Assembly (NCBI RefSeq): GCF_020595125.1
Contig: NZ_JACNMS010000001.1
Location: 496,001 to 560,000, forward strand
Length of the DNA: 64,000 bases
Origin: Jeotgalibacillus aurantiacus
GTDB taxonomy: Bacteria > Bacillota > Bacilli > Bacillales > Jeotgalibacillaceae
Direction of reading: 5' to 3'
Made by a program: the position numbers and the translations under genes. Of the stretch, positions 1 to 64,000 are shown piece by piece. The notes beneath the pieces were generated by a model that was not told the origin of the DNA, searched no databases, and saw nothing but the letters and a program-made list of their open reading frames with translations. Position 1 is the first letter of the stretch. Each line of letters begins with the position of its first letter.

Positions 1-159
1 TATAAGCAAGTGCAAGGCTCGGGATCGGCTGGTTTGAGTGATTCAAATCAGCTGTTTCTCTGCCCTGCTTCTTTAGAGAATTCTATAAAGATCATGCATT
101 TGCACTCATAACCAGCGTTTTACAGCACGCCAATAGCTGTTCTATGATAATTGACTGCT
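1..159. other. No recognisable gene
   Basis: One frame is open from the window edge for 36 codons and stops at about 109, but its composition (Gly/Ser-rich, then mixed) matches no family I know. It could be the tail of an upstream gene or chance. The solute-binding protein expected with the sugar permeases is not visible here and would have to lie upstream of the window. Confidence 0.3.
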
Positions 160-190
160 AAAGGGGGGTGGCGTGATCACCTCCCTTTCT
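160..190 (+). terminator. Hairpin, probable terminator
   Basis: An 11-bp stem (arms 160-170 and 178-188, one G-U pair) closes a 7-nt loop and is followed by a modestly T-rich run. It would end a transcript entering from the left of the window. Confidence 0.5.
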
Positions 191-199
191 TTGTATAAA

Positions 200-346
200 A
201 GGAAAAGCGGAGGCGACTCGTCCAGCCCCGACAAGCATAAGGCGAAGATTAAAAGAGGGCTGACCTTCGCCCTCGTTCAGCTTTGACTTATGACCTCGAG
301 GGGCTAGTCGCCGCAGCTGGACACCAGAAAAAGCGGAAGCGAGCGT
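200..346. repeat. Nested-hairpin intergenic element
   Basis: The outer arms GGCGACT (212-218) and AGTCGCC (306-312) enclose AGCCCC/GGGGCT (224-229 and 300-305). Inside are two competing small stems, GGCGAAG (241-247) with CTTCGCC (265-271) and GAGGGC (255-260) with GCCCTC (269-274). From memory, elements of this type (GCGACTCGTCCAGCCCC ends) are scattered in many Bacillaceae genomes. No open frame here looks protein-like. Function unknown; it may form an RNA or be a small non-autonomous mobile repeat. Confidence 0.7.
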
Positions 347-442
347 TTGGCCACTTTCGATAGGAACTTGGACACTTTCCCTGCCAACTTGGTCACTTTT
401 GGGCTCAACTTGGACACTTTTGATCGCGATCTGGTCACTTTC
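347..442. repeat. 21-bp periodic array A
   Basis: Five copies of a core close to CTTGGWCACTTT are placed with their GG at 349, 370, 391, 412 and 433, exactly 21 bp apart, with about 9 variable bases between cores. Read on the minus strand the period gives heptapeptides of the form S-[DV]-Q-x-x-x-[KE], but no ribosome site precedes that frame and it runs over the start of the permease gene, so I do not call it a gene. Confidence 0.85.
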
Positions 443-513
443 TCCAAAAATATTTATTAATCTCTTTAACTCTAGCAATCTCAACCCAACCTTATAAAAA
501 GTAGGTGAACCCA

Positions 514-1830
514 TTGAAGTTTCAGTTGAATGAAAAACAGCTGGGTTATGTGATGGTTGCACCGGCATTGATTCTTGTATTACTCGTTACGCTTTGGCCG
601 GTTGCCCAATCATTTTATAACAGTCTGTTTGATTACCGTCTGAATGACCCTTCAAGGTCCGAGCGTTTCCTTTCATCTAACGTCGACCTTGAGCGTTATG
701 CAAATGAATACTTTTACTTATCACGTGATCTGGAGCTGCTCGAAAGTCAGGCCCCAGATGGTGAGACAGCTGATGCAGCCGCTTCTATCAGGACTGAAAT
801 TGAAAATTATCATGACTCTTTGATTACAGAAAACGCACTTGAGGATCAGTATGCAGAAGTAGAGGAAATGCTTGCTTCCTTTACGGCGATTTCTGATAGT
901 GAATTGAAATATGCAGACATTGATAACGATCTTGCTGATGACTACAAAAACTATCTTGATGAGGCGCAGGCTGAACTGACAGCCTTAGCTGACTCGACAG
1001 ACAGTGAAGAATTTGCGACTACTGCAGGCAACATCAGCGGTACGCTCGGCACAGTCGATACAACGCTGATCGAGTCGAATTTTATTGGCTTCAGCAACTA
1101 TCAGCGCTATCTGACAGACGGCCGGATGTGGCAGTCGATGTGGAATACCCTTCTCTTCACCATTGTTTCTGTTGGAGCGGAGCTTGTTCTCGGTCTAATG
1201 ATTGCCCTGTTAATTAACCGGGCATTTATCGGTCGCGGAATTGTGCGTGCATCTGTACTGATTCCGTGGGCAATTCCGACAGCGGTAGCCGCGATGATGT
1301 GGGGCTTCCTGTATGACGGACAAACTGGTATTGTCGCTCATTATTTTGAGCAGTTCGGACTGATTGATGACGCCTCTGTTCTCCTGTCAACAGGAGCAGG
1401 CGGAATGTTCTCTGTTATTTTTGCCGATGTGTGGAAAACCACACCTTATATGGCTTTACTTTTACTTGCGGGACTTCAGACCATTCCAGGTTCTTTATAT
1501 GAAGCAGCTGAAGTGGACGGCGCCGGTAAATGGCAGCAGTTCTGGCAGATTACGTTGCCATTGCTGAAGTCAGCCATCCTTGTTGCCCTTTTATTCCGTA
1601 CACTGGATGCTTTCCGTGTATTTGACCTGATTTATGTATTAACAGGCGGTGGACCTGCGAACTCAACGGAGTCGATTTCCATCTATGCGTACATTACCCT
1701 CTTCTCTCAATCAAACTTTGGTGCGGGTTCTGTACTGTCAGTAATCGTATTTATTTCGGTAGCGATTATTTCCGTTCTATTTATCAAATTCATCGGTTCA
1801 GATCTTTTTGCAGGCAGATCGGGTCGATAA
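514..1830 (+). CDS. Sugar ABC transporter permease (MalF/UgpA type)
   Basis: This is the first membrane subunit of a carbohydrate importer (binding-protein-dependent permease family). One helix (about residues 12-34) is followed by an unusually long acidic, helix-forming extracytoplasmic segment (about 40-190), then the usual five-helix permease core. The EAA loop that docks the ATPase is at about 330-350 (EAAEVDGAGKWQQF). I start at TTG 514 because TAGGTG lies 6 nt upstream; a GTG at 505 is also in frame but has no site. No ATPase gene is nearby, so a shared MsmX-type ATPase is likely (inference). It is 12 nt upstream of the second permease and clearly cotranscribed. The sugar cannot be read from sequence. 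Confidence 0.9.
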   Translation: MKFQLNEKQLGYVMVAPALILVLLVTLWPVAQSFYNSLFDYRLNDPSRSERFLSSNVDLERYANEYFYLSRDLELLESQAPDGETADAAASIRTEIENYHDSLITENALEDQYAEVEEMLASFTAISDSELKYADIDNDLADDYKNYLDEAQAELTALADSTDSEEFATTAGNISGTLGTVDTTLIESNFIGFSNYQRYLTDGRMWQSMWNTLLFTIVSVGAELVLGLMIALLINRAFIGRGIVRASVLIPWAIPTAVAAMMWGFLYDGQTGIVAHYFEQFGLIDDASVLLSTGAGGMFSVIFADVWKTTPYMALLLLAGLQTIPGSLYEAAEVDGAGKWQQFWQITLPLLKSAILVALLFRTLDAFRVFDLIYVLTGGGPANSTESISIYAYITLFSQSNFGAGSVLSVIVFISVAIISVLFIKFIGSDLFAGRSGR

Positions 1831-1842
1831 GGAGGAATCAAG

Positions 1843-2664
1843 ATGAACAAACGTGCAGGAATTGGTTTTTATATCTTTCTCGTCGTGTTTGTATTTTTCG
1901 TGATGTTCCCTTTCATCTGGGTTTTCCTCACGTCGATCAAACCGCCGGGCGAAATTTTCAACAATTTTAATTGGTTTACGGCTGACCCGTCCCTTGCGTC
2001 TTATGAAAATGCGATCAGGAACCGTCCACTGCTTCGATATATGTGGAACAGCTTTGTTGTATCGACGTTGACAACGTTAATTGCGATTGGATTTGCTTCG
2101 ATTGCAGCTTACGCACTAACGCGTCTGCCAATTAAATTTAAAGGATTAATTCTCGGGATCATTCTGGCTGCATCCATGTTCCCGCAAATTGCGATTATCT
2201 CACCGATCTTCAACTTTATTACGGCTGTAGGTCTTCGTAACAGCTATATGGGTCTTGTGATTCCGTATATCACAGTTTCCCTGCCGCTGGCGATCTGGAT
2301 TCTGTCGACATTCTTCCAGAAGATTCCTTGGGAGCTTGAAGAATCAGCGAAGCTTGATGGAGCAACTCCATTCCAGACATTCAGAAAAATTATTTTCCCG
2401 CTTGCGGCACCAGGGGTTTTCACAACAGGAATCCTCGTGTTTATCGCCGCATGGAATGAATACCTGTTTGCATTAACGATTAATACTGAGGACGTTTGGC
2501 GCACAGTACCAGTAGGAATTTCCCTGTACCAGAGTCAGTTCACCATTCCTTGGGGGGATATTTCAGCTGCGACTGTTCTTGTGACCATTCCTATTGTTAT
2601 ACTCGTATTGATTTTCCAAAGAAGAATTGTTGCCGGACTGACTTCCGGTTCTGTAAAAGAATAA
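1843..2664 (+). CDS. Sugar ABC transporter permease (MalG type)
   Basis: This is the second membrane subunit of the same importer, 273 aa with about six predicted helices. The EAA loop is at about 166-188 ([15 protein letters not shown], then FPLAAPG). An AAGGAGG-type site stands directly before the ATG. It pairs with the upstream permease to form the translocation pore. A hairpin just after the stop suggests that transcription is reduced before the catabolic genes. Confidence 0.93.
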
Positions 2665-2674
2665 TCATCAGCGT

Positions 2675-2707
2675 GCCGGGTCCTTTCAGGGTCCCCGGCC
2701 CTCTTTT
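2675..2707 (+). terminator. Hairpin after permease pair
   Basis: GCCGGG (2675-2680) pairs with CCCGGC (2694-2699), with further pairing inside, followed by CTCTTTT. It is probably a partial terminator separating transporter from enzyme genes. Confidence 0.6.
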
Positions 2708-2845
2708 ATGATTCAAGTTGAAGGAAACAGTACAAATATTTTCTTCTTGGATGATAAATCTGTTAAAGTAGAGGAAGCGGTTGCATATACAACCTGCCCT
2801 ATTTTAAGAGCGCTTACAGTGATAAATAAAGGAGTGTTACTTGGC

Positions 2846-3574
2846 ATGAACGTTACAGTTTGGAATGAATTCAGACACGAAAAAAAGCATGACGCAGTAA
2901 AGGAAATTTACCCGGATGGCATTCACCGCGTCCTTGCAGATGCCCTTGCTGAGCACGGGTACGACGTGAAAACGGCTACATTAGATGAGCCTGAACACGG
3001 TTTGACAGACGAGGTACTTAATAACACAGATGTTCTTTTATGGTGGGGACACCTTGCACATGATGAAGTAGATGACGCGATTGTGGAAAAAGTCCAGAAA
3101 CGCGTTTGGGAAGGCATGGGACTGATCGTTCTTCACTCTGCCCACTTTTCAAAAATCTTTAAAAAACTGATGGGTACAGGCTGTGATTTAAAATGGCGTG
3201 AAGCAAATGAGCGTGAGCGCTTATGGGTTGTAGATCCAAGCCACCCGATCGCAGACGGCATCGGTGAATATATCGAGCTTGATGAAGAAGAAATGTACGG
3301 CGAGCACTTTGATATTCCGGCACCGGATGAGCTGATTTTCCTGAGCTGGTTCCAAGGCGGAGAAGTATTCCGCAGCGGCGCTACCTTTAAACGTGGTAAC
3401 GGAAAGATCTTCTACTTCCGTCCGGGTCACGAAACACACCCGACATATCATAACAAACAAATTCAACAGGTTATTGCAAACGGTGTCAAATGGGCAGCTC
3501 CAACTAAGCGTGACTACCCGGTATACGGAAACGCAAAACCAATCGAAAAACTGGAAGGCTATAAGGAGGACTAA
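2846..3574 (+). CDS. ThuA-like trehalose-utilisation family protein
   Basis: A 242-aa protein of the ThuA family (class I amidotransferase-like fold). Recognisable blocks are WNEFRHEKK near the N-terminus, [11 protein letters not shown], a [16 protein letters not shown] segment, and near the end [15 protein letters not shown]. In rhizobia ThuA works with a Gfo/Idh/MocA partner (ThuB) on 3-keto derivatives of trehalose and related disaccharides. The frame extends upstream to 2708, but AAAGGAG at 2828-2834 and family length favour ATG 2846. It sits 3 nt before a dehydrogenase with an AAGGAGGA site, so the two are surely cotranscribed. The substrate here is unknown. Confidence 0.9.
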
Positions 3575-3577
3575 TTC

Positions 3578-4600
3578 ATGGCAAAATTAAAAGTTGGTGT
3601 CGTAGGTGCAGGAAGTATCGCTAAGCACCGTCACCTTGTTGAATATGCAAACAATGAAAACGTTGAACTCGTTGCCATTTGTGATATTAATGAAAAGCGC
3701 GCAAAAGAAATGGCCAAGAAATTCGGTGCTAAAAAGACGTTTACAGATTACAATGAACTTTTAAAGGAAGACCTTGATGCAGTAAGTGTCTGCACACCAA
3801 ACTATCTTCATGCACCTGTATCGATTGCAGCGCTTGAAGCTGGAAAGCACGTATTATGTGAAAAACCGATGGCTACAAGTGCCAAAGAAGCCGATGATAT
3901 GATCGCAGCTGCTGAAAAAGCGGGAAAACTTCTGATGATCGGACATAACCAGCGTTTTGTTGCCTCACATCAAAAAGCGCAGGAGCTTGTGGCATCAGGA
4001 GAATTAGGTAAGATCTTCAGCTTCCGTACTGCATTTGGACACCCTGGACCTGAAGGCTGGAGTGCTGACGGCAAGGACAGCTGGTTCTTCAAAAAAGATG
4101 AGGCGTTTATTGGTGCCATGGGTGATCTTGGCGTTCATAAAACAGACCTGATCCGCTACATACTTGGTGAAGAAATGACAGAAGTAGCGGCTATGGTCGA
4201 GACAAGCTCGAAAAAAGACGCAACAGTGGATGATACAGCAGCATTAATTCTTAAAACAGAAAGCGGTATTATCGGTACTTTAGCAGCAAGCTGGTCTTAC
4301 AATGCTGAGGATAACTCTACGGTTATTTACGCAGAAAACGGTGTTCTTCGCCTGGAAGACGATGAGGATTACTCTGTGATCTATCATAAAACAGACGGAA
4401 CAAAAGAAGAGCTCGCTCTTGGTAAAATCCAGTCTAATGATGAAGGCGGACAAAGCTCATCCGGCGTCATTGATCATTTTGTTGATTCAATCCTGTCAGG
4501 CAAACAGCCTTTGATTGATGGACATGAAGGGAAAAAATCACTGCAGGTTATTCTTGGTGCCCTTGAGTCGAACGAAACGAAAAAAATCGTGAAACTATAG
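3578..4600 (+). CDS. Gfo/Idh/MocA oxidoreductase 1
   Basis: A 340-aa NAD(P)-dependent sugar dehydrogenase. The N-terminal Rossmann motif is GAGSIAKH (about residues 11-18) and the family EKP signature is CEKPMATS (about 97). The C-terminal half is the usual alpha/beta substrate domain, with a GDLGVHKTDL metal/substrate-side segment. It follows the ThuA-like gene by 3 nt and is 9 nt from a second dehydrogenase. I infer that it oxidises or reduces a (di)saccharide at a ring hydroxyl, possibly C3. Confidence 0.93.
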   Translation: MAKLKVGVVGAGSIAKHRHLVEYANNENVELVAICDINEKRAKEMAKKFGAKKTFTDYNELLKEDLDAVSVCTPNYLHAPVSIAALEAGKHVLCEKPMATSAKEADDMIAAAEKAGKLLMIGHNQRFVASHQKAQELVASGELGKIFSFRTAFGHPGPEGWSADGKDSWFFKKDEAFIGAMGDLGVHKTDLIRYILGEEMTEVAAMVETSSKKDATVDDTAALILKTESGIIGTLAASWSYNAEDNSTVIYAENGVLRLEDDEDYSVIYHKTDGTKEELALGKIQSNDEGGQSSSGVIDHFVDSILSGKQPLIDGHEGKKSLQVILGALESNETKKIVKL

Positions 4601-4609
4601 GTGATAAAC

Positions 4610-5650
4610 ATGGAAAAACTTCGCGTAGGCATAATTGGCGTTGGAGGTATTGCCGTTTCCAGGCATATCCCCTCCTTTCTCGCTTTAGGAAATGATGTGG
4701 AAGTCACGGCTGTGTGTGACGTAAATGCAGAACGTGCGGAAACGGTTGCACAGGACTACCAGATTCCTTTCCATACAAATGAATACAAAGAGATTTTTGA
4801 ACACGTAGACGCAGTGACAATCTGTACACCAAATAAATTCCACGCTGACATTGCGATCGCCGCTCTTCAGGCAGGCAAACACGTACTGTGCGAAAAGCCG
4901 ATGGCGATGTCCACTGAAGAATGCGAAGCGATGATTAAGGCAGCGGATGAAGCAGGTAAGATCCTGATGATTGCTTACCACTACCGTCACACAAAAGAAG
5001 CGCGTGCAGCAAAACGCTTCATTGACGGTGGCGAAATCGGTCGCCCTCTTGTGTCCCGTGCACAGGCGATCCGCCGCCGCAAGGTTCCGGGCTGGGGTGT
5101 TTTTACAAATAAAGATCTTCAGGGTGGCGGCAGTCTGATTGACTTCGGCTGTCATTTCCTTGATCTGGCCTTGCACCTCATGGACTTCCCTGAAATCGCA
5201 GAGGTCTCAGGCGCTACTTATAATGAACTGAGCCGTCAAAATGACATCGTTAACCAGTGGGGCACATTTGACCCATCAACGTTCGAAGTAGATGATCATG
5301 CAACCGCCTATATTAAGTTCAAAGACGGTGCTACCCTGTTGTTTGAAACATCATGGGCAGCCAATCTGGCAGATGATCAGGAAACCGTATCTGTTTCAGG
5401 TACAAAGGGTGGACTTGATGTGTATCCACTCAAGCTTTATCAGGCAAAATACGGAATGCTTCTTGACCAGGAGGCTTACTGGATTTCCGATGATGAAAAC
5501 CCGGGTATCCCTCAAGCCATCAACTTCGTGGAAAGCTGCCGCGGTAACCAGCAGCCGCTTGTGAAGCCACAGGAAGCACTCATCGTTTCAAAGGTCATCG
5601 AGGCCATTTACGAAAGCAGCGAAACCGGACAAGCCGTCCGATTCTCATAA
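4610..5650 (+). CDS. Gfo/Idh/MocA oxidoreductase 2
   Basis: A 346-aa dehydrogenase of the same family but clearly diverged from its neighbour. The Rossmann motif is GVGGIAVSRH and the signature CEKPMAMS. A GGGSLIDFGCHFLDLA segment corresponds to the catalytic/substrate loop. I start at ATG 4610 rather than GTG 4601 because the weak TAGGTG site stands before 4610. Two such dehydrogenases in one operon suggest either two steps (oxidation then re-reduction) or a heteromer; the sequence alone does not decide. Confidence 0.93.
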   Translation: MEKLRVGIIGVGGIAVSRHIPSFLALGNDVEVTAVCDVNAERAETVAQDYQIPFHTNEYKEIFEHVDAVTICTPNKFHADIAIAALQAGKHVLCEKPMAMSTEECEAMIKAADEAGKILMIAYHYRHTKEARAAKRFIDGGEIGRPLVSRAQAIRRRKVPGWGVFTNKDLQGGGSLIDFGCHFLDLALHLMDFPEIAEVSGATYNELSRQNDIVNQWGTFDPSTFEVDDHATAYIKFKDGATLLFETSWAANLADDQETVSVSGTKGGLDVYPLKLYQAKYGMLLDQEAYWISDDENPGIPQAINFVESCRGNQQPLVKPQEALIVSKVIEAIYESSETGQAVRFS

Positions 5651-5663
5651 GGAGGCAATACTC

Positions 5664-6632
5664 ATGAAATTAGGCGTATTTACGGTCTTATTTGCACAAA
5701 AATCATTTGAAGACATGCTTGATTATGTCGCAGAATCCGGCCTTGATGCCGTGGAAATCGGTACAGGCGGATATCCTGGCAACAACCACTGTCCAATTGA
5801 CGAACTGTTAGAGGATGAGGGCAAGCGTAAGGAATACCTTGAAAAAGTAACATCACGCGGACTGACCATCAGTGCATTCAGCTGTCACGGAAACCCTGTC
5901 AGCCCTGATGCTGCATTTGCAAAAGAAAGTGATGAGGCGCTTCGCAAAACAATCCGTCTGGCTCAGCTGCTCGACGTGCCGGTTGTGAACACATTCTCAG
6001 GTACACCTGGCGCTGACGCTGAAGCGAAGCATCCAAACTGGCCGGTTGCACCATGGCCAAATGAATACGGCGATATTCTGAAGTGGCAGTGGGAACACAA
6101 GCTGATTCCTTACTGGAAAGAGATCGCAGAAATCGCTAAAGAAGCCAATGTAAAAATCGGTCTTGAGCTGCATGGTGGATTCTCTGTTCATACACCATAC
6201 ACCATGCTGAAGCTGCGCGAGGCAACAAACGAATACATCGGCGCAAACCTTGATCCAAGTCACCTCTGGTGGCAGGGAATCGATCCGGTCGGTGCGATCA
6301 AAATCCTTGGAAAAGCCGGTGCAATCCACCACTTCCACGCCAAGGACACATACATTGATCAGGACAACGTCAACATGTACGGCCTGACAGACATGCAGAC
6401 CTATGACAACATTCAAACACGTGCATGGAGCTTCCGTTCAGTCGGAATGGGACACCCGGCAGACGAATGGGGCCGCATTATCAGCGCCCTGCGCACATAC
6501 GGCTACGACCACGTCGTCAGCATCGAGCACGAAGACCCAATCATGAGCATCGAAGAAGGCTTCCAGCGTGCCGTCCAAACGCTGAAATCAGTCAACATTA
6601 AAGAACAGCCAACAGATATGTGGTGGCTGTAA
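5664..6632 (+). CDS. Sugar phosphate isomerase/epimerase family (TIM barrel)
   Basis: A 322-aa xylose-isomerase-like TIM-barrel protein (AP endonuclease 2 superfamily). Likely metal ligands are in LELHGG (Glu), NLDPSHLWW (Asp/His), HFHAKDT (His) and SIEHEDP (Glu). It has a strong AAGGAGG site, follows dehydrogenase 2 by 13 nt and ends at a strong terminator, so it is the last gene of the catabolic operon. Members act as keto-sugar isomerases, epimerases or, in some cases, 3-keto-glycoside processing enzymes. The exact reaction is not readable. Confidence 0.9.
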   Translation: MKLGVFTVLFAQKSFEDMLDYVAESGLDAVEIGTGGYPGNNHCPIDELLEDEGKRKEYLEKVTSRGLTISAFSCHGNPVSPDAAFAKESDEALRKTIRLAQLLDVPVVNTFSGTPGADAEAKHPNWPVAPWPNEYGDILKWQWEHKLIPYWKEIAEIAKEANVKIGLELHGGFSVHTPYTMLKLREATNEYIGANLDPSHLWWQGIDPVGAIKILGKAGAIHHFHAKDTYIDQDNVNMYGLTDMQTYDNIQTRAWSFRSVGMGHPADEWGRIISALRTYGYDHVVSIEHEDPIMSIEEGFQRAVQTLKSVNIKEQPTDMWWL

Positions 6633-6640
6633 GATCATGA

Positions 6641-6677
6641 AAAAATGCCGGGAGCCTTGCTTCCCGGCATTTTTTTG
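6641..6677 (+). terminator. Terminator of the sugar operon
   Basis: AATGCCGGGA pairs with TCCCGGCATT and is followed by seven T. It lies immediately after the isomerase gene. Confidence 0.92.
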
Positions 6678-6703
6678 GGAACGGAGCGGGTGATCGTTTT
6701 GAT

Positions 6704-6755
6704 GGGGACGGAGCGCCCGTTCTTTTTCCTAAAAAGGAACGGGCGCTCCGTCCCC
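6704..6755. repeat. 52-bp GC-rich palindrome, copy 1
   Basis: A near-perfect inverted repeat with arms GGGGACGGAGCGCCCGTTC and its complement around a TTTTTCCTAAAAA centre. A degenerate half copy (GGGAACGGAGCGGGTG) precedes it at 6678-6693. The right end overlaps the last base of the stop codon of the minus-strand phosphatase gene. Confidence 0.95.
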
Positions 6756-7543
6756 TATGCTCCTGAAGGCATACTCCCCTGCTCCATTACCTCAACATCC
6801 CAGCTGACCATCGTGACGCTATCTCTGACCTTTAACTGCTGGCTGTCATGCAGAAGTTTTACGAGTGGTGCCGGATTCCGTTTAAATACCTCATACAGCT
6901 TCTCCGGATTATGATACCCAGCCTCCAGACACTCAACCAGCCCGTCTGTTGTGATGAAGATGGTGTTGGTTCCTTTCCTCAGCTCGCGCCTGCCTGTTGT
7001 ATAACAGGGAACCTGTTGATCAAATGTGTTCACTCTTCCGATCCATTCAAAAAACTGACGCTGGTTCAGCTGAAATTGGCCAAGCTTTTTAAGATCATCA
7101 TGCAGCAGGAAAAGCATGCAGTCCCCTACTGAAAACCACCAAATGAACCGGCCTTTGCGAACGGTGACCAGACAGGAGGTTTCCCCTTCGATCTTTCTGC
7201 ATTTCTCTCTGAATGCTTCATCAGTAAAAAGAGTCAGAATCTCTTTTTCAAGTTTTTCAAACAGATCTTTCCCGTCTTCACCGCGTATGATCGTTGTCAG
7301 TTCACTTTCATGCTCCACAAACGTCTTTACTATCAGTTCAGCACTCTCTGCTGTTTGATGCGCATCCAGTATCATCGCAAATTCCCATTCACCATTTGTC
7401 CATACAATACAGCCATCCTCATTTTTCGTCTGGCCTGCAGCAGTACTCCCTCCGAATCGTGCCAGTTTCACGTCTCCGATTTGCTGAATGTCCGGCTGAT
7501 CAAGATAAGGCTGCTCACTGCCAACCCAACTCACCTTATTCAT
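6755..7543 (-). CDS. PP2C-like (PPM family) protein phosphatase
   Basis: A 262-aa protein resembling metal-dependent Ser/Thr phosphatases. Motif counterparts are ILDAHQTAES (usual DGHGG, here altered), FSVGDCMLFLL (usual VGDSR) and ITTDGLVE (usual SDGL). The early FGGSTAAGQTKNEDG segment matches the N-terminal motif of the family. The ATG overlaps the end of the upstream cupin gene by 8 nt, so the two are translationally coupled. The substituted DGHGG motif leaves catalytic competence open. The stop codon abuts palindrome copy 1. Confidence 0.75.
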   Translation of the reverse strand: MNKVSWVGSEQPYLDQPDIQQIGDVKLARFGGSTAAGQTKNEDGCIVWTNGEWEFAMILDAHQTAESAELIVKTFVEHESELTTIIRGEDGKDLFEKLEKEILTLFTDEAFREKCRKIEGETSCLVTVRKGRFIWWFSVGDCMLFLLHDDLKKLGQFQLNQRQFFEWIGRVNTFDQQVPCYTTGRRELRKGTNTIFITTDGLVECLEAGYHNPEKLYEVFKRNPAPLVKLLHDSQQLKVRDSVTMVSWDVEVMEQGSMPSGA

Positions 7544-7898
7544 ACTTTTTTTCCTTCAGAGCTGAAACCTTAAGCACCGGACCCTCTATCACAATCGCAG
7601 TCAGCCCTTCTTCTGATCTTGTTTCGTGCCATTCCCCCTTTTCCCAAAAAGCCGCTTCGTGTGTCTTTATTTCCACATATGTATTTTCAGCACCACGCAC
7701 TTCACCCCGTCCGGATACAACCATCAGCAACTGTGGCATAGAAGCCTGATGATATCCGATCACACCACCTTCTTCTAAATGCATTATGCTGATTTGCACC
7801 GGGTCATTCGTTCTTAAAATTGAAGTCAGAATAAAATTTGAATCGTACGCTTCAACCACGCGTCCATTTTCCTTCGATACATGATAATGCTTCAACAT
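7536..7898 (-). CDS. Cupin-fold small protein
   Basis: About 120 aa with a single predicted cupin barrel. The segments MHLEEGGVIGYHQASMPQL, then GEVRGAE and WEKGEWHETRS, follow the usual order of cupin motifs 1 and 2, with His/Glu candidates for a metal site. ATG 7898 is chosen because AAAGGGA lies 7 nt upstream; an in-frame GTG at 7904 overlaps the site. It is the first gene of a two-gene operon with the PP2C-like phosphatase. Function unknown. Confidence 0.78.
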   Translation of the reverse strand: MLKHYHVSKENGRVVEAYDSNFILTSILRTNDPVQISIMHLEEGGVIGYHQASMPQLLMVVSGRGEVRGAENTYVEIKTHEAAFWEKGEWHETRSEEGLTAIVIEGPVLKVSALKEKKYE

Positions 7899-7951
7899 CA
7901 CCACTCCCTTTCTCTTTCATTTCGATTCATTTCTTTCACAATCCTCTTTTT

Positions 7952-8005
7952 GGGGGACGGAGCGCCCGTTCTTTTTCCTAAAAAGGAACGGGCGCTCCGT
8001 CCCCC
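7952..8005. repeat. 52-bp GC-rich palindrome, copy 2
   Basis: Same GCGCCCGTTC subtype as copy 1, with arms GGGGGACGGAGCGCCCGTTC and the complement. It lies between the cupin gene start and the amylase promoter. Confidence 0.95.
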
Positions 8006-8067
8006 AGTTCCCATCCAAATTTGATAAATAAGTAAAAAATGATATGACATATTACCTCTTTTTGTAA

Positions 8068-9693
<1,626 letters not shown>

Positions 9694-9712
9694 ATGAGAA
9701 GACACCTGTTCC

Positions 9713-9737
9713 GGGGACGGAGCGGGTGTTCTTTTTT
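9713..9737. repeat. GC-rich palindrome, half copy
   Basis: Only the left arm is present (GGGGACGGAGCGGGTGTTC then T-run), 19 nt after the amylase stop. It shows that half elements exist apart from the full palindrome. Confidence 0.85.
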
Positions 9738-9818
9738 CGAAAGACCGTTTCATAAATGTAATTTTTTAGTATTTTAAACATCAATAATTGGTATAATAAA
9801 AACTGGAGGTGGTTATAT

Positions 9819-10250
9819 ATGAGAAAATTTTTGTTTATAATATTATCAGTATGTCTATTAATACTTTCTGCTTGCGTAGATACAAATGAAAAAAACGAAA
9901 ATATCAAAATTACTGGAAAAACTCAATCCTTAGAGCAATTTTATAAGGATTCAAATATTCAGAATATTGATAAAATTATAATTCGAGATGGTTCTACAGG
10001 TTTTTCAAAAACTGTAACCGCAGAAAAACAAATTGATGACTTTATAACACTTATTAAAGGTATTATTTTCACACCATTAGAAAATCAAGAACAAAGAGAA
10101 GGTTGGTTATATGAGATTACATTATATGACGGTGATAACCAATTTTTATTTTACTTAAATTCTATCGGCACTGTTTATTATGAATCAAACCCAGATATTT
10201 TCCCATTTGTAGATAACTATTATAAGGAATTAAACATTATAGAAGATTAG
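9819..10250 (+). CDS. Small AT-rich lipoprotein, unknown
   Basis: A 143-aa protein with a lipoprotein signal peptide (hydrophobic stretch then LSAC lipobox, Cys about residue 19), so it is probably anchored outside the membrane. No family recognised; the body is mixed charged with a YEITLYDGDNQFLFYLNS beta-rich segment. A GGAGGTGG site precedes the ATG. The gene is clearly more AT-rich than its neighbours and is flanked by a repeat half copy and an AT-rich gap, which suggests recent acquisition. Confidence 0.8.
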   Translation: MRKFLFIILSVCLLILSACVDTNEKNENIKITGKTQSLEQFYKDSNIQNIDKIIIRDGSTGFSKTVTAEKQIDDFITLIKGIIFTPLENQEQREGWLYEITLYDGDNQFLFYLNSIGTVYYESNPDIFPFVDNYYKELNIIED

Positions 10251-10560
10251 ATTGTTTGATCTCGCATCTCTTCCAACAGGGTCATTTTTTATACACCTTT
10301 TAGAAATTCAACTATTAAAGAATTCGATTTTTGATAAGCTGAAATAAGCATTTGCTCAACTTTTTTCAAGTGTTAAATCCTTTCATAATTCAAGCAAATA
10401 AAACCTATACAAATATTTGTGGAAATACTTTGTTGCTCCTCCATGAAAACACTCCTTAGCCCCGTTATATAAACTCTTGTGGCCAAGAAAGCAACAATCT
10501 ATACGAGAACAGCCTTTTGAAAAAGTTACGCGCGCTCAGTCCCCCCTGTTCCCCACAACC
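10251..10560. other. AT-rich intergenic region
   Basis: No open frame with a ribosome site. It contains a short stretch at about 10482-10519 (AAAGCAACAATCTATACGAG...) that resembles a scattered Bacillus intergenic repeat from memory, and a degenerate fragment of the GC-rich palindrome (CGCTCAGTCCCCC, about 10534-10556) next to the kinase stop codon. Confidence 0.4.
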
Positions 10561-11082
10561 TCACATCCCCCATTTGAACCTGTCACCCAACAATACCTCA
10601 TCCACGATCAGCTCTGTATTGATCTTCGGCCTGTCTCCTGTTTCCAGAATCGCTTTCCACAAAAGTTCTTTATTTTTAAAATCGTTTAATAATTCTAGGC
10701 TCCTCTCACCCATCTGATGGTCAGGCTGCCTCATTTTATCCCGCTCTATTAATGTTTTTTCATCTGTCCACAGAACAATGTAAGAAAAATTGACGTTCTC
10801 TCCAAGCTTCTTTTTTAACCAGGCTGCTTCATTGGGAAAAGCGATATAATCAATGACGACATCGCAGCCAGCTTCTAGAAAGTTTAAGGTCAGACTAAGA
10901 ATGTGTTGCCAGGTCAGCTGTGTCCCCTGTTCATCCCAGGGAGCCTGCTTACCGTTGATATGCATGTGATAAAGGTCATCTCCTGAAATATAGGCACTGT
11001 TTTCCAAGCGCTTTGAAAGAGCCTTTGAAACCGTTGATTTCCCTACTCCGGCAGGGCCTGTTATGACATATACGTTATTCAT
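10561..11082 (-). CDS. P-loop kinase/AAA family small ATPase
   Basis: A 173-aa adenylate-kinase-like P-loop protein. Walker A GPAGVGKST is at about residues 8-16 and a hydrophobic strand ending in DVVIDYI is the likely Walker B. An arginine-rich lid-like region (ERDKMRQPDHQMGERS) follows. Proteins of this size phosphorylate small molecules such as sugars, nucleosides or antibiotics; the substrate is not readable. Its ATG directly follows the TGA of the acetyltransferase, so it is the last gene of the ada operon. Confidence 0.82.
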   Translation of the reverse strand: MNNVYVITGPAGVGKSTVSKALSKRLENSAYISGDDLYHMHINGKQAPWDEQGTQLTWQHILSLTLNFLEAGCDVVIDYIAFPNEAAWLKKKLGENVNFSYIVLWTDEKTLIERDKMRQPDHQMGERSLELLNDFKNKELLWKAILETGDRPKINTELIVDEVLLGDRFKWGM

Positions 11083-11577
11083 TCAGATCAGCTTCGCCAT
11101 ATAATATTCATCCGTCAACATGCCATCAATCATCAGTGATCCCTCTTTTACGCCTTCTACCTTGAAACCTTGTTTACGATATAAATGATAGGCTGCATCA
11201 TTATGTTTGATCACTGTTAATTCCAGTCGCTTTAAGCCTTTATGTTTCGCCCATTCTGACAGATGGTCAAACAGCTTTGTGCCCACTCCCTGCCCGCGAT
11301 AGTCCGCATCAACCCCTACTACCACCATCGCAGCATGCTGTTTCCGTTTCACACTATTGCCAATCACCGCTAAAAATCCTGCCAGCTGCCCGTCAATCTC
11401 AGACACAAAAAAGCTGGAGTCCTCATCTTTGGAAATACGCTCAATCATTTTTTCCTGCTGCTCAACCGTCATTTGTTTTTCACCAGGCTCAAACAGCATC
11501 ATACCCGATTCCTCTATTCTTTTACTTAATGCTAAAAATGCCTCTGCATCCTTTATTTCAAGCTCACGAATCATCAT
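11083..11577 (-). CDS. GNAT N-acetyltransferase
   Basis: A 164-aa acetyl-CoA-dependent acetyltransferase. The acetyl-CoA loop motif is DYRGQGVGTKLFDHL (R/Q-x-x-G-x-G/A type) and the C-terminal YHLYRKQGFKVEGV strand-helix is typical. The acceptor is unknown. The start overlaps the ada stop by a few bases (ATGATG) and the next gene follows with no gap, so the three genes form one transcript. Confidence 0.9.
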   Translation of the reverse strand: MMIRELEIKDAEAFLALSKRIEESGMMLFEPGEKQMTVEQQEKMIERISKDEDSSFFVSEIDGQLAGFLAVIGNSVKRKQHAAMVVVGVDADYRGQGVGTKLFDHLSEWAKHKGLKRLELTVIKHNDAAYHLYRKQGFKVEGVKEGSLMIDGMLTDEYYMAKLI

Positions 11578-12611
11578 TGTTCTCCCTTCTCATGTTTTAA
11601 CAGCCATTCTTTTCTTGCGAGTCCTCCTGCATAACCACCTAATCCGCCGTCCCGCTGAATGACGCGGTGACATGGAATGATTAAAGCGAGCTGATTGGCA
11701 CCATTGGCCCTCGCAACAGCCCGGACAGCTGCCGGATTTCCTGCATGGATGGCCAATTCTGTGTAGGATATGGTTTCACCACATGGTATTTGCATCAACT
11801 GATCCCAGACCTTTAGCTGAAAAGCTGTGCCTACGAGTTTTACAGGTGTTTTAAATTGAGACAGTATCCCCTCAAAATACTCAGTCAACTCACGCTGAAT
11901 TTGACTGGTTATATGGTTCTCTCCAGGTAAAATCGCACGGCTTGTTTTCAATCTCAACCGTTCCACTTCCTTTTCAAGTCCTCGGCGATCTGTAAATTCA
12001 AGCAGCCATAATGCCGAATCATCAGCAATGGCTAGCATGGCCCCTAAAGGTGTGTCCAACCACGCTGCATATAACGGTTCCTGACCTGACTTGGCAGGAG
12101 GCGCACCCATGATGCGGCTAAATGCGTCGCGAAAGCCGCTTCCAGATTCATAGCCGGCAGACAGCTGTGCATCAATAATCTTTTTACCTGAACGTATGTC
12201 ACCAAGCGCGAGGCCCATTCTTCTGGATCTGGCATATTCGACAAAAGTCATCCCATACCGCTTTTTAAACTGTCTTCTCGCCGTTGAAGAATCGATCCCA
12301 AGCTCTTTGAGGTCTGCTTCCTTCCAGCGCTTTTCCGGCTGTTCCTCCACCGCTTTAATCAGTTTTTCAATTACATCGGTTGTCTGGTCAGGAAGAGAAA
12401 GCGGCTTGCACCTCAGACATGGACGGTAAGAGGCAAGTAACGCCGACTTGGCATCCGGGAAAAACTCGCACGACTCAAACTTCGGCTTCCTCGCTGGACA
12501 CGTAGGCCGGCAAAAAATCCCCGTCGACTTAATCCCTGCGAAGAAAATCCCCTCATATTCACGATTCCGCTCCACCAGTGCCTGATAATACTCACGTTCA
12601 CGATTCTCCAT
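11574..12611 (-). CDS. ada: Bifunctional Ada: alkyl-DNA methyltransferase and activator
   Basis: About 345 aa in the E. coli Ada arrangement. The N-terminal zinc methyl-acceptor domain has Cys34, Cys38, Cys65 and Cys68 (FCRPTC and PCLRC), an AraC-type helix-turn-helix region spans about 95-175, and the C-terminal O6-alkylguanine methyltransferase carries the active-site IIPCHRVI at about 313. B. subtilis splits these functions into AdaA and AdaB, so the three-domain fusion is notable within Bacillales. ATG 12611 has AGGGG 8 nt upstream and is preferred to GTG 12620. The gene probably autoregulates after methyl transfer (known for Ada). Confidence 0.95.
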   Translation of the reverse strand: MENREREYYQALVERNREYEGIFFAGIKSTGIFCRPTCPARKPKFESCEFFPDAKSALLASYRPCLRCKPLSLPDQTTDVIEKLIKAVEEQPEKRWKEADLKELGIDSSTARRQFKKRYGMTFVEYARSRRMGLALGDIRSGKKIIDAQLSAGYESGSGFRDAFSRIMGAPPAKSGQEPLYAAWLDTPLGAMLAIADDSALWLLEFTDRRGLEKEVERLRLKTSRAILPGENHITSQIQRELTEYFEGILSQFKTPVKLVGTAFQLKVWDQLMQIPCGETISYTELAIHAGNPAAVRAVARANGANQLALIIPCHRVIQRDGGLGGYAGGLARKEWLLKHEKGEQ

Positions 12612-12694
12612 GTTCAACACCCCTGATTTACGTTTGATACCTCTATCATAATGAACCTGATCTGGATGTGCCGCCGAAAATCAGGCATGGAAGT

Positions 12695-12746
12695 GGGGAC
12701 GGAGCGGGTGTTCTTTTTTGGAAAAAGGAACGTCCGCTCCGTCCCC
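12695..12746. repeat. 52-bp GC-rich palindrome, copy 3
   Basis: Left arm GGGGACGGAGCGGGTGTTC, right arm GAACGTCCGCTCCGTCCCC. The arms are no longer fully complementary (GGGTG against CGTCC), so the copy has drifted or recombined between subtypes. Confidence 0.9.
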
Positions 12747-12760
12747 CTGTTCCTGAGTCG

Positions 12761-12862
12761 TTTGTCACTAAACTCACAAACCCTTCTTCTAAGCTCACGA
12801 GCTCAGTTCTTAAGCTGATAAACATGGTGCCTGACCTCACAAACTCACTCTCTAACCTCACA
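12761..12862. repeat. 21-bp periodic array B
   Basis: CTCAC-type cores start at 12773, 12794, 12815, 12836 and 12857, each exactly 21 bp apart. On the minus strand the core reads TTTGTGAGNTTA, the same core as the large array at 52.8-53.4 kb but in the opposite orientation. The last core overlaps the stop codon of the alkC-like gene. Confidence 0.85.
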
Positions 12863-13907
12863 TCACTTCAAAATCAGCACTCGCTGCTTCCACACCATTG
12901 ATCAAAATGGTTATCGTATGAGTGCCGGGATAGTGTGTACGCGTGGTAAGATTGGCAAATGATAGTTTCCGCTCGAAATCTTTTTTCCCTGCCTTTGTCT
13001 CACCTTCACTCAGCTTAAAAACTTTGCGGTTACGGGTTCCTCTTTTTTTAACATAGTCTACCGCAAAATCTATTCTGAGTTTTTGTGGATCAGATGTCGT
13101 TAATGTTAATTGAAAGGTAAGCGTCTCCCCTATTTCAACAGATTCAGGGACATGAAAAGACTCCACCTTCACGTCATCACTTTTATTAAATCCAAACAGC
13201 TCCAATGCCTCCGGATGCCCCTTTTTCAAAAGGGTTCTGCAGGCATGTCTCAGGATCCACTCTGTATGCGGATGCTGCCCCTGATAAAATCTAACGAGAC
13301 CCAGCACAAGTTCCGGGTGCGTTTTGGAAATGTCATTCAGATGATTGGCTACGCTTTTTCGCACATACAATGAGGGGTCCTGTATTAATGCTTTTAAAAT
13401 CGGAAGAGATGGAGAAGGATCCTGAATGAGTGCGGGGATCGCCTGCCCCCACGGCAGTTTTGGTCTCGTACCCTCAGAAGCAAGCCGTCTGACATGATCA
13501 TTTTCACTCCTTGCCCACCTTTCAATATAAGTAAAACACCGCTCCTGATCCTTTATTAAAAAAGAACGAATGGCGAATTCTGATGTCGAAAATGAAGTCA
13601 GTTTCTCAAGAGCAGTTAATGACCTCTCCCAATTCTCCTGCCCGTAGACTTCTATGTAATCTGGAAAAACGATTCCCGGCAGCCCATTAAAATCAGGTGC
13701 GATCCTCTCAAGCCAGTCAGCCGCCTGTTCAAAAGAATCCGGCAGAAAATCATGCATCGTGACAGCCAGCCTGCGAACCCTTTCCTTAAAAGAAAGATCG
13801 GCCCAGTCAGACGAATAAGCCTTCCCCCGAAATTCATCCGCTGAACCGAGGCGTTGACCAAGATTAGATACCCATTCATCTGTAAAAACATCTTTGATTA
13901 ATGTCAT
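12858..13907 (-). CDS. alkC: AlkC-like 3-methyladenine DNA glycosylase
   Basis: A 349-aa HEAT-repeat DNA glycosylase of the AlkC/AlkD superfamily. Hallmark segments are NDHVRRLASEGTRPKLPW (about 155-172) and VRKSVANHLNDISKTHPEL (about 200-218), followed by a helical region ending near residue 245. The C-terminal ~100 residues are beta-rich (VPESVEIGETLTFQL onward) and correspond to the immunoglobulin-like domain described for AlkC. It removes N3-alkylated bases. It is upstream of ada on the same strand, although a palindrome and a 21-bp array separate them, and together they suggest an adaptive alkylation response cluster. Confidence 0.9.
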   Translation of the reverse strand: MTLIKDVFTDEWVSNLGQRLGSADEFRGKAYSSDWADLSFKERVRRLAVTMHDFLPDSFEQAADWLERIAPDFNGLPGIVFPDYIEVYGQENWERSLTALEKLTSFSTSEFAIRSFLIKDQERCFTYIERWARSENDHVRRLASEGTRPKLPWGQAIPALIQDPSPSLPILKALIQDPSLYVRKSVANHLNDISKTHPELVLGLVRFYQGQHPHTEWILRHACRTLLKKGHPEALELFGFNKSDDVKVESFHVPESVEIGETLTFQLTLTTSDPQKLRIDFAVDYVKKRGTRNRKVFKLSEGETKAGKKDFERKLSFANLTTRTHYPGTHTITILINGVEAASADFEVM

Positions 13908-13931
13908 GGTGTCCCTGCTTTCTTTTTTGAT

Positions 13932-13983
13932 GGGGACGGAGCGCCCGTTCTTTTTCGGAAAAAGGAACGACCGCTCCGTCCCC
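13932..13983. repeat. 52-bp GC-rich palindrome, copy 4
   Basis: Arms GGGGACGGAGCGCCCGTTC and GAACGACCGCTCCGTCCCC. It ends 3 nt before the stop codon of the downstream acetyltransferase gene on the minus strand. Confidence 0.93.
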
Positions 13984-13986
13984 CAG

Positions 13987-14484
13987 TCAAAAACTCCATT
14001 TATAAACCAGCAGCTTCAAAGGCTTGCCGCCGATTTGAATATCTTCTTCACGAACGAAAACAGCGCCGGAGGATTCATAAAAATATTTAGAGCCGTTGTC
14101 ATCCAATACTTCAACAAACGCAGAGCCATAGCCCTGTTCTTTAAAGTAGAGAAACAATCTTTGCTGAAGAGCCTGTCCGATTCCCTGACGCTGGTATTCT
14201 TTCAGTAAATAAATAGCCGTAAGATCTGCAGTCCGTTCCGTTTTATTTTCCGGTCTTTTTCCTCCGTCAGCGAAACCGACAATTTCTCCATGTGCGTTTT
14301 CTGCAACGAGGGTAAGCTGATTTTGTTGTTTTAGATTTTTCTCCCACAGCTTTTCGCGCTGATCATACGATAATTTTTCAAGAAATGAATCGGGTACAAT
14401 CCCTTTATAGGTCGTGCGCCAGCTGTCCACGTGCACCTTGGCGATTTTTGGAACGTCCTTGTTTGTAGCTGCTCTGATGATCAT
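13987..14484 (-). CDS. GNAT N-acetyltransferase
   Basis: A 165-aa acetyltransferase. IIRAATNKDVPKIAKVHVDSW is the typical N-terminal strand-helix of GNATs acting on small molecules (split by me as IIRAATNKDV, then HVDSW), and LLKEYQRQGIGQALQQRL is the acetyl-CoA loop. The frame begins at 14502, but GGGAGG lies 10 nt before ATG 14484, which fits the domain start. Substrate unknown. No obvious operon partner. Confidence 0.9.
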   Translation of the reverse strand: MIIRAATNKDVPKIAKVHVDSWRTTYKGIVPDSFLEKLSYDQREKLWEKNLKQQNQLTLVAENAHGEIVGFADGGKRPENKTERTADLTAIYLLKEYQRQGIGQALQQRLFLYFKEQGYGSAFVEVLDDNGSKYFYESSGAVFVREEDIQIGGKPLKLLVYKWSF

Positions 14485-14525
14485 TGGACATAAGCCTCCC
14501 ATCGTTTTTTGTAAATAATAAGAAA

Positions 14526-14553
14526 AGCACAGGAAGGTCTCCTGTGCTCTCTT
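14526..14553 (-). terminator. Terminator of the Pr6Pr gene
   Basis: AGCACAGGA (14526-14534) pairs with TCCTGTGCT (14540-14548). On the minus strand the stem is followed by TTTTCT, directly after the membrane-protein gene; the plus strand also has a T-rich tail. Confidence 0.8.
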
Positions 14554-14585
14554 TATTCTATATTGAAATAAAAATTCCTTTATTA

Positions 14586-15239
14586 TTACTTCGCTTCCCT
14601 CAGTTTTTCAGGTGAGAAATGTCTTTTCGACTTTCTGAAACGCATATTTCTAATCAGCATGACAAGCATGGCAATAGTAAAGATTAAGAGAGTGAGAAAT
14701 AAAGAACTGATGATCACCGGGATGTATCCTTCCGGACGAGGGTCGACAAATGGATAAGGATACCAGTCCGCAAATGGTCCGCGAACCAGTGTATAAATCA
14801 AATAAATAAGCGGATAGGATAGCCAGATTAATGTATGTTTAAAAGCAATTTTCACTTTTGAAAAAGCCCATACCCAATCAATCAGGGCGATGAGAGGCAA
14901 AATATAATGAAGCGTCGTATTTACCCATGGAACCGGTGTTTGAAGAGATTCTTCAAGCCCTCTCAAAAAGAGAAAATACACTACACCCGTTGTCATAATG
15001 AATGCAGTAGCTGCACCACGTAAAAGCTGGAACTTTACTGATTGAAAAACGTGACCTGGAACAACAGCACCTGCGAGTAAAACCAGGGCAATCAAAATAT
15101 TGCTCTGGATGGTGAAGTAGCTGAAAAAATTAAGTACGATAAAATCAGCACGCGTGATCCCTTCAGCAAACTGAGCAACGATCGCAGCAAATCCCAGTAT
15201 TGCAAAGAACAATCGAACAGTACGTTGAGCTGCATTCAC
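14586..15239 (-). CDS. Pr6Pr-family integral membrane protein
   Basis: A 217-aa protein with about six membrane helices of the Pr6Pr (FAR-17a/AIG1-like) family. Typical blocks are NFFSYFTIQSN early, PWVNTTLHYILPLIALIDW in the middle and YPYPFVDP before the last helix. The C-terminus is strongly basic and cytoplasmic (RFRKSKRHFSPEKLREAK). An AAAGGGAGG site precedes the ATG. Function in bacteria is not established. Confidence 0.85.
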   Translation of the reverse strand: MNAAQRTVRLFFAILGFAAIVAQFAEGITRADFIVLNFFSYFTIQSNILIALVLLAGAVVPGHVFQSVKFQLLRGAATAFIMTTGVVYFLFLRGLEESLQTPVPWVNTTLHYILPLIALIDWVWAFSKVKIAFKHTLIWLSYPLIYLIYTLVRGPFADWYPYPFVDPRPEGYIPVIISSLFLTLLIFTIAMLVMLIRNMRFRKSKRHFSPEKLREAK

Positions 15240-15337
15240 AAAAAAACCTCCCTTTGCACCTTTTCTTAAACATAAGCGAGCAGGAGGTTTTTGACAAGAA
15301 CATTTTGGTATTCACAATCAGGCCATACTTCTTACGA

Positions 15338-15514
15338 TCACTTACCATTTCCAGCCTTTCGTTCTAAAGATTCCAGCTTTTCTTCGATACGATTCAGCTG
15401 CCTTCTTCTTCCCAGCAGCGATTTAACTACCATTGTTACCGTTATAACACTAAGAATCAGCAATAACATCATAATTATTTGATAAACTGCATCTCCCGTA
15501 CTGAACCCTGCCAT
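15338..15514 (-). CDS. DUF4083-like small membrane protein
   Basis: A 58-aa protein with one membrane helix (about residues 11-33) and a charged helical tail with a coiled-coil look (RIEEKLESLERKAGNGK). This architecture matches the DUF4083 family of Bacillales. The open frame extends upstream through palindrome copy 5, but GAGGTG before ATG 15514 gives the real start. Function unknown. Confidence 0.75.
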   Translation of the reverse strand: MAGFSTGDAVYQIIMMLLLILSVITVTMVVKSLLGRRRQLNRIEEKLESLERKAGNGK

Positions 15515-15594
15515 TCTTTTCACCTCGACTTTATTCTTACAATATGTATAAGATGATCCGCCTATTCTACGTGATTTGGAAGAAAAAGTTTCAT

Positions 15595-15646
15595 GGGGAC
15601 GGAGCGGGTGTGCCTTTTTCCTAAAAGGAACACCCGCTCCGTCCCC
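15595..15646. repeat. 52-bp GC-rich palindrome, copy 5
   Basis: Arms GGGGACGGAGCGGGTGTGCC and GGAACACCCGCTCCGTCCCC. It lies 8 nt from the stop codon of the zinc-ribbon gene. Confidence 0.95.
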
Positions 15647-15654
15647 ATGCGTCT

Positions 15655-15957
15655 TCACCACAAAGGCTCTTTCTCATTTGATAGTTCAATCGAAAATGGC
15701 ACGATGACCATGACGATGATGATAACCGGAATGGCCAGCATCAGGTATGGAAAGCCGGCCAGGTCGAATAAAGGCCGGCCGAGCACAACGCCTAATAGAG
15801 CGATTACGTATATAAGGTTTGTCCGTTTTCCGGATCTCGTGGATAAATACTGGGGCGTTCCGCAGTAAAAACATTTCGTCCCTTTGGAATACAGCAGTGC
15901 TTTTTTTATCGATTGTGTAAATGTCCACCGTTTTCCACACGTATTGCAAGTTGGCAT
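15655..15957 (-). CDS. Zinc-ribbon membrane protein (CxxC-20-CxxC type)
   Basis: A 100-aa protein. Two CxxC knuckles (CNTC at about 4-7 and CFYC at about 29-32) form a zinc ribbon, followed by two membrane helices (about 48-66 and 69-88) and a short charged tail. This matches the small TIGR04104-like family. Its ribosome site (AAAAGGAG) is encoded by the last codons of the upstream histidine kinase gene, 3 nt away, so it is cotranscribed and probably coupled. It could be a partner of the kinase (inference). Confidence 0.85.
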   Translation of the reverse strand: MPTCNTCGKRWTFTQSIKKALLYSKGTKCFYCGTPQYLSTRSGKRTNLIYVIALLGVVLGRPLFDLAGFPYLMLAIPVIIIVMVIVPFSIELSNEKEPLW

Positions 15958-15960
15958 GGG

Positions 15961-17766
15961 TTATCTCCTTTTGTAACGGTTCTCTAGAGCGGGAACAGGC
16001 GCACCGCCTCCCTGTTTCTGTTCCTTATCTGCTGACTGATCTTCACTTTTGGGGAGAAGTACCGTTACTGTGGTCCCCCATCCCTGTTTACTTTTTACAG
16101 TCATTTTCCCTGCATAATCCTTGATCAGCTTAAAACAGATTGCCAGACCAATGCCGGTGCCTTTCTCTTTGTTCGTAAAGTACGGTTCTCCAATACGGGA
16201 CATCCGTTTTCTGGATATACCTTTTCCATTATCGATTATGCGAATACGCACACATTCTTCAAATTCATCGATTTTAATTTTAATACTTCCATTGGTGGAT
16301 AAGGCTTCGAGACTGTTTTTGATTGTGTTGATCATAACTTGTTTAAAGTGGGATTTTTGCATTTTCGTATAAATGCTGTTTGGCAGCTTGTTTGTGATGG
16401 AAATTCGCTTGTTTTGCTCCAGCGCAACAGGCTCAAACAGTAGTTTGACATTTCCGATTTCCTGCATCACATCTATTCTTGAATCCTCGGGATAATTTTG
16501 TGACACGACGGCTTCCGGCTTTGCCAATAAGAGAAGTTCTTTGAGCACCTCATCAATCCGGTCTATTTCATCAAGGATAATTTGTTCGTGCTCACCGTTC
16601 ATATTCCTCTCACTCAACAGCTGAATAAAACCTCTGACAGTTGTTAACGGATTTCTGATTTCGTGTGCAATGCTTGCTGCCAATTCTCCGACAACCTTTG
16701 TCTTTTCAGTAGACAAAAGCAGTTCCTCGTTTTGCTTCTGATTAGTAAAATCGACTCCATAAAATAAAGTGTAGTTTTCTTCATCATTGAGTTCAAGATC
16801 TCTGAATCCCCATTGAATAAAGTGAACCTCTCCCGTTGGACGCATAATCCGGTGGAGGGTCTCATCCTTAGTCGTCAAACCGTATTCTTTTTGAAGCAGA
16901 CTGAAATCCTGACAGAGCATGGCTTCTTTCTTAATGGAAAGGAGCTTACATATTGAATCATTGAGGCGAATCATTTGATTGTCTTTGTTTAATACCACAA
17001 GATAATTTGGATTAATATTCATGATGGTTTCAAGGAGGCTACTCTGTTTGTATAACCGGGTATTAGCATCATTCAGCTTATTTGATTGCATTTCAAAGAA
17101 TCCTAAAAACAATAAAATAGCTACAAGGATGGAATTGAAGCTTGAAAAATATAGTGGAAGAACGCCAAATCCACTAAAAATACCGTTTAGAAAAACAAAA
17201 ACAGCACCAAAAGCAAGTTTTGTATAAAATACCTTAAAGTAGTAATCATTAAGTTTTACGGTTACATTTAACAGAAAGAAGGTATTAATAAACACCATTA
17301 AAACATTGATTAAAAAGGTTGAATTAAGCGTCCCATAAACGGGAATTAAATGTTGTGGAGCAATATCTGTCTCGGGAACAACAGTATATCCAGACACTCC
17401 AAAACCGGTGAAATTGACCAGGTAAACCACGATACTGAAGCTTAGGAAGAGATAAAAGCCGTAGCGGTTAAAAAACCATCTGTAGCCTTTTACTTCCTGA
17501 TTATTTTTCACCAGATAATAGCCGAAATAATACATTAAAGGCATAATCATGATGGGACCAATACGAAATATACGAAAAACAGTTCCGATAAAAGCTTCAC
17601 TGAAAAATTCATCCGCGTACAAAAAAGCAATATCAATTTGCCACAAGCACAAGAACATGAGAAATAATGATAATGCTTTTGTAACCTCAGTTTTTGAATA
17701 GAAAGGTAAGGATGCTGCCACAATGGCCGGAATCAGCGAAATGGCGATCAACAATATAAATTCCAA
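15961..17766 (-). CDS. Membrane sensor histidine kinase
   Basis: A 601-aa kinase. An N-terminal region of about seven helices (residues 1-225) resembles the 7TM sensor domains of sporulation-type kinases. A PAS-like segment follows (about 240-350), then the HisKA box GELAASIAHEIRNPLTTV with the phosphoacceptor His. The ATPase domain has N box TIKNSLEAL, G1 IDNGKGI and G2 KEKGTGIGLA. No response regulator is adjacent, so it may feed a phosphorelay (inference). The TTG start has AAAGGGAG 7 nt upstream, inside the ketoacyl-synthase gene end. The C-terminal GGGAPVPALE resembles a translated decayed palindrome. Confidence 0.93.
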   Translation of the reverse strand: MEFILLIAISLIPAIVAASLPFYSKTEVTKALSLFLMFLCLWQIDIAFLYADEFFSEAFIGTVFRIFRIGPIMIMPLMYYFGYYLVKNNQEVKGYRWFFNRYGFYLFLSFSIVVYLVNFTGFGVSGYTVVPETDIAPQHLIPVYGTLNSTFLINVLMVFINTFFLLNVTVKLNDYYFKVFYTKLAFGAVFVFLNGIFSGFGVLPLYFSSFNSILVAILLFLGFFEMQSNKLNDANTRLYKQSSLLETIMNINPNYLVVLNKDNQMIRLNDSICKLLSIKKEAMLCQDFSLLQKEYGLTTKDETLHRIMRPTGEVHFIQWGFRDLELNDEENYTLFYGVDFTNQKQNEELLLSTEKTKVVGELAASIAHEIRNPLTTVRGFIQLLSERNMNGEHEQIILDEIDRIDEVLKELLLLAKPEAVVSQNYPEDSRIDVMQEIGNVKLLFEPVALEQNKRISITNKLPNSIYTKMQKSHFKQVMINTIKNSLEALSTNGSIKIKIDEFEECVRIRIIDNGKGISRKRMSRIGEPYFTNKEKGTGIGLAICFKLIKDYAGKMTVKSKQGWGTTVTVLLPKSEDQSADKEQKQGGGAPVPALENRYKRR

Positions 17767-17770
17767 GTTC

Positions 17771-18925
17771 TCACTCCCTTTTTATCACCATGCTGCTATT
17801 CGATCCTCCGTATCCCTGGGAAGTGATTAATACATGATTGATAGATTGATTGATTCGTTCAGTTACTATATTCATTGGTTTTATAACCTGTTTATCACAG
17901 TTTACAGTTGGCGGAATAAATTGTTCATTGATGCTGATCAGTGTCGATACAGCCTGAAACATGCCTGATGCTCCCATCGAGTGACCGACCATTCCTTTAA
18001 TGGACGTGATAGGAATATCTCTTTCAGCAAATCGCTGCTGATAAATGCTTTCTTCAATTGAATCAATCTGTGTTATTCCTAATGCCTGACTGTTTATATA
18101 ATTAGGATATCCTTCTGCCAGACACCGGTCAACTGCATATAACAATTGATTTCCATTTTTATCAGACTTATACGGAGATTTTGCGTCCTGACTTGAAAAA
18201 CAGGCACTTACTTTCCCATATACCCGGGCTCCTCGTTTTATTGAGAACTCTTCACTTTCTAAAATCAGTACACCTGCACCCTCGGACATTGAAAAGCCGG
18301 TTCCTTTGAATGGACCTGGTGGTAAGACTGAACCCCGATGTAACACATTCAGCTTTGAAAAGCTTTCAAGAATTAAGGATTCAAGTGTTGAATCCGTTGC
18401 CCCGGCAATCACACGATCAACCTGTCCGGATTCGATCATCATTTTCCCAAGCTCAATAGACTGCAAACCAGAGGGACAGCTGTTGGTGAGACAATAGGAA
18501 GGTCCATTCGCCTTAAACGCTGCACTGACTGCTGAGGCTAACGAATAGCTGTTCATATTCCCGATATGAAAAATAGACGTCTCCTGCTCCTGATTTCGAG
18601 CGAGCTGAATCGTCTCGTCAATCGCTCCACCCGACGTTCCGATGATCACAGCAGTTCGGCCGTCCTGAACGTCAAAGCTTGCCATATTAACGGCTTCATG
18701 ACAGGCATGAAGTAAGAGTCTTGCTGCTTTTGGAAGCTTTTTAAACACGGCTGGAAACAGGCTCATAGATATCTCTTCATCTTTGACTCTTCCTGTATAA
18801 ATAAACGATTGCCCTAACTTTTCCTGTTTTAAAACGACCGTACCACTTTTTAAAATTGATGATAATTGACTAACACTGTTAAACCCCGGTCCAATAATAC
18901 CGTATCCCGTTACGACTGTTGTCAT
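17771..18925 (-). CDS. Divergent beta-ketoacyl synthase (Cys-Gln-His)
   Basis: A 384-aa thiolase-fold protein related to FabF. The nucleophile Cys150 is kept (LTNSCPSG) and so is the second catalytic His315 (GMVGHSMGASG), but the first catalytic His of the usual HGT motif is replaced: NYINSQALGITQID aligns with DYVNAHGTSTPAGD, putting Gln280 in its place. The terminal GYGGSNSS loop is present. Such a change may abolish decarboxylative condensation or give a specialised reaction. No acyl carrier protein gene is nearby. It is followed after 4 nt by the sensor kinase. ATG 18925 has AGGGGG 6 nt upstream. Confidence 0.88.
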   Translation of the reverse strand: MTTVVTGYGIIGPGFNSVSQLSSILKSGTVVLKQEKLGQSFIYTGRVKDEEISMSLFPAVFKKLPKAARLLLHACHEAVNMASFDVQDGRTAVIIGTSGGAIDETIQLARNQEQETSIFHIGNMNSYSLASAVSAAFKANGPSYCLTNSCPSGLQSIELGKMMIESGQVDRVIAGATDSTLESLILESFSKLNVLHRGSVLPPGPFKGTGFSMSEGAGVLILESEEFSIKRGARVYGKVSACFSSQDAKSPYKSDKNGNQLLYAVDRCLAEGYPNYINSQALGITQIDSIEESIYQQRFAERDIPITSIKGMVGHSMGASGMFQAVSTLISINEQFIPPTVNCDKQVIKPMNIVTERINQSINHVLITSQGYGGSNSSMVIKRE

Positions 18926-19223
18926 CATGATCCCCCTGCAAATAAACATTTAATAGACCTATTTTACTATTAAATTTGCATAATAAATACATATTTTACA
19001 AAAAGGTATCGTAAATTATCACTTTCTGAGATTTTAACGAAAAAAAAGCCTTTCCTGTACAAAAAGGAAAGGTTTTTCGACAATCTTTTCCCGGGAAATA
19101 ACTTGGCTATATTGTAACTGTGTTTTGATTTCGTTCTAATTCCTGCGGGATAAAGTTGAATCTCAAATCCGCCCTGCCAAAATCACTCACTGAACATATC
19201 CTGTTATAAAGGTGGTGATATCA
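18926..19223. other. Intergenic region with promoters
   Basis: AT-rich spacer between the divergent ketoacyl-synthase operon and the YjcZ gene. It holds a hairpin with T-runs on both sides (about 19043-19080, AGCCTTTCCT pairing with AGGAAAGGTT), which could act as a terminator or attenuator on either strand. No other gene seen. Confidence 0.5.
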
Positions 19224-19322
19224 GTGAGCTACGGACATGGATATGGGTACGGCGGCGGTTTTGCGTTGATCGTTGTTTTGTTTATTCTGTTGATTATTGT
19301 TGGAGCAGCCTATTTCAAATAA
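19224..19322 (+). CDS. YjcZ-family sporulation micropeptide
   Basis: A 32-aa peptide starting at GTG. A Gly/Tyr-rich head ([11 protein letters not shown]) is followed by one membrane helix ([19 protein letters not shown]). This is the exact layout of the YjcZ/SscA-like tiny proteins of Bacillales spores. AAAGGTGG lies 8 nt upstream and a strong terminator follows. It is too short for most gene callers. Expression during sporulation is inferred from the family. Confidence 0.9.
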
Positions 19323-19331
19323 GAGTAAAAA

Positions 19332-19370
19332 GGTCAAACATCCGGCACATGTCCGGATGTTTGACCTTTT
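19332..19370. terminator. Bidirectional terminator
   Basis: A 14-bp perfect stem (GGTCAAACATCCGG and its complement) with A-rich and T-rich flanks. It serves the YjcZ gene on the plus strand and the nucleotidyltransferase on the minus strand. Confidence 0.93.
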
Positions 19371-19371
19371 C

Positions 19372-20064
19372 TTATCCTGTATAACCATCAAACAGTCTGC
19401 CACCATACGGCGCAAGCTGCTGGTCAATAAACTGAATCAGGCTGTATTTATTTTGTTTTTTATAATAGTCATTTAAACATGCGTTTAATGATTCACAGAT
19501 TTCAGGATCGAAGGTTTTGAGGGATCGGTAGACCCATTTCCCTGTCCCGGTCCAGCAGCGGTTCATTCGGAGTATAAAAAAGTGCAGTACCTCAATCAGG
19601 GAACAGACTGTAAAATCATTCTCTTCTTTATGTGAAGATGCTTCTAAATCGGTCAGCATATCTGATATCACATAGCGCAATTCGTCAACCCTGTAGGAAG
19701 GAAGCTCATCCGGTCCCTCTATCAGCAACTGCTTTCCTTTATCAATCATGTCCTGAGCAGCTTTGCCTCCGCGAAGTATGAATCCTTCAGCGCACATTCT
19801 AATAATAAGCGGGATTCCTTGCTGTTTTTCTATATAAAACGTATAGGGGAGGGATTCACTTGAATAAATAAAACTCTCTACAGGTTTCCCTTCATAAAAA
19901 GCAGATTTCCTGTAGGATTGTTTTGAATCAAGAATAAATAGATCGAGGTCTGAGGATGCCGTATGATCTCCTCTGGCAAAGCTTCCGGATAATAAAGCCA
20001 CTTCACAATCAGGAAAATGCGTCTCTACATATTTTTCAGCAATGGACAGTACTTGTGTCTCCAA
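19372..20064 (-). CDS. Nucleotidyltransferase-domain protein
   Basis: A 230-aa protein with an N-terminal polymerase-beta-like nucleotidyltransferase fold: LLSGSFARGDHTASSDLDL gives the G-S-x(10)-D-x-D metal motif at about residues 26-41. The helical C-terminal half (about 110-230) is like those of aminoglycoside nucleotidyltransferase relatives. Substrate unknown. It stands alone, sharing a terminator with the YjcZ gene. Confidence 0.85.
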   Translation of the reverse strand: METQVLSIAEKYVETHFPDCEVALLSGSFARGDHTASSDLDLFILDSKQSYRKSAFYEGKPVESFIYSSESLPYTFYIEKQQGIPLIIRMCAEGFILRGGKAAQDMIDKGKQLLIEGPDELPSYRVDELRYVISDMLTDLEASSHKEENDFTVCSLIEVLHFFILRMNRCWTGTGKWVYRSLKTFDPEICESLNACLNDYYKKQNKYSLIQFIDQQLAPYGGRLFDGYTG

Positions 20065-20231
20065 CGATGACTCCCCTCTCTATTTCAGCATCACTCATAA
20101 TGTATGCGAGAGGACACAATGATAGAACCGGATCCGCTAGCTTTTAACAATTAGAAATAAAAGTAAATAACACATTAGTATTTTATTATTTATTTGTAAA
20201 TTCACTTTTTAAGGAAGGAGTTTAGCGTAAG

Positions 20232-20294
20232 ATGGTGAAGAATGTCAGTGCCTGCTGGCAATCAAAATCATCTAAGGAGTTGTTCAACAAATGA
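20232..20294 (+). CDS. Possible 20-aa leader peptide
   Basis: A short frame with GGAAGGAG upstream (20213-20220) and ATG 20232. Its TGA overlaps the ATG of the nuclease gene (ATGA), and the nuclease ribosome site AAGGAG lies inside it. This arrangement suggests translational coupling or a leader peptide. Composition is unremarkable (Ser/Lys-rich with one Cys-Trp), so chance is possible. Confidence 0.35.
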   Translation: MVKNVSACWQSKSSKELFNK

Positions 20295-21400
20295 AAAAAG
20301 CAGTCTTGCTCGTGCTTAGTCTTGTGCTTTTGATCGGAGGTCCCGTCGTTTCAGCGGCAACCTTCATAAGCGTTCAAGAAGCGTTAACAAAGGCAAACGG
20401 AACAAATGTATCAGTAGGAGGATACATTGTCGGGGTTCCGGTATCTACATCAATGGTCCAGCAATCCGGGTTCACCAGCGATTACGCATTAGCTTTAGCT
20501 GATGATCCAAATGAAAAACAAATAGCAGATATGATTTTTGTAAAATTGGATTCCCAGTACCGAAGTGAGTTTGGATTAATGAGCAATCCATCAAATATGG
20601 GCGATTTTATTCAAGTTGATGGTACACGGGACGACTACTTTGCACATGAAGGAATTGAATTTGTCACATCCATTTCACGATCTACAGCAGATGAACCCGC
20701 TCCAGAGCCCGGTACTGGCGGAAGCGGCTATTATGCTGACGCGAACGGATTATCAGGAACAGCTTTAAAACAGGCATTACATAATATTATTGATGATCAT
20801 ACTGAAATTTCTTATAGTAACGCGTGGGATGCCCTCCGAAATACAGACGAAGATCCTGCAAATCGAAATAACGTGATTCTCCTGTACACTGGTAAATCCA
20901 TTTCTAAATTTGATAATGGCGGGCTGGTAGATGAGTGGAACCGCGAGCACGTTTGGCCACAGTCAAAAGGTGATTTCGGTACATCAATGGGAACTGGCAC
21001 AGACCTCCATGCTTTGCGTCCCACAGATGTGACAGTTAACTCTTCAAGAGGAAACCTTGATTTTGATTTCGGAGGAAGCATCCATCCGGAAGCGCCGGAC
21101 ACTTTTTATGATTCAAATTCATGGGAGCCGCGCGATGAAGTAAAAGGTGACATTGCCCGTATGGTATTTTACATGGCTGTCCGCTATGAAGGCGATGCTG
21201 GCGAAGTAGACCTTGAAGTACTTGACACTGTCAACGTTGCAGGCCCGTACCTGGGTAAACTGTCCACATTGAAACAATGGCACGAGCAGGACCCGGTTGA
21301 CGCATTTGAGCGCAATCGTAATGAAACCATCTTCAATGACTATCAGGGAAATCGCAATCCTTTTATTGATCATCCGGAGTATGTAGAAGCAATCTGGTAA
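20291..21400 (+). CDS. Secreted endonuclease I family nuclease
   Basis: A 369-aa extracellular nuclease. The signal peptide is about residues 1-22 (MKKAVLLVLSLVLLIGG, then VSA). A DUF6359-like OB-fold domain spans about 24-130, then a GTGGSG linker, then the endonuclease I domain (about 150-365) with the HNH-like NREHVWPQSKG and a DLHALRPTDVTVNSSRGN segment. Related proteins include B. subtilis BsnA/YurI, an extracellular ribonuclease. An AAGGAG site lies 11 nt upstream. It may scavenge nucleic acid for phosphate (inference). Confidence 0.93.
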   Translation: MKKAVLLVLSLVLLIGGPVVSAATFISVQEALTKANGTNVSVGGYIVGVPVSTSMVQQSGFTSDYALALADDPNEKQIADMIFVKLDSQYRSEFGLMSNPSNMGDFIQVDGTRDDYFAHEGIEFVTSISRSTADEPAPEPGTGGSGYYADANGLSGTALKQALHNIIDDHTEISYSNAWDALRNTDEDPANRNNVILLYTGKSISKFDNGGLVDEWNREHVWPQSKGDFGTSMGTGTDLHALRPTDVTVNSSRGNLDFDFGGSIHPEAPDTFYDSNSWEPRDEVKGDIARMVFYMAVRYEGDAGEVDLEVLDTVNVAGPYLGKLSTLKQWHEQDPVDAFERNRNETIFNDYQGNRNPFIDHPEYVEAIW

Positions 21401-21406
21401 GAAACA

Positions 21407-21459
21407 GGGGGACGGAGCGGGTGTTCATTTTTCCAAAATGGATCACCCGCTCCGTCCCC
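21407..21459. repeat. 52-bp GC-rich palindrome, copy 6
   Basis: Arms GGGGACGGAGCGGGTGTTCA and TGGATCACCCGCTCCGTCCC. It lies between convergent genes, 6 nt after the nuclease stop and 4 nt from the stop of the minus-strand neighbour, and could work as a bidirectional terminator. Confidence 0.95.
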
Positions 21460-21463
21460 TATT

Positions 21464-21970
21464 TTAAAGATTTTTCAGTTTTCGCACCGAAGTATGCAAG
21501 TCATCCTGCAGCGCCGTCAGCCTGTCTTTAAGTTCTCCTCTTGTTTTCCAGGAATGGTCAAGAATTTCGTTCAATTCTGTTTCGTACACGAGAAAGTCTT
21601 CCTGCATAAAGGTAATCAGCTGACTTTCAGCTGCATTTTGCTCAACGATCATGGTTGATTCTTCATTTAGCTGTTCGCGCACCCTTGCGATTTCATCCCG
21701 AAGATTTTCCAGTTCTCCCCTGTTCACGGTTGTTTCTTTTTCAGTAATCCATTTCTTTTCAAGCGCACTTGCGATTTGAGTTTTATAATCTGTATCAGCC
21801 AGTTTTTTCACTTCCGTCAGGTCCTCCGTAAATTCTTCAAGCTCCTGTTCCTCCGTCTGCAGGGAAACCTGCTTGTTCATACTGAAAACAGAGTAAGGAT
21901 ACATAAATTGAATAAACGAAAAGCTGACAATCAACACGGCACTGGCTACTCTCTTTTTTCTCAGCCTCAT
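21464..21970 (-). CDS. Membrane-anchored coiled-coil protein, unknown
   Basis: A 168-aa protein. A basic start (MRLRKKR) and one hydrophobic segment (about residues 8-30) are followed by a highly charged, Glu-rich helical region with heptad character to the end. It is probably anchored with the coiled coil outside the cell. ATG 21970 has GAGAGGG just upstream; the frame is open to 22033 but that part looks unlike a protein. No family recognised. Confidence 0.7.
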   Translation of the reverse strand: MRLRKKRVASAVLIVSFSFIQFMYPYSVFSMNKQVSLQTEEQELEEFTEDLTEVKKLADTDYKTQIASALEKKWITEKETTVNRGELENLRDEIARVREQLNEESTMIVEQNAAESQLITFMQEDFLVYETELNEILDHSWKTRGELKDRLTALQDDLHTSVRKLKNL

Positions 21971-22157
21971 ATGAACCCTCTCAGCTGTTTTTTTCGTAAG
22001 TCTAACAGGGAGAAAGCTTTTTCTCCAACCCAAACAGGCGATTCAGATGAGAATCGTGCTATGGTAGGAACTCCTTCTGTCAAACGATTTAGAAAATCAG
22101 CACTGTGTAAACCAACCAAACGTCCCGTCACTATTTCATTACAAAGGAGAAATTAAT

Positions 22158-22664
22158 ATGAAATCATTACTCACAAACAGACTCACTATTCGCAAATTAA
22201 CCGTAGAGGATGCTTCTTTTATTTTCACTTTGCTAAACGACCCATCCTGGATTGAGTACATAGGAGACCGCAATATAAGAACTGTTGAAGATGCAGCAAG
22301 CTATATTCTAAATGGCCCTGCTGCTATGTATGACCAGTTTGGTGTCGGTCTTTGTTTGGTTTCACTGAAAGAAAGTGGTATCCCCGTTGGTTTATGTGGT
22401 CTGATCAAACGTGACTATCTGGATGATTTCGATCTCGGCTTTGCATTTACACAGGAGCATCAGGGTAAGGGCTACGGTTTTGAAGCCGCTAAAGCTGTGC
22501 TGGACTATGGTTTGGATGAACTGCACCTTTCTAAAATTGTTGCGTTCACAACAATGGATAACCACGGCTCCTCGGCACTTCTTAAAAAGCTTGGCATGAC
22601 TGAATCGGGTACGATCACCATTCCTGGAGATGATGAGAAATTAAAACTCTTCATTACTGCATGA
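22158..22664 (+). CDS. RimJ/RimL-type GNAT acetyltransferase
   Basis: A 168-aa acetyltransferase of the ribosomal-protein/amino-group type. It starts with LTNRLTIRKLTVEDASF and carries HQGKGYGFEAAKAVLDY as acetyl-CoA loop and helix, then VAFTTMDNHGSSALLKKLGM, the usual C-terminal Asn/Ser block. AAAGGAG precedes the ATG and a terminator follows the stop. Monocistronic; substrate unknown. Confidence 0.92.
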   Translation: MKSLLTNRLTIRKLTVEDASFIFTLLNDPSWIEYIGDRNIRTVEDAASYILNGPAAMYDQFGVGLCLVSLKESGIPVGLCGLIKRDYLDDFDLGFAFTQEHQGKGYGFEAAKAVLDYGLDELHLSKIVAFTTMDNHGSSALLKKLGMTESGTITIPGDDEKLKLFITA

Positions 22665-22698
22665 AAAAACAGAGTCCACTCCCGGACTCTGTTTTTTA
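22664..22698. terminator. Bidirectional terminator
   Basis: ACAGAGTCC pairs with GGACTCTGT around a CACTCCC loop, with A- and T-runs on both sides, between convergent GNAT and SDR genes. Confidence 0.92.
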
Positions 22699-23736
22699 TT
22701 CAAAGTATTTCCCTATCATCATACTATACTGGTCGTCTGTCAGCTTAAACGCCGGGTATCCGGCATCTTTCAGCAGCTGCTGTGTATTGCGGTTATGAAA
22801 AGTGACCGTTCTGGAAAGGTAGGTGTGAAAGACGCTCATTGGCGCGTTGATCACTTCATCCTTCTCCGAAAGCTCAGCAGGATTACCCGTTATATCAAGG
22901 TTTTGCACGCCACTCTTTTCTTTAATCCACTCTACCACCTGTTTATTTTCAGGCGCATGATTGTTTGAAATGTGATAAATGGTTCCTGCCTTAGCATGCA
23001 AGGCTGCGGCTGTCAGAACGTCCACCACGTGATTGACCGGCACGACATTATTCGATGCCCCCGGATCACTGAACAGGCGAATCGTGTCTGACGCATTCAC
23101 TCGGCCACGGCGGATTAATTTCTTCAATAGAGCAACTGCTTTTAATAAACCATATAAAGCAAACGTTGTATTTGCTTCCCCCGTTTCAGAATCGCCTACA
23201 ATAATAGCCGGACGGAAAATGCTGACCTTCAGTTCGTCTTTCTTGTCCATTACGAGGTGTTCGGCATGATTTTTACTTTCTTCATAATCATTGACGAATT
23301 CACGGTTTTTAACATGCAATTTTTCATCTGCTTCATTTTCAAGTCCTGCAGTATAGGCAGTGCTGACATGATAGAAACGCGGAATCGCAAGCTTTTTGGC
23401 AACATCAAGCGCATGCCTAGTTCCTTCAACATTAACAAAAAACGTTTTTTCCCGGTCATCCGGATCAAACGACAAATAAGCTGCTGTATGATAAAGAATA
23501 TCCACTTTGCTATTCAGTTCACTTACTTCTTCTTCAGACAGCCCGAACATTGGCTGTGTGATATCTCCAAAAACCGGACGAATCCGGTCTTTCTTTTCTT
23601 TCTCAAGCACTGTTAAAAAATCACTGAGTTTCTTCTCATTCCGAACAACCGGAAAAAGGTTATGCCCCTTTTCAAGTAATGAATGCATTAGCTTTGTGCC
23701 TACAAAACCAGTGGCACCTGTGATCATGATGTTCAT
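22696..23736 (-). CDS. Extended SDR family NAD(P)-dependent oxidoreductase
   Basis: A 346-aa extended short-chain dehydrogenase. The nucleotide-binding motif is GATGFVGTKL (residues 7-16), with a VSTAYTAG strand and the catalytic DYEESKNHAEHL (Y-x-x-x-K). Thioester-reductase and fatty-acyl-reductase-like SDRs share the C-terminal pattern seen here. Substrate unknown. It is alone on its transcript. Confidence 0.9.
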   Translation of the reverse strand: MNIMITGATGFVGTKLMHSLLEKGHNLFPVVRNEKKLSDFLTVLEKEKKDRIRPVFGDITQPMFGLSEEEVSELNSKVDILYHTAAYLSFDPDDREKTFFVNVEGTRHALDVAKKLAIPRFYHVSTAYTAGLENEADEKLHVKNREFVNDYEESKNHAEHLVMDKKDELKVSIFRPAIIVGDSETGEANTTFALYGLLKAVALLKKLIRRGRVNASDTIRLFSDPGASNNVVPVNHVVDVLTAAALHAKAGTIYHISNNHAPENKQVVEWIKEKSGVQNLDITGNPAELSEKDEVINAPMSVFHTYLSRTVTFHNRNTQQLLKDAGYPAFKLTDDQYSMMIGKYFE

Positions 23737-23801
23737 GGCAAACTCCTTTGAAATCTTGTATAAACACAGTATAACAAAAGGTTGACGGAAGCTCTCCTCA
23801 A

Positions 23802-23842
23802 AAAAGAACCGGCTGCTTCATCTTCGAAGGCAAACCGGTTCC
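23802..23842 (-). terminator. Possible terminator of the DUF1349 gene
   Basis: GAACCGG and CCGGTTC arms are separated by about 22 nt and lie just downstream of the DUF1349 gene; A-rich sequence on the far side reads as T on the minus strand. Confidence 0.5.
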
Positions 23843-23848
23843 TCTCGC

Positions 23849-24484
23849 TTATAAATACGCCTCAGATGGATCATCCGACAGCTTCTCAATCTTTAAATAG
23901 TCAAATTGAACAAGCTGGTTCTTACCCTGAGGACTGCACGCGTACAAGCCAGCCTTTAATGCAGCACCTTCCGGCAAATCCAGATGAGCAATCCTGATCT
24001 GATTCCATGTCTCGCCGTCCCACGAAAAATCGGCATAAGCGTTTAGTCCAATTCGGGATAGCCTGAAATAAAGTTCTACTTTTTCAATATCTACAAACTG
24101 CGTTGACCAGTCAGAAAAGCCCCTGTTCGTCACGACTGCCCCGAGCTTGCTTTGACCATCAGGGATGTATTCAAGTGAGGTTTTCAACCAGACATCCTCT
24201 GAAAAACGAAGCATTAATCCAGCCTGGTCATATTTTGACTGCGGCACTGCTCTTACCTTAGTTGTCATACGGAAGTTTTCATTGGTCTCAAAAGCTAAAA
24301 AATGTCCGTTATCCGCCTGAAAACCGTAATGAGTCCGCTGCCAGTAATCCGTATTTTCATCCGTCTTAAACTCAAGCTGACCCCTTTCCTGATCAACCTT
24401 CCACTCAGCCGGTTCATTCTCCCATTTCAAATCAGAATGAAGCTCTGACCGATCAAACTGCTCATTTAACAAAACTTCTACCAT
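23849..24484 (-). CDS. DUF1349 (concanavalin-like) protein
   Basis: A 211-aa beta-sandwich protein. FETNENFRMTTKVRAVPQ, YDQAGLMLRFSEDVWLKT and a VGLYACSPQGK-like end are the blocks of the DUF1349 family, whose members often occur beside carbohydrate enzymes. No signal peptide, so it is cytoplasmic. It has no operon partner here. Function not established. Confidence 0.88.
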   Translation of the reverse strand: MVEVLLNEQFDRSELHSDLKWENEPAEWKVDQERGQLEFKTDENTDYWQRTHYGFQADNGHFLAFETNENFRMTTKVRAVPQSKYDQAGLMLRFSEDVWLKTSLEYIPDGQSKLGAVVTNRGFSDWSTQFVDIEKVELYFRLSRIGLNAYADFSWDGETWNQIRIAHLDLPEGAALKAGLYACSPQGKNQLVQFDYLKIEKLSDDPSEAYL

Positions 24485-24553
24485 GATGATTCCTCCAACT
24501 TTGTCTTGATTTTTTTATTTTAATCAAATGGAGTGTATTTGGCGAGTTTGAGC

Positions 24554-24603
24554 GGGGACGGAGCGGGTGTTCTTTTTTCAAAAAAGGAACACCCGCTCCG
24601 TCC
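24554..24603. repeat. 52-bp GC-rich palindrome, copy 7
   Basis: Arms GGGGACGGAGCGGGTGTTC and the complement around TTTTTTCAAAAAA, slightly shortened at the right end. It ends 7 nt from the stop of the ykkD-like gene. Confidence 0.95.
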
Positions 24604-24610
24604 ACTTTAA

Positions 24611-24925
24611 TCAGGAAACAAGCTTCAACCCAATCGCAGCTGCAAGGATTAAGGCAATGAAAAAAATTCGTTTTACTTCCTTCGGTTCACCATAAAAAAT
24701 CATACCAAGTATCGCTCCGCCTGATGCACCGATACCTGTCCAAATCGCATAGGCAGTTCCCATCGGCAATGTCTTCATCGCTTCTGAAAGCAGCAGAAAG
24801 CTTCCTGCAAATGCGCCTGCCAGATACAGAAAGGCACGGATCGTTTTTTCCTGATTTAATTTGTTCATCATCAGAACACCTGTCATTTCAAATAATCCTG
24901 CTAATATTAAATAAATCCAAGCCAT
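24611..24925 (-). CDS. ykkD: SMR exporter subunit, YkkD-like
   Basis: A 104-aa four-helix small multidrug resistance protein. The membrane-embedded Glu is in LAGLFEMTGVLMMNKL (residue 13), and AIWTGIGASGGAILG is the conserved helix-3 packing motif. It overlaps its partner by one base (TAATG), as expected for a heterodimer. Because the pair follows a guanidine-I riboswitch, guanidinium export is the likely role. Known SMR pairs of this class are Gdx-type. Confidence 0.93.
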   Translation of the reverse strand: MAWIYLILAGLFEMTGVLMMNKLNQEKTIRAFLYLAGAFAGSFLLLSEAMKTLPMGTAYAIWTGIGASGGAILGMIFYGEPKEVKRIFFIALILAAAIGLKLVS

Positions 24926-25260
24926 TATGCCCTGCTCCCTTCTGATTCATGACTGTCTGAAACTAATTTCAAACCGATTACCCCAATTAATAAAACCCCA
25001 ATCAGCCCTACTTTTAACCATTGGAACGGCTCGTTAAATAGTAAAATATCAACGACCACTGTTCCGGCTGTCCCAAGTCCGACGAATACTGCATACACCG
25101 TACCAACAGGGAGATCCTTACTTGCATTGATCAGTAAATAGAAGCTGATCGCAATAGCTAAAAGCGTTCCGCTCCATTCCCATAAACCCTCTGCATACTT
25201 TAGACCAATCACCCAGCACACTTCAAAAACCGCAGCAATTAACACTTTAATCCATGTCAC
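24925..25260 (-). CDS. ykkC: SMR exporter subunit, YkkC-like
   Basis: A 111-aa four-helix SMR protein. The essential Glu13 is in [18 protein letters not shown], and [17 protein letters not shown] is the helix-3 motif. The short basic/acidic C-terminal tail ([10 protein letters not shown]) is cytoplasmic. It is the first gene after the riboswitch and is translationally linked to the YkkD-like partner. The two are expected to form one proton-coupled guanidinium exporter. Confidence 0.93.
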
Positions 25261-25290
25261 TTTCTATTCATCCTTTCTTATATTCAAAAT

Positions 25291-25422
25291 AAAAAAGCCC
25301 GGGAGATCCTGTTTGTCAGTGATCTCCCGGGCTTTTGTCCCTCCGTGGCACAAAGGCAGAGTCCGCCTTCGTGAGCCTTCTCTCGGACCAGACCAGTAAA
25401 TGCTGCGGAACCCTAGAAAGCA
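25291..25422 (-). promoter_or_regulatory. Guanidine-I (ykkC) riboswitch with terminator
   Basis: Read on the minus strand, the aptamer contains CTAGGGTTCCG (from about 25416), CTGGTCCGAGAGA, and ACGGAGGGAC (ending at about 25337), the hallmark blocks of the ykkC/guanidine-I class. Directly after it is a perfect 16-bp terminator (arms at 25321-25336 and 25293-25308) with a T-run. By family knowledge, guanidinium binding prevents the terminator and turns on the SMR pair. Confidence 0.95.
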
Positions 25423-25459
25423 TATATTATTTAGCATTATAGCAAATTTCACATCAATT

Positions 25460-25870
25460 TCAACCGGGGGACGGAGCGGGTGTTCCTTTAAAAGAGTTCC
25501 GGGTCATCAACTGATGCAAAACTGTGATCATAACCGGTATTCCAATGACATATAATCCAACATTCCAGATGTTCATATGTTGTGTAACGGTTACCTCTCC
25601 CCATTCGAGTATGGCTCTTCCTGCAGTTCCTCCTATTGCTCCAGACAAACTCAGCAGCAAGACGCGGCCACTTTCTTTTTCATTGTAAATCATGCTTAAT
25701 ATCCAAATCGAGATACCTAGAAAGGATAATGTCATGTAAAGAGATGCCCAGTTGGAAAAGGGTAGATGGTAATCAGCTGTAAACATAGTCGTATTTACGA
25801 CCATTAAAAACACAATGATCCGTAATGATTTTTTCTTTTGCCGAAACACTTCGCGGTCTGAATCTTTCAC
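25460..25870 (-). CDS. Small membrane protein, 3' end altered by a repeat
   Basis: A 136-aa protein with about four membrane helices after a basic N-terminus (VFRQKKKSLR). GTG 25870 is chosen because GAGGGAGG lies 7 nt upstream. No family recognised. The last residues (GTPAPSPG) and the stop are encoded by a half copy of the GC-rich palindrome at 25466-25490, so the original C-terminus has been replaced or cut short. Confidence 0.7.
   Translation of the reverse strand: MKDSDREVFRQKKKSLRIIVFLMVVNTTMFTADYHLPFSNWASLYMTLSFLGISIWILSMIYNEKESGRVLLLSLSGAIGGTAGRAILEWGEVTVTQHMNIWNVGLYVIGIPVMITVLHQLMTRNSFKGTPAPSPG
25466..25490. repeat. GC-rich palindrome, half copy inside a gene end
   Basis: GGGGGACGGAGCGGGTGTTCC is the left arm only. 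It lies within the last codons of the neighbouring membrane-protein gene and supplies its stop region. Confidence 0.88.
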
Positions 25871-26059
25871 TAACATTCCTCCCTCATTAAACTGATCTAT
25901 TGTACGCACTCCACTCATTATAATCCATAAATAACCATCCTTCTATTGCATAATCGAAAGAACTTATCATGAACATCCTGAATATCATGAATTCACAGAT
26001 CTTTTTCTACAGGCACAAGTGTTTAACCTAAACATGTTTATTACACACAAACAAAAAAG

Positions 26060-26087
26060 TTGCCTTAGGTCAAAAATATGATATAGT
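26060..26087 (+). promoter_or_regulatory. Promoter of zupT with metal-regulator-like dyad
   Basis: TTGCCT (26060-26065), 16 nt, TATAGT (26082-26087). The -35 overlaps TTGCCTTAGGTCAA, which partly resembles MntR-type operators (TTTGCCTTAAGGAAAC). Regulation by a manganese or zinc repressor is a guess. Confidence 0.5.
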
Positions 26088-26123
26088 ATCATTAGAATTA
26101 TTTTAATCTAAAGGAGAATGACC

Positions 26124-26987
26124 ATGGATAATGCGATCTTATATGCTTTTCTGTTAACGCTTTTTGCCGGATTAGCTACCGGGGTCGGAAGTTTGCTTGC
26201 CCTGTTTGCCAAGCGGACCAATACAGCCTTTTTATCTGTAGCACTCGGATTTTCAGCTGGGGTGATGATTTATGTCTCCTTTGTTGAGATTTTCCCAAAA
26301 GCACTGGATGAGCTCGTCGCTGTTCATGGAGAGCAATCCGGAACACTTTATACAGTCATTGCTTTTTTTGCCGGAATGCTATTGATCGGGCTGATCGATA
26401 AGCTCATTCCTACGGCGGGAAATCCACATGAAAGTAAGTATGTTGAAACGGGGTCTGCGACTGGGAGCGCGGCAGCAGAATCGGCTGTAGCAAATGCGGA
26501 CGTTCAAAAAACAGGTCTTTCTCACAAAGCAACAAACAGACTGAAAAAAATGGGTGTCTTTATGGCGCTTGCCATCGGCATCCATAACTTTCCTGAAGGG
26601 TTGGCCACCTTTATTTCAGCGATGGATGATCCGGCCATTGGCCTTGCCATTGCGATAGCTGTAGCGCTTCACAATATTCCGGAGGGGATCGCCGTATCTG
26701 TTCCTATCTATTACGCAACAGGTTCTAAACGAAAAGCATTCAGGCTATCGTTTCTGTCAGGCCTTGCAGAACCTGCCGGCGCACTGATTGGGTTCTTGAT
26801 CTTAATGCCGTTTTTAAATGATACAATTCTTGGACTTGTTTTTGCCGCAGTTGGAGGCATCATGGTCTTTATTTCACTCGACGGCCTCCTTCCAGCTGCA
26901 CGTGAATACGGAAAGGCGCACCACGGAATGTACGGAATGGTTGCCGGTATGATTGTAATGGCATCAAGTTTGATATTGCTTATGTAG
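26124..26987 (+). CDS. zupT: ZIP family divalent metal transporter
   Basis: A 287-aa ZIP-family permease with eight predicted helices. The metal-binding HNFPEGLATF (helix 4) and HNIPEGIAVS (helix 5) motifs are intact, and a variable Ala/Ser-rich loop (about 105-135) links helices 3 and 4. ATG 26124 is chosen because AAAGGAG is only one base from the earlier ATG. ZupT-type proteins import zinc, iron or manganese. Monocistronic with its own terminator. Confidence 0.95.
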   Translation: MDNAILYAFLLTLFAGLATGVGSLLALFAKRTNTAFLSVALGFSAGVMIYVSFVEIFPKALDELVAVHGEQSGTLYTVIAFFAGMLLIGLIDKLIPTAGNPHESKYVETGSATGSAAAESAVANADVQKTGLSHKATNRLKKMGVFMALAIGIHNFPEGLATFISAMDDPAIGLAIAIAVALHNIPEGIAVSVPIYYATGSKRKAFRLSFLSGLAEPAGALIGFLILMPFLNDTILGLVFAAVGGIMVFISLDGLLPAAREYGKAHHGMYGMVAGMIVMASSLILLM

Positions 26988-27022
26988 AAAAAACCACCGT
27001 GTGCGCTGGCACACGGTGGTTT
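26986..27022. terminator. Bidirectional terminator
   Basis: ACCACCGTGTGC pairs with GCACACGGTGGT, flanked by A and T runs, between convergent zupT and cupin genes. Confidence 0.93.
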
Positions 27023-27769
27023 TCACATCTTCTTGCTTTGCTGAAGCAGCTTCGACTTTCCAGTCCGCTCCCAATCCTCCACTGTTTTATAAGCATCCTC
27101 AGGCGTATATCCTTTTCCGACTAATACACCCATGAGGATAAATTCCTGAAGGATATGCAGGGCATTCACGCCTCTTTTTACATCCTCAAGCCCCTCTTCT
27201 ACAAGATAGGACGTGTGCATGACCCACTCATCAGGCGTTTTGCCGAAAACAGAATCCTGCTTGTGGTGGTGAGCAGCTTCTGCGTCTGCTTTCGTCTGAT
27301 GAACCGTTCCCGGTGGATGATTCGGTGGCGCATAGATGGAATACAGCTTCAGTGGAATGGTCCCAGTATTGACAAGGTTATGCCATGTTCCGGCTGGAAT
27401 CAGGATCGCACTGTCGTCCATCACCATTCTCCTGAAAGGCAGCTGATCTTTTGATTTCCCCATCATCACCATTCCCTGTCCCTGCTCTATTCGCAGAAAC
27501 TGATCCACGTCAGGGTGCATCTCAAGCCCGATATCCTCACCCGGGTTCAGACACATCAGCGTTACCTGAAGATGAGTTCCTGTCCATAAGGTCCGACGGA
27601 AAGCCGTATTTTGGAGCGTAGCCTGTGTGATGTTTATGGTGAATGGGTTTGGGCCCTGGTCAGAGAGTGGCGGGTTTGGAATAGGTGATGGCTGATGCTG
27701 ATAAAAAGAACCTGTGTTCATACTGTTTGACGGGTAGGGAACCTGATACATATAATTCTGGCTATACAT
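27023..27769 (-). CDS. Cupin-domain protein with Tyr/Pro/Gln-rich head
   Basis: A 248-aa protein. The first 45 residues are rich in Tyr, Pro, Ser and Gln (MYSQNYMYQVPYPSN), like spore-coat-type extensions. A cupin barrel follows (about 60-150: GEDIGLEMHPDVDQFLRIE, then PAGTWHNLVNTG) with His/Glu metal ligands. A helical C-terminal domain (about 170-248: HILQEFILMGVLVGKGYTP) completes it. Function unknown; a spore-surface role is only a guess from the head region. Confidence 0.82.
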   Translation of the reverse strand: MYSQNYMYQVPYPSNSMNTGSFYQHQPSPIPNPPLSDQGPNPFTINITQATLQNTAFRRTLWTGTHLQVTLMCLNPGEDIGLEMHPDVDQFLRIEQGQGMVMMGKSKDQLPFRRMVMDDSAILIPAGTWHNLVNTGTIPLKLYSIYAPPNHPPGTVHQTKADAEAAHHHKQDSVFGKTPDEWVMHTSYLVEEGLEDVKRGVNALHILQEFILMGVLVGKGYTPEDAYKTVEDWERTGKSKLLQQSKKM

Positions 27770-27927
27770 ATTAAACTCAATCCCTTCAGGCGTGATGAGC
27801 TTAGTTTATGCGTGATGAGTTCAAAAGGTCATTCTTTATCCCATTTCCTCAGTTAACTTATCTGTAAGTCTGTATGGTTTTTATAGTAGTTAATTCAGAT
27901 GAATAAAATAAAAACAAGGAGCTTCCC
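27770..27927. other. Intergenic region
   Basis: Divergent promoter region. CGTGATGAG occurs twice 20 bp apart (27791 and 27811), near the start of the cupin gene. Nothing else recognised. Confidence 0.4.
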
Positions 27928-29082
27928 ATGACTCGACCATTCATGATCCAGACTAAGAAAAATAAGAAAGATTGGTTTATTCAGATTGAAAGTGGAATGA
28001 TTTCCAAGGTTAGTTTCAGCGAGGATGATTGGGATGGCGAGATGCTGCGTTTGCCTGATGGATACCACCTTCTTCCTGGCTTTATTGATCCACACATCCA
28101 TGGTGCTTTTGGAGCGGATGTCATGGACGCAACTCCGGAGACGCTTCAGACGATAGCTGATGGTTTGTTAAAGGAAGGTGTAACAGGCTTTCTCGCTACG
28201 ACGATGACGCAAAGTAAGGAAGCAATACGCGATGCTGTAAGGAATGCCGGGACTTTTATGAAGCAGCAAATCTCTGGCGCGTCACTTCTCGGTGTTCATT
28301 TAGAAGGACCCTTTTTATCACGCGAGAAAGCAGGCGCACAGGATCCTGAACTCATGTCAGAGCCGGATGAAAGCTGGTTCGATCACCTTCTTGAAGTGTC
28401 GGATCACTCGATCAAAGTCGTCACGGCTGCTCCTGAGATTGCTGGTGGACTGTCGTTTTTCAGTAAATATTCTCATAAACTTGTGATGTCAATCGGTCAC
28501 TCCAATGCTACCTACAATCAAGCACTGGATGCGCTTGAAGCAGGCGCTTCACAGGTCACACACCTGTATAATCAGATGAGCGCTTTTCATCACCGGGATC
28601 CGGGTGTAACCGGAGCCGCCCTTCTTCATCCTGAATTGAAAGCAGAGCTGATTGTGGACCTGATCCACTCTCACCCGGAGGCTGTTCGTTTAGCCTGGTT
28701 ACAAAAAGGAGCGGACGGACTGATTCTGATAACCGATTCAATGCGGGCAAAGGGATTGACGGATGGTCGATACGAACTTGGCGGGAATCCGATCGAGGTT
28801 CAGGGAATGCAAGCACGACTTGAGGATGGAACACTAGCCGGAAGTGTTTTGACAATGGAAAAAGCAGTCCAGCATATCATGGCACTCGTTGAACCCTCAG
28901 AGGAAGAGTTGATTAAAATAACGTCGCAAAACGCAGCGAAACAGCTGGGAATTTTTCATCACAAAGGGAGCATCGAAACAGGAAAAGATGCTGATTTGGT
29001 CGTGCTGGATGAACGCTATCAAGTAGCCATGACCATTCAACGAGGCGATATTGTTTATCAAAAAAGTAACCTGCGAGAATAG
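27928..29082 (+). CDS. nagA: N-acetylglucosamine-6-phosphate deacetylase
   Basis: A 384-aa amidohydrolase that removes acetate from GlcNAc-6-phosphate during cell-wall and chitin sugar use. The metal motif is GFIDPHIHGAFGAD, the metal/catalytic Glu is in HLEGPFLS, then HSNATYNQ, THLYNQMSAFHHRDPG and the catalytic Asp in ITDSMRAKG. AAGGAG lies 7 nt upstream and a terminator follows. Unusually it stands without nagB or a nag regulator, so the partner genes must be elsewhere. Confidence 0.96.
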   Translation: MTRPFMIQTKKNKKDWFIQIESGMISKVSFSEDDWDGEMLRLPDGYHLLPGFIDPHIHGAFGADVMDATPETLQTIADGLLKEGVTGFLATTMTQSKEAIRDAVRNAGTFMKQQISGASLLGVHLEGPFLSREKAGAQDPELMSEPDESWFDHLLEVSDHSIKVVTAAPEIAGGLSFFSKYSHKLVMSIGHSNATYNQALDALEAGASQVTHLYNQMSAFHHRDPGVTGAALLHPELKAELIVDLIHSHPEAVRLAWLQKGADGLILITDSMRAKGLTDGRYELGGNPIEVQGMQARLEDGTLAGSVLTMEKAVQHIMALVEPSEEELIKITSQNAAKQLGIFHHKGSIETGKDADLVVLDERYQVAMTIQRGDIVYQKSNLRE

Positions 29083-29097
29083 AATGATACAGCCTTA

Positions 29098-29137
29098 TCC
29101 AAAATAAAAAACCGGAGCACACCGGTTTTTTATTTTT
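29098..29137 (+). terminator. Terminator of nagA
   Basis: AAAAAACCGG pairs with CCGGTTTTTT around a short AGCACA loop, with a T-rich tail. Confidence 0.9.
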
Positions 29138-29161
29138 TCCCATATATATAGTATATTTAAC

Positions 29162-29189
29162 CTATAACTTTTATACTATTTAAGTTATA
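29162..29189 (+). promoter_or_regulatory. Shared 23-bp motif, copy 1 (before diguanylate cyclase)
   Basis: CTATAACTTTTATACTATTT (29162-29181) plus AAG matches 20 of 23 bases of a stretch before the chemoreceptor gene at 40730-40752. Here it also forms an inverted repeat (TATAACTT...AAGTTATA). It may be a promoter or operator of signalling genes. Confidence 0.45.
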
Positions 29190-29237
29190 ATAAGAGTAAG
29201 GTTATTTGTAAAAATTTACGATAAAGGTGTGATACTT

Positions 29238-30389
29238 ATGGTCAGCCTTGATACGATTACCCTGGCACTTGTCATCAGCATGCTGGCTCTTGTTTCAGCA
29301 GTGGTGATGACAATTACATGGAGAATGAACTCTGATGAGAGAGGGCTTGGTTTTTGGGCATGGGGAGCCATCATCGGAGGTCTTGGATTTATGATCATGT
29401 TGATCATGCCGACAATCGGAGCTTATGCGATCGTCATTAACAACGTGGCATCTATTACCGCTCCCATGCTGATACTTGAAGGTATTATGAGATTCCGTAA
29501 CTACGGCAAGGAAAAATGGAGAGTCGTAATCTTGGTTACTGTTATTTTGTACGCAGTGACGATTGCTTTTATTAATAAAGACAACACGACAGTTCGTTAC
29601 CTGTTTCATGATTCACTTGCTCTTATTATTTTCTTCTCGTCAGCATATGTTTTAATCTGGCGGACCAGTGGTATTGAGCGCAAAATTTATGGACTTTCAT
29701 CAATAGTCTTTACGATTATTGGCGCTTTTTTTATAGGAAGAATGATTTTAGCCAGTCAGGGTGTTTTTAACAATGGCGTTGATCACGTTTATAACACCTA
29801 CTTATTCATGGTCATTATACTGTGGATTATTGGCTGGACTTACGGACTCAGCCTGGCCGTTAACTATCGCGCTCACCAGCGGATGATGAGGATTGCGAGT
29901 CACGATTATTTGACCGGTCTTCCAAACCGGAAGTATTTAAACGAATTTTTACATTCAAAAATTGATCAGTCGCTTTCCTCCAAAACACCATTCACACTTT
30001 TTCTGCTGGATTTAAATGGCTTTAAGCAGATCAATGACACATTCGGGCATGGATTCGGAGACCGGGTACTTATCATGATGGCCGATGCAATCCAGGAAAC
30101 GCTGGGTGAAGAGGATTTTGCTGCACGCCTTGGCGGTGATGAATTTGTTATAGTCCTGCATGATATCAGTACACCTGAACAGATTAAGTCCGCTAAAGAA
30201 AAGATCAGGATAACGATTGAACGTGAACGCCCGGTCGCCGGAAGACTGATTGAACTCCGGACATCTATTGGCCATGCAGGATTCCCTTCAAACGGAAGTG
30301 GAATCGATGAAATTCTTCATCAGGCTGATTATTTTATGTACAAAGAGAAGATGATCGATCGGGAGTGCTCTGTTGTTAAAGAAGCATAA
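29238..30389 (+). CDS. Membrane diguanylate cyclase (GGDEF)
   Basis: A 383-aa protein. About six or seven helices occupy residues 1-205, followed by a GGDEF domain (about 215-380). The start DYLTGLPNRKYL, the substrate/metal residues in LDLNGFKQINDT and the active site ARLGGDEFVI are all intact, so c-di-GMP synthesis is likely. The inhibitory RxxD site five residues before GGDEF reads GEED, so product inhibition is probably absent. ATG 29238 follows AAAGGTG. Monocistronic. Confidence 0.95.
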   Translation: MVSLDTITLALVISMLALVSAVVMTITWRMNSDERGLGFWAWGAIIGGLGFMIMLIMPTIGAYAIVINNVASITAPMLILEGIMRFRNYGKEKWRVVILVTVILYAVTIAFINKDNTTVRYLFHDSLALIIFFSSAYVLIWRTSGIERKIYGLSSIVFTIIGAFFIGRMILASQGVFNNGVDHVYNTYLFMVIILWIIGWTYGLSLAVNYRAHQRMMRIASHDYLTGLPNRKYLNEFLHSKIDQSLSSKTPFTLFLLDLNGFKQINDTFGHGFGDRVLIMMADAIQETLGEEDFAARLGGDEFVIVLHDISTPEQIKSAKEKIRITIERERPVAGRLIELRTSIGHAGFPSNGSGIDEILHQADYFMYKEKMIDRECSVVKEA

Positions 30390-30508
30390 TCATGATTGAT
30401 TTTCTTATTATTAAATGAAAAGATTGGAGCATATTATCATTGTTTTAAAGGAGCAGGAACTGAATCCGCGATTGGCTTTGTTATTCTGACAGTAATGAGG
30501 TGACGAAA

Positions 30509-30796
30509 ATGAATCAATTTGTCTTATTCGGAAAGCTGACTGCCATACAGGGGCAGCGGCACCAGTTATTAAAGATTTTAAAAAAGGCTTCTGAGGAAAT
30601 GGTGAAGCTTGAAGAGTGTGAGATATACAGTGTGAGTTTTACTGAAAAAGAGCCGGATGCTGTTTTTGTGTACGAGGTTTGGGAAAATGAAGCTGCTCAT
30701 CAGGCATCTCTTCAACTGGATATTACACAAAAGATGATACAGCAGGCACGGCCGGTCATTGCGAAGATGGAACGGCTATATACACTGGAAAGTTGA
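30509..30796 (+). CDS. Antibiotic-biosynthesis-monooxygenase-like protein 1
   Basis: A 95-aa dimeric alpha-beta barrel protein of the ABM family. The pattern is beta strand FVLFGKLTAI, helix, ECEIYSVSF, then DAVFVYEVWENEAAHQAS and a final ERLYTLES. GAGGTG precedes ATG 30509. A close paralogue lies at 32639-32932, on the other side of the subtilase gene. The reaction is unknown; such proteins modify quinones, degrade haem or act as stress proteins. Confidence 0.88.
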   Translation: MNQFVLFGKLTAIQGQRHQLLKILKKASEEMVKLEECEIYSVSFTEKEPDAVFVYEVWENEAAHQASLQLDITQKMIQQARPVIAKMERLYTLES

Positions 30797-30808
30797 ATAC
30801 GATTGTCA

Positions 30809-30842
30809 GATCAGACCGGAAACGTGTGTTTTCCGGTTTTTG
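30809..30842 (+). terminator. Terminator of ABM gene 1
   Basis: GACCGGAAA pairs with TTTCCGGTT around a CGTGTG loop, then a T-run. Confidence 0.8.
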
Positions 30843-31010
30843 TTTGTTAAACGGTACATTTATCAAAACCTAACGAAGTGACCGGAGTATTGAACGAACC
30901 AAAGCAATGATTGATGGGAACCTCTTTAAAACCGCATGAACTAAATACATTACTATGAACTTTAACCAGAACTACATGAAATTTCCGATGGTATTTAATC
31001 CGTAAAACGT

Positions 31011-31039
31011 CAAAAAGCCCGGAGTTTTCACCCCAGGCC
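31011..31039 (-). terminator. Terminator of the subtilase gene
   Basis: On the minus strand GCCTGG pairs with CCGGGC (one G-U) and is followed by TTTTTG, 11 nt after the stop codon. Confidence 0.75.
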
Positions 31040-31049
31040 TGTCCATTAT

Positions 31050-32318
31050 TTAGTTTACTTTTGCAAATCCGAATCCTGATGCTAAATCATCGCCAACAGC
31101 TGCACTGCGTCCGCCGAGGATGTCATTCGCTTTTGCACGGTTTTGAAGCTCTGTACGAAGTTGAACGTTTGAGAACCCAGGGTTTTCAGCCCATACTTTT
31201 GCTGCAAGTCCTGCAACGTGTGGTGATGCCATTGATGTACCACTGATTGTGTTATAACCACCATTTGGCCACGTTGAGAAGATTGCTGCACCAGGAGCCG
31301 AGATTTCAACGTCTCCTTCCTGGATTACATAGTCACCGTCTCCTCCACGAACACCGCGTGATGAAAAGTCCGCTACACGATACGTGCCATTTTCAAAGCG
31401 GTTTTCAAGCGCTGCTACCGCAATTGCATTTTGCAGTCCACCCGGATAACCAATTGATCCTACGCGGAATCCTGAGTTACCGGCAGCTGCTACAACTAAA
31501 ACACCTTTACCATATGCATAGTCAACTGCATCTGCAATCAGGCTGTTTTTCACAGACGATCCAAGAGACATGTTGATCACTGTTTTCGTTCCAGTTGCCA
31601 CTGCCTGATCAGCAGTATGGCGGATGGCTGCAGCGATATCGTCCGAGTAACCTGAGCCATCATCACCGAGGACCTTATATGCCCATAGATCAGCATCCGG
31701 CGCTACGCCATAAACACCTGTGCCGTCACTGCCACCATCCGCAAGTACTGAACCTGCTACGTGTGTTCCGTGACCGTCTACGTCGTTACAAGATCCGTTA
31801 ACAAGCGGCGTTGCCTGTGTGAAATCCTTACACTGTTCGACAGTTCCTGCAAGGTCATGGTGCCCTGTGAATACACCAGTATCCAGAACGGCTACATTGA
31901 TTCCTGATCCACCTGAAGTTGAAGCTACATTTGCATCGTTATAGATTGCCTGAATCCCCCAAGGTGTCTGGTCAGCAGGTGCTGAAAATGCTGCCGTTAC
32001 ATTTTCTTTATTTCTATAAGTATCAAGTTGAACTTCTTCGACTTTTGTTAATGTAAGATTTTTATTGTTTTGAAGGGCATTAAATTGTGCCGCGTTCATG
32101 TCGGTTGAAAAACCATTCGCGCTTAATTCCCAGCGTGAGTCATATTGTTTTTGAAGTGCTGCCTTTGTTTGCTGAGCAGAACCTCCTGTTACTTCTACGT
32201 AGACACGGAATTTCTCACTATTGCTTACCTGAACGTCCTGTGCTGCGCTTGCCCCCGCTGGCGCTGCCAAACTTGCAGCCAATAATAAACTCATTACAAT
32301 ACTTCTTGATTTCTTCAT
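31050..32318 (-). CDS. Secreted subtilisin-like serine protease (S8)
   Basis: A 422-aa preproprotease. The signal peptide is residues 1-26, an I9-type propeptide about 35-105, and the mature domain follows. The catalytic triad is Asp146 (AVLDTGV), His183 (DGHGTHVAG) and Ser362 (GTSMASPH), with the oxyanion Asn in AAAGNSG. Cys163 and Cys177 could form a disulfide just before the catalytic His, unlike classical cysteine-free Bacillus subtilisins. No C-terminal extra domain. AAAGGAG lies 9 nt before ATG 32318. It is flanked on both sides by ABM paralogues transcribed the other way. Confidence 0.96.
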   Translation of the reverse strand: MKKSRSIVMSLLLAASLAAPAGASAAQDVQVSNSEKFRVYVEVTGGSAQQTKAALQKQYDSRWELSANGFSTDMNAAQFNALQNNKNLTLTKVEEVQLDTYRNKENVTAAFSAPADQTPWGIQAIYNDANVASTSGGSGINVAVLDTGVFTGHHDLAGTVEQCKDFTQATPLVNGSCNDVDGHGTHVAGSVLADGGSDGTGVYGVAPDADLWAYKVLGDDGSGYSDDIAAAIRHTADQAVATGTKTVINMSLGSSVKNSLIADAVDYAYGKGVLVVAAAGNSGFRVGSIGYPGGLQNAIAVAALENRFENGTYRVADFSSRGVRGGDGDYVIQEGDVEISAPGAAIFSTWPNGGYNTISGTSMASPHVAGLAAKVWAENPGFSNVQLRTELQNRAKANDILGGRSAAVGDDLASGFGFAKVN

Positions 32319-32638
32319 TTCCCCGACTCCTTTTGTCAAAATATTTTGTGATTAGTATCATCCTAACAGAGGTTAAGTCTGTTGTTTATCGGGAAATTTA
32401 GCGCGTTTGGAATAGGGTGAAGGGGTATAAATCCCTTTAAATGTAACTGTTTTCCCGAACTATCTGGATTTACAAAACTATTATGTTGGGAAAATTCTGA
32501 TAATATATTGCATTCGATTGACTACTGCTTTATGATTTTTATGATCGAATCTCCTGATTTTTTAACAAAAACTTATCAATTTTACTGTTTTCACTCATTG
32601 GTAAAAAGTGTATGATGATACTAAAAGGGGTAAACTAG
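32319..32638. other. Divergent promoter region
   Basis: AT-rich spacer carrying the promoters of the subtilase (minus) and ABM gene 2 (plus). It has a small dyad AAGGGGTATAAATCCCTTT near 32419 and ATTCGAT...ATCGAAT arms near 32512-32549. I see no further gene and cannot fix the promoters. Confidence 0.4.
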
Positions 32639-32932
32639 ATGACACTTTACGGTGGGTACGGCAAGATCGTTGCTGAAAAAGGAAAGAGAGAAGAATTAGC
32701 CAACCTTCTAACAGAAGCCTCCAGGGAAATGGTAAAGAAAAAAGAATGTGAAATCTTCAGCGTCAGTACCTCAGATGAAGATCCCGACGCGGTTTTTATA
32801 TATGAAGTGTGGACAAGTGAGGACGCACACAAGAGGTCGCTGAATCAGGACGTTACACGTACACTCGTATCGAAAACACTACCGATCATTACAGGGATGG
32901 AAAGGCTGTATACATTAGATGCAAGAAAGTAA
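32639..32932 (+). CDS. Antibiotic-biosynthesis-monooxygenase-like protein 2
   Basis: A 97-aa paralogue of the protein at 30509-30796, with the same landmarks: GGYGKIVAEKGKREEL, KKECEIFSVST, DPDAVFIYEVWTSEDAH and ERLYTLDAR. The shared motifs EEC/KEC-EI-SVS and AVF-YEVW show that the two arose by duplication. AAAGGGG precedes the ATG and a terminator follows. Confidence 0.88.
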   Translation: MTLYGGYGKIVAEKGKREELANLLTEASREMVKKKECEIFSVSTSDEDPDAVFIYEVWTSEDAHKRSLNQDVTRTLVSKTLPIITGMERLYTLDARK

Positions 32933-32940
32933 ATATGAAA

Positions 32941-32982
32941 ACGGACAGCCGCTGTTATTTAGCGGCTGTCCATTTTTTATGT
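32941..32982 (+). terminator. Terminator of ABM gene 2
   Basis: ACGGACAGCCGCT pairs with AGCGGCTGTCCAT, then TTTTT. Confidence 0.92.
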
Positions 32983-33121
32983 TATTTGTACTAAATGATT
33001 TATAGAAAAAGATGATAATGCCCCTAGTAACAAAACAAATAACACGATCAAAATCATTTTCTTTCAAATTCTTCTTTCCACCTTACCTAATCGACTTAAG
33101 ATATAGACAGAGTCATCCTAT

Positions 33122-33535
33122 TTACTTTACTTGCATTTTCCTCACATTTTCTCTGTGAAAAGGTGAATCTTTCACTTCATCAACTACACTGAACGGATTT
33201 CCATCCAAATCAAAGAAATCGAAAAACTTCATCCCTCCGAACTCTCGAATGTCAGACGTACATATCCCCTTGTTATTAAATGATGCGTATGCTTCATGAA
33301 TATCCTCAACGACAAAGTTAAAATACCCATTTTTTTGACCTTGTCCAGCTGTGAATTCCGATATCTGTGGAGAATCAACACTAACAAGCCCCAGTTGTGT
33401 ATCGCTCTCTGGAAAATAAAACCCCGCTCCACCATCCCATTGATCAATCTTTTTCACACCAAGATTTTCTTCATACCACTTCGATGATTGTTCCAGATTT
33501 GCAACTGGAATAAAGACACTTCCTACTCTGAACAC
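33122..33535 (-). CDS. VOC (glyoxalase-like) family protein
   Basis: A 137-aa vicinal-oxygen-chelate protein. Two beta-alpha-beta-beta-beta modules are visible: FIPVANLEQSSKWYEENLG at the start and NFVVEDIHEAYASFNNKG in the second half, ending with DLDGNPFSVVDE. Metal ligands are not certain. Role may be a dioxygenase, isomerase or resistance protein. Alone on its transcript. Confidence 0.9.
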   Translation of the reverse strand: MFRVGSVFIPVANLEQSSKWYEENLGVKKIDQWDGGAGFYFPESDTQLGLVSVDSPQISEFTAGQGQKNGYFNFVVEDIHEAYASFNNKGICTSDIREFGGMKFFDFFDLDGNPFSVVDEVKDSPFHRENVRKMQVK

Positions 33536-33610
33536 AAGCTCTCCCCCTTTTAAATTGCTAAAACCAAATAAAAAGAAGAGCTCCTATTAAACTCTTCTCA
33601 ACATTACATT

Positions 33611-34183
33611 CTACAAAAACCTTTTTATTCCTTTACAGTTAACTAATTCAACAATCTTTCCTGTTATTAGAACGGGGGCAGACTGTACTACACGTATCGC
33701 AAAGGTGAATCCACCACTCCCCTCTTCCCATTCAGCATGAATATGATAAATATATATTCCGGGTTCATCAGGAGCAATGATATCAGAACCATTCCATTCC
33801 GGCTGCTGCACTACATATCTACTTATCCACTGGTCCACTGAGAACATTTTCTCACCTTTCACATTAATATAAATCCGCTCCCCAGATTTTACCTCTACAG
33901 GTGCTGATCGTAAGCCAATATCGTAAATTGAGGTCAAAGGCGATGATACACAGGCAACATTCGTCAGGTTTTTCCAGCAGTATGGTCCCTGCATAACACT
34001 AATCTCGTATTTGCCAGCCATGACTGTTGGCAAGGGTGGCTTTCCCATGACACCAATTACGAGAACGAATACCAGCAGAATAGCCGTAATAATAAAAAAT
34101 GCGCCTTTTAAAATCAATGCGGCCACCACCCTTTTTCTTTTTAGACGGGTGAAAGAGACCGCTCGTTTCATAATAAAGATCAT
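33611..34183 (-). CDS. Membrane-anchored YCW-motif protein A, unknown
   Basis: A 190-aa protein. One N-terminal membrane helix (about residues 24-48) and a beta-rich outside domain whose core GPYCWKNLTNVACVSSP (two Cys, one YCW) is repeated in the neighbour upstream. The domain ends with DIIAPDEPGIYIYHIHAEWEEG, then a beta strand. I do not recognise a named family. Start is uncertain between ATG 34183 and ATG 34171, neither with a good site. It is the last of three genes in an operon. Confidence 0.7.
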   Translation of the reverse strand: MIFIMKRAVSFTRLKRKRVVAALILKGAFFIITAILLVFVLVIGVMGKPPLPTVMAGKYEISVMQGPYCWKNLTNVACVSSPLTSIYDIGLRSAPVEVKSGERIYINVKGEKMFSVDQWISRYVVQQPEWNGSDIIAPDEPGIYIYHIHAEWEEGSGGFTFAIRVVQSAPVLITGKIVELVNCKGIKRFL

Positions 34184-34192
34184 TTGAACATT

Positions 34193-34636
34193 TTATGGCA
34201 AAACCTGTATGGTGAAGAGATAACTGGCGCTCCCTTTCTCCCAGTAGCCAGCCATCCTGTATTGATAGGTGCCTGGTTGATCAGGCGCTTTAAAAGTGGA
34301 TGAATCAAGCACCATACTTTTATAAGTTTTATCTTCAGCGAATTGTTCAACCGAAAAAGAGTTTGCCTGCTTCTGATTAATATGAATCTCTTCTCCAGGC
34401 TCTACAGTCATCCTGTAGGATGCTTTTGCAGGCTCAGTTCCCAGAGAAGGATCAGCTGTCACACATTCCGCTGATATGAGACCCTCCCAGCAATAAGATC
34501 CGCTAATCGGGACGGCACTTTCAAGACCCGCATGAACAGTTATAGAAGGTGGATGATTAACAGACTCTAAACAGATCACGCCAAAAAGAATTAAACTGAT
34601 AAAAGCGAAGAGTATCCACCTCACATAACTAAGCAT
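34193..34636 (-). CDS. Membrane-anchored YCW-motif protein B, unknown
   Basis: A 147-aa paralogue of the preceding entry. One membrane helix (about 6-24), then GSYCWEGLISAECVTADPS, a PGEEIHINQKQANSFSVEQ stretch and KAPDQPGTYQYRMAGYWEKG. The shared layout suggests a beta-sandwich with a Cys-Cys pair outside the cell. It overlaps the upstream small membrane gene by 8 nt. Function unknown. Confidence 0.75.
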   Translation of the reverse strand: MLSYVRWILFAFISLILFGVICLESVNHPPSITVHAGLESAVPISGSYCWEGLISAECVTADPSLGTEPAKASYRMTVEPGEEIHINQKQANSFSVEQFAEDKTYKSMVLDSSTFKAPDQPGTYQYRMAGYWEKGSASYLFTIQVLP

Positions 34637-34907
34637 GACGGCCGGTCCTCATATTAACTAAAATGGTCACCGCTACTAAAATTCCCGTTATGCTGAACAG
34701 TCCGCCAATAGATAAGAAAGACTTTGCGTAGACAGGAATGTCTTTTTCCATTACACGGTCATTGATCTCAAATATCCCCAGATAAATTCCGATCCCTGAC
34801 CCATCAACATCTGTCCCCAGTGACTGAAGCTCAAGTCCTTTTAAAAATAAGATACTGCCGATCAGAATGAAAGCTACTGCCATGACCCATTTCGTCCATT
34901 TATTCAT
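34629..34907 (-). CDS. Small two-helix membrane protein, unknown
   Basis: A 92-aa protein with helices at about residues 6-25 and 60-82 and a Gly/Asp-rich loop between. The longer frame to 34979 is discarded because AAAGGGGAG sits just before ATG 34907. First gene of the three-gene YCW operon. Function unknown. Confidence 0.7.
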   Translation of the reverse strand: MNKWTKWVMAVAFILIGSILFLKGLELQSLGTDVDGSGIGIYLGIFEINDRVMEKDIPVYAKSFLSIGGLFSITGILVAVTILVNMRTGRHA

Positions 34908-35001
34908 CAGAATCTCCCCTTTATGAATTAGTCGATTATTCATCAAAAAAGATTCATTGATCCAAAAATAGCAGATCATGATTAACGATCTGCCAGATGC
35001 G

Positions 35002-35457
35002 CTATACTCCTAATCCGCGATGTATATAATTTGCCCTTACCGGCTTCTTCCCGAGCGCTCTTGACCAGATAGACAACTGACCTGAATGATGAATCTCATG
35101 AACGATGATGTGATTCAACACTTCTCCTTCAGTAAAGGTTTCGCCTTCTATGTCAATACGGAGATCTTCACGATCTGTTGTCCAGCTTTCTATGTAATCT
35201 TTGATTTCATGATGATACTGATCATTCAGATGCTTTACTTTTTCAAGGGTTATATAACCGGTAAGATCATCATCAAACAGCTCTCCTTTTAAATCCTTCA
35301 GCCAACCGATTTCTACCACCACAATATGTAACAGCGTCTCAAGAATATTTCCTACTCCACCTGTACGGTTCAGCAGCAGGTCTTCTTCTGGAAGCTCAAA
35401 AGCCCATTCAAACCATTCCTGTCTCTTTTGCCAGTTATAATAAAACAATTTTTTCAT
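35002..35457 (-). CDS. DinB-family protein
   Basis: A 151-aa four-helix-bundle protein of the DinB/YfiT superfamily. The three metal His are in TLLHIVVVEIGWL and VHEIHHSGQLS (H-x3-H type), so a metal centre is likely. Members include bacillithiol- or mycothiol-dependent transferases. The start overlaps the stop of the upstream membrane gene (ATGA), so they are cotranscribed. Confidence 0.9.
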   Translation of the reverse strand: MKKLFYYNWQKRQEWFEWAFELPEEDLLLNRTGGVGNILETLLHIVVVEIGWLKDLKGELFDDDLTGYITLEKVKHLNDQYHHEIKDYIESWTTDREDLRIDIEGETFTEGEVLNHIIVHEIHHSGQLSIWSRALGKKPVRANYIHRGLGV

Positions 35458-35828
35458 GAACGTGCTTCCTCTCTGTTTTTATAACCGGAGGCTTTTATTG
35501 CCCGAATCAACCTTTGTATCAGTAACGTTCCCCATAGCAGCAGACCCATATAGAACATCGTGAAGAAGTTAGGTGTAAAGGTAACAGTTAAAAACCCGAT
35601 AAATCCTAATCCCCGAAAAACGGAAAGTCCACTTCCCTCATCCCATTGCTCAATGCCGGGAAACCCTCCCTCTGTTAAAAAGAAAAATCCCACATTTGAC
35701 AGCACATATCCCAGAAAAGCTCCAATCGGCAAACTCCATATCTTCGATTTAAGCAGTGAGCCAATGATGATTCCTAAGATAAAAAACCCAGCAGGATAGA
35801 AAATGAGCAGCACCGTATAGGTTGTCAT
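35454..35828 (-). CDS. Membrane protein, unknown
   Basis: A 124-aa protein with three to four predicted helices (residues 3-24, 30-52, 72-90 and 92-112 approximately). It has no recognised family. It overlaps the dinB-like gene by 4 nt and is the first gene of that pair. Confidence 0.7.
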   Translation of the reverse strand: MTTYTVLLIFYPAGFFILGIIIGSLLKSKIWSLPIGAFLGYVLSNVGFFFLTEGGFPGIEQWDEGSGLSVFRGLGFIGFLTVTFTPNFFTMFYMGLLLWGTLLIQRLIRAIKASGYKNREEARS

Positions 35829-35912
35829 TCGATTCAGCTCCCTTTGTCTATTCTATCTATTACATTCTTCGGGTCTGCTCATCATTCCTGCTTTTTGGAT
35901 GTGTTTTTCCAT

Positions 35913-36329
35913 CTATATCTTACTCACCTGTTCAACCGCCCATTTATGATGCTCCAAAAGGAGTTTCTCCTTCGCCATTTCCTTTGTCATCCATGTCAGA
36001 TCGTAACCATCAGTCATCCTTTTTCTTCCCTTTAATGAAACTGCATAAAAGGAGGCCTCATGCTGAATGTTCTCTCCATCCTGATCATAGTGGTGTTCGG
36101 CTCGGCCAATACACGAATTTAAAAACGCCTGATATCCCGTTTCTATTTCAAACTCTCTCAAAAGACACTGGTCTTCCTTATCATGCTCTGCCATCTCCCC
36201 GCCCGGTAAAAAATACTCCCCTTTATAGTTTCGAACCAGCAATATGTGCTGATCTTTAAAACAAACACCATATACCATTCTTGCGTACCGGTAATTTGCA
36301 TCTTGCCGCTTCATACCAAACCTCATCAT
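35913..36329 (-). CDS. Nudix hydrolase
   Basis: About 139 aa. The Nudix box is PGGEMAEHDKEDQCLLREF followed by EIETGY; one of the two usual Glu of the REUxEE core is replaced by Ile (REFEIET), so the metal site is slightly altered. The substrate is unknown. The start is uncertain among several ATGs; 36329 has AAGGTGG about 7 nt upstream. Confidence 0.82.
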   Translation of the reverse strand: MMRFGMKRQDANYRYARMVYGVCFKDQHILLVRNYKGEYFLPGGEMAEHDKEDQCLLREFEIETGYQAFLNSCIGRAEHHYDQDGENIQHEASFYAVSLKGRKRMTDGYDLTWMTKEMAKEKLLLEHHKWAVEQVSKI

Positions 36330-36359
36330 AAAGAACACCACCTTATAAAATTTTTAGGG

Positions 36360-37712
36360 TCAAATCATATATTGCAGATCAGATGCAGCAGTCGGGTATC
36401 CAAATATCACCTGCTTCAACTCAGATACCGGCAATTGAAAATGGATAGCTGTTGTAAAATGATTGATCAGCTCATCTGCCTGCATACTAATCAAGTGTGC
36501 ACCGAGCAAACGGTCATTTTCCACGTCAATAATCAGCTTTGCTGACGCCGCTTTTTCATTGGCTTTCCTGTACGTGTACCAGTCTTTCATATCAAGATCA
36601 CTTACCTTAATTTCATATCCTTTTTCTTTAGCTTCCTCTTCTGTCATACCGACAGAAGCAAGCTTTGGAAGAGTAAAGACAATCGTCGGTGTAATTGGAT
36701 GTTTCATCTTTTTCACGTTGCCATTTAACAGGTTCTCTGCAACAATGTTTGATTCAAAACCCGCCAGAGGGGTAAGAGGACGATTTCCGCTGGCTGACAC
36801 ATCACCCGCTGCATAAACATGAGGGTTGGATATACTTTGTAGAAATTCATTTACCTGAATGCCCTTTTCGTCTGCCAAAATACCTGCTTCAGTCAGATTC
36901 AGTTTACGAATGGCAGGCGTTCTCCCAGCACCGTGAATGACGATGTCTGCCTGCCATTCTATTTCCTTACCATTCTGATTTCCTTTCAATGTATAAACGT
37001 CCCCCTGATTCATCAGACTCGTCACATCTGTATTCAAATGAAACTGAATGCCCACTTCTTCAGATCGTTTCATTAGAAGCTGAACATGATCCGCATCAAA
37101 TCCTTTTAATATCTGATCACTTCTGTGAATAAGATGAACCTCCGAGCCTGCTCTTGCTGCAATGTGGGCAAACTCCATTGAGATATAGCCGCCTCCTATA
37201 AAAATGATCCGCTTTGGTAATTCCCCTAGCGCCAGAAAATCATCACTATGCTTTAACAGTTCTGCGCCCTGAAATGGAAGCTCGGCAGGCTCTGCACCTG
37301 ATGCAATTAAAAACTTATCAGCCTCCAGCAGTTCTCCACTCACATTGATCGTGTGATCAGAAACAAAGGCGGCTTCTCCATGGAAAACGTCTATGCCCGC
37401 TTCTTTAAATGCTCTGACTTTTCCATCAGGAACCGGTTCAGTAAAAGTTTTTTTAAACGTCATTAACGCCTGCCAGTCAATCGCCTGATCCTCCGCAATC
37501 CCTTTCCCTTTCATTCTGTGAGAAGCGTCTACTATTTCTGCCGCTCCTACAAGCACCTTTTTAGGATCACAACCTCTCAATGCGCACGTCCCTCCAAATG
37601 GTCTGGCATCAACCACCGCCACTCTCCAGCCTTCTTTTCTACATGCCTGTGCTGCCACACTTCCAGCTGAGCCACTACCAATCACAATCAAGTCATACTT
37701 TTTCACTATCAA
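36360..37712 (-). CDS. Flavin disulfide reductase family oxidoreductase
   Basis: A 450-aa FAD/NAD(P) two-dinucleotide-binding enzyme (glutathione/mercuric reductase family). FAD motif IGSGSAGSVAAQ, redox-active disulfide GGTCALRGC followed by DPKKV, NAD(P) motif FIGGGYISMEFAH, second FAD motif VYAAGDVS. The dimer-interface domain lacks the usual C-terminal HPT His-Glu pair (it reads FGYPTAASDL), so classical glutathione-reductase chemistry is doubtful. It is divergent from an OsmC gene and close to Crp/Fnr, glutaredoxin-like and TVP38 genes, a thiol/sulfur-stress-like neighbourhood. Confidence 0.92.
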   Translation of the reverse strand: MIVKKYDLIVIGSGSAGSVAAQACRKEGWRVAVVDARPFGGTCALRGCDPKKVLVGAAEIVDASHRMKGKGIAEDQAIDWQALMTFKKTFTEPVPDGKVRAFKEAGIDVFHGEAAFVSDHTINVSGELLEADKFLIASGAEPAELPFQGAELLKHSDDFLALGELPKRIIFIGGGYISMEFAHIAARAGSEVHLIHRSDQILKGFDADHVQLLMKRSEEVGIQFHLNTDVTSLMNQGDVYTLKGNQNGKEIEWQADIVIHGAGRTPAIRKLNLTEAGILADEKGIQVNEFLQSISNPHVYAAGDVSASGNRPLTPLAGFESNIVAENLLNGNVKKMKHPITPTIVFTLPKLASVGMTEEEAKEKGYEIKVSDLDMKDWYTYRKANEKAASAKLIIDVENDRLLGAHLISMQADELINHFTTAIHFQLPVSELKQVIFGYPTAASDLQYMI

Positions 37713-37730
37713 TCACCTTCCGATGAGTAT

Positions 37731-37752
37731 TTTTACCCCTATACCTGTAAAA
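37731..37752. promoter_or_regulatory. Inverted repeat in the divergent promoter
   Basis: TTTTAC-N10-GTAAAA lies between the divergent disulfide reductase and OsmC genes. It is a candidate operator for a shared regulator; which one is not known. Confidence 0.35.
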
Positions 37753-37867
37753 GATGAATAATAAACCGATTTTTACTTTTGAAGGTGCTCAATGTTAGCC
37801 AGCTAACTTTTTGTCATACCCGGGATTGCTACAATTCAGGTGTAATACAGAAAAGGAGATGTTAATT

Positions 37868-38308
37868 GTGTCGAACAAAATGTCTTTTAAAGTAGATGGA
37901 TTTACTGAAAATATGAAGACGGAACTCACAAGTGGACAGCACCTCATTATCATTGATGAGCCACCGAATATGGGTGGACAGGATGAAGGTCCGGATCCGC
38001 TGACAAATATGCTTGCATCATTGGCTGGATGCGAAAATGTTATTGCAAATATGGTGGCAAAAGAAATGGATTTCTCTCTTGATAAGATTGAATTTAATAT
38101 AGAAGCTGAATTGGATCCCCGCGGATTGATGGGAGACCCTGAGGTAAAGCCGTATTTTGAAACAGTAACTGTTAAAGCCACCGTGCATACAGACGAAACA
38201 CAGGATCGTATAAACGAGCTGAAAGAAAAAACAGATGCACGCTGCCCTGTTTTTACAACACTTAAAGCGGCCGGGGTCGACATGCAGGCTGAATGGCTGA
38301 AGGCCTGA
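37868..38308 (+). CDS. OsmC/Ohr-family protein
   Basis: A 146-aa OsmC-like protein. The two conserved cysteines are in LAGCENVIANMVA and DARCPVFTTLKAAG, as needed for thiol peroxidase activity or persulfide handling. GTG 37868 has AAGGAG 9 nt upstream; the frame opens earlier at 37811. A terminator follows. Together with the neighbours this suggests protection against hydroperoxides or reactive sulfur. Confidence 0.92.
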   Translation: MSNKMSFKVDGFTENMKTELTSGQHLIIIDEPPNMGGQDEGPDPLTNMLASLAGCENVIANMVAKEMDFSLDKIEFNIEAELDPRGLMGDPEVKPYFETVTVKATVHTDETQDRINELKEKTDARCPVFTTLKAAGVDMQAEWLKA

Positions 38309-38313
38309 AACAT

Positions 38314-38350
38314 TGAAAAACCGCTCTTATACTACAGAGCGGTTTTTCTT
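38314..38350. terminator. Bidirectional terminator
   Basis: AAAAACCGCTCT pairs with AGAGCGGTTTTT, between convergent OsmC and Crp/Fnr genes. Confidence 0.92.
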
Positions 38351-38358
38351 CTATCCTA

Positions 38359-39042
38359 TTAGCCTTTTTCTAGGATTTTCTGAATGTCATCAGCTTTTAT
38401 CGCGTATCCGCGAATCGTCTTTTTAACAAATCCCTCTTTTTTCAGACTGCTCATCAGCAGTGAAATGGATTCCCGGGAAGATCCAACCATCGTAGCAATG
38501 TCTTCATGCGTCAGCTTCATCTGGATGGATTGCCATTCTTTTTCCCGCTTACCGCTTTTTTCACTCATTTTCAACAATAGAAAGAGGGTACGATAGCGAA
38601 CATCCGCCAGTGCAATTTTTTCACTCAGATCATAAGTTTCTTTTAACCGGTTAGAAAGAATCTGAATCAACTTCAGTGAAACATCCGGCGATGATCTGAT
38701 AAATTGCTCAAATTTCTCTTTATTCATCGTGCAAATATAGGAATCCGTCATCGCTTCAGCGTAAGTTTCCTGATCTGTCAGCGTAAAAGAGTCCGTTTCA
38801 CCAAAAACATTTCCATCTACAAGAATATCTGTAGTGAATTGTTTACCATTTGGGGTCATCCGGTACAATCGGACCTGACCCTTCTTTAAAATAAACAAAA
38901 TATCCAGGGATTGCCCTGGAATCAGCAGCTGTGTTCCTTTTTTAACAGGTGTCATCGTACTGCTCTGATCGATTTTTTTCAGCTCATCCATTGGTAGTTC
39001 ATCAAATAAATTTATATGGGAGAGGAGTGTCAGTTTATCCAT
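38359..39042 (-). CDS. Crp/Fnr-family transcription regulator
   Basis: A 227-aa regulator. The N-terminal cyclic-nucleotide-binding-like barrel (about 10-125, GNVFGETDSFTL is the phosphate-cassette region) lacks an obvious Fe-S cysteine cluster. The C-terminal winged helix has THEDIATMVGSSRESISLLM. The ligand may be redox or sulfur related (inference from neighbours). The ATG overlaps by 2 bp the divergent glutaredoxin-like gene. Confidence 0.93.
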   Translation of the reverse strand: MDKLTLLSHINLFDELPMDELKKIDQSSTMTPVKKGTQLLIPGQSLDILFILKKGQVRLYRMTPNGKQFTTDILVDGNVFGETDSFTLTDQETYAEAMTDSYICTMNKEKFEQFIRSSPDVSLKLIQILSNRLKETYDLSEKIALADVRYRTLFLLLKMSEKSGKREKEWQSIQMKLTHEDIATMVGSSRESISLLMSSLKKEGFVKKTIRGYAIKADDIQKILEKG

Positions 39043-39295
39043 GAGATCCCCTTCTTTCTTTCATTCTGAATTGGCTCAATTATATACCATACCCGGCTGT
39101 CATGAATGTCAAAATGCACGTGATATTCTTTATCAAAGCCGGGTTCCTTTCAATCAGTTTTCAGTATTTGATTATCGTAATGAGGTACTGTCAATTCCAT
39201 ATGAGATTAGACGAAACGGCTTTCCGATATTGTTTTATAACCAACAATATTATTCCGGAGCCAAACTTTTCTCATTTCTTCAAATGATGGAATAA
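39041..39295 (+). CDS. Glutaredoxin-like small protein
   Basis: Up to 84 aa with a CxxC redox motif (IPGCHEC) after the first beta strand and a thioredoxin-like layout ending in GFPILFYNQQYYSG, which supplies the cis-Pro. No good ribosome site precedes ATG 39041, and a TTG at 39071 would give a more typical short glutaredoxin, so the start is uncertain. It shares its promoter region with the Crp/Fnr gene. YruB/NrdH-like proteins are the nearest known type. Confidence 0.75.
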   Translation: MRSPSFFHSELAQLYTIPGCHECQNARDILYQSRVPFNQFSVFDYRNEVLSIPYEIRRNGFPILFYNQQYYSGAKLFSFLQMME

Positions 39296-39326
39296 AAAAA
39301 GCTGTCCAAAGACAGCTTTTTTTATG
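39294..39326. terminator. Bidirectional terminator
   Basis: AAAAAAGCTGTC pairs with GACAGCTTTTTT around CAAA, between convergent genes. Confidence 0.93.
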
Positions 39327-39990
39327 GCGCTTCCCCCTCATTTGAGCGTCCCTGTAAATATGCTTTTATTTTTTTTCTGAAAAGCATCGGAATAATAAAT
39401 ATGACTGCAAAAATGGATACTGCTAAAACGATCGTGCCTGCGCTGTCTGAACCAGTGCTGAATCCAAGAAAAGTGTAAGCGAATGTTCCCGGAATGATAC
39501 CGATAAGCGTTGCTAACGTAAAGGGTAAAAGTCTGATTTTCGAAGCTCCGGCTGCATAACTGATTAAATCAAAGTTAAACAACGGTACCAGCCTTAGCAG
39601 TAAAACGATAAAAAAGCCGTTGTGTTCCAATTGGTCCTGAAGCTTCTTCCCTCTCTCTCCCAGCTTTTCCTCCACTCTTTTAGCTCCAGCTTTTTTAGCA
39701 AAGATAAAGGCAAGAATCGCTCCCGCAGTAGCACCTGTCATGGTCAAAAGAGTCCCGTATACAGGACCAAATGCCAATCCTCCTGCAAGAGAAAGAACTG
39801 AAGCTGGAAACAGAATAAACGGCCTTGCTGAATAAAGTAATACGTATAATAGTGGTGCAAGCATACCAACAGACAAAATCCAGTTTCGTATCACCTCAGG
39901 AGATAGATCCAGTACAGTCTGATTTAATACAATCAGACCTGCGATCAGGATCAAAACAACAATGATCCATCCCCATCTTTTCATATTCAA
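39322..39990 (-). CDS. TVP38/TMEM64 (VTT-domain) membrane protein
   Basis: A 222-aa membrane protein of the VTT/DedA superfamily. The family core is visible as FGPVYGTLLTMTGATAGA, RLVPLFNFDLISYAAGAS and GIIPGTFAYTFLG, with five to six helices and a basic C-terminus. Family members act in lipid scrambling or transport; those beside mercuric-reductase-like genes are common in bacteria. Function here is not fixed. Confidence 0.92.
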   Translation of the reverse strand: MNMKRWGWIIVVLILIAGLIVLNQTVLDLSPEVIRNWILSVGMLAPLLYVLLYSARPFILFPASVLSLAGGLAFGPVYGTLLTMTGATAGAILAFIFAKKAGAKRVEEKLGERGKKLQDQLEHNGFFIVLLLRLVPLFNFDLISYAAGASKIRLLPFTLATLIGIIPGTFAYTFLGFSTGSDSAGTIVLAVSIFAVIFIIPMLFRKKIKAYLQGRSNEGEAP

Positions 39991-40130
39991 TCACCTCTTT
40001 GACCAGATTAATATACTTTCATCTTTAAAAACTGTAATTCAACTCACAATTAAATTTTCAGAATTGTTAGTTATCTTACTTTTTATTCGTGTACCAGACG
40101 TTAAGATAAACAAAAAGGAGTGATGACTTT

Positions 40131-40562
40131 ATGGTAACGGCAAAACAGCGTCCTGTCATATTTCCAGTGTCCAGAACAGTCACAGTTTCACTCGTTGCCA
40201 GTACAGTTGCAGGAATTGTTTTTGGTCTTTATATGCAGACAATCGGTATGATACCAATGATTGCTTCACTGGCCGGTTCTGAAAGTCTGTTTGCAGGATG
40301 GACGCTCCATATGATTATCAGCTGGACATTCGGTCTTGGATATGGTGCCATGACCCGTTTCTCAAACCGTTATATCATTCTTGGCGCAGTGCATGGTTTA
40401 CTTATTTGGCTGATTGGCCCCATCATTGTGATGCCACTTATGATGGGGATGGGCACAATGTTCGCAGAAATACTGACGGGCGCACAGCTGACGAACCTGA
40501 TCACCCATCTTGGATTCTCCCTTATTACTGCTTTTATCTTTACAATTTTGATGAGACGTTAA
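40131..40562 (+). CDS. Four-helix membrane protein, unknown
   Basis: A 143-aa protein with four predicted helices and Gly-rich, Met-rich segments (MPLMMGMGTMF). An AAAGGAG site precedes the ATG and a terminator follows. No family recognised with certainty. It is monocistronic. Confidence 0.72.
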   Translation: MVTAKQRPVIFPVSRTVTVSLVASTVAGIVFGLYMQTIGMIPMIASLAGSESLFAGWTLHMIISWTFGLGYGAMTRFSNRYIILGAVHGLLIWLIGPIIVMPLMMGMGTMFAEILTGAQLTNLITHLGFSLITAFIFTILMRR

Positions 40563-40576
40563 ACGGTCATAAATAG

Positions 40577-40616
40577 CATGATTCCCGTTATCTGATGAGA
40601 TAGCGGGAATTTTTAT
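40577..40616 (+). terminator. Terminator
   Basis: ATTCCCGTTATCT pairs with AGATAGCGGGAAT around GATG, then TTTTTATT. Confidence 0.92.
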
Positions 40617-40729
40617 TGAATCAATTACTTAGGTCAGTACTTTTTAAATGGGGGTCATATCAATCAAACATTTATTTCCGGCTCTCCGTTTACACTGTAC
40701 CACCTTGGGTATTTATCACTTATAAAGAA

Positions 40730-40752
40730 CTATAACTTTTTAACTATTTAGG
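40730..40752 (+). promoter_or_regulatory. Shared 23-bp motif, copy 2 (before chemoreceptor)
   Basis: CTATAACTTTTTAACTATTT plus AGG, 18 nt before the start codon. It matches 20 of 23 bases of the stretch before the diguanylate cyclase gene at 29162. Confidence 0.45.
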
Positions 40753-40769
40753 AAAGCGAGGGATTTTTG

Positions 40770-42608
40770 TTGAGCATTCAAAAGAAAAGCTGGATCATGA
40801 CGGGGCTGCTGGTGGCAAATATTATTGCGATCGCTTTATTTTCGTTTTTTTCTTCACAAAACAATGCACAAATTGCGGAAAGTAACGAAAACCGCTATCA
40901 GTCCTATTTGTTAGCGGATGAGTTACGGCAAAGTTCGGATGATCTCACCAGATTAGCACGTACATATGTCATCACGGGAGATCCATTTTATGAAGAAATG
41001 TATTTTAATGTTTTAGCTATTCGAAACGGTGAAGTGCCACGTCCGGAAAACTATGAGCGTATATATTGGGATTTCTACGCTGCCTCAGGTGAAGCACCAC
41101 GGCCGGACAGTGATGTTCAACGCTCTCTTAATCAGCTGATGATTGATGCGGGCTTTACAGAAGAGGAAATGGCGAAGCTTGCAGAGGCAGAGGCAAACTC
41201 CAATACACTTGTGAACACTGAAGTCATTGCCATGAATGCTGTAAAAGACATTGTCCCTCCCGAAGCAGAAGCTTTGAAGGAAGCAGAGGAATCAAATAGT
41301 GAGTTTGCTGCGCGTATCATGCATGATACCGCTTATCACGTTGAAAAAGCGACGATTATGTCGTCTATCGACGAATTTTTTGCCATGCTTGATGCCAGAA
41401 CATCTGCTGAAGTAACAGCAGCTACGGATCGGCAGGCTGTATTAAACACGATACTGATTGTACTGATTCTTCTTTTGGTTGGCTCAGTCGTTTATAATGC
41501 GATCAGCCTCAGATCCATCGTTAAGCCAATCAGACGTTTATCCGGAACGGTGGAAGAGCTTGCAGGTTACGACTTAACGACAAAGACGAATGACGCAGCT
41601 CAGGATTACGCTCATCGCAAGGATGAAATTGGTGTCATTGCTGCATCCATTTTAAATATGCGGACTCAATTTACAGCGATGATTCAGCTCATAAGTCAAA
41701 CCGCCGTGGATACGAATCAGACAGCTCAGTCTTTAGCAGCAGCAGCGACGGAAACAGGCATGACATCTGAGCAGATTGCGATATCCATTCAGGAAGTAGC
41801 GACAGGCTCAACAACTCAGGCAGACCGGTCCAATACCATTCTGGAATCCAGCACAGAAGTGCATCAAATAGCAGCAGACGGACACTCAAGCATTATCAGT
41901 ACAATCGATAATCTGAGTGATACCGGACGTCTGGCCCGAAGCGGCAATGATGTGATTAATGAATCCGTCACCCATTTAGAGATAATAACGGACAGCGTTC
42001 ATCAGTCCTCTCAGGCAGTTCAGCAGCTTGGAGCACGTTCGGGCGAAATTAACAGCATCATTACGACTATCACAGATATTGCCGGTCAGACAAACCTTCT
42101 TGCATTAAATGCAGCGATCGAAGCAGCGAGAGCAGGTGAAAGTGGTAAAGGATTTGCTGTTGTCGCATCGGAAGTACGAAAACTGGCAGAGCAATCAAGC
42201 GATTCCGCAGCAAAAATTGCAGATCTTATTCACACGATTCAGACTGAAACGCATGAAACCGTCAGTATGATGGAACATAACGTGAAGCTCGTTGAACAAC
42301 AGGCTGACATGATGTCTTCAGCATCCGGCGCACTGCGGGCCATTCTTGAAGCGGCAGAACGTGGTGAAAAGGATACTGAGGTTATCAATGAACTGTTTGA
42401 CAGGCTTCAAAAAAGTGCAGCAGAATCCCTTGAGAATGTACAGGAGATTGCCAGCGTGATCGAGCAGACAGCAGCGGCTGCCGAAGAAGTTGCTGCCGCA
42501 GCCGAAGAACAGACAGCCACTGTTGGTGACATTTCTAACCAGGCTCAGGAATTGCGCGAAAAAGCACAGACACTTGAAGAGCAGATCAAACGCTTTAAGG
42601 TGGATTAA
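40770..42608 (+). CDS. Methyl-accepting chemotaxis protein
   Basis: A 612-aa receptor. Helix 1 (about 10-30) and helix 2 (about 226-246) bracket a helical extracytoplasmic sensor domain, followed by a HAMP domain (about 248-305) and the long signalling coiled coil with the hairpin tip [20 protein letters not shown]. Ala/Glu-rich methylation helices are clear. GAGGGA lies 6-7 nt before TTG 40770; an adjacent TTG at 40767 is possible. No che genes are nearby. The ligand is unknown. Confidence 0.96.
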
Positions 42609-42614
42609 ATGGAA

Positions 42615-42656
42615 GGAAGGTGTGAATCTCCTGTGAGGTTCACACTTTTTGGTTTT
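42615..42656 (+). terminator. Terminator of the chemoreceptor gene
   Basis: AAGGTGTGAA pairs with TTCACACTTT and is followed by a T-rich tail. Confidence 0.88.
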
Positions 42657-42741
42657 TAATTTTCGATATCTCAGTACACATTGGATTATTTATCCGTTAA
42701 TTCATACAATATAGTAAAGAAAACGTTTCGAGGAGGGACAT

Positions 42742-43152
42742 ATGATGGACATAGCAAGCAAGGTGACTGACATTCTAATTAAACATTTAGACCCAGCATT
42801 TATCATTTTATTCGGCTCACAGGCAACCGGAAATATTCACAGTACCAGTGATATTGACTTGGCTTATATAAGTGACAAGGATCTCCCTCCCTTTGATATG
42901 TTACACATTAAAAGTGAGCTTGCTGAAAAACTGCATCATGAAGTTGATTTAATCGATATTAAAAAAACCAATACTGTTTTTGCAGCTCAAATTTTTTATT
43001 ATGGCAAAGTGATTTATAGCCGGGATGATAATCGCTACACAAAAGAATCAATGAAAGCACTATCTATGTATGCATCATTTATTGAGAGAAGAGACTTTAT
43101 CATAAAGGATATTGTGAAACGAGGTTATGTGATTAATAATGATTCCGACTAA
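42742..43152 (+). CDS. MNT-type nucleotidyltransferase (MntA-like), orphan
   Basis: A 136-aa minimal nucleotidyltransferase. LFGSQATGNIHSTSDIDL gives the exact G-S-x(10)-D-x-D motif that MntA antitoxins use to AMPylate HepT (HEPN) toxins. A third acidic strand (VDLIDI) is present. In known systems the partner HEPN gene is adjacent; here a convergent gene starts within a few bases on one side and a chemoreceptor ends on the other, and I find no HEPN frame. GAGGGA precedes the ATG. It may be a solitary antitoxin or act on another target. Confidence 0.85.
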   Translation: MMDIASKVTDILIKHLDPAFIILFGSQATGNIHSTSDIDLAYISDKDLPPFDMLHIKSELAEKLHHEVDLIDIKKTNTVFAAQIFYYGKVIYSRDDNRYTKESMKALSMYASFIERRDFIIKDIVKRGYVINNDSD

Positions 43153-44165
43153 GAAAAATGAATACTATTCACCCTCCACCCCAAATACTCCTCCCGCTCA
43201 CTTTCAAAAACACCTGTCTGAACCCATCTACACGCCTTGGATACAAGTGGTGAAGAATTTTCAGCAGTTAAATCCTCCATTGCCATCCAGACAGCTCCTC
43301 CAGAATCCTGTCCTTCAAATGTTTCAGGCACCACGATATCTCCACCTGTGCTGATCTCATAAAATACAGCAATATGATGGATCCAATCGAATTCCTGCCA
43401 GTGTGAAGGAAGCAAAAAGTCTGCCGTGCCAATCTGATTCGCCGAAAGGATACTCAGGCCCGTCTCCTCCGCCATTTCTCTATGGAGCGCTTTCGTTAAG
43501 GCTTCTCCCTCTTCAAGACTGCCACCCGGCAAATCAAACCGGTTTTGATAAGGTCCCCTGCTTTTTCGTATCACAAGCATTTTCCCATTTTCCACATTGA
43601 CCCCGTACACACCAAACGGCTTATTCACCTTCCCTGCTCCCGGTCTCAGTTGATAAATGCTTTGTACAAAATCTGTTTTGGCTTCGGTGTAACCCTCGAT
43701 CCCCGTTGTATGCTCACTCACATAGTCGTTTTTAATCGCTCCATATTGATCCCTGGCATTTTTGTTTTCATTTAAATAATCGCGAAAAAAGATCAGGTTG
43801 CGCCATAAAGGTCGGTCATACTCAGTTAAATGAAGGTAATGCGTTTTAATTTTATAGTCAGGATCGGCAAAACGGGCAAAAACGATTTCGCCAGGTTTTT
43901 CAACTCTCAATCGTAAGAAACCCGCCTTCTTCAATGAATTAAATATATACGGTTCAACGTCATCCAGATTATCTACACCCATTAGCAGATCAATAATCGG
44001 TTTAGCTTTAATTCCAGGAATCGCTGTGCTCCCAATATGTTCAATCGGCAACTCTACACCTTCCAACTCTTCTAAAATAGAAGTTTTCACTGTTTCAAAT
44101 TCAGCTTTCCACGCGTATGTATGTGGTACAATCCGCACCTCATCTCTTAATAATCCAAGTTCCAT
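43149..44165 (-). CDS. GrpB (UPF0157)-Nudix fusion protein
   Basis: A 338-aa two-domain protein. The N-terminal part (about 1-170) is GrpB/UPF0157, a nucleotidyltransferase-fold family, with IEHIGSTAIPGIKAKPIIDL as its signature. The C-terminal part (about 178-335) is a Nudix hydrolase with a full box GGSLEEGEALTKALHREMAE then ETGL. The joining of a nucleotidyltransferase-like domain to a pyrophosphohydrolase suggests the two act on one nucleotide-linked product (inference). The stop overlaps the convergent MntA-like gene by 4 nt. Confidence 0.92.
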   Translation of the reverse strand: MELGLLRDEVRIVPHTYAWKAEFETVKTSILEELEGVELPIEHIGSTAIPGIKAKPIIDLLMGVDNLDDVEPYIFNSLKKAGFLRLRVEKPGEIVFARFADPDYKIKTHYLHLTEYDRPLWRNLIFFRDYLNENKNARDQYGAIKNDYVSEHTTGIEGYTEAKTDFVQSIYQLRPGAGKVNKPFGVYGVNVENGKMLVIRKSRGPYQNRFDLPGGSLEEGEALTKALHREMAEETGLSILSANQIGTADFLLPSHWQEFDWIHHIAVFYEISTGGDIVVPETFEGQDSGGAVWMAMEDLTAENSSPLVSKACRWVQTGVFESEREEYLGWRVNSIHFS

Positions 44166-44281
44166 TCAGACACTCCCTTTCCTTTTTTCATCTTACCCGG
44201 CAGATCAAAACAAAAACAGGCTTAAAATGGATTTATTTGTATGTTATAATAGACTTATAAAGATGGTCATTTTACATTCAA

Positions 44282-44318
44282 ATCAAAACCACCAGTGAGA
44301 ACTGGTGGTTTTGATTTA
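44282..44318. terminator. Terminator-like hairpin
   Basis: A 15-bp stem (ATCAAAACCACCAGT and complement) stands between divergent or unrelated units, not directly after a gene. It may end a short transcript or be part of the adjacent repeat region. Confidence 0.75.
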
Positions 44319-44321
44319 GAC

Positions 44322-44433
44322 GTTCACAGAATTTCGTGTGAGGTTCGCAGAATTATGCGGGAAGTTCACAAGAAATGGATGTCCGTTCACAGTATATGAG
44401 ATATGTTTCGCAGGATTTTCACGTTGTTTCACA
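44322..44433. repeat. 21-bp periodic array C
   Basis: Six GTTCRCA-like cores start at 44322, 44343, 44364, 44385, 44406 and 44427, exactly 21 bp apart, with variable bases between. Core sequence differs from arrays A, B and D but the period is identical. It lies between two hairpins in a 394-bp gap with no gene. Confidence 0.85.
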
Positions 44434-44516
44434 GGTTCATGTCCATATACCTAGTACCCAACCCGACAAAATCAAAAAGCTCCCCCCATTTGGAGAGTGG
44501 TTTTTCAAACACAATT

Positions 44517-44556
44517 AAAAAGGCTGCTGATTCACATTCATCAGCAGCCTTTCATT
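44517..44556 (-). terminator. Terminator of small membrane gene
   Basis: AAAGGCTGCTGAT pairs with ATCAGCAGCCTTT; on the minus strand it is followed by T-rich sequence. Confidence 0.9.
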
Positions 44557-44559
44557 TAT

Positions 44560-44790
44560 CTATTTCTGTAAATTCCTAAGCCTGACACCAGCACCAAAAA
44601 GAAGTACCCCAGTCATGACTAAACTGCTGTAAAATGCGAGTTGGAAAGGTCCTCCACCGAGATGACTAAAAGGGAACGGGCCATTTAAAAAAGTCATTCT
44701 AATACCTGGGTTTGCATTCATCGTACTCCATAAAATCAGCGGCAGCATAACAAAAAGACAAGCCATGTAAAAAACAATTTTATGCTTCAT
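44560..44790 (-). CDS. Two-helix small membrane protein, unknown
   Basis: A 76-aa protein with helices at about residues 5-22 and 48-68. A Pro/Gly-rich loop lies between (GPFPFSHLGGGPF). GGAGAG stands before the ATG. No family recognised. Confidence 0.7.
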   Translation of the reverse strand: MKHKIVFYMACLFVMLPLILWSTMNANPGIRMTFLNGPFPFSHLGGGPFQLAFYSSLVMTGVLLFGAGVRLRNLQK

Positions 44791-44928
44791 GTCGACTCTC
44801 CTTTATGCAGAATCTCTCTTGATGTCCTATCAGGATGATATTAACATAAAATCACTTTATTTACCAAAAATTCTTAAAATTCCATTTGAAATATAAAAAT
44901 GAGACTGCCTTCTCAGACAATCTCACTT

Positions 44929-45372
44929 CTATCCAATTCTCTTCAGCCTGCTCTGCTTTAACAGCTGATTAATTACCTCAGATAACACGATCCCCATCGC
45001 GATAGAACCTGAAATCAAAAAAGCTTTAGCTGCAAATTGGACCGCTGTATTGTAATCATTTGTTGCAAAAGCACGCATCGCATTATAGGCTGTCCCACCA
45101 GGTACAAGCGGAATAATCCCGGATACAATATAAATAATAATGGGCGCCTTATATACTCTTGCATAAAACTGACTGATCACAGCAATTAGAAAAGCGGCTG
45201 TAACTGTTGCAGGTATCTCTCCTATCCCAAACGTAAAGAGGAGAAAATAAGTCATCCAGCCAATCATTCCGACAAAACCGCATTTCCACAAAGATTCCTT
45301 CGGCGCATTAAAAATAATGCCAAAGCCTGCCGCTGCAATAAAGCTCGTGATGATTTGAATCAAAATATCCAT
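44929..45372 (-). CDS. Threonine/serine exporter subunit (ThrE C-half type)
   Basis: A 147-aa membrane protein of the ThrE_2/DUF3815 type with about five helices, and IPLVPGGTAYNAMRAFATND as the family signature. It is 15 nt after the larger ThrE-like subunit. Split ThrE pairs (YjjB/YjjP-like) export small amino acids or dicarboxylates in other bacteria. Confidence 0.92.
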   Translation of the reverse strand: MDILIQIITSFIAAAGFGIIFNAPKESLWKCGFVGMIGWMTYFLLFTFGIGEIPATVTAAFLIAVISQFYARVYKAPIIIYIVSGIIPLVPGGTAYNAMRAFATNDYNTAVQFAAKAFLISGSIAMGIVLSEVINQLLKQSRLKRIG

Positions 45373-45387
45373 CCTTTTCTCCCCTCC

Positions 45388-46164
45388 TTACAGGAACGTC
45401 ACGATCACAGCGATTCCGGAGCCAATGGCAAAAGCCGTTAAAAATGCCTCTGCTCCCTTTGACAGTCCCGATATAAAATGACCGGCGATCAGATCACGAA
45501 CCGCATTTGTAATTAACAATCCCGGCACCAGTGGCATAACAGAGCCAATAATAATTTTATCCAGCTCCTGTCCAATTCCCGTCAACACACTGATGGCAGC
45601 AAGTAAACCAATGATTAATGAAGCCATAAATTCAGAGAAAAACTTAAGCAGAATTAAATCATGAAAATAGACAACACTGGCAAAACCGACTCCTCCAATC
45701 ACCATGGCAGGAAGAAAATCTGCCCATGAGCCGTCAAACATCATTAAAAAACAGCCACTTGAAATCGAAGCCGCAGCAATACGGATTTTCAATGGGTACG
45801 TTTCCTCTGCTACCTGAATCCGTTTTAAAATCCGGTAAGCCTGCTGAACATCCAGTTCCCCGTTGGCAATTCTCCTTGAGATACTGTTAACCTGCATGAC
45901 TTTTTTCAAATCAGTCGTTCTGTCTGAGATTCTGATCAGCTTCGTCTTCGTCGGCTCTTCCGTTTCAATGGAAAACATAATGCCTGTCGGTGTCACATAG
46001 CTATGAGATTCCTTGATTCCGTAATTTTTCGCAATCCTCATCATCGTGTCCTCAACCCGGTACGTCTCCGCTCCGCTTTCGAGCATAATTTTCCCGGCCA
46101 GCAGACTCACATCCATAATGTCATATTGTTCTTCCAAATATTGTTCCATGTTATCGATTTCCAT
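45388..46164 (-). CDS. Threonine/serine exporter subunit (ThrE N-half type)
   Basis: A 258-aa protein. A soluble N-terminal region carries the ThrE signature (AETYRVEDTMMRIAKNYG, then VTPTGIMFSIETEEPTKT), followed by about five helices from residue 125 and a VMPLVPGLLITNAVRDL segment. Upstream partner of the 147-aa subunit in a two-gene operon. Substrate in this organism unproven. Confidence 0.93.
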   Translation of the reverse strand: MEIDNMEQYLEEQYDIMDVSLLAGKIMLESGAETYRVEDTMMRIAKNYGIKESHSYVTPTGIMFSIETEEPTKTKLIRISDRTTDLKKVMQVNSISRRIANGELDVQQAYRILKRIQVAEETYPLKIRIAAASISSGCFLMMFDGSWADFLPAMVIGGVGFASVVYFHDLILLKFFSEFMASLIIGLLAAISVLTGIGQELDKIIIGSVMPLVPGLLITNAVRDLIAGHFISGLSKGAEAFLTAFAIGSGIAVIVTFL

Positions 46165-46400
46165 ACGATCGCTCCAGTCTTGCCATTTCGTTCGTAAATT
46201 GTGGTACTAGTGTATCATGATTGTTTGTCAGAATGGTCATTAAATCATTGTAAAGATAGCTTTTATTTACGTTTAATCATGTCCTTCGATTCAATCATCA
46301 CTGGCACACTTTCATGTAATTTTTCAAAATCGTTGGACTTGAACGCAATAGATTCCAAATTAACATTTTTTCCAAAAAGAGATTGATCAACATGATTTTT
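46165..46400. other. Intergenic region
   Basis: AT-rich spacer between the divergent ThrE and XRE operons. No gene seen; promoter signals for the XRE operon are at its right end. Confidence 0.4.
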
Positions 46401-46428
46401 AGTGTAAAATTACACTATAAGTATACTT
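46401..46428 (+). promoter_or_regulatory. Palindromic operator/promoter of the XRE operon
   Basis: AGTGTAA-AA-TTACACT (46401-46416) has perfect 7-bp arms. AAGTATACTT (46419-46428) is a perfect 10-bp palindrome that contains the likely -10, TATACT (46422-46427). The position fits autoregulation by the encoded XRE protein (inference). Confidence 0.6.
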
Positions 46429-46453
46429 TAACCCTAATTAGGTGGTCATGAAA

Positions 46454-46903
46454 ATGGAAAAAGAACAGGTTGTACAGGAAATTGCAAAAAAAATGAAACT
46501 GATCAGAACAGAGCAGTCACTCTCTCAGGATCGTATGGCTGAAATTCTCGGCATTTCTAAAAAAACACTCGTCCAAATTGAAAAAGAACGAACGCTTCCC
46601 GGATGGAATGTTGTGGTGAGCTTTACAGCGCTTTTCGAAAACAGTGAGATTCTGCAGAATACGCTTGGTAACGAACCGCTTGAAGTGATTCGCCTTGTTA
46701 CGTTTGGGACACCGGAAGAGCCCTATGGAAAAACGATGGGCGGTAAGGTGTGGTGGCGGGAAATTGATTCACAAAGCGGCTACACATTGCAGCAAAACCT
46801 GATCAGCCAGCATTACCGCATTATTGACCAGCAAAACTTCCGCTGGTACAGCACGTTTGATCAAAACGAAGCATTGGAACGTTTTAAGCAGTTAATACAC
46901 TAA
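46454..46903 (+). CDS. XRE-family regulator with conserved C-domain
   Basis: A 149-aa protein. An XRE helix-turn-helix occupies about residues 10-65 (LSQDRMAEILGISKKTLVQIE). The C-terminal region (about 85-149) has a Trp-rich core (GKVWWREIDSQSGYTLQQN, then NFRWYSTFD) unlike a usual ligand domain. ATG 46454 has AGGTGG about 8 nt upstream. It is 12 nt before the PstS-like gene with AAAGGAGG between, so the three-gene operon is regulator, tethered PstS, small membrane protein. Confidence 0.88.
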   Translation: MEKEQVVQEIAKKMKLIRTEQSLSQDRMAEILGISKKTLVQIEKERTLPGWNVVVSFTALFENSEILQNTLGNEPLEVIRLVTFGTPEEPYGKTMGGKVWWREIDSQSGYTLQQNLISQHYRIIDQQNFRWYSTFDQNEALERFKQLIH

Positions 46904-46915
46904 AGGAGGACATTT

Positions 46916-48070
46916 ATGATCTGGAAGACGTTTGTATCAATTATTTTAGCCATGGGCCTGCTGTTTTTCACCGTATTTTTGAGTTTTACTGTTTATTTTA
47001 ATTTTGGTTCCCCTGGCGTTACATTCGTATGGATTGCCTCTTTCGTGTTTTATGTCATTTTAGTGATGGGGATATTCGAAAAGCTTAAAGGGAAGACATT
47101 CAGAATCACATTGAGCGCTTTTGTGGGTTTGTGCATAATTGTGTTAATAAGTCGTTACGGCTATGACCTTTATATTGAACGGATTACGAATTCAGCTGAG
47201 GTAGACTTGACCGAATATGAACCTTTCGGATCAGGAACAAAAGCTGTCTCATTAGAGCAGGATGCCTCACTTCAGCTCTCTGGCGATCTCCCGGAGCTGG
47301 ATGGAGCCACTGCACTATATCCTGTGTATTCCGCTTTTGCCCAGGCAGTTTATCCTGAAGGACATTATCCACATGTGAATAACAGTGATGGCATTGTCTT
47401 ATCCACAAAAACAGACAGTGCTTATACACGTCTAATTAAAGAAGAAACGGATATTATTTTCGTTGCCGGACCGTCTGAGCGCCAGATTATAGCAGCTGAA
47501 GAGGCAGGACATACTTTTGAAATGACGCCAATTGGCCGTGAAGCATTTGTCTTTTTCGTCAATGCCAAAAATCCGGTTGACTCTCTAACGATGGAACAGG
47601 TACAGAAGATCTACTCCGGGGAAATAACAAACTGGAGTGAAGTTGGTGGGGAAAATGAAGACATTCAGGCGTTTCAGCGTCCTGATGATAGTGGAAGTCA
47701 GACAGCACTTGAAAACCTGATGGGGGATATTCCTTTAATGGAAGCCCCTGCTAAAGAAATTGTTTCCGGTATGGGCGGGATCATTCGTGAAACCTCTGAT
47801 TATCGCAACCATGGAAATGCCATTGGTTATTCATTCCGCTTCTTCTCTACAGAAATGCATCGTGATGGAGATATCAAACTGCTTGCCATTGATGGCGTGC
47901 CTCCTTCAGAAGAATCAATTCGCGACGGATCTTACCCTATTGCGTCAGAATTTTATGCAATCACGGTGGGAGACCGTACCGAAAACGAAACAAAGCTCAT
48001 CGACTGGATTGTTTCCGAAGAAGGACAGTGGATTGTTGAAGAAACGGGATATGTTGGTGTAAAGGAATGA
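46916..48070 (+). CDS. Membrane-tethered PstS-like binding protein
   Basis: A 384-aa protein. Three N-terminal helices (about 5-30, 35-55 and 62-82) replace a signal peptide. A periplasmic-binding-protein-like domain of the PstS family follows (about 110-384), with DIIFVAGPSERQ, NPVDSLTMEQVQKIYSGEITNWSEVG split as VDSLTMEQVQKIYSG and ITNWSEVGG, then FQRPDDSGSQTA. No pst ABC genes are nearby, so it may sense phosphate or another anion rather than import it (inference). The stop overlaps the next gene (ATGA). Confidence 0.9.
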   Translation: MIWKTFVSIILAMGLLFFTVFLSFTVYFNFGSPGVTFVWIASFVFYVILVMGIFEKLKGKTFRITLSAFVGLCIIVLISRYGYDLYIERITNSAEVDLTEYEPFGSGTKAVSLEQDASLQLSGDLPELDGATALYPVYSAFAQAVYPEGHYPHVNNSDGIVLSTKTDSAYTRLIKEETDIIFVAGPSERQIIAAEEAGHTFEMTPIGREAFVFFVNAKNPVDSLTMEQVQKIYSGEITNWSEVGGENEDIQAFQRPDDSGSQTALENLMGDIPLMEAPAKEIVSGMGGIIRETSDYRNHGNAIGYSFRFFSTEMHRDGDIKLLAIDGVPPSEESIRDGSYPIASEFYAITVGDRTENETKLIDWIVSEEGQWIVEETGYVGVKE

Positions 48071-48354
48071 TCAACAGCATAGACCCTTTTCTCTGGCAAT
48101 TAGTGATTGTACCAAGCATTGTCATCAGTGCCGGATGCCTTAGTTCCTGGTACTTCAGAAAGCTTTGGGTTGGTCCTGTGATTACATTATTTATGAACAT
48201 GATTTTTGAAGCTTGGTATTCACTGATATATTTCCAATTAGAATCAGTAAGTTTTTCATCATGGAATTTCTTTTTTCCCTTTACAACCTTCATCCTGGTC
48301 ACGCTTGCCTATTTTATTTTTCGAGAATGGAAACCTGAGGACTCATCTTCTTAG
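48067..48354 (+). CDS. Small three-helix membrane protein, unknown
   Basis: A 95-aa protein with about three helices (7-27, 31-54 and 60-82) and an acidic C-terminus (WKPEDSSS). It starts inside the stop of the PstS-like gene, so it is translationally coupled and is probably a partner of it. No family recognised. Confidence 0.75.
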   Translation: MINSIDPFLWQLVIVPSIVISAGCLSSWYFRKLWVGPVITLFMNMIFEAWYSLIYFQLESVSFSSWNFFFPFTTFILVTLAYFIFREWKPEDSSS

Positions 48355-48389
48355 ACTAGATCTTTTTAACATTGAGGGATATAAATTAG

Positions 48390-48472
48390 AAAAACCAAAA
48401 GTGCCTGGTTATTCCGTAAGCGCCAGCGGCTTGTGAGCCGCAATGAGCGCAGGAATGATCGGGCACGTTTTT
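48390..48472 (+). ncRNA. Long interrupted stem-loop, RNA candidate or terminator
   Basis: Four nested helices stack with short internal loops: GTGCC/GGCAC (48401-48405, 48462-48466), ATTCC/GGAAT (48411-48415, 48452-48456), GCGC/GCGC (48420-48423, 48447-48450) and GCGGCT/AGCCGC (48426-48431, 48436-48441). A-run before and GTTTTT after complete it. It follows the three-gene operon by about 35 nt and precedes the GGDEF-EAL gene by about 150 nt. The internal-loop pattern is more elaborate than a simple terminator. I cannot match it to a known riboswitch class. Confidence 0.5.
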
Positions 48473-48621
48473 ATCTCAAATCCAAAAATTTCTAAGAATA
48501 AAATAACTTGTCTATAAGAGAATAATGAACTATTATTTTATTACGTATAAAGGACTATTTCTTAATATTTTCCCGTTTTACACTCGAACACAGCCAAGCC
48601 CCACAGACTGGAGGATTTTTC

Positions 48622-51015
48622 ATGGGAGAATACAATCTGTTTCTCGTTACAGGCTCATTGCTTATCGCGATCTTTTCCTCATATGCCGCCTTACTCCTTG
48701 TGAAAAAAATGATTCAGGAAAACAAAAGAAGTCGAAAAGGATTGTGGCTGACATCAGGAAGCCTCATTTTCGGGGCTGGCATCTGGTGTATGCACTTTGT
48801 GGCGATGCTTGCGTATCATTTGATTATGCCTGTCTCCTACCATCCGGGTCTTCTGTTCCTCAGTATTGTTTTTGCCGCTATTTCCAGCTTTACCGCTTTT
48901 CTACTGTTAAATAAGAAAGTCATCACGTCAAGAGTGATTATTTTTGGATCCGTCTTCATTTCCATCAGTATTTTATCTATGCATTACATAGGAATGGAAG
49001 CCATGAGAATGCAGGCTGATATTGTGTATAACCTGTGGATTGTTGCATTATCTGCTCTGATCGCGGTCGTTGCTTCCTATGCAGCACTGAGAATTTTCAT
49101 CTATTTTTCGTTTCAGAAAAACAGCAGTGCCTTTATTGGTCCTGCTATCAGTGCGGTGATCATGGGAATCGCTATCTCAGGTATGCATTATACCGGAATG
49201 GCTTCAGCTACTTTTGATCACTCCGCTCATCACGCTGTCCAGGACGTGACCGGACTGGATCAAAATACGATTGGTTCTATTATTGCCATCGCCATGCTGA
49301 TCATTTTATCTTTTGTTTTTATCGTCATTTTTTATGATAAAAAAATGGCGCTGGCAAACCAGAGGCTGACAATGACTGATCAGCTATACCGCTCAATTAT
49401 GGATGCTGCCAATGATGCCGTCATCACCACTGATGGTAACGGAGCTGTACTTTCCTGGAATAAGGCTGCAGAAACGATTTTTGGATATGGAAAATCTGAG
49501 ATGATGGATCAACCCTTATCCGTCATTTTGCCTGGTTACGAACTTTCATCGGACAACGACAAACAGACTCTTGTTCTTAAAGGAAAACATAAGAATAATA
49601 AGACTTTTCCCATTGAACTGTCGTTTTCATCTGTAAAAAATGAAAGTCAGCTTTACTACACAGGGATAATCAGAAACATTTCCGAGAGAGTCAAACAGCA
49701 AAAAAAGATTGAAGAGCTTGTCTATAAGGATCCACTGACGAACCTTCCTAATAGGCGCATGTTGAATGAAGAGCTCGGGAAGATGATCCACTCAGCAAGT
49801 AACACAGGTCAGGAAGTCGCCGCAGCATTTATCGATATGGACCGCTTTAAACAGGTGAATGACGTTTATGGACATCAGACCGGTGATCTGCTGCTGAAGG
49901 CTATGGCGGATCGCATGAGTCATTTACTTAAATATGAAGATCTGATTGGAAGACAAAGTGGAGATGAATTTATCATCCTCTCTCCTGCCAGTTCCCCTTT
50001 TCAGATCAGCACAAAGGCTAATGCCGTATTAACAGCTTTTAAAGATCCTTTTTTAATCGGAAATACAGAGATTTTTATGTCTCCCTCTATCGGGATCAGC
50101 CTTTATCCACAGGATGGGATCACTGCTGATGAGCTGATTAAGCATGCCGACATGGCTATGTACAAAGCAAAAGAGCTCGGTGGGGCACATTTTCAATTTT
50201 TCACCAGTGAAATTAATGACGAAATTTCAAGCAAAATGAAGATGGAGTCAGGATTAAGAAAAGCCATTATGAATGAAGAACTGGAGGTTTATTATCAGCC
50301 GCTTGTCTCTATTCATGATAATCAGATTAATGGAGTCGAAGCGCTCATCCGTTGGCACAGCAAAGAATTGGGTACAGTATCTCCCGCAGATTTTATTCCT
50401 TTAGCTGAAGAAACGAACTTGATTTTACCGATCGGCGAATGGGTCCTGCGAAAAGCCTGTACGCAATTTACTGAGTGGAAAAAATCAAATTACATGCCCG
50501 GTCATCTTGCTGTGAATATTTCGTCTATCCAGTTTAAGCAGGAGGATTTCCCACAGCTCGTACGCAAAGTCTTAGAAGAAACAGGTATGCCTCCCCACTG
50601 CCTTGTTCTTGAAGTGACAGAAACCGTTATTCAGGATGTGGAAAAGTCCCTTCCAACCTTACACAGCTTAAAGGAAATGGGCATTAAGCTTTCGCTTGAT
50701 GATTTTGGGACAGGCTATTCATCCCTGCAATACTTAAAGGATTTCCCGCTGGATATTATTAAAATTGATAAATCATTTGTACAGTCCCTCTTAATCAGTC
50801 CTAAAAACCAGGCCGTTGTGGATATGATCATCAATATGGCGGAGCAGCTGGAAATGGAGGTCATTGCTGAGGGAGTGGAATCCGAGGACCAGAGAAAATA
50901 TCTCGCCACGAGAGAATCTATTTTTTATCAGGGCTACCTGTATAGTCCTCCTTTAACATTTGAAGAACTGACTTCCCAGCTTGTCAGTCAGTCCGTTCAA
51001 CGACTTGCTGAATAG
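48622..51015 (+). CDS. MHYT-PAS-GGDEF-EAL cyclic-di-GMP protein
   Basis: A 797-aa protein. The MHYT sensor (about 1-225) has three motif copies (CMHFVAMLAYH, SMHYIGMEAM, GMHYTGMAS) thought to bind metal or a gas. A PAS domain follows (about 255-365), then GGDEF (about 370-535) and EAL (about 545-790). The cyclase signature reads RQSGDEFII, so the first Gly is Ser and cyclase activity is doubtful. The phosphodiesterase residues are intact: GVEALIRW, VTETVIQ, LDDFGTGYSSLQYL. c-di-GMP degradation is the likely output. GGAGG lies before the ATG. Confidence 0.95.
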   Translation: MGEYNLFLVTGSLLIAIFSSYAALLLVKKMIQENKRSRKGLWLTSGSLIFGAGIWCMHFVAMLAYHLIMPVSYHPGLLFLSIVFAAISSFTAFLLLNKKVITSRVIIFGSVFISISILSMHYIGMEAMRMQADIVYNLWIVALSALIAVVASYAALRIFIYFSFQKNSSAFIGPAISAVIMGIAISGMHYTGMASATFDHSAHHAVQDVTGLDQNTIGSIIAIAMLIILSFVFIVIFYDKKMALANQRLTMTDQLYRSIMDAANDAVITTDGNGAVLSWNKAAETIFGYGKSEMMDQPLSVILPGYELSSDNDKQTLVLKGKHKNNKTFPIELSFSSVKNESQLYYTGIIRNISERVKQQKKIEELVYKDPLTNLPNRRMLNEELGKMIHSASNTGQEVAAAFIDMDRFKQVNDVYGHQTGDLLLKAMADRMSHLLKYEDLIGRQSGDEFIILSPASSPFQISTKANAVLTAFKDPFLIGNTEIFMSPSIGISLYPQDGITADELIKHADMAMYKAKELGGAHFQFFTSEINDEISSKMKMESGLRKAIMNEELEVYYQPLVSIHDNQINGVEALIRWHSKELGTVSPADFIPLAEETNLILPIGEWVLRKACTQFTEWKKSNYMPGHLAVNISSIQFKQEDFPQLVRKVLEETGMPPHCLVLEVTETVIQDVEKSLPTLHSLKEMGIKLSLDDFGTGYSSLQYLKDFPLDIIKIDKSFVQSLLISPKNQAVVDMIINMAEQLEMEVIAEGVESEDQRKYLATRESIFYQGYLYSPPLTFEELTSQLVSQSVQRLAE

Positions 51016-51024
51016 CCGTTATAA

Positions 51025-51063
51025 AAACAGTGGATTCCTGATGGAGTCCACTGTTTTTCTGTC
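51025..51063. terminator. Bidirectional terminator
   Basis: AAAACAGTGGATTCC pairs with GGAGTCCACTGTTTT (one bulge), between convergent genes. Confidence 0.9.
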
Positions 51064-51085
51064 TTATAACCTGAGACTTTCGGAT

Positions 51086-52087
51086 TTATTCCTCAACCTT
51101 CACGAGCACACGACCTCGAATTTTACTCTCAATAATATCCTCCATCGCCTGCGGAACTTCTTTCAAAGAAACCTCACGATTGACCAGCAGCTCCAAATCA
51201 TCAGGCTTCAAATCCTGACCGAGACGCGCCCAAATCTCACTGCGAAGAGGCATGGCACAATAAGCAGAATCAACGCCGAGCAAACTGACCCCTCGCAGGA
51301 TAAACGGATGCACCGTTGTCGGGATTTTGGTTCCGCCAGTCAGACCGCTTACAGCTACTGCGCCATTCTGCTTCATTTCACTCAACACCGCAGCCAGGCT
51401 GTCTCCGCCAACCGGATCCACTGCCGCCATCCATTTCCCTTTACTTAACGGCCGGATTTTTCCGCCATCATACACTTCATCGCGTGACAGCACTTCTTTA
51501 GCACCCAGAACTTTTAAAAATTCATGCTCTGACTGTTTTCCTGTACTTGCAGAAACATCATAACCCCGTTTAGCGAGCATCGCCACAGCCATACTGCCGA
51601 CACCGCCTGTGGCTCCAGTAACGAGAACCTTGCCGGATTCAGGGGTAATACCTGCCTGCTCAAGTCTATGTACAGATAATGCAGCCGTAAAGCCTGCTGT
51701 TCCAAAAATCATCGCATCACGCAATGAAAGACCTTCCGGCAACGGCACCACCCAGTCAGCAGGTATTTTCGCATACTCACTATACCCGCCAAAGTGTGTG
51801 ACACCAATATCATAACTTGTGGCAATCACCCGGTCTCCCTCACTGAAACGGTCGTTCTCTGAGGAAACAACCGTCCCTGACAAATCAATCCCTGGTATAA
51901 ACGGGTACGACTGAACAATTTTCCCGTCCTTCAATCCCGCAAGCCCATCCTTAAAATTCACGCTTGAGTATGCAACCTTAATCAGCACTTCCCCTTTTGG
52001 AAGATCTTCTTCAGATAGCTCTCTTACCTGCGCCTCTACCTGATCATCTTTTAAATCCACCATCACTGCCTGAAATGTTAACGACAT
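51086..52087 (-). CDS. acuI: Acrylyl-CoA reductase-like (AcuI/YhdH) oxidoreductase
   Basis: A 333-aa zinc-free medium-chain dehydrogenase. The segment SSVNFKDGLAGLKDGKI and the NADPH motif VTGATGGVGSMAV are those of the YhdH/AcuI family, which reduces acrylyl-CoA or quinones with NADPH. ATG 52087 has AAAGGGGAG upstream; the frame runs to 52123. It follows the alkyladenine glycosylase gene by 16 nt on the same strand, so they are probably cotranscribed. Confidence 0.93.
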   Translation of the reverse strand: MSLTFQAVMVDLKDDQVEAQVRELSEEDLPKGEVLIKVAYSSVNFKDGLAGLKDGKIVQSYPFIPGIDLSGTVVSSENDRFSEGDRVIATSYDIGVTHFGGYSEYAKIPADWVVPLPEGLSLRDAMIFGTAGFTAALSVHRLEQAGITPESGKVLVTGATGGVGSMAVAMLAKRGYDVSASTGKQSEHEFLKVLGAKEVLSRDEVYDGGKIRPLSKGKWMAAVDPVGGDSLAAVLSEMKQNGAVAVSGLTGGTKIPTTVHPFILRGVSLLGVDSAYCAMPLRSEIWARLGQDLKPDDLELLVNREVSLKEVPQAMEDIIESKIRGRVLVKVEE

Positions 52088-52103
52088 GTTTTTCTCCCCT
52101 TTA

Positions 52104-52694
52104 CTATTTTGATATATATGCATTGTCTTTCACCCAGAAACGATAAGGATAATCGCGCGCTTCGCCTGTGTTATCAATCCCTATCCTTGGTCCTGACACC
52201 ACTTCAAAAGCACCCTCCGGCCAGCCCTCACAGATCTGAAGCGGCCTCCTTGTAAAATGAGTTCCGTAATCGGACATCGCAATCCCTAACGCTTTCGTCA
52301 GCTTTCCCGGACCACTCGTCCATTCAAGCTGCTTTCGCCCCTTTCTGCGCTGCTCCATTAAATGCAGTCCATCAACAGGTTCGACCGCCCTGATCAGCAC
52401 AGCCTGAGGTGTATCTATCTCAGCTGCCACAACATTCACCAAAGTATGTGTATGCATCTGATACGTATAAACAGAGCCCGCTTTTCCAAACATGATCTCT
52501 GTTCTTCGCGTCCTCCGGTTACCAAAGCTATGGGCTGCACGATCCTCAGCTCCCATGTATGCCTCCGTTTCCACAATAATACCGGACGCCATTCCATCAG
52601 CTGTTTCTTTCACCAGCAGCTTACCTAAAAGGGCAGGTGCAAGCTCCAGCGCACTTTTTTCATAAAAAGACTGATTCAAAGGAATCCGTTCCAT
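52104..52694 (-). CDS. 3-methyladenine DNA glycosylase (AAG/MPG type)
   Basis: A 196-aa DNA glycosylase of the mammalian AAG type, removing alkylated purines and hypoxanthine. VETEAYMGAEDRAAHSFGN contains the catalytic Glu, then MFGKAGSVYTYQMH and SGPGKLTKALGI, all conserved. Length is usual for bacterial members. The start at 52694 is chosen for its GTGGGGA site and family length; the frame runs to 52790. With ada and alkC elsewhere in the window it adds a third alkylation-repair enzyme. Confidence 0.93.
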   Translation of the reverse strand: MERIPLNQSFYEKSALELAPALLGKLLVKETADGMASGIIVETEAYMGAEDRAAHSFGNRRTRRTEIMFGKAGSVYTYQMHTHTLVNVVAAEIDTPQAVLIRAVEPVDGLHLMEQRRKGRKQLEWTSGPGKLTKALGIAMSDYGTHFTRRPLQICEGWPEGAFEVVSGPRIGIDNTGEARDYPYRFWVKDNAYISK

Positions 52695-52802
52695 CCACAT
52701 CCCCACTTTCCATGCCTGTACTCTTCTGCTTTTCCCTTTGTAAGTCCTGTTTGAAACGGGATATATGTGTGAAAGTGTGTGGATATTCATTATGGGACAA
52801 GG

Positions 52803-53362
52803 GTTGTGAGGTTAAGTGGTGAATTCGTGAGGATACGGGATGAGTTCGTGAGGTTAGCCTACGAGTTTGTCAGGTTAGAGACTGAATTCGCCAGCTTACA
52901 AAAAAGTTCGTGAGTTCAGTGAGGTTTGATCTACTCCGGTTACCCTCTGCTTACGCGAAACCAGTCTACATTAACAACCGGATCTGCTTCCGCGCATGCA
53001 GACAGCATACCTGTATAGACTTTGTGAGGTTACAGACTAAGTTCGTGAGGATGCATCCGGAATTCGTCAGCTTATCCGGCAAGTTCGTCAGCTTCTTCAT
53101 TGAATTCGCCAGCTTACAAAAAAGTTCGTGAGTTCAGTGAGGTTTGATCTACTCCGGTTACCCTCTGCTTACGCGAAACCAGTCTACATTAACAACCGGA
53201 TCTACTTCCGCGCATGCAGACAGCATACCTGTATAGACTTTGTGAGGTTACAGACTAAGTTCGTGAGGATGCATCCGGAATTCGTCAGCTTATCCGGCAA
53301 GTTTGTGAGCTTCTTCATTGAATTCGCCAGCTTACAAAAAAGTTCGTGAGTTCAGTGAGTTT
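52803..53362. repeat. 21-bp periodic array D
   Basis: Cores of the form TTYGTSAGSTTA recur at 52803, 52824, 52845, 52866, 52887, then after a one-base slip 52907, and again at 53021, 53042, 53063, 53084, 53105 and (20 bp on) 53125, then once more in the next 218-bp unit. The core is the same as in array B but on the plus strand. Heptapeptide-like frames (FVSLSGK, FVSFFIE) are a by-product of the 21-bp period; frames are broken by the 20-bp steps and the 218-bp unit. Confidence 0.88.
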
Positions 53363-53433
53363 TTACCTACTCCGGTTACCCTCTGCTTACGCGAAACCAG
53401 TCTACATTAACAACCGGATCTACTTCCGCGCAT
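52931..53433. repeat. 218-bp tandem duplication, two full and one partial unit
   Basis: CTACTCCGGTTACCCTCTGC begins at 52931, 53149 and 53367, spaced exactly 218 bp. Units 1 and 2 are almost identical (a few substitutions, for example CTGCTTCC to CTACTTCC); unit 3 stops after about 67 bp. Each unit contains a unique segment (with ACGCGAAACCAG and GCGCATGCAGACAG) plus part of array D. High identity indicates recent duplication. Confidence 0.93.
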
Positions 53434-53451
53434 GTAGACAGCAAAACATAA

Positions 53452-53490
53452 AAAAACACCTGCATCTCCTAAGAGAAACAGGTGTTTGAA
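53452..53490 (-). terminator. Terminator of the csp gene
   Basis: AAACACCTG and CAGGTGTTT arms lie downstream of the cold-shock gene on the minus strand, followed by T-runs. Confidence 0.88.
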
Positions 53491-53500
53491 ATTGTAAAAA

Positions 53501-53701
53501 TTATAATTTTACAACGTTAGCAGCTTGGTCGCCACGGTTGCCTTGAGTGATGTCAAAGCTAACTTTTTGACCTTCTTCAAGAGTTTTGAATCCGTCGCCA
53601 GTGATAGCTGAGAAGTGTACGAATACGTCTTCGCCGCCGTCAACTTCGATAAATCCAAATCCTTTTTCTGCGTTAAACCATTTTACTGTACCTTCGTTCA
53701 T
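53501..53701 (-). CDS. Cold-shock protein (Csp)
   Basis: A 66-aa OB-fold nucleic-acid-binding protein. RNP1 is KGFGFIEV and RNP2 is DVFVHFSAI; the start [13 protein letters not shown] and the end GPQAANV-like [10 protein letters not shown] are canonical. GGAGGAATT precedes the ATG. It acts as an RNA chaperone in cold or in growth transitions. A long structured leader (53702-53860) suggests post-transcriptional control. Confidence 0.98.
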
Positions 53702-53860
53702 GGGTAATTCCTCCACTTTGTTCTTGGTTTTACTTAATAGCTGAGTAAAAACAAAGAATTCACATGCTAGCACGAATTTTACATGATCGGAAATGTAAAA
53801 TCCCTGATAACATGTGAATTAGATGGTTGTTACGTATTAAGCATGTGTTAATACTAGCAC
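53702..53860 (-). promoter_or_regulatory. Structured csp 5' leader
   Basis: In transcript order: GTATTAA/TTAATAC (53833-53853), then a two-part stem AATTCACATG/CATGTGAATT (53757-53766, 53811-53820) enclosing ATTTTACAT/ATGTAAAAT (53776-53784, 53793-53801), then TTTTACT/AGTAAAA near 53725-53750 just before the ribosome site. Long leaders that refold with temperature are known for csp genes. The promoter is not certain. Confidence 0.6.
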
Positions 53861-54036
53861 GCACTCGTATAAATAGCAAATTATTCTTTACTATATTTTC
53901 CGACAGGTTTCGCAATACGGGCTCAAAGCCTATATATACTAACGGTTCAGAGGGAAATAAACTCATTTCTTTCAGGTTCATTCCCCTCTAAGAAACCGTC
54001 GAATTTATATCTGGCTTTAAGTCGGATGAAAATGAT
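53861..54036. other. Upstream region of csp, no gene
   Basis: AT-rich. Likely holds the csp promoter (minus) and the end of the transcript of the 31-aa peptide gene. Nothing else recognised. Confidence 0.4.
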
Positions 54037-54132
54037 TTAATAGCGTCCGGCTTTCCGCTTGTTCATCAGCTTACGGATAATTGGATACACAATCGGACCA
54101 TATTTAATTGCTTTTTTAATTAAATTCTTCAT
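54037..54132 (-). CDS. 31-aa basic peptide
   Basis: A short gene with a strong AGGAGGAG site 7 nt before the ATG. The peptide starts MKNLIKKAIKYGPIVYPI and ends NKRKAGRY, giving Lys/Arg-rich ends around a short hydrophobic middle, so it may be an amphipathic or RNA-binding peptide. Similar tiny basic proteins occur in Bacillales without known function. It is too short for most gene callers. Confidence 0.75.
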   Translation of the reverse strand: MKNLIKKAIKYGPIVYPIIRKLMNKRKAGRY

Positions 54133-54203
54133 GGGAAATCTCCTCCTGAAAACGGGATATAGTTATAGGTATTCCCTGCTTTCAGTATACACAAACATGA
54201 GGA

Positions 54204-55163
54204 TCAGGCGTAGTGACAGGCGGCGAAGTGACCTGTTTTGACTTCCCGCCACTCCGGTTTCTCTGCTGCACAGCGCTCATCGGCAAGCGGACAGCGGGTT
54301 CTGAACACACACCCGCTTGGCGGATCAATAGGACTTGGCAATTCTCCTTTAAGTAGAATTCGTTCTCTGTTTTCCTCGATATCCGGGTCAGGAATCGGAA
54401 TGGCTGACAGCAGCGCCTTTGTGTAAGGATGCTGCGGATCCTCGTACAGCTTTTCACTCGTTGTGAGCTCTACCATGTGACCAAGATACATGACCCCGAT
54501 CCGGTCTGAAATGTGCTTGACCATGGATAGATCATGCGCAATAAACAAATAGGTAAGTCCCTTTTCGTCCTGAAGAGACTTGAGCAGATTGACGACCTGT
54601 GCCTGCACCGATACGTCCAGTGCTGAAATAGGTTCGTCTGCGATAATGAAATCCGGATCGAGTGCAAGAGCACGTGCAATACCAATACGCTGACGCTGAC
54701 CACCTGAGAATTCATGGGGATAACGGTTGGCGTGATCGCGGTTCAGACCAACATCCTCCAGAAGCTGATAAACCTTTTCCTTCATTTCTTTAGCATTTTT
54801 GTAAAGACCATGCACTTCCATCGGTTCCGCAATAATTTCAAGAACCGTGGACCTGGGATTCAGTGATGCATACGGATCCTGAAAAATCATCTGCATATTC
54901 CGCAAAAAAGAAAAACGCTCTTTTTCATTCATTTGATGGACGTTCTGTCCGTCAAAGTGAACTTCCCCATCTGTCCGGTTGTATAGACCCATGACCGTTC
55001 TGCCTGTCGTGGATTTCCCGCATCCTGACTCTCCAACAAGCCCGAGCGTCTCACCTTTATATACGTCAAAGCTGACGCCATCCACTGCTTTTAACAGCTG
55101 GTTTTTCCCTAAATCAAAGTGTTTTTTTAAGCCCTTCACCTCGAGCAGCTTCTGCTGTGTCAT
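54204..55163 (-). CDS. ykfD: Peptide ABC transporter ATPase, YkfD
   Basis: A 319-aa OppF/DppF-type ATPase. Walker A GESGCGKST, signature FSGGQRQRIGIARAL, Walker B FIIADEPIS, switch His in FIAHDLSMV. The C-terminal oligopeptide-ATPase extension has the four cysteines (CVFRTRCPLADERC, then ACHYA) of the Fe-S-like knuckle. It is the last gene of dppABCDE-ykfABCD and supplies the second ATPase to the DppBCDE importer. Confidence 0.96.
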   Translation of the reverse strand: MTQQKLLEVKGLKKHFDLGKNQLLKAVDGVSFDVYKGETLGLVGESGCGKSTTGRTVMGLYNRTDGEVHFDGQNVHQMNEKERFSFLRNMQMIFQDPYASLNPRSTVLEIIAEPMEVHGLYKNAKEMKEKVYQLLEDVGLNRDHANRYPHEFSGGQRQRIGIARALALDPDFIIADEPISALDVSVQAQVVNLLKSLQDEKGLTYLFIAHDLSMVKHISDRIGVMYLGHMVELTTSEKLYEDPQHPYTKALLSAIPIPDPDIEENRERILLKGELPSPIDPPSGCVFRTRCPLADERCAAEKPEWREVKTGHFAACHYA

Positions 55164-55173
55164 GATGTTCCCC

Positions 55174-56085
55174 TCATTTCTTCCAATATCGACGTGTTTC
55201 GCACCATTCTTTTTCGTAAAAAGAGCCTTTGATTTCCTGAATCATGATCCGTTTACCCGGTGTTGGGGAATGAATCATTTTCCCGTCTCCATGATAGATT
55301 CCGACATGATGGAGTCGCCCCTTGCCTTCTTCATAAGCGAAAAACAGGAGATCACCAGGCTGCACGTCTTCTTTTTTAACCTTTACTCCGGCAGCTGCCT
55401 GATCTGAGGCATCACGTGGAATGATATAGCCGTTTGCTTTATGTATGGAATAACTGAAGCCTGAGCAATCATAGCCGTAAGGCGTCATGCCTCCCCAAAG
55501 ATACAGCAGATCGATAAAGCGTTCCCCTTCAGTCGCAAGCCCCAGGCCGCTGCGCTGCTCCTTTTGACCACGGTAAAGCTCTACGTCATCCGGTTTTAAA
55601 AACCCGCTGCCATGCGGTGTATGTACTTCAATCCGTTCTCCTTCGTCCAGTACAGGTAGAATGGTTGTATAAACGAGTGGAAGGAGCTGTTCTCCGTTTT
55701 CATTTTTCAGATCAGCAAATTCTGCTGTTACCATGGCAAGCAACTGATCCGGCTCTCTCTCGGCATCCTCCTCTGAAACGTCAGTTAACTGCACAGAAGG
55801 AATCCAGCCCGGATAGCCTGCCTCATTCTTTTTACTCGCCTGGGAAGGGACAAGGACATGGGACCACCCATCCTTTTCCTCGAGCACATATACGGTCTCT
55901 CCATAAAGCACCTGTGACTGTATTTTATTATCATCAAGCAGCTGCTTTCGTTCCTCAGGGGACATCCCATTTAACCATTTTTCAATCTGAACCGGATATT
56001 CAATCGCCTCCTGATCCAGATCTCTCGGGGAGTCAGGACCTGTCCATAAAGTCGCGACTGTCACGTTAATGTGAGCTGTTTTCAT
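55174..56085 (-). CDS. ykfC: YkfC-like gamma-D-glutamyl-diamino acid endopeptidase
   Basis: A 303-aa NlpC/P60 (C40) peptidase. N-terminal SH3b-like domains occupy about 1-180, and the catalytic domain has Cys in YGYDCSGFSYSIH and His in LHHVGIYHGDGKMIHS. YkfC cleaves after free-N-terminus murein peptides and needs an N-terminal L-Ala (known). No signal peptide, so it acts on imported peptides inside the cell. It is 10 nt from ykfD and 12 nt from ykfB. Confidence 0.96.
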   Translation of the reverse strand: MKTAHINVTVATLWTGPDSPRDLDQEAIEYPVQIEKWLNGMSPEERKQLLDDNKIQSQVLYGETVYVLEEKDGWSHVLVPSQASKKNEAGYPGWIPSVQLTDVSEEDAEREPDQLLAMVTAEFADLKNENGEQLLPLVYTTILPVLDEGERIEVHTPHGSGFLKPDDVELYRGQKEQRSGLGLATEGERFIDLLYLWGGMTPYGYDCSGFSYSIHKANGYIIPRDASDQAAAGVKVKKEDVQPGDLLFFAYEEGKGRLHHVGIYHGDGKMIHSPTPGKRIMIQEIKGSFYEKEWCETRRYWKK

Positions 56086-56097
56086 GATGTTTTCCTC

Positions 56098-57183
56098 CTA
56101 AATGACGGCATGATTCTGAATCGTCAGGATACCGAGTCCCGGCGTATTGGCAAGCTTCATTTCAGACTGATGATAACTGACGCCTCCAACCACGATATCC
56201 TCAGCAAGCAATAGCGGCGCGTCAAAGTCAAAGCGTGTAATGTTCCGCTGACTTGCGGCAAAATGGGCAGCCGCTGTGATGCCGACCTTTGTTTCAATCA
56301 TGCTCCCTGTCATACATTCAATGCCATAGCTTTCAGCCAGCTTGGCGATCGTCAGCGCCTGATGAATACCGCCTGCTTTCATGAGTTTAATATTGATCAG
56401 GTCAGCCGCCCGCATTTGTAAAACCCGTATCGCATCTTTCGGTGAGAACACACTTTCATCTGCCATAACAGGGGTGTAAGTGTGATCAGTCACCTGTTTT
56501 AATCCTTCTATATCATGCGCTTTGACCGGCTGTTCAACGAGTTCAATATTCAGTCCCTCGTCTTCCATCTTACGGATCGCATAAATCGCCTCTTTCGCCG
56601 TCCAGCCCTGATTCGCATCCAGACGCAGTACACAGTCCGGGGCTTTTTCACGAATGGCACGAATACGCTTCAGATCTTCTTCGATCGCCCCGATCCCGAC
56701 TTTTATTTTCAAAATAGAGAAACCGTCCTGGATAAACTGTAAAGCATCCGAAGCCATTTCCTCAGGTGCATTGACACTCACGGTATAATCCGTTTCAAGC
56801 GTATCCCGGCTTCCACCGAGAAACTGATAGAGCGGCAGTCCCGCGTGCTGGGCAAGCAGGTCATGAACGGCACAATCAAGCGCAGCTTTTGCACTTGTAT
56901 TACCCACCATGGATGTGTGGATCGTATGTAAAAGATTTTCCCGTGCGAGTACGGATTGACCGATACATTTCGGACCGATCACTTCGTTAATTGCTGCCTC
57001 AATGCCTGACAGCGAATCTCCTGTGATGACATGTGTTGGCGGTGCTTCTCCGTAACCGGCCCGGCCCTCTGAATCTATGATTTTCACGACGACGGATTCA
57101 GCAGTCGTTAACGTTCTTAAAGCTGTTTTAAATGGCTTTTTTAAAGGGACTTTTACCCTGAACGTTTCAATCGAGCGGATCAT
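56098..57183 (-). CDS. ykfB: L-Ala-D/L-Glu epimerase
   Basis: A 361-aa enolase-superfamily epimerase. General bases are Lys in ILKIKVGIG and Lys in INIKLMKAGG, and metal ligands are Asp in LRLDANQGW, Glu in ELVEQPV and Asp in MADESVFS. It converts L-Ala-D-Glu from murein into L-Ala-L-Glu for peptidase digestion. ATG 57183 overlaps the ykfA stop (ATGA) with GGGGGTGGAG upstream; a longer frame to 57273 is rejected. Confidence 0.97.
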   Translation of the reverse strand: MIRSIETFRVKVPLKKPFKTALRTLTTAESVVVKIIDSEGRAGYGEAPPTHVITGDSLSGIEAAINEVIGPKCIGQSVLARENLLHTIHTSMVGNTSAKAALDCAVHDLLAQHAGLPLYQFLGGSRDTLETDYTVSVNAPEEMASDALQFIQDGFSILKIKVGIGAIEEDLKRIRAIREKAPDCVLRLDANQGWTAKEAIYAIRKMEDEGLNIELVEQPVKAHDIEGLKQVTDHTYTPVMADESVFSPKDAIRVLQMRAADLINIKLMKAGGIHQALTIAKLAESYGIECMTGSMIETKVGITAAAHFAASQRNITRFDFDAPLLLAEDIVVGGVSYHQSEMKLANTPGLGILTIQNHAVI

Positions 57184-58103
57184 CACTCCACCCCCGGCAG
57201 CAGTGTCAGTGATTTTCTTGAAGAGGATAGTCTTGCTTTTACACCAAGCGGCACGGCAAAATGCGGCTCGCAATGTCCAATGTTAAATCCGGATATCACC
57301 GGAATACCAAGGTCAGCCAGGTAATGATCCAGCACTTCTTCCAGTGATAAAGAAGGCTTTCCATTCGTCGGCACAGCGTTTTTAAAATCACCGATCACAA
57401 TACCGGACAGCTGATCAAGCTTTCCTGCCATCCGCAGCTGATTCAGCATGCCATCCACACGATAAGGTTCCTCATCAATATCTTCAATAAGCAGCATTTT
57501 ATTTTTCAGGTCGATTTCAAATGGCGTACCCAGTGTGCTTGTAATCAGAGTCAGGTTTCCCCCGGTCAGCTCACCGACAGACTCTCCTCCAGATAAAACG
57601 GTAAGCGGAGAAATCGCTTCTGTATAATGTAATTCCTTCGGTTCAAAAAGCTGGTCAAACATGCGTTTAGATAAATCAGAGAACGATTCTTTTCCTATAT
57701 CAGACGCGGGCATCGGTCCATGAAATGTGACAAGCCCTGTTTGCTGTCTGATTGCCGTATGTAAAAATGTAATATCGCTATATCCCCAGAAAATCTTTGG
57801 GTTGTTTTGAATCAGTTCGTAATCAATCCGCGCAGCAAGTCTGGCTGTACCGTATCCGCCACCTGCACAGATCACCGCGTCAATTTCAGGATCAGCAAAC
57901 ATATCATGAAGGTCCTGAAGACGGTCTTCATCTTTTCCACCGAGGTAACCATACACATCTCTCACATGTTTTCCTTCTTTTACCTTAAGTCCAAGTGAAG
58001 TGAAAAACGCAATCGACTTTTCCATCTGCTCAATATTCGGTGGACTGGCCGGGGCAATAAAGCCAACGGTATCTCCCGGTTTCAATGCTTTTGGTGTGAT
58101 CAT
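57183..58103 (-). CDS. ykfA: LD-carboxypeptidase
   Basis: A 306-aa LdcA/S66 serine peptidase. The nucleophile Ser is in WGYSDITFLH, the Glu in LLIEDIDEEPYRVDG and the His in GHCEPHFAVPLG. It removes the terminal D-Ala from murein tetrapeptides. AAAGGAG precedes the ATG. It is separated from dppE by a 280-bp gap containing a repeat element, where B. subtilis has continuous operon spacing. Confidence 0.96.
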   Translation of the reverse strand: MITPKALKPGDTVGFIAPASPPNIEQMEKSIAFFTSLGLKVKEGKHVRDVYGYLGGKDEDRLQDLHDMFADPEIDAVICAGGGYGTARLAARIDYELIQNNPKIFWGYSDITFLHTAIRQQTGLVTFHGPMPASDIGKESFSDLSKRMFDQLFEPKELHYTEAISPLTVLSGGESVGELTGGNLTLITSTLGTPFEIDLKNKMLLIEDIDEEPYRVDGMLNQLRMAGKLDQLSGIVIGDFKNAVPTNGKPSLSLEEVLDHYLADLGIPVISGFNIGHCEPHFAVPLGVKARLSSSRKSLTLLPGVE

Positions 58104-58229
58104 ATTTATTGCTCCTTTCTTAACTCTGGAAAAGAGGACGGAATAATCTTTTCCACAATCAAGAAAAGTGTATGATTTTTCGTGTCAAACTTGCCGATTA
58201 ACATCCATTTTTTATAGTGAATAAAATGA
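58104..58229. other. Leader region of the ykf half-operon
   Basis: It contains AAAGGAG before ykfA and, on the minus strand, TTGACA-like sequence near 58183-58188 that could belong to a secondary promoter. No gene. Confidence 0.35.
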
Positions 58230-58353
58230 GGTGAGCGGAGCAGAAGGCGGCGACTCCTGCGGCATCAAAGGGTCAGGTGAGACACCGTAGTGCGAAGCAC
58301 TAGGTGGCTCACCGCCCGGCCGCGGAAAGCGTCCGCCTGGCGCGCAGCTCACC
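58230..58353. repeat. Nested-hairpin repeat element inside dpp-ykf
   Basis: Terminal arms GGTGAGC (58230-58236) and GCTCACC (58347-58353); next AGGCGG/CCGCCT (58245-58250, 58333-58338); a central hairpin at 58276-58313 (GGTGAGACACC...GGTGGCTCACC with AGTGC-GAA-GCACT). From memory this type (GCGGCGACTCCTGCGG... GGAAAGCGTCCGCCTGG) is scattered in many Bacillaceae. It lies between dppE and ykfA. Confidence 0.88.
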
Positions 58354-58383
58354 GGTTATATTATCTTAATCACGAAATAAATC

Positions 58384-60021
58384 TTACTCCGTCTTATCCG
58401 CCCACTTCAATTCCACATAACCTACCGGGTGACGGACAACGTCTTTTACATTGTCAGCATATAGATACACCTGGTTGTAATAGTGAAGCGTGAAGATCGG
58501 TGCTTCGTCCATCAAGAGTTTTTCTGCCTGGTACAGAAGCTCATAACGTGCTGCTTCATCTGTTTCAGCTTTTGCATCGGCAATCAGCTGATCAAATTCT
58601 GCGTTGGACCATCCTGTACGGTTCATGGATGAATCCGTTACAAAGCTTTCAAGTGCATTGATTGGGTCTGCATAGTCATGCAGGAATGAACTGCGTGAAA
58701 GCTGATGCTGAAGTCCACGCTGCTCATCAAGGAATACATTACTCTCAACGGCTGAAAGTTCCATCTCCACACCGAGGTTCTGGCTGATCATCTGCTGGAT
58801 CGCTTCTGCCACAACACGGTTTGACTCTGTGTTGCTGTAAGAAAGTGTGATCGCAGGAAGTTCATCATAGCCTTCTTCTTCCATACCTTCTGCTAAAAGC
58901 GCTTTTGCTTCTTCTGCATCAAACACTTGAAGGTCTCCGTTTGTTTCACGGAAGTCATTGCCGCTTGCATCTTCAAATCCTGGTGACACAAATCCGGTTG
59001 CCGGCACTTCACCCATTTTCGTTACGAAATCAACCAGTTCCTGTTGATTAACTGCTTTTGCAATCGCCTGGCGGATCTTTTTGTTCTGGAATGGCTCTTC
59101 ATTTACGTTAAAACGATAGAAAGCAAGTCCTGCCTGATCTTCAATCACAACATTTTCGCTATCAATCAGTTGATCGGCACTGTCGGCAGGAATTTCAGAC
59201 ATATCAAGATCTCCACTCTCGAACATCTGATATTCTGTATTCGTGTCACTTACCATTGCCCAGTGAACCTGATCAAGCTTGACATTGTCAGCATCCCAGT
59301 ACTCTTCGTTTTTCGTCATGACAAGCTCGCTGTCATGTGCCCATGATTCCACTTTAAACGGTCCGTTTGCAACAAATGTATCTGCTTCTGCGTACCACTC
59401 AGGGTTTTCCTCTGCAGTTGCTTTATGAATCGGGAAGAATGACGGGTTTGAGATAATGTTCAGGAATGCGCCTGTTGGTGCCGTCAGTTTTACTTCCAGT
59501 GTTTTTTCGTCCACAGCTGTGATACCAAGAGATGATGAATCTCCTTCACCTGCGTTAAACTCCTCTGCCCCTTCGATGAAGTAAGCAAGGAATGCTGCAG
59601 GTGAAGCTGTATTTGGATCCAGCATATACGTCCATGCATAGACAAAATCCTCTGCTGTTACAGGCTCTCCATTTGACCAGTTCGCATCTTCGCGGATGTT
59701 AAACGTGTAAGTTAAGCCATCCTCAGAGATGTCCCATGACTCAGCCATTGCTTCCTGCGGCTGATCATCCTGACCAAGACGTGTTAAGCCTTCCATCACG
59801 TTATTCAGAATATTCCATGATGAAGCGTCGAAACCGATAGACGGATCCATTGATGTCGGCTCTACACCATTGTTCATGCGCAGAACTTTTTCTCCGCTTT
59901 CGCTCTCTGTACCTTCTACATCCTGCTCAGGTGATTCATCACCGGCATTTTCATTCGCTGTACATGCTGCCAGTACAAGCACCATGACGATTGAAAATAA
60001 AAAGATTCCCCATTTCTTCAT
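58384..60021 (-). CDS. dppE: Peptide-binding lipoprotein of the Dpp system
   Basis: A 545-aa extracytoplasmic solute-binding protein (SBP family 5). The lipobox is LAACTA at about residues 17-22. Domain landmarks are RMNNGVEPTSMDPS near the N-terminus, NGPFKVESWAHDSELVM and FYRFNVNEEPFQNKKIRQAI. In B. subtilis DppE binds murein tripeptide (L-Ala-gamma-D-Glu-mDAP). It passes ligand to DppB/DppC. It lies 76 nt after dppD. Confidence 0.96.
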   Translation of the reverse strand: MKKWGIFLFSIVMVLVLAACTANENAGDESPEQDVEGTESESGEKVLRMNNGVEPTSMDPSIGFDASSWNILNNVMEGLTRLGQDDQPQEAMAESWDISEDGLTYTFNIREDANWSNGEPVTAEDFVYAWTYMLDPNTASPAAFLAYFIEGAEEFNAGEGDSSSLGITAVDEKTLEVKLTAPTGAFLNIISNPSFFPIHKATAEENPEWYAEADTFVANGPFKVESWAHDSELVMTKNEEYWDADNVKLDQVHWAMVSDTNTEYQMFESGDLDMSEIPADSADQLIDSENVVIEDQAGLAFYRFNVNEEPFQNKKIRQAIAKAVNQQELVDFVTKMGEVPATGFVSPGFEDASGNDFRETNGDLQVFDAEEAKALLAEGMEEEGYDELPAITLSYSNTESNRVVAEAIQQMISQNLGVEMELSAVESNVFLDEQRGLQHQLSRSSFLHDYADPINALESFVTDSSMNRTGWSNAEFDQLIADAKAETDEAARYELLYQAEKLLMDEAPIFTLHYYNQVYLYADNVKDVVRHPVGYVELKWADKTE

Positions 60022-60097
60022 GCTGTTTTCCCCCTTTTATGATTATGTATGGTTCCGGCCTGAAAGCCTGCCTGTCATCTAATCAGACACGTCTCTT

Positions 60098-61132
60098 TCA
60101 GGCCGGATTTGCGCGCTCATCCAGCAGCCAGCAGCTTGCTTTATGCGTGAATGTGAGCTGCTCTGTCTCAGGCATAAGTTTGTCACACACGACCATGGCA
60201 TGCGGACATCGTGCAGCAAACGGACAGCCCTCCGGCGGTAAAAATAAATCAGGCGGCGTTCCCTCAATCGGTTCAAGCGCCTTACCCTTTAAATCCAGCC
60301 GCGGAACGGAATTCAACAGCCCTTTCGTATAAGGGTGTTGAGGCTGATAAAAGATTTCTCTTTTCGTGCCTGTCTCTGCAATCTTTCCTGCATACATGAC
60401 TGCAATGCGGTGGGCAATTTTCGCCACAACACCCAGATCATGTGTAATTAAAATGATGGATACACCTGTCTTTTCCTGAATCTCCTGAAACAGCTCCAGA
60501 ATCTGCGCCTGAATCGTCACATCCAGCGCGGTCGTCGGCTCATCGGCAATCAGCAGCTCCGGCTCACACATAAGGGCAATCGCAATCACGATTCTCTGTC
60601 TCATCCCGCCACTGAACTGATGAGGATACTGTTTAAGCCGTTCTTCAGGATTTGGAATGCCCACCAGCTTCATCATCTCAACCGCTTTTTTCTTCGCCTC
60701 AGCTCCGGAGATTTTCTGGTGCTGACGGATTCCTTCTGTCAGCTGATCCCCTATTTTTAATGTAGGGTTAAGAGCTGTCATCGGATCCTGAAAGATCATA
60801 GAGATATCAACACCCCGGATTTCCCGCATTTCCTTTTTTGAAAGTGATGTAAGATCCTTTCCTTTGAACACCACCTGTCCACCCGTGATTTCACCGGGTG
60901 GCGATGGAATCAGTCCCATAATCGCGCTGGACGTCACACTTTTACCACAGCCGGATTCGCCTACAATCGCAAGCGTTTCTCCGCGAAATACATCGAAGCT
61001 CACACCGCGGACCGCCTGAACAGTTCCTCCATACGTTTTAAACGTGACCTGCAAATCCTTCACACTTAATACAGGTAAGTCTGCTTTCGCGGGTCCGGAT
61101 TGCTTCTTTTGTTCCTTGATTAATGTCATCAT
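60098..61132 (-). CDS. dppD: Peptide ABC transporter ATPase, DppD
   Basis: A 344-aa OppD/DppD-type ATPase. Walker A GESGCGKSV, signature FSGGMRQRIVIAIAL, Walker B LLIADEPTT, His in LITHDLGVV. The C-terminal extension CPFAARCPHAMVVC carries the Cys cluster of oligopeptide ATPases. It follows dppC by 12 nt. Confidence 0.96.
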   Translation of the reverse strand: MMTLIKEQKKQSGPAKADLPVLSVKDLQVTFKTYGGTVQAVRGVSFDVFRGETLAIVGESGCGKSVTSSAIMGLIPSPPGEITGGQVVFKGKDLTSLSKKEMREIRGVDISMIFQDPMTALNPTLKIGDQLTEGIRQHQKISGAEAKKKAVEMMKLVGIPNPEERLKQYPHQFSGGMRQRIVIAIALMCEPELLIADEPTTALDVTIQAQILELFQEIQEKTGVSIILITHDLGVVAKIAHRIAVMYAGKIAETGTKREIFYQPQHPYTKGLLNSVPRLDLKGKALEPIEGTPPDLFLPPEGCPFAARCPHAMVVCDKLMPETEQLTFTHKASCWLLDERANPA

Positions 61133-61144
61133 GTCACCTCCGTT

Positions 61145-62095
61145 TTATTTTCTCAGCTTCGGATCAAGCGCATCCTGTAAGCCGTCACCTAATACGTTAA
61201 ATGCAAACATGGTGACTGAAATAAAGAATGCCGGGAAGAATAAACGCCACCAGTGTCCTGAAATAATGACCCCTAATGCATCATTAGCCATCACACCCCA
61301 GCTGGCATGCGGTGCCTGAATGCCAAGTCCAAGAAAGCTCAGAAACGCTTCGGCGAAAATAGCGGTTGGCACCGTTAATGTCATCTGTACAATGATCGGC
61401 CCCATCGTATTCGGCAGAAGATTTTTTCTGATAATACGGGACGTTTTTGCTCCAAACGACTGTGAAGCTGTGACAAACTCATAGTTTTTAATCTGCATGA
61501 CCTGACCGCGGACAATCCGGGCCATTCCAATCCATCCGGTAACCGTCAGCGCAACAATAATCGTGGCAAGGCTCGGCCCCATCACAACAAGCAGCAGAAT
61601 CACAACGAGCAGGTAAGGAAGTCCATACAGGATCTCGACAATACGCATCATGACATTGTCCGTTCTACCACCTTTATAACCCGCAATGCCTCCGTAAATG
61701 ATGCCAATAAAGAAATCAATTAATGCGGCCATCAGACCAACGAACAAGGAAATCCGCGCTCCGTACCAGGTTCTGGCGAAGACATCGCGGCCGAGGTTGT
61801 CTGTGCCAAACCAGTGTGTGCTGCTCGGCGCCATGTTCTGATTCGGTAATACTTGTGTGGTAGGGGAATGAGGCGTCATCATCGGTCCAAAAATCGCCAT
61901 AAACGCGAGTCCGATTAAAAAGACCAGTCCGCCCATTGCCAGCTTATTTTTCAACAGACGCCTCCAGGCATCCTTCCAGTAAGAAAGTGAAGGCCGAACA
62001 ACCTCCTCGGCTTTCTCACGATCCTTCCCGACCGGCTTAAACCAGTCGTCCGGAATTTGTTTTTTATGTGTGTCCTGAGAAGATACTTGTCTCAT
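61145..62095 (-). CDS. dppC: Peptide ABC permease, DppC
   Basis: A 316-aa permease with an N-terminal cytoplasmic extension (1-45), then six helices. The periplasmic segment HWFGTDNLGRDVFARTWYG and the EAA-type loop AASQSFGAKTSRIIRKNLLP are diagnostic of OppC/DppC. It begins 2 nt after dppB. Confidence 0.96.
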   Translation of the reverse strand: MRQVSSQDTHKKQIPDDWFKPVGKDREKAEEVVRPSLSYWKDAWRRLLKNKLAMGGLVFLIGLAFMAIFGPMMTPHSPTTQVLPNQNMAPSSTHWFGTDNLGRDVFARTWYGARISLFVGLMAALIDFFIGIIYGGIAGYKGGRTDNVMMRIVEILYGLPYLLVVILLLVVMGPSLATIIVALTVTGWIGMARIVRGQVMQIKNYEFVTASQSFGAKTSRIIRKNLLPNTMGPIIVQMTLTVPTAIFAEAFLSFLGLGIQAPHASWGVMANDALGVIISGHWWRLFFPAFFISVTMFAFNVLGDGLQDALDPKLRK

Positions 62096-62097
62096 TC

Positions 62098-63030
62098 CTA
62101 CTCTCCTCCCTTCTTCGCCAGCTTGATTCGAGGATCAAGCAGCGTATATGCTACGTCAACAAGGAAGAGCATAAAGACCAGAATGGAACTGTAAAACACT
62201 GTCGTGCCCATAATGACCGGATAGTCACGATTATTAATGCTGTCAACGAAATACTTGCCCATGCCCGGTATTGCAAAAATCTTTTCAATGACAAAGGTTC
62301 CTGTTAAAATTCCTGCAAGTAATGTACCTAAAATCGTTACGACAGGGAGCATGGCATTTTTCAGTGCATGCTTGACGACAATCTTAAATGGTGTCAACCC
62401 TTTGGCACGCGCCATTTTTATGTAATCCTGCGTTAAGACCTCGAGCATGCTGGAACGCGTCAGACGGGCAATAATCGCCATTGGTCCCGTAGCCAGGGCA
62501 ATGACCGGTAGAACCATATGCATCGGACTGGACCACGTGGCAGCCGGGAGTATCTGCCAGTTTACTGCAAACTGCTGAATCACAAGTGTTGCCAGTACAA
62601 AGTTCGGGATGGAGATACCCAGCACAGCGAGCGTCATCGCCATATAATCGACAATGCCGTTGTGCTTTAGTGCGGCAATGATCCCTAACGTAATACCTGA
62701 CACAAGCGCAACCAGCACCGTCACGATCCCGAGTTCAAATGAAATTGGAAAGCCGCGTCCAAGCAGATCATTGACCGTCTGATCAGGGTTCTTGATAGAT
62801 GGTCCGAAATCAAAGGTTGCGATACTCTTCAGGTAAACGCCGTATTGTACATACCAGGGCTGATCAAGACCAAAATGAGCCTCCAGGTTCGCCTGAACCG
62901 CTTCACTCGTTCCACGGTCCTGATTAAACGGTGAACCCGGAATGCCTTTCATGAGGAAGAAGGTCAGCGTTGCAATCACCAGCACCGTGATGATCATGAT
63001 AAAAAACCGTTTAACAATATATGTAGTCAA
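62098..63030 (-). CDS. dppB: Peptide ABC permease, DppB
   Basis: A 310-aa OppB/DppB-type permease with six helices. The N-terminal GIPGSPFN segment and the EAA-type loop ARAKGLTPFKIVVKHALKNA are diagnostic. It follows dppA by 12 nt. Confidence 0.96.
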   Translation of the reverse strand: MTTYIVKRFFIMIITVLVIATLTFFLMKGIPGSPFNQDRGTSEAVQANLEAHFGLDQPWYVQYGVYLKSIATFDFGPSIKNPDQTVNDLLGRGFPISFELGIVTVLVALVSGITLGIIAALKHNGIVDYMAMTLAVLGISIPNFVLATLVIQQFAVNWQILPAATWSSPMHMVLPVIALATGPMAIIARLTRSSMLEVLTQDYIKMARAKGLTPFKIVVKHALKNAMLPVVTILGTLLAGILTGTFVIEKIFAIPGMGKYFVDSINNRDYPVIMGTTVFYSSILVFMLFLVDVAYTLLDPRIKLAKKGGE

Positions 63031-63042
63031 TGACTGATCCCC

Positions 63043-63867
63043 CTAACAAAATGTTGTACGCATCGCAAGCTCTGTCATGACCAGCATCGCCTGATACGCT
63101 TCTAAGATGTTTTTCGCTTCGTATGACACGATGCAGGTCCCCGGCTCAAGCACGGTCCCAGGCATTAAAGCTGCCCATTCCGCCTCACCATAATTGGTAA
63201 ACTCAATTTTCAGCACCGGAGCATCTGACGCAGTGACAGGCTGAACGGATTGGCGTGCTGATAACGCCTCCCCCGTTGCGAGCTTTAACTTTTCCCGAGC
63301 CTTTGCCGGCGTCAGGCTTTTAACAGATGACCTTGAGATTGTTTCTTTTACTGCGACCGTTTTAACGTTCTTAATCAGCTTATGCGCCTCTTCAGCTGCA
63401 CAGTCATCCCCTGCTACCATCACAACCGGAACTCCATAATGACCGGCTACCATCGCATTAAACCCAAGCTCTCCAATCAGGTGGTTATCAATCCACATAT
63501 TGCGCACACCCCAGGTCATCGCGTGCGACATCACACCCTTTTGCCCCGCTCGTGCATGATAGCCAACAAAAATAGCCGCATCGAAGTCCGCGGTAAGTCC
63601 CTGGACCATTGAAAACGGCTTAACATCTCCGGTGATCAGCTGCGCTTCCTGGTGTAGTTCCTCAATGATGATGTTATTCATTTTTGAGTGAGAATCGTTA
63701 ACAACTACCTCAGTGGCTCCCGCTTCAAAAGCTGCTTCAATGACGGCATTTGCTTCGCGCGTCATGATCATTCGTCCACGTTCATAGTTTTTTTCATTTG
63801 AACTCACGTATGTATAATCTGGAAGGCCTGTGATTCCTTCCATGTCCACAGACAAATAAACCTTCAT
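63043..63867 (-). CDS. dppA: D-aminopeptidase, DppA (M55)
   Basis: A 274-aa zinc D-aminopeptidase, identical in length to B. subtilis DppA. Metal ligands lie in LSVDMEGITG (Asp, Glu), the NDSHSKMNN loop, FVGYHARAG (His) and MSHAMTWG (His). It hydrolyses D-amino-acid-containing peptides and is the first gene of the operon. ATG 63867 is favoured over 63873 by the position of AAGGGGA. Confidence 0.97.
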   Translation of the reverse strand: MKVYLSVDMEGITGLPDYTYVSSNEKNYERGRMIMTREANAVIEAAFEAGATEVVVNDSHSKMNNIIIEELHQEAQLITGDVKPFSMVQGLTADFDAAIFVGYHARAGQKGVMSHAMTWGVRNMWIDNHLIGELGFNAMVAGHYGVPVVMVAGDDCAAEEAHKLIKNVKTVAVKETISRSSVKSLTPAKAREKLKLATGEALSARQSVQPVTASDAPVLKIEFTNYGEAEWAALMPGTVLEPGTCIVSYEAKNILEAYQAMLVMTELAMRTTFC

Positions 63868-63915
63868 CCCCATAATCCCCTTTTCTTCTCTCTCTTTCTA
63901 ATAAACAGGACAACT

Positions 63916-63945
63916 ATCATAATTTTCAAACTACTATAGCAAAAT
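63916..63945 (-). promoter_or_regulatory. dpp promoter with CodY-like box
   Basis: AATTTTCAAACTACT (63921-63935) matches 11 of 15 bases of the CodY box AATTTTCWGAAAATT. It overlaps a minus-strand promoter with -10 TATGAT (complement of 63916-63921) and a TTGCTA-like -35 about 15 nt upstream. The B. subtilis dpp operon is a classic CodY target (known), so nutrient repression is likely. Confidence 0.55.
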
Positions 63946-64000
63946 AATCATGATCTATCAAATGAAGGAAGGACTGTTTTTAGTTGGTACAGATGGGTTC
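63946..64000. other. Window end, no gene assigned
   Basis: An ATG at 63962 opens a frame on the plus strand to the window edge (13 codons) without a convincing ribosome site. It could be the start of a divergent gene; I do not call it. Confidence 0.25.

Follow-up and report, generated by a model that had tools for sequence, protein, structure and literature searches.

The gene for a small-molecule synthase adjoins that for a membrane sensor kinase in several signalling systems (CqsA/CqsS, AinS/AinR, LqsA/LqsS, and RpfF/RpfC), all of them in Gram-negative hosts and with other enzyme folds and receptors than those described here. To our knowledge, the receptor of the signal made by PqsBC is not a co-encoded seven-transmembrane (7TM) protein. 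Three names among these synthase-kinase pairs were searched for in one review (PMC8895600) and not found. PqsBC itself is related to condensing enzymes, has a changed set of catalytic residues, and uses an acyl thioester to produce a quorum signal (PMC4807248); it is a FabH-type heterodimer in a multi-gene pathway, whereas the ketosynthase-like protein studied here (hereafter KS) is FabF-like and paired with a sensor. In trans-AT polyketide synthases, KS0 domains that do not elongate also lack the His required for elongation and have been proposed to help hand the chain on (PMC9582728), but these are assembly-line domains and the KS is stand-alone. On the receptor side, pyruvate is bound by the LytS-type kinase BtsS at the outer face of its membrane-spanning part, with the involvement of two arginines (PMC10653868); in BtsS and in PF16927 (HisKA_7TM) proteins an N-out seven-helix sensor is fused to a kinase, as here, although profile similarity is absent. 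No KS-receptor pair of the present kind was recognised in the literature, seen mainly as listings and the beginnings of abstracts, with few subscription papers.

The locus lies in a stretch of 64,000 nucleotides from Jeotgalibacillus aurantiacus (the window), in which three open reading frames, all on the minus strand, encode the KS, a sensor kinase, and a CXXC-20-CXXC protein. The KS (384 aa, positions 17771..18925, PF00109/PF02801) carries Cys150 (codon 18478-18476), Gln280 (18088-18086), and His315 (17983-17981), a set already given in the preliminary description and read here both from the sequence and from alignment with FabF controls, which align as C-H-H. The second gene (15961..17766) encodes a 7TM-PAS-HisKA-HATPase sensor kinase of 601 aa with a TTG start; it includes an N-terminal 7TM receptor domain without Pfam match (aa 1-235, 17062..17766), a HisKA phospho-acceptor domain (aa 360-419, 16510..16689; PF00512, E 9.2e-15), and a HATPase_c domain (aa 472-574, 16045..16353; PF02518, E 2.5e-22). 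The third gene (15655..15957) encodes a putative zinc-ribbon membrane protein of 100 aa with a CXXC-(X)20-CXXC pattern (TIGR04104, 53.8 bits, cut-off 45). The KS stop is separated from the kinase TTG by 4 nt and the kinase stop from the zinc-ribbon ATG by 3 nt, and the ribosome sites, both rich in purines (AAAAAGGGAG and AAAAGGAG), fall within the final codons of the respective upstream genes, as had been described.

The suggestion that the three genes form a triad was not supported: of the 31 order-sample loci (see below) besides the window, only that of a congener (L089/G004) had a homologue of the zinc-ribbon gene. We thus rejected a three-gene module; the zinc-ribbon gene is coupled to the KS-kinase pair in the window and stands outside the conserved module. 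Directly 3' of the operon lies a 52-bp palindrome (15595..15646, no strand assigned), with 24 strict copies in the genome, which is possibly a transcription end or a REP-like element. A promoter scan of positions 15400-19400 was uninformative (11 sigma-70-like sites vs. 10.8 expected).

The KS family was found across many Bacillus-type genera and in Paenibacillus. We followed it in three sets: 32 KS found by similarity to the window KS in 397 genomes of the order (order sample), 19 KS obtained by profile search (class sample), and 80 named loci, which comprise only 80 of 147 relatives. The sets overlap (e.g., L091 and L002/G004; G000, G042, and G118 are in both samples). Position 280 was Gln in 32/32 and 19/19 KS of the order and class samples, both free of selection by sequence pattern; in the named loci it was Gln in 75/80 and Leu in 5/80, a count partly conditioned on their retrieval by two peptide patterns, one of which contains NSQALG. 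His occupied this position in no KS examined, so that the reversion named earlier as a possible refutation was not seen, and the missing first catalytic His noticed in the window is a feature of the whole family. Cys150 and Lys310 were kept in all 80 named KS, and His315 was replaced by Asn in 24 of them (L246 and L247, which are other KS, were dropped from the residue and Lys/Arg counts). The changes to Leu and Asn indicate that the chemistry may vary between subgroups or be partly lost. KS dN/dS was 0.07-0.17 in four pairs.

The AlphaFold model of the KS (pLDDT 93.3, pTM 0.94) had its best fold matches in FabF/FabB (Foldseek E about 1e-32, TM 0.87-0.92), with which the family has the fold, the Cys, the Lys, and the second His in common. 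These matches include the E. coli KAS I H298Q mutant (PDB 2byz, with C12 fatty acid according to its title), an engineered His-to-Gln change that apparently corresponds to that of the KS; our literature search found no paper on KAS I H298Q. The family differs from FabF/FabB in the absence of the first His, in its pairing with sensors, and in scoring far under the NCBIfam fabF cut-off (167 bits for the window KS against 493.75). An ordinary FabF duplicate was rejected based on the split of the KS from four FabF rows with 100% SH-aLRT and on the gap in own-profile scores, which were 473-596 bits in the family and at most 257 for the other KS matches listed in the order sample. The KS has the thiolase-like fold and nucleophilic Cys of a FabF-type enzyme without the NAHGT His. 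Similarly, it combines the retained Cys and lost catalytic His of KS0 domains with an existence outside multimodular synthases, since family members are stand-alone ORFs of 387-458 aa with no recurrent carrier protein gene beside them (order sample).

Outside the family, wider spread on plasmids was rejected: 28 records were from Streptomyces or Pseudonocardia, with 27-29% identity among the matches listed, and the one opened (H5) was a type II polyketide cluster. In the two other plasmid records examined, the KS bore no more than the annotation "beta-ketoacyl synthase N-terminal-like domain-containing protein". Ten records of the phage collection matched the KS at <60% identity (25-29% among the five matches listed).

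The pairing of KS and sensor put forward in the preliminary description proved to be conserved. A 7TM gene was directly downstream of the KS in 30/32 loci of the order sample and in 79/80 named loci (counting the L102 partner, cut by a contig end, as a 7TM match), with a median gap of 11 nt and a gap of at most 30 nt in 70 of these 79. In FabF control loci, all of which had the NAHGT motif (27/27), a 7TM domain was found within 1.5 kb of the match in 0/27. After the KS (32 loci) and its partner (30), the gene cluster ranking next in frequency occurred in only 4 of the 32 loci of the order sample. KS and 7TM distances were correlated, with r 0.80 for the 58 loci compared and 0.84-0.89 when each class was taken separately; 0 of 2000 shuffles reached such a value. 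The 58 rows, window included, are the loci common to A2, which holds 59 of the 79 partners of the named loci, and A4, which holds 61 of the 80 named KS and lacks the short KS of L161; L102 was left out of A3.

The same 7TM domain was fused to HK, PAS-HK, PAS-GGDEF-EAL, or GGDEF-EAL outputs. A scan of 78 of the 79 partners of the named loci gave HATPase_c in 46, GGDEF in 32, and EAL in 31, and 13 of the 30 linked receptors of the order sample were GGDEF-EAL proteins, so that a pairing specific to kinases is not supported. The model of the 7TM domain (pLDDT 94.7, pTM 0.91) shows the conserved residues clustered towards the outside, 14 of 19 being in the outer loops or the outer half (p 6e-5 for outer against inner TM). 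The 7TM part of the window kinase had no Pfam match at E 1. Membership of the PF16927 or LytS type was rejected by profile comparisons with shallow alignments: hhalign probability was 3.7 against PF16927 (14 rows) and 0.1 against eight rows of LytS type, whose 5TM-5TMR_LYT domain (PF07694) gave no Pfam match either. A PF16927 protein is encoded by a separate gene in the same genome. The resemblance of the model to class C GPCRs (GABA-B, GPR156), with a Foldseek E of only about 1e-3 and no sequence match, may reflect a common seven-helix arrangement. A scan of the phylum recovered the domain in 2/329 genomes, both in the same order, with at most eight candidates per genome scored first, which makes it weak evidence for absence. 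For the window kinase, the closest PDB chain was Sporulation kinase B (3d36, residues 349-579), and in NCBIfam KinD scored 174.7 bits, under its cut-off of 775, and AtoS higher (189.2). From this similarity we infer a possible role in sporulation.

Exceptions to the linkage occurred on both sides. The KS had no sensor directly downstream in 2/32 loci of the order sample, 1/80 named loci, and 4/19 loci of the class sample; in the latter, the downstream neighbour was a 7TM gene in nine cases and a soluble kinase in six. In these six (L289, L291-L295), the partner was a kinase without 7TM match (Pfam run on three of the six). A fatty-acid-binding non-heme globin sensor occurs in sporulation kinases; this identity was not adopted for the N-terminus of the L289-type kinase, for which a PDB sequence search at E 10 gave nothing meaningful (the best match had E 0.2). 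Conversely, 45/75 receptor loci of the order sample had no adjoining KS, counts that are lower bounds because at most seven candidates per genome were scored; kinases among these unlinked receptors were recognised by length and motif. Unlinked genes, which had been named as a possible refutation, therefore exist, mostly as receptors without KS, so that not every receptor requires a KS. The pair shows adjacency and co-variation, with unlinked receptors and class-sample KS as exceptions.

The association of a KS lacking one catalytic His with a membrane sensor suggests a lipid-based signalling system. Since the pair is conserved and the His at position 280 is missing family-wide, the earlier idea of a ligand made or bound by the KS is well motivated. 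In the reading that we favour, with a probability of about 0.5, a non-elongating, acyl-transferring KS makes a lipid-like ligand for the co-encoded receptor. Cys150 would be acylated from acyl-ACP (or acyl-CoA); with Gln in place of the first His, the KS would not perform ordinary malonyl-dependent elongation and would either pass its acyl group to a different acceptor or release it in modified form. The product, small and lipid-like, would reach the membrane or the medium and bind in the outward-facing half of the 7TM bundle, shifting autophosphorylation in the kinase forms or c-di-GMP turnover in the GGDEF-EAL forms; in the window, the output would probably feed a sporulation-type phosphorelay. 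Genomes devoid of the KS still encode the receptor, which may respond to a ligand from others or from another source. In favour of this reading are the linkage and co-variation of the pair, the exchange of outputs around a kept 7TM domain, the outward clustering of conserved 7TM residues, the Cys150, Lys310, and basic positions kept in the KS, and the KS dN/dS values; moreover, no partner domain is common to all pairings, for which a small molecule would be the simplest shared element. Several observations speak against it: the seemingly cytosolic kinase of one clade misfits a purely extracellular ligand, only 9/19 class-sample KS adjoin a 7TM gene, 45/75 receptor loci have no KS beside them, Leu and Asn replace Gln280 and His315 in part of the named KS, no conserved exporter or acceptor-substrate gene was found beside the KS in the 32 order-sample loci, and D45, one of the pocket-side residues, was kept in 28/44 unlinked receptors vs. 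92% of linked ones.

The main rival, which we regard as rather unlikely, is that the KS is a crippled regulatory subunit that binds acyl-ACP/malonyl-ACP (or acyl-CoA) and reports the status of fatty-acid synthesis by touching the receptor. The state of fatty-acid synthesis can feed into a membrane kinase, DesK (PMC3996569). The loss of the first His in every KS examined and of the second in 24/80 would suit such a subunit, as would the co-variation of the two proteins, the pairing with a kinase without 7TM domain in one clade, and the retention of Cys together with a basic patch: Lys/Arg occupied KS positions 62, 63, and 66, which align near a FabF Arg-Lys pair, in 66/80, 72/80, and 78/80 named loci. 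However, conservation within the 7TM domain is lowest in the inner loops, where docking would most obviously take place. Furthermore, the 7TM, PAS, HK, and GGDEF-EAL domains are each missing in some pairings. Finally, in genomes in which the KS is absent or has been lost, the receptors are retained under purifying selection (the broken L244 receptor was dropped from the receptor tree, and the window/L089 kinase dN/dS of 0.026, at dS 2.8, was not used).

Already disfavoured, and improbable in our opinion, is an ordinary enzyme of lipid or secondary metabolism whose adjacency to a sensor would be incidental or merely regulatory; the four class-sample KS without downstream sensor, among them L296 with an old-yellow-enzyme gene as neighbour, agree with it, but the fixed gene order, absent from FabF loci, does not, nor does the lack of any carrier protein, reductase, or transferase recurring beside the KS in the 32 order-sample loci. 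Least probable is that the KS acylates its partner protein: the fold, invariant Cys, altered His, and strict pairing (79/80 named loci) would suit this, but the partners together share no domain, and purifying selection still acts on receptors after loss of the KS.

The ligand reading can be extended, more tentatively, to a widespread and so far unrecognised lipid signalling system of Bacilli, in which a stand-alone non-elongating KS would make a diffusible or membrane-borne acyl signal for a GPCR-like seven-helix receptor, with outputs swapped between sporulation-type kinases and c-di-GMP enzymes and receptor-only species acting as listeners. The arrangement of a synthase with its own receptor is familiar mainly from Gram-negative bacteria, with other enzymes. 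If the reading is true, Gram-positive spore formers would possess a synthase of acyl signals together with a dedicated 7TM receptor, and one gene pair would tie fatty-acid metabolism to sporulation or biofilm decisions. The analysis also defines a 7TM sensor domain without Pfam model match, and the reading, if true, would give a meaning to genes annotated so far only by their beta-ketoacyl synthase N-terminal-like domain.

We recovered the three open reading frames of the operon, their 3-4 nt gaps, the ribosome sites within the preceding genes and the Cys150/Gln280/His315 set of the ketosynthase-like protein (KS; 17771..18925, minus strand, 384 aa) as given in the preliminary description. The KS matched PF00109 and PF02801 in the Pfam scan and fell far short of the NCBIfam fabF cut-off (167 bits against 493.75). 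The following gene encodes a 7TM-PAS-HisKA-HATPase kinase (PAS match weak, E 0.033), whose seven-helix (7TM) receptor part had no Pfam match and whose core has Sporulation kinase B as nearest PDB chain; the third protein is TIGR04104 (NCBIfam). No response regulator gene was found within the operon; phosphorelay kinases are often orphans in this sense. The window also carries a 52-bp palindromic repeat, GGGGACGGAGCG...CGCTCCGTCCCC, at 6704, 7953, 12695, 13932, 15595 and 21408 (6 of the 24 strict copies genome-wide), with incomplete or less strict copies at 9713, 24554 and 25467; these could be REP- or MITE-like elements or shared terminators.

The Gln280 KS is a family rather than an oddity of the window. 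Among 397 genomes of the order, 30 contained 32 such KS (own-profile scores 473-596 bits, the next best among the matches listed being 257), and a congener (G004) has a relative at 88%. Position 280 was Gln in all 32 and in all 19 KS found in the class sample (19 of 329 genomes), some of which scored lower (336-453 bits); in the overlapping set of 80 named loci (80 listed of 147 relatives) it was Gln in 75 and Leu in five, all titled Paenibacillus. His at this position, which together with ordinary FabF activity the preliminary description had named as one observation that would count against it, thus occurred in none of the 32, 80 and 19 KS. A branch with 100% SH-aLRT separated the family from four FabF rows, and dN/dS values of 0.07-0.17 (four pairs) point to purifying selection. 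Cys150 and Lys310 were present in 80/80 named loci; at position 315, 56 had His and 24 had Asn, the latter all partnered with a short 7TM-HK. Catalysis may have been lost in this Cys-Gln-Asn subgroup. One 804-aa frame (L246:5028-7442) contains two KS halves, the first C-H-H and the second seemingly without a catalytic set by eye, and resembles a fused KS/chain-length factor.

The KS and the receptor form a real, conserved pair, wider than a kinase operon. In 30/32 order loci and 79/80 named loci, the gene directly after the KS, on the same strand, encodes one 7TM domain of about 223 aa, always in the order KS-receptor (median gap 11 nt, range -80 to 198), while this domain lay within 1.5 kb of FabF controls in 0/27 loci. 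KS and 7TM distances were correlated (0.80, 58 loci; 0.84-0.89 inside receptor classes), a value reached by 0/2000 shuffles. The outputs fused to the 7TM domain were PAS-HK, HK, PAS-GGDEF-EAL and, in two Paenibacillus loci, GGDEF-EAL. The proposed link between a KS and a sensor thus holds, but not its restriction to kinases, and the third gene is peripheral. Plasmid copies of the pair occur in Virgibacillus and Rossellomorea; in the plasmid of Rossellomorea sp. AcN35-11 (L267:7216-9004) the 7TM-kinase frame is split in two and followed by an overlapping gene for a 119-aa receiver protein.

The preliminary description had also set unlinked homologues against its reading. The KS is paired in nearly all order and named loci, but such cases do exist: of at least 75 receptor loci in the order sample, 30 were linked to a KS and 45 were not. 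The unlinked receptors, none with an open frame longer than 644 aa, were assigned to kinases from length and motif, and all 13 GGDEF-EAL receptors were linked. Linked and unlinked forms were interleaved in the receptor tree, requiring at least 14 changes, nine of them forced by starred branches. Two unlinked loci (L210, L214) are syntenic with the KS-bearing L060; in both, the DNA match ends at one shared base, 43 nt inside the 3' end of the KS, and tblastn still recovered the final 15-20 KS codons at the receptor start (E 0.007 and 7e-4). L202 retains a larger remnant. These remnants fit a loss of the KS at the three loci. The unlinked receptors remain under purifying selection (dN/dS 0.06-0.22, ten pairs) and retain most conserved residues, D45 less so (28/44). 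Conversely, G065 and G321, the two genomes whose KS is unpaired in the order sample, each also encode a kinase-sized 7TM protein at an unlinked locus. In the class sample, nine KS had a 7TM neighbour, six another kinase and four neither directly downstream. The six kinases (L289, L291-L295; 394-449 aa), which take the place of the 7TM receptor, gave no 7TM match and have an unannotated N-terminal domain of about 165 aa. Three of the four others (L284-L286, also labelled L296-L298) share an NSQAMG motif and form a Paenibacillus-like clade; in L296 the KS has an old-yellow-enzyme gene upstream and a convergent gene for an alpha/beta-hydrolase with a regulator-like part, a layout shared by L298 as judged from gene starts.

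As to mechanism, the KS might be an acyl-binding subunit contacting the receptor directly, which we consider the less likely reading; the pairings do not all share any one partner domain, so that a small molecule made by the KS and detected by the sensor would be simpler than a single protein contact. Such a product is also suggested by the concentration of receptor conservation in the outer half and, by analogy, by BtsS, whose ligand is bound at the outer side (PMC10653868). In PqsC, the catalytic His plays no part in acyl loading (PMC4807248), and KS0 domains, which lack this residue, are proposed to help hand on chains without elongation (PMC9582728); the KS likewise lacks the catalytic His needed to elongate. 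Since Cys, Lys and a basic patch are kept, its chemistry is likely to be acyl loading without malonyl elongation, and the KS would putatively make the ligand of its receptor.
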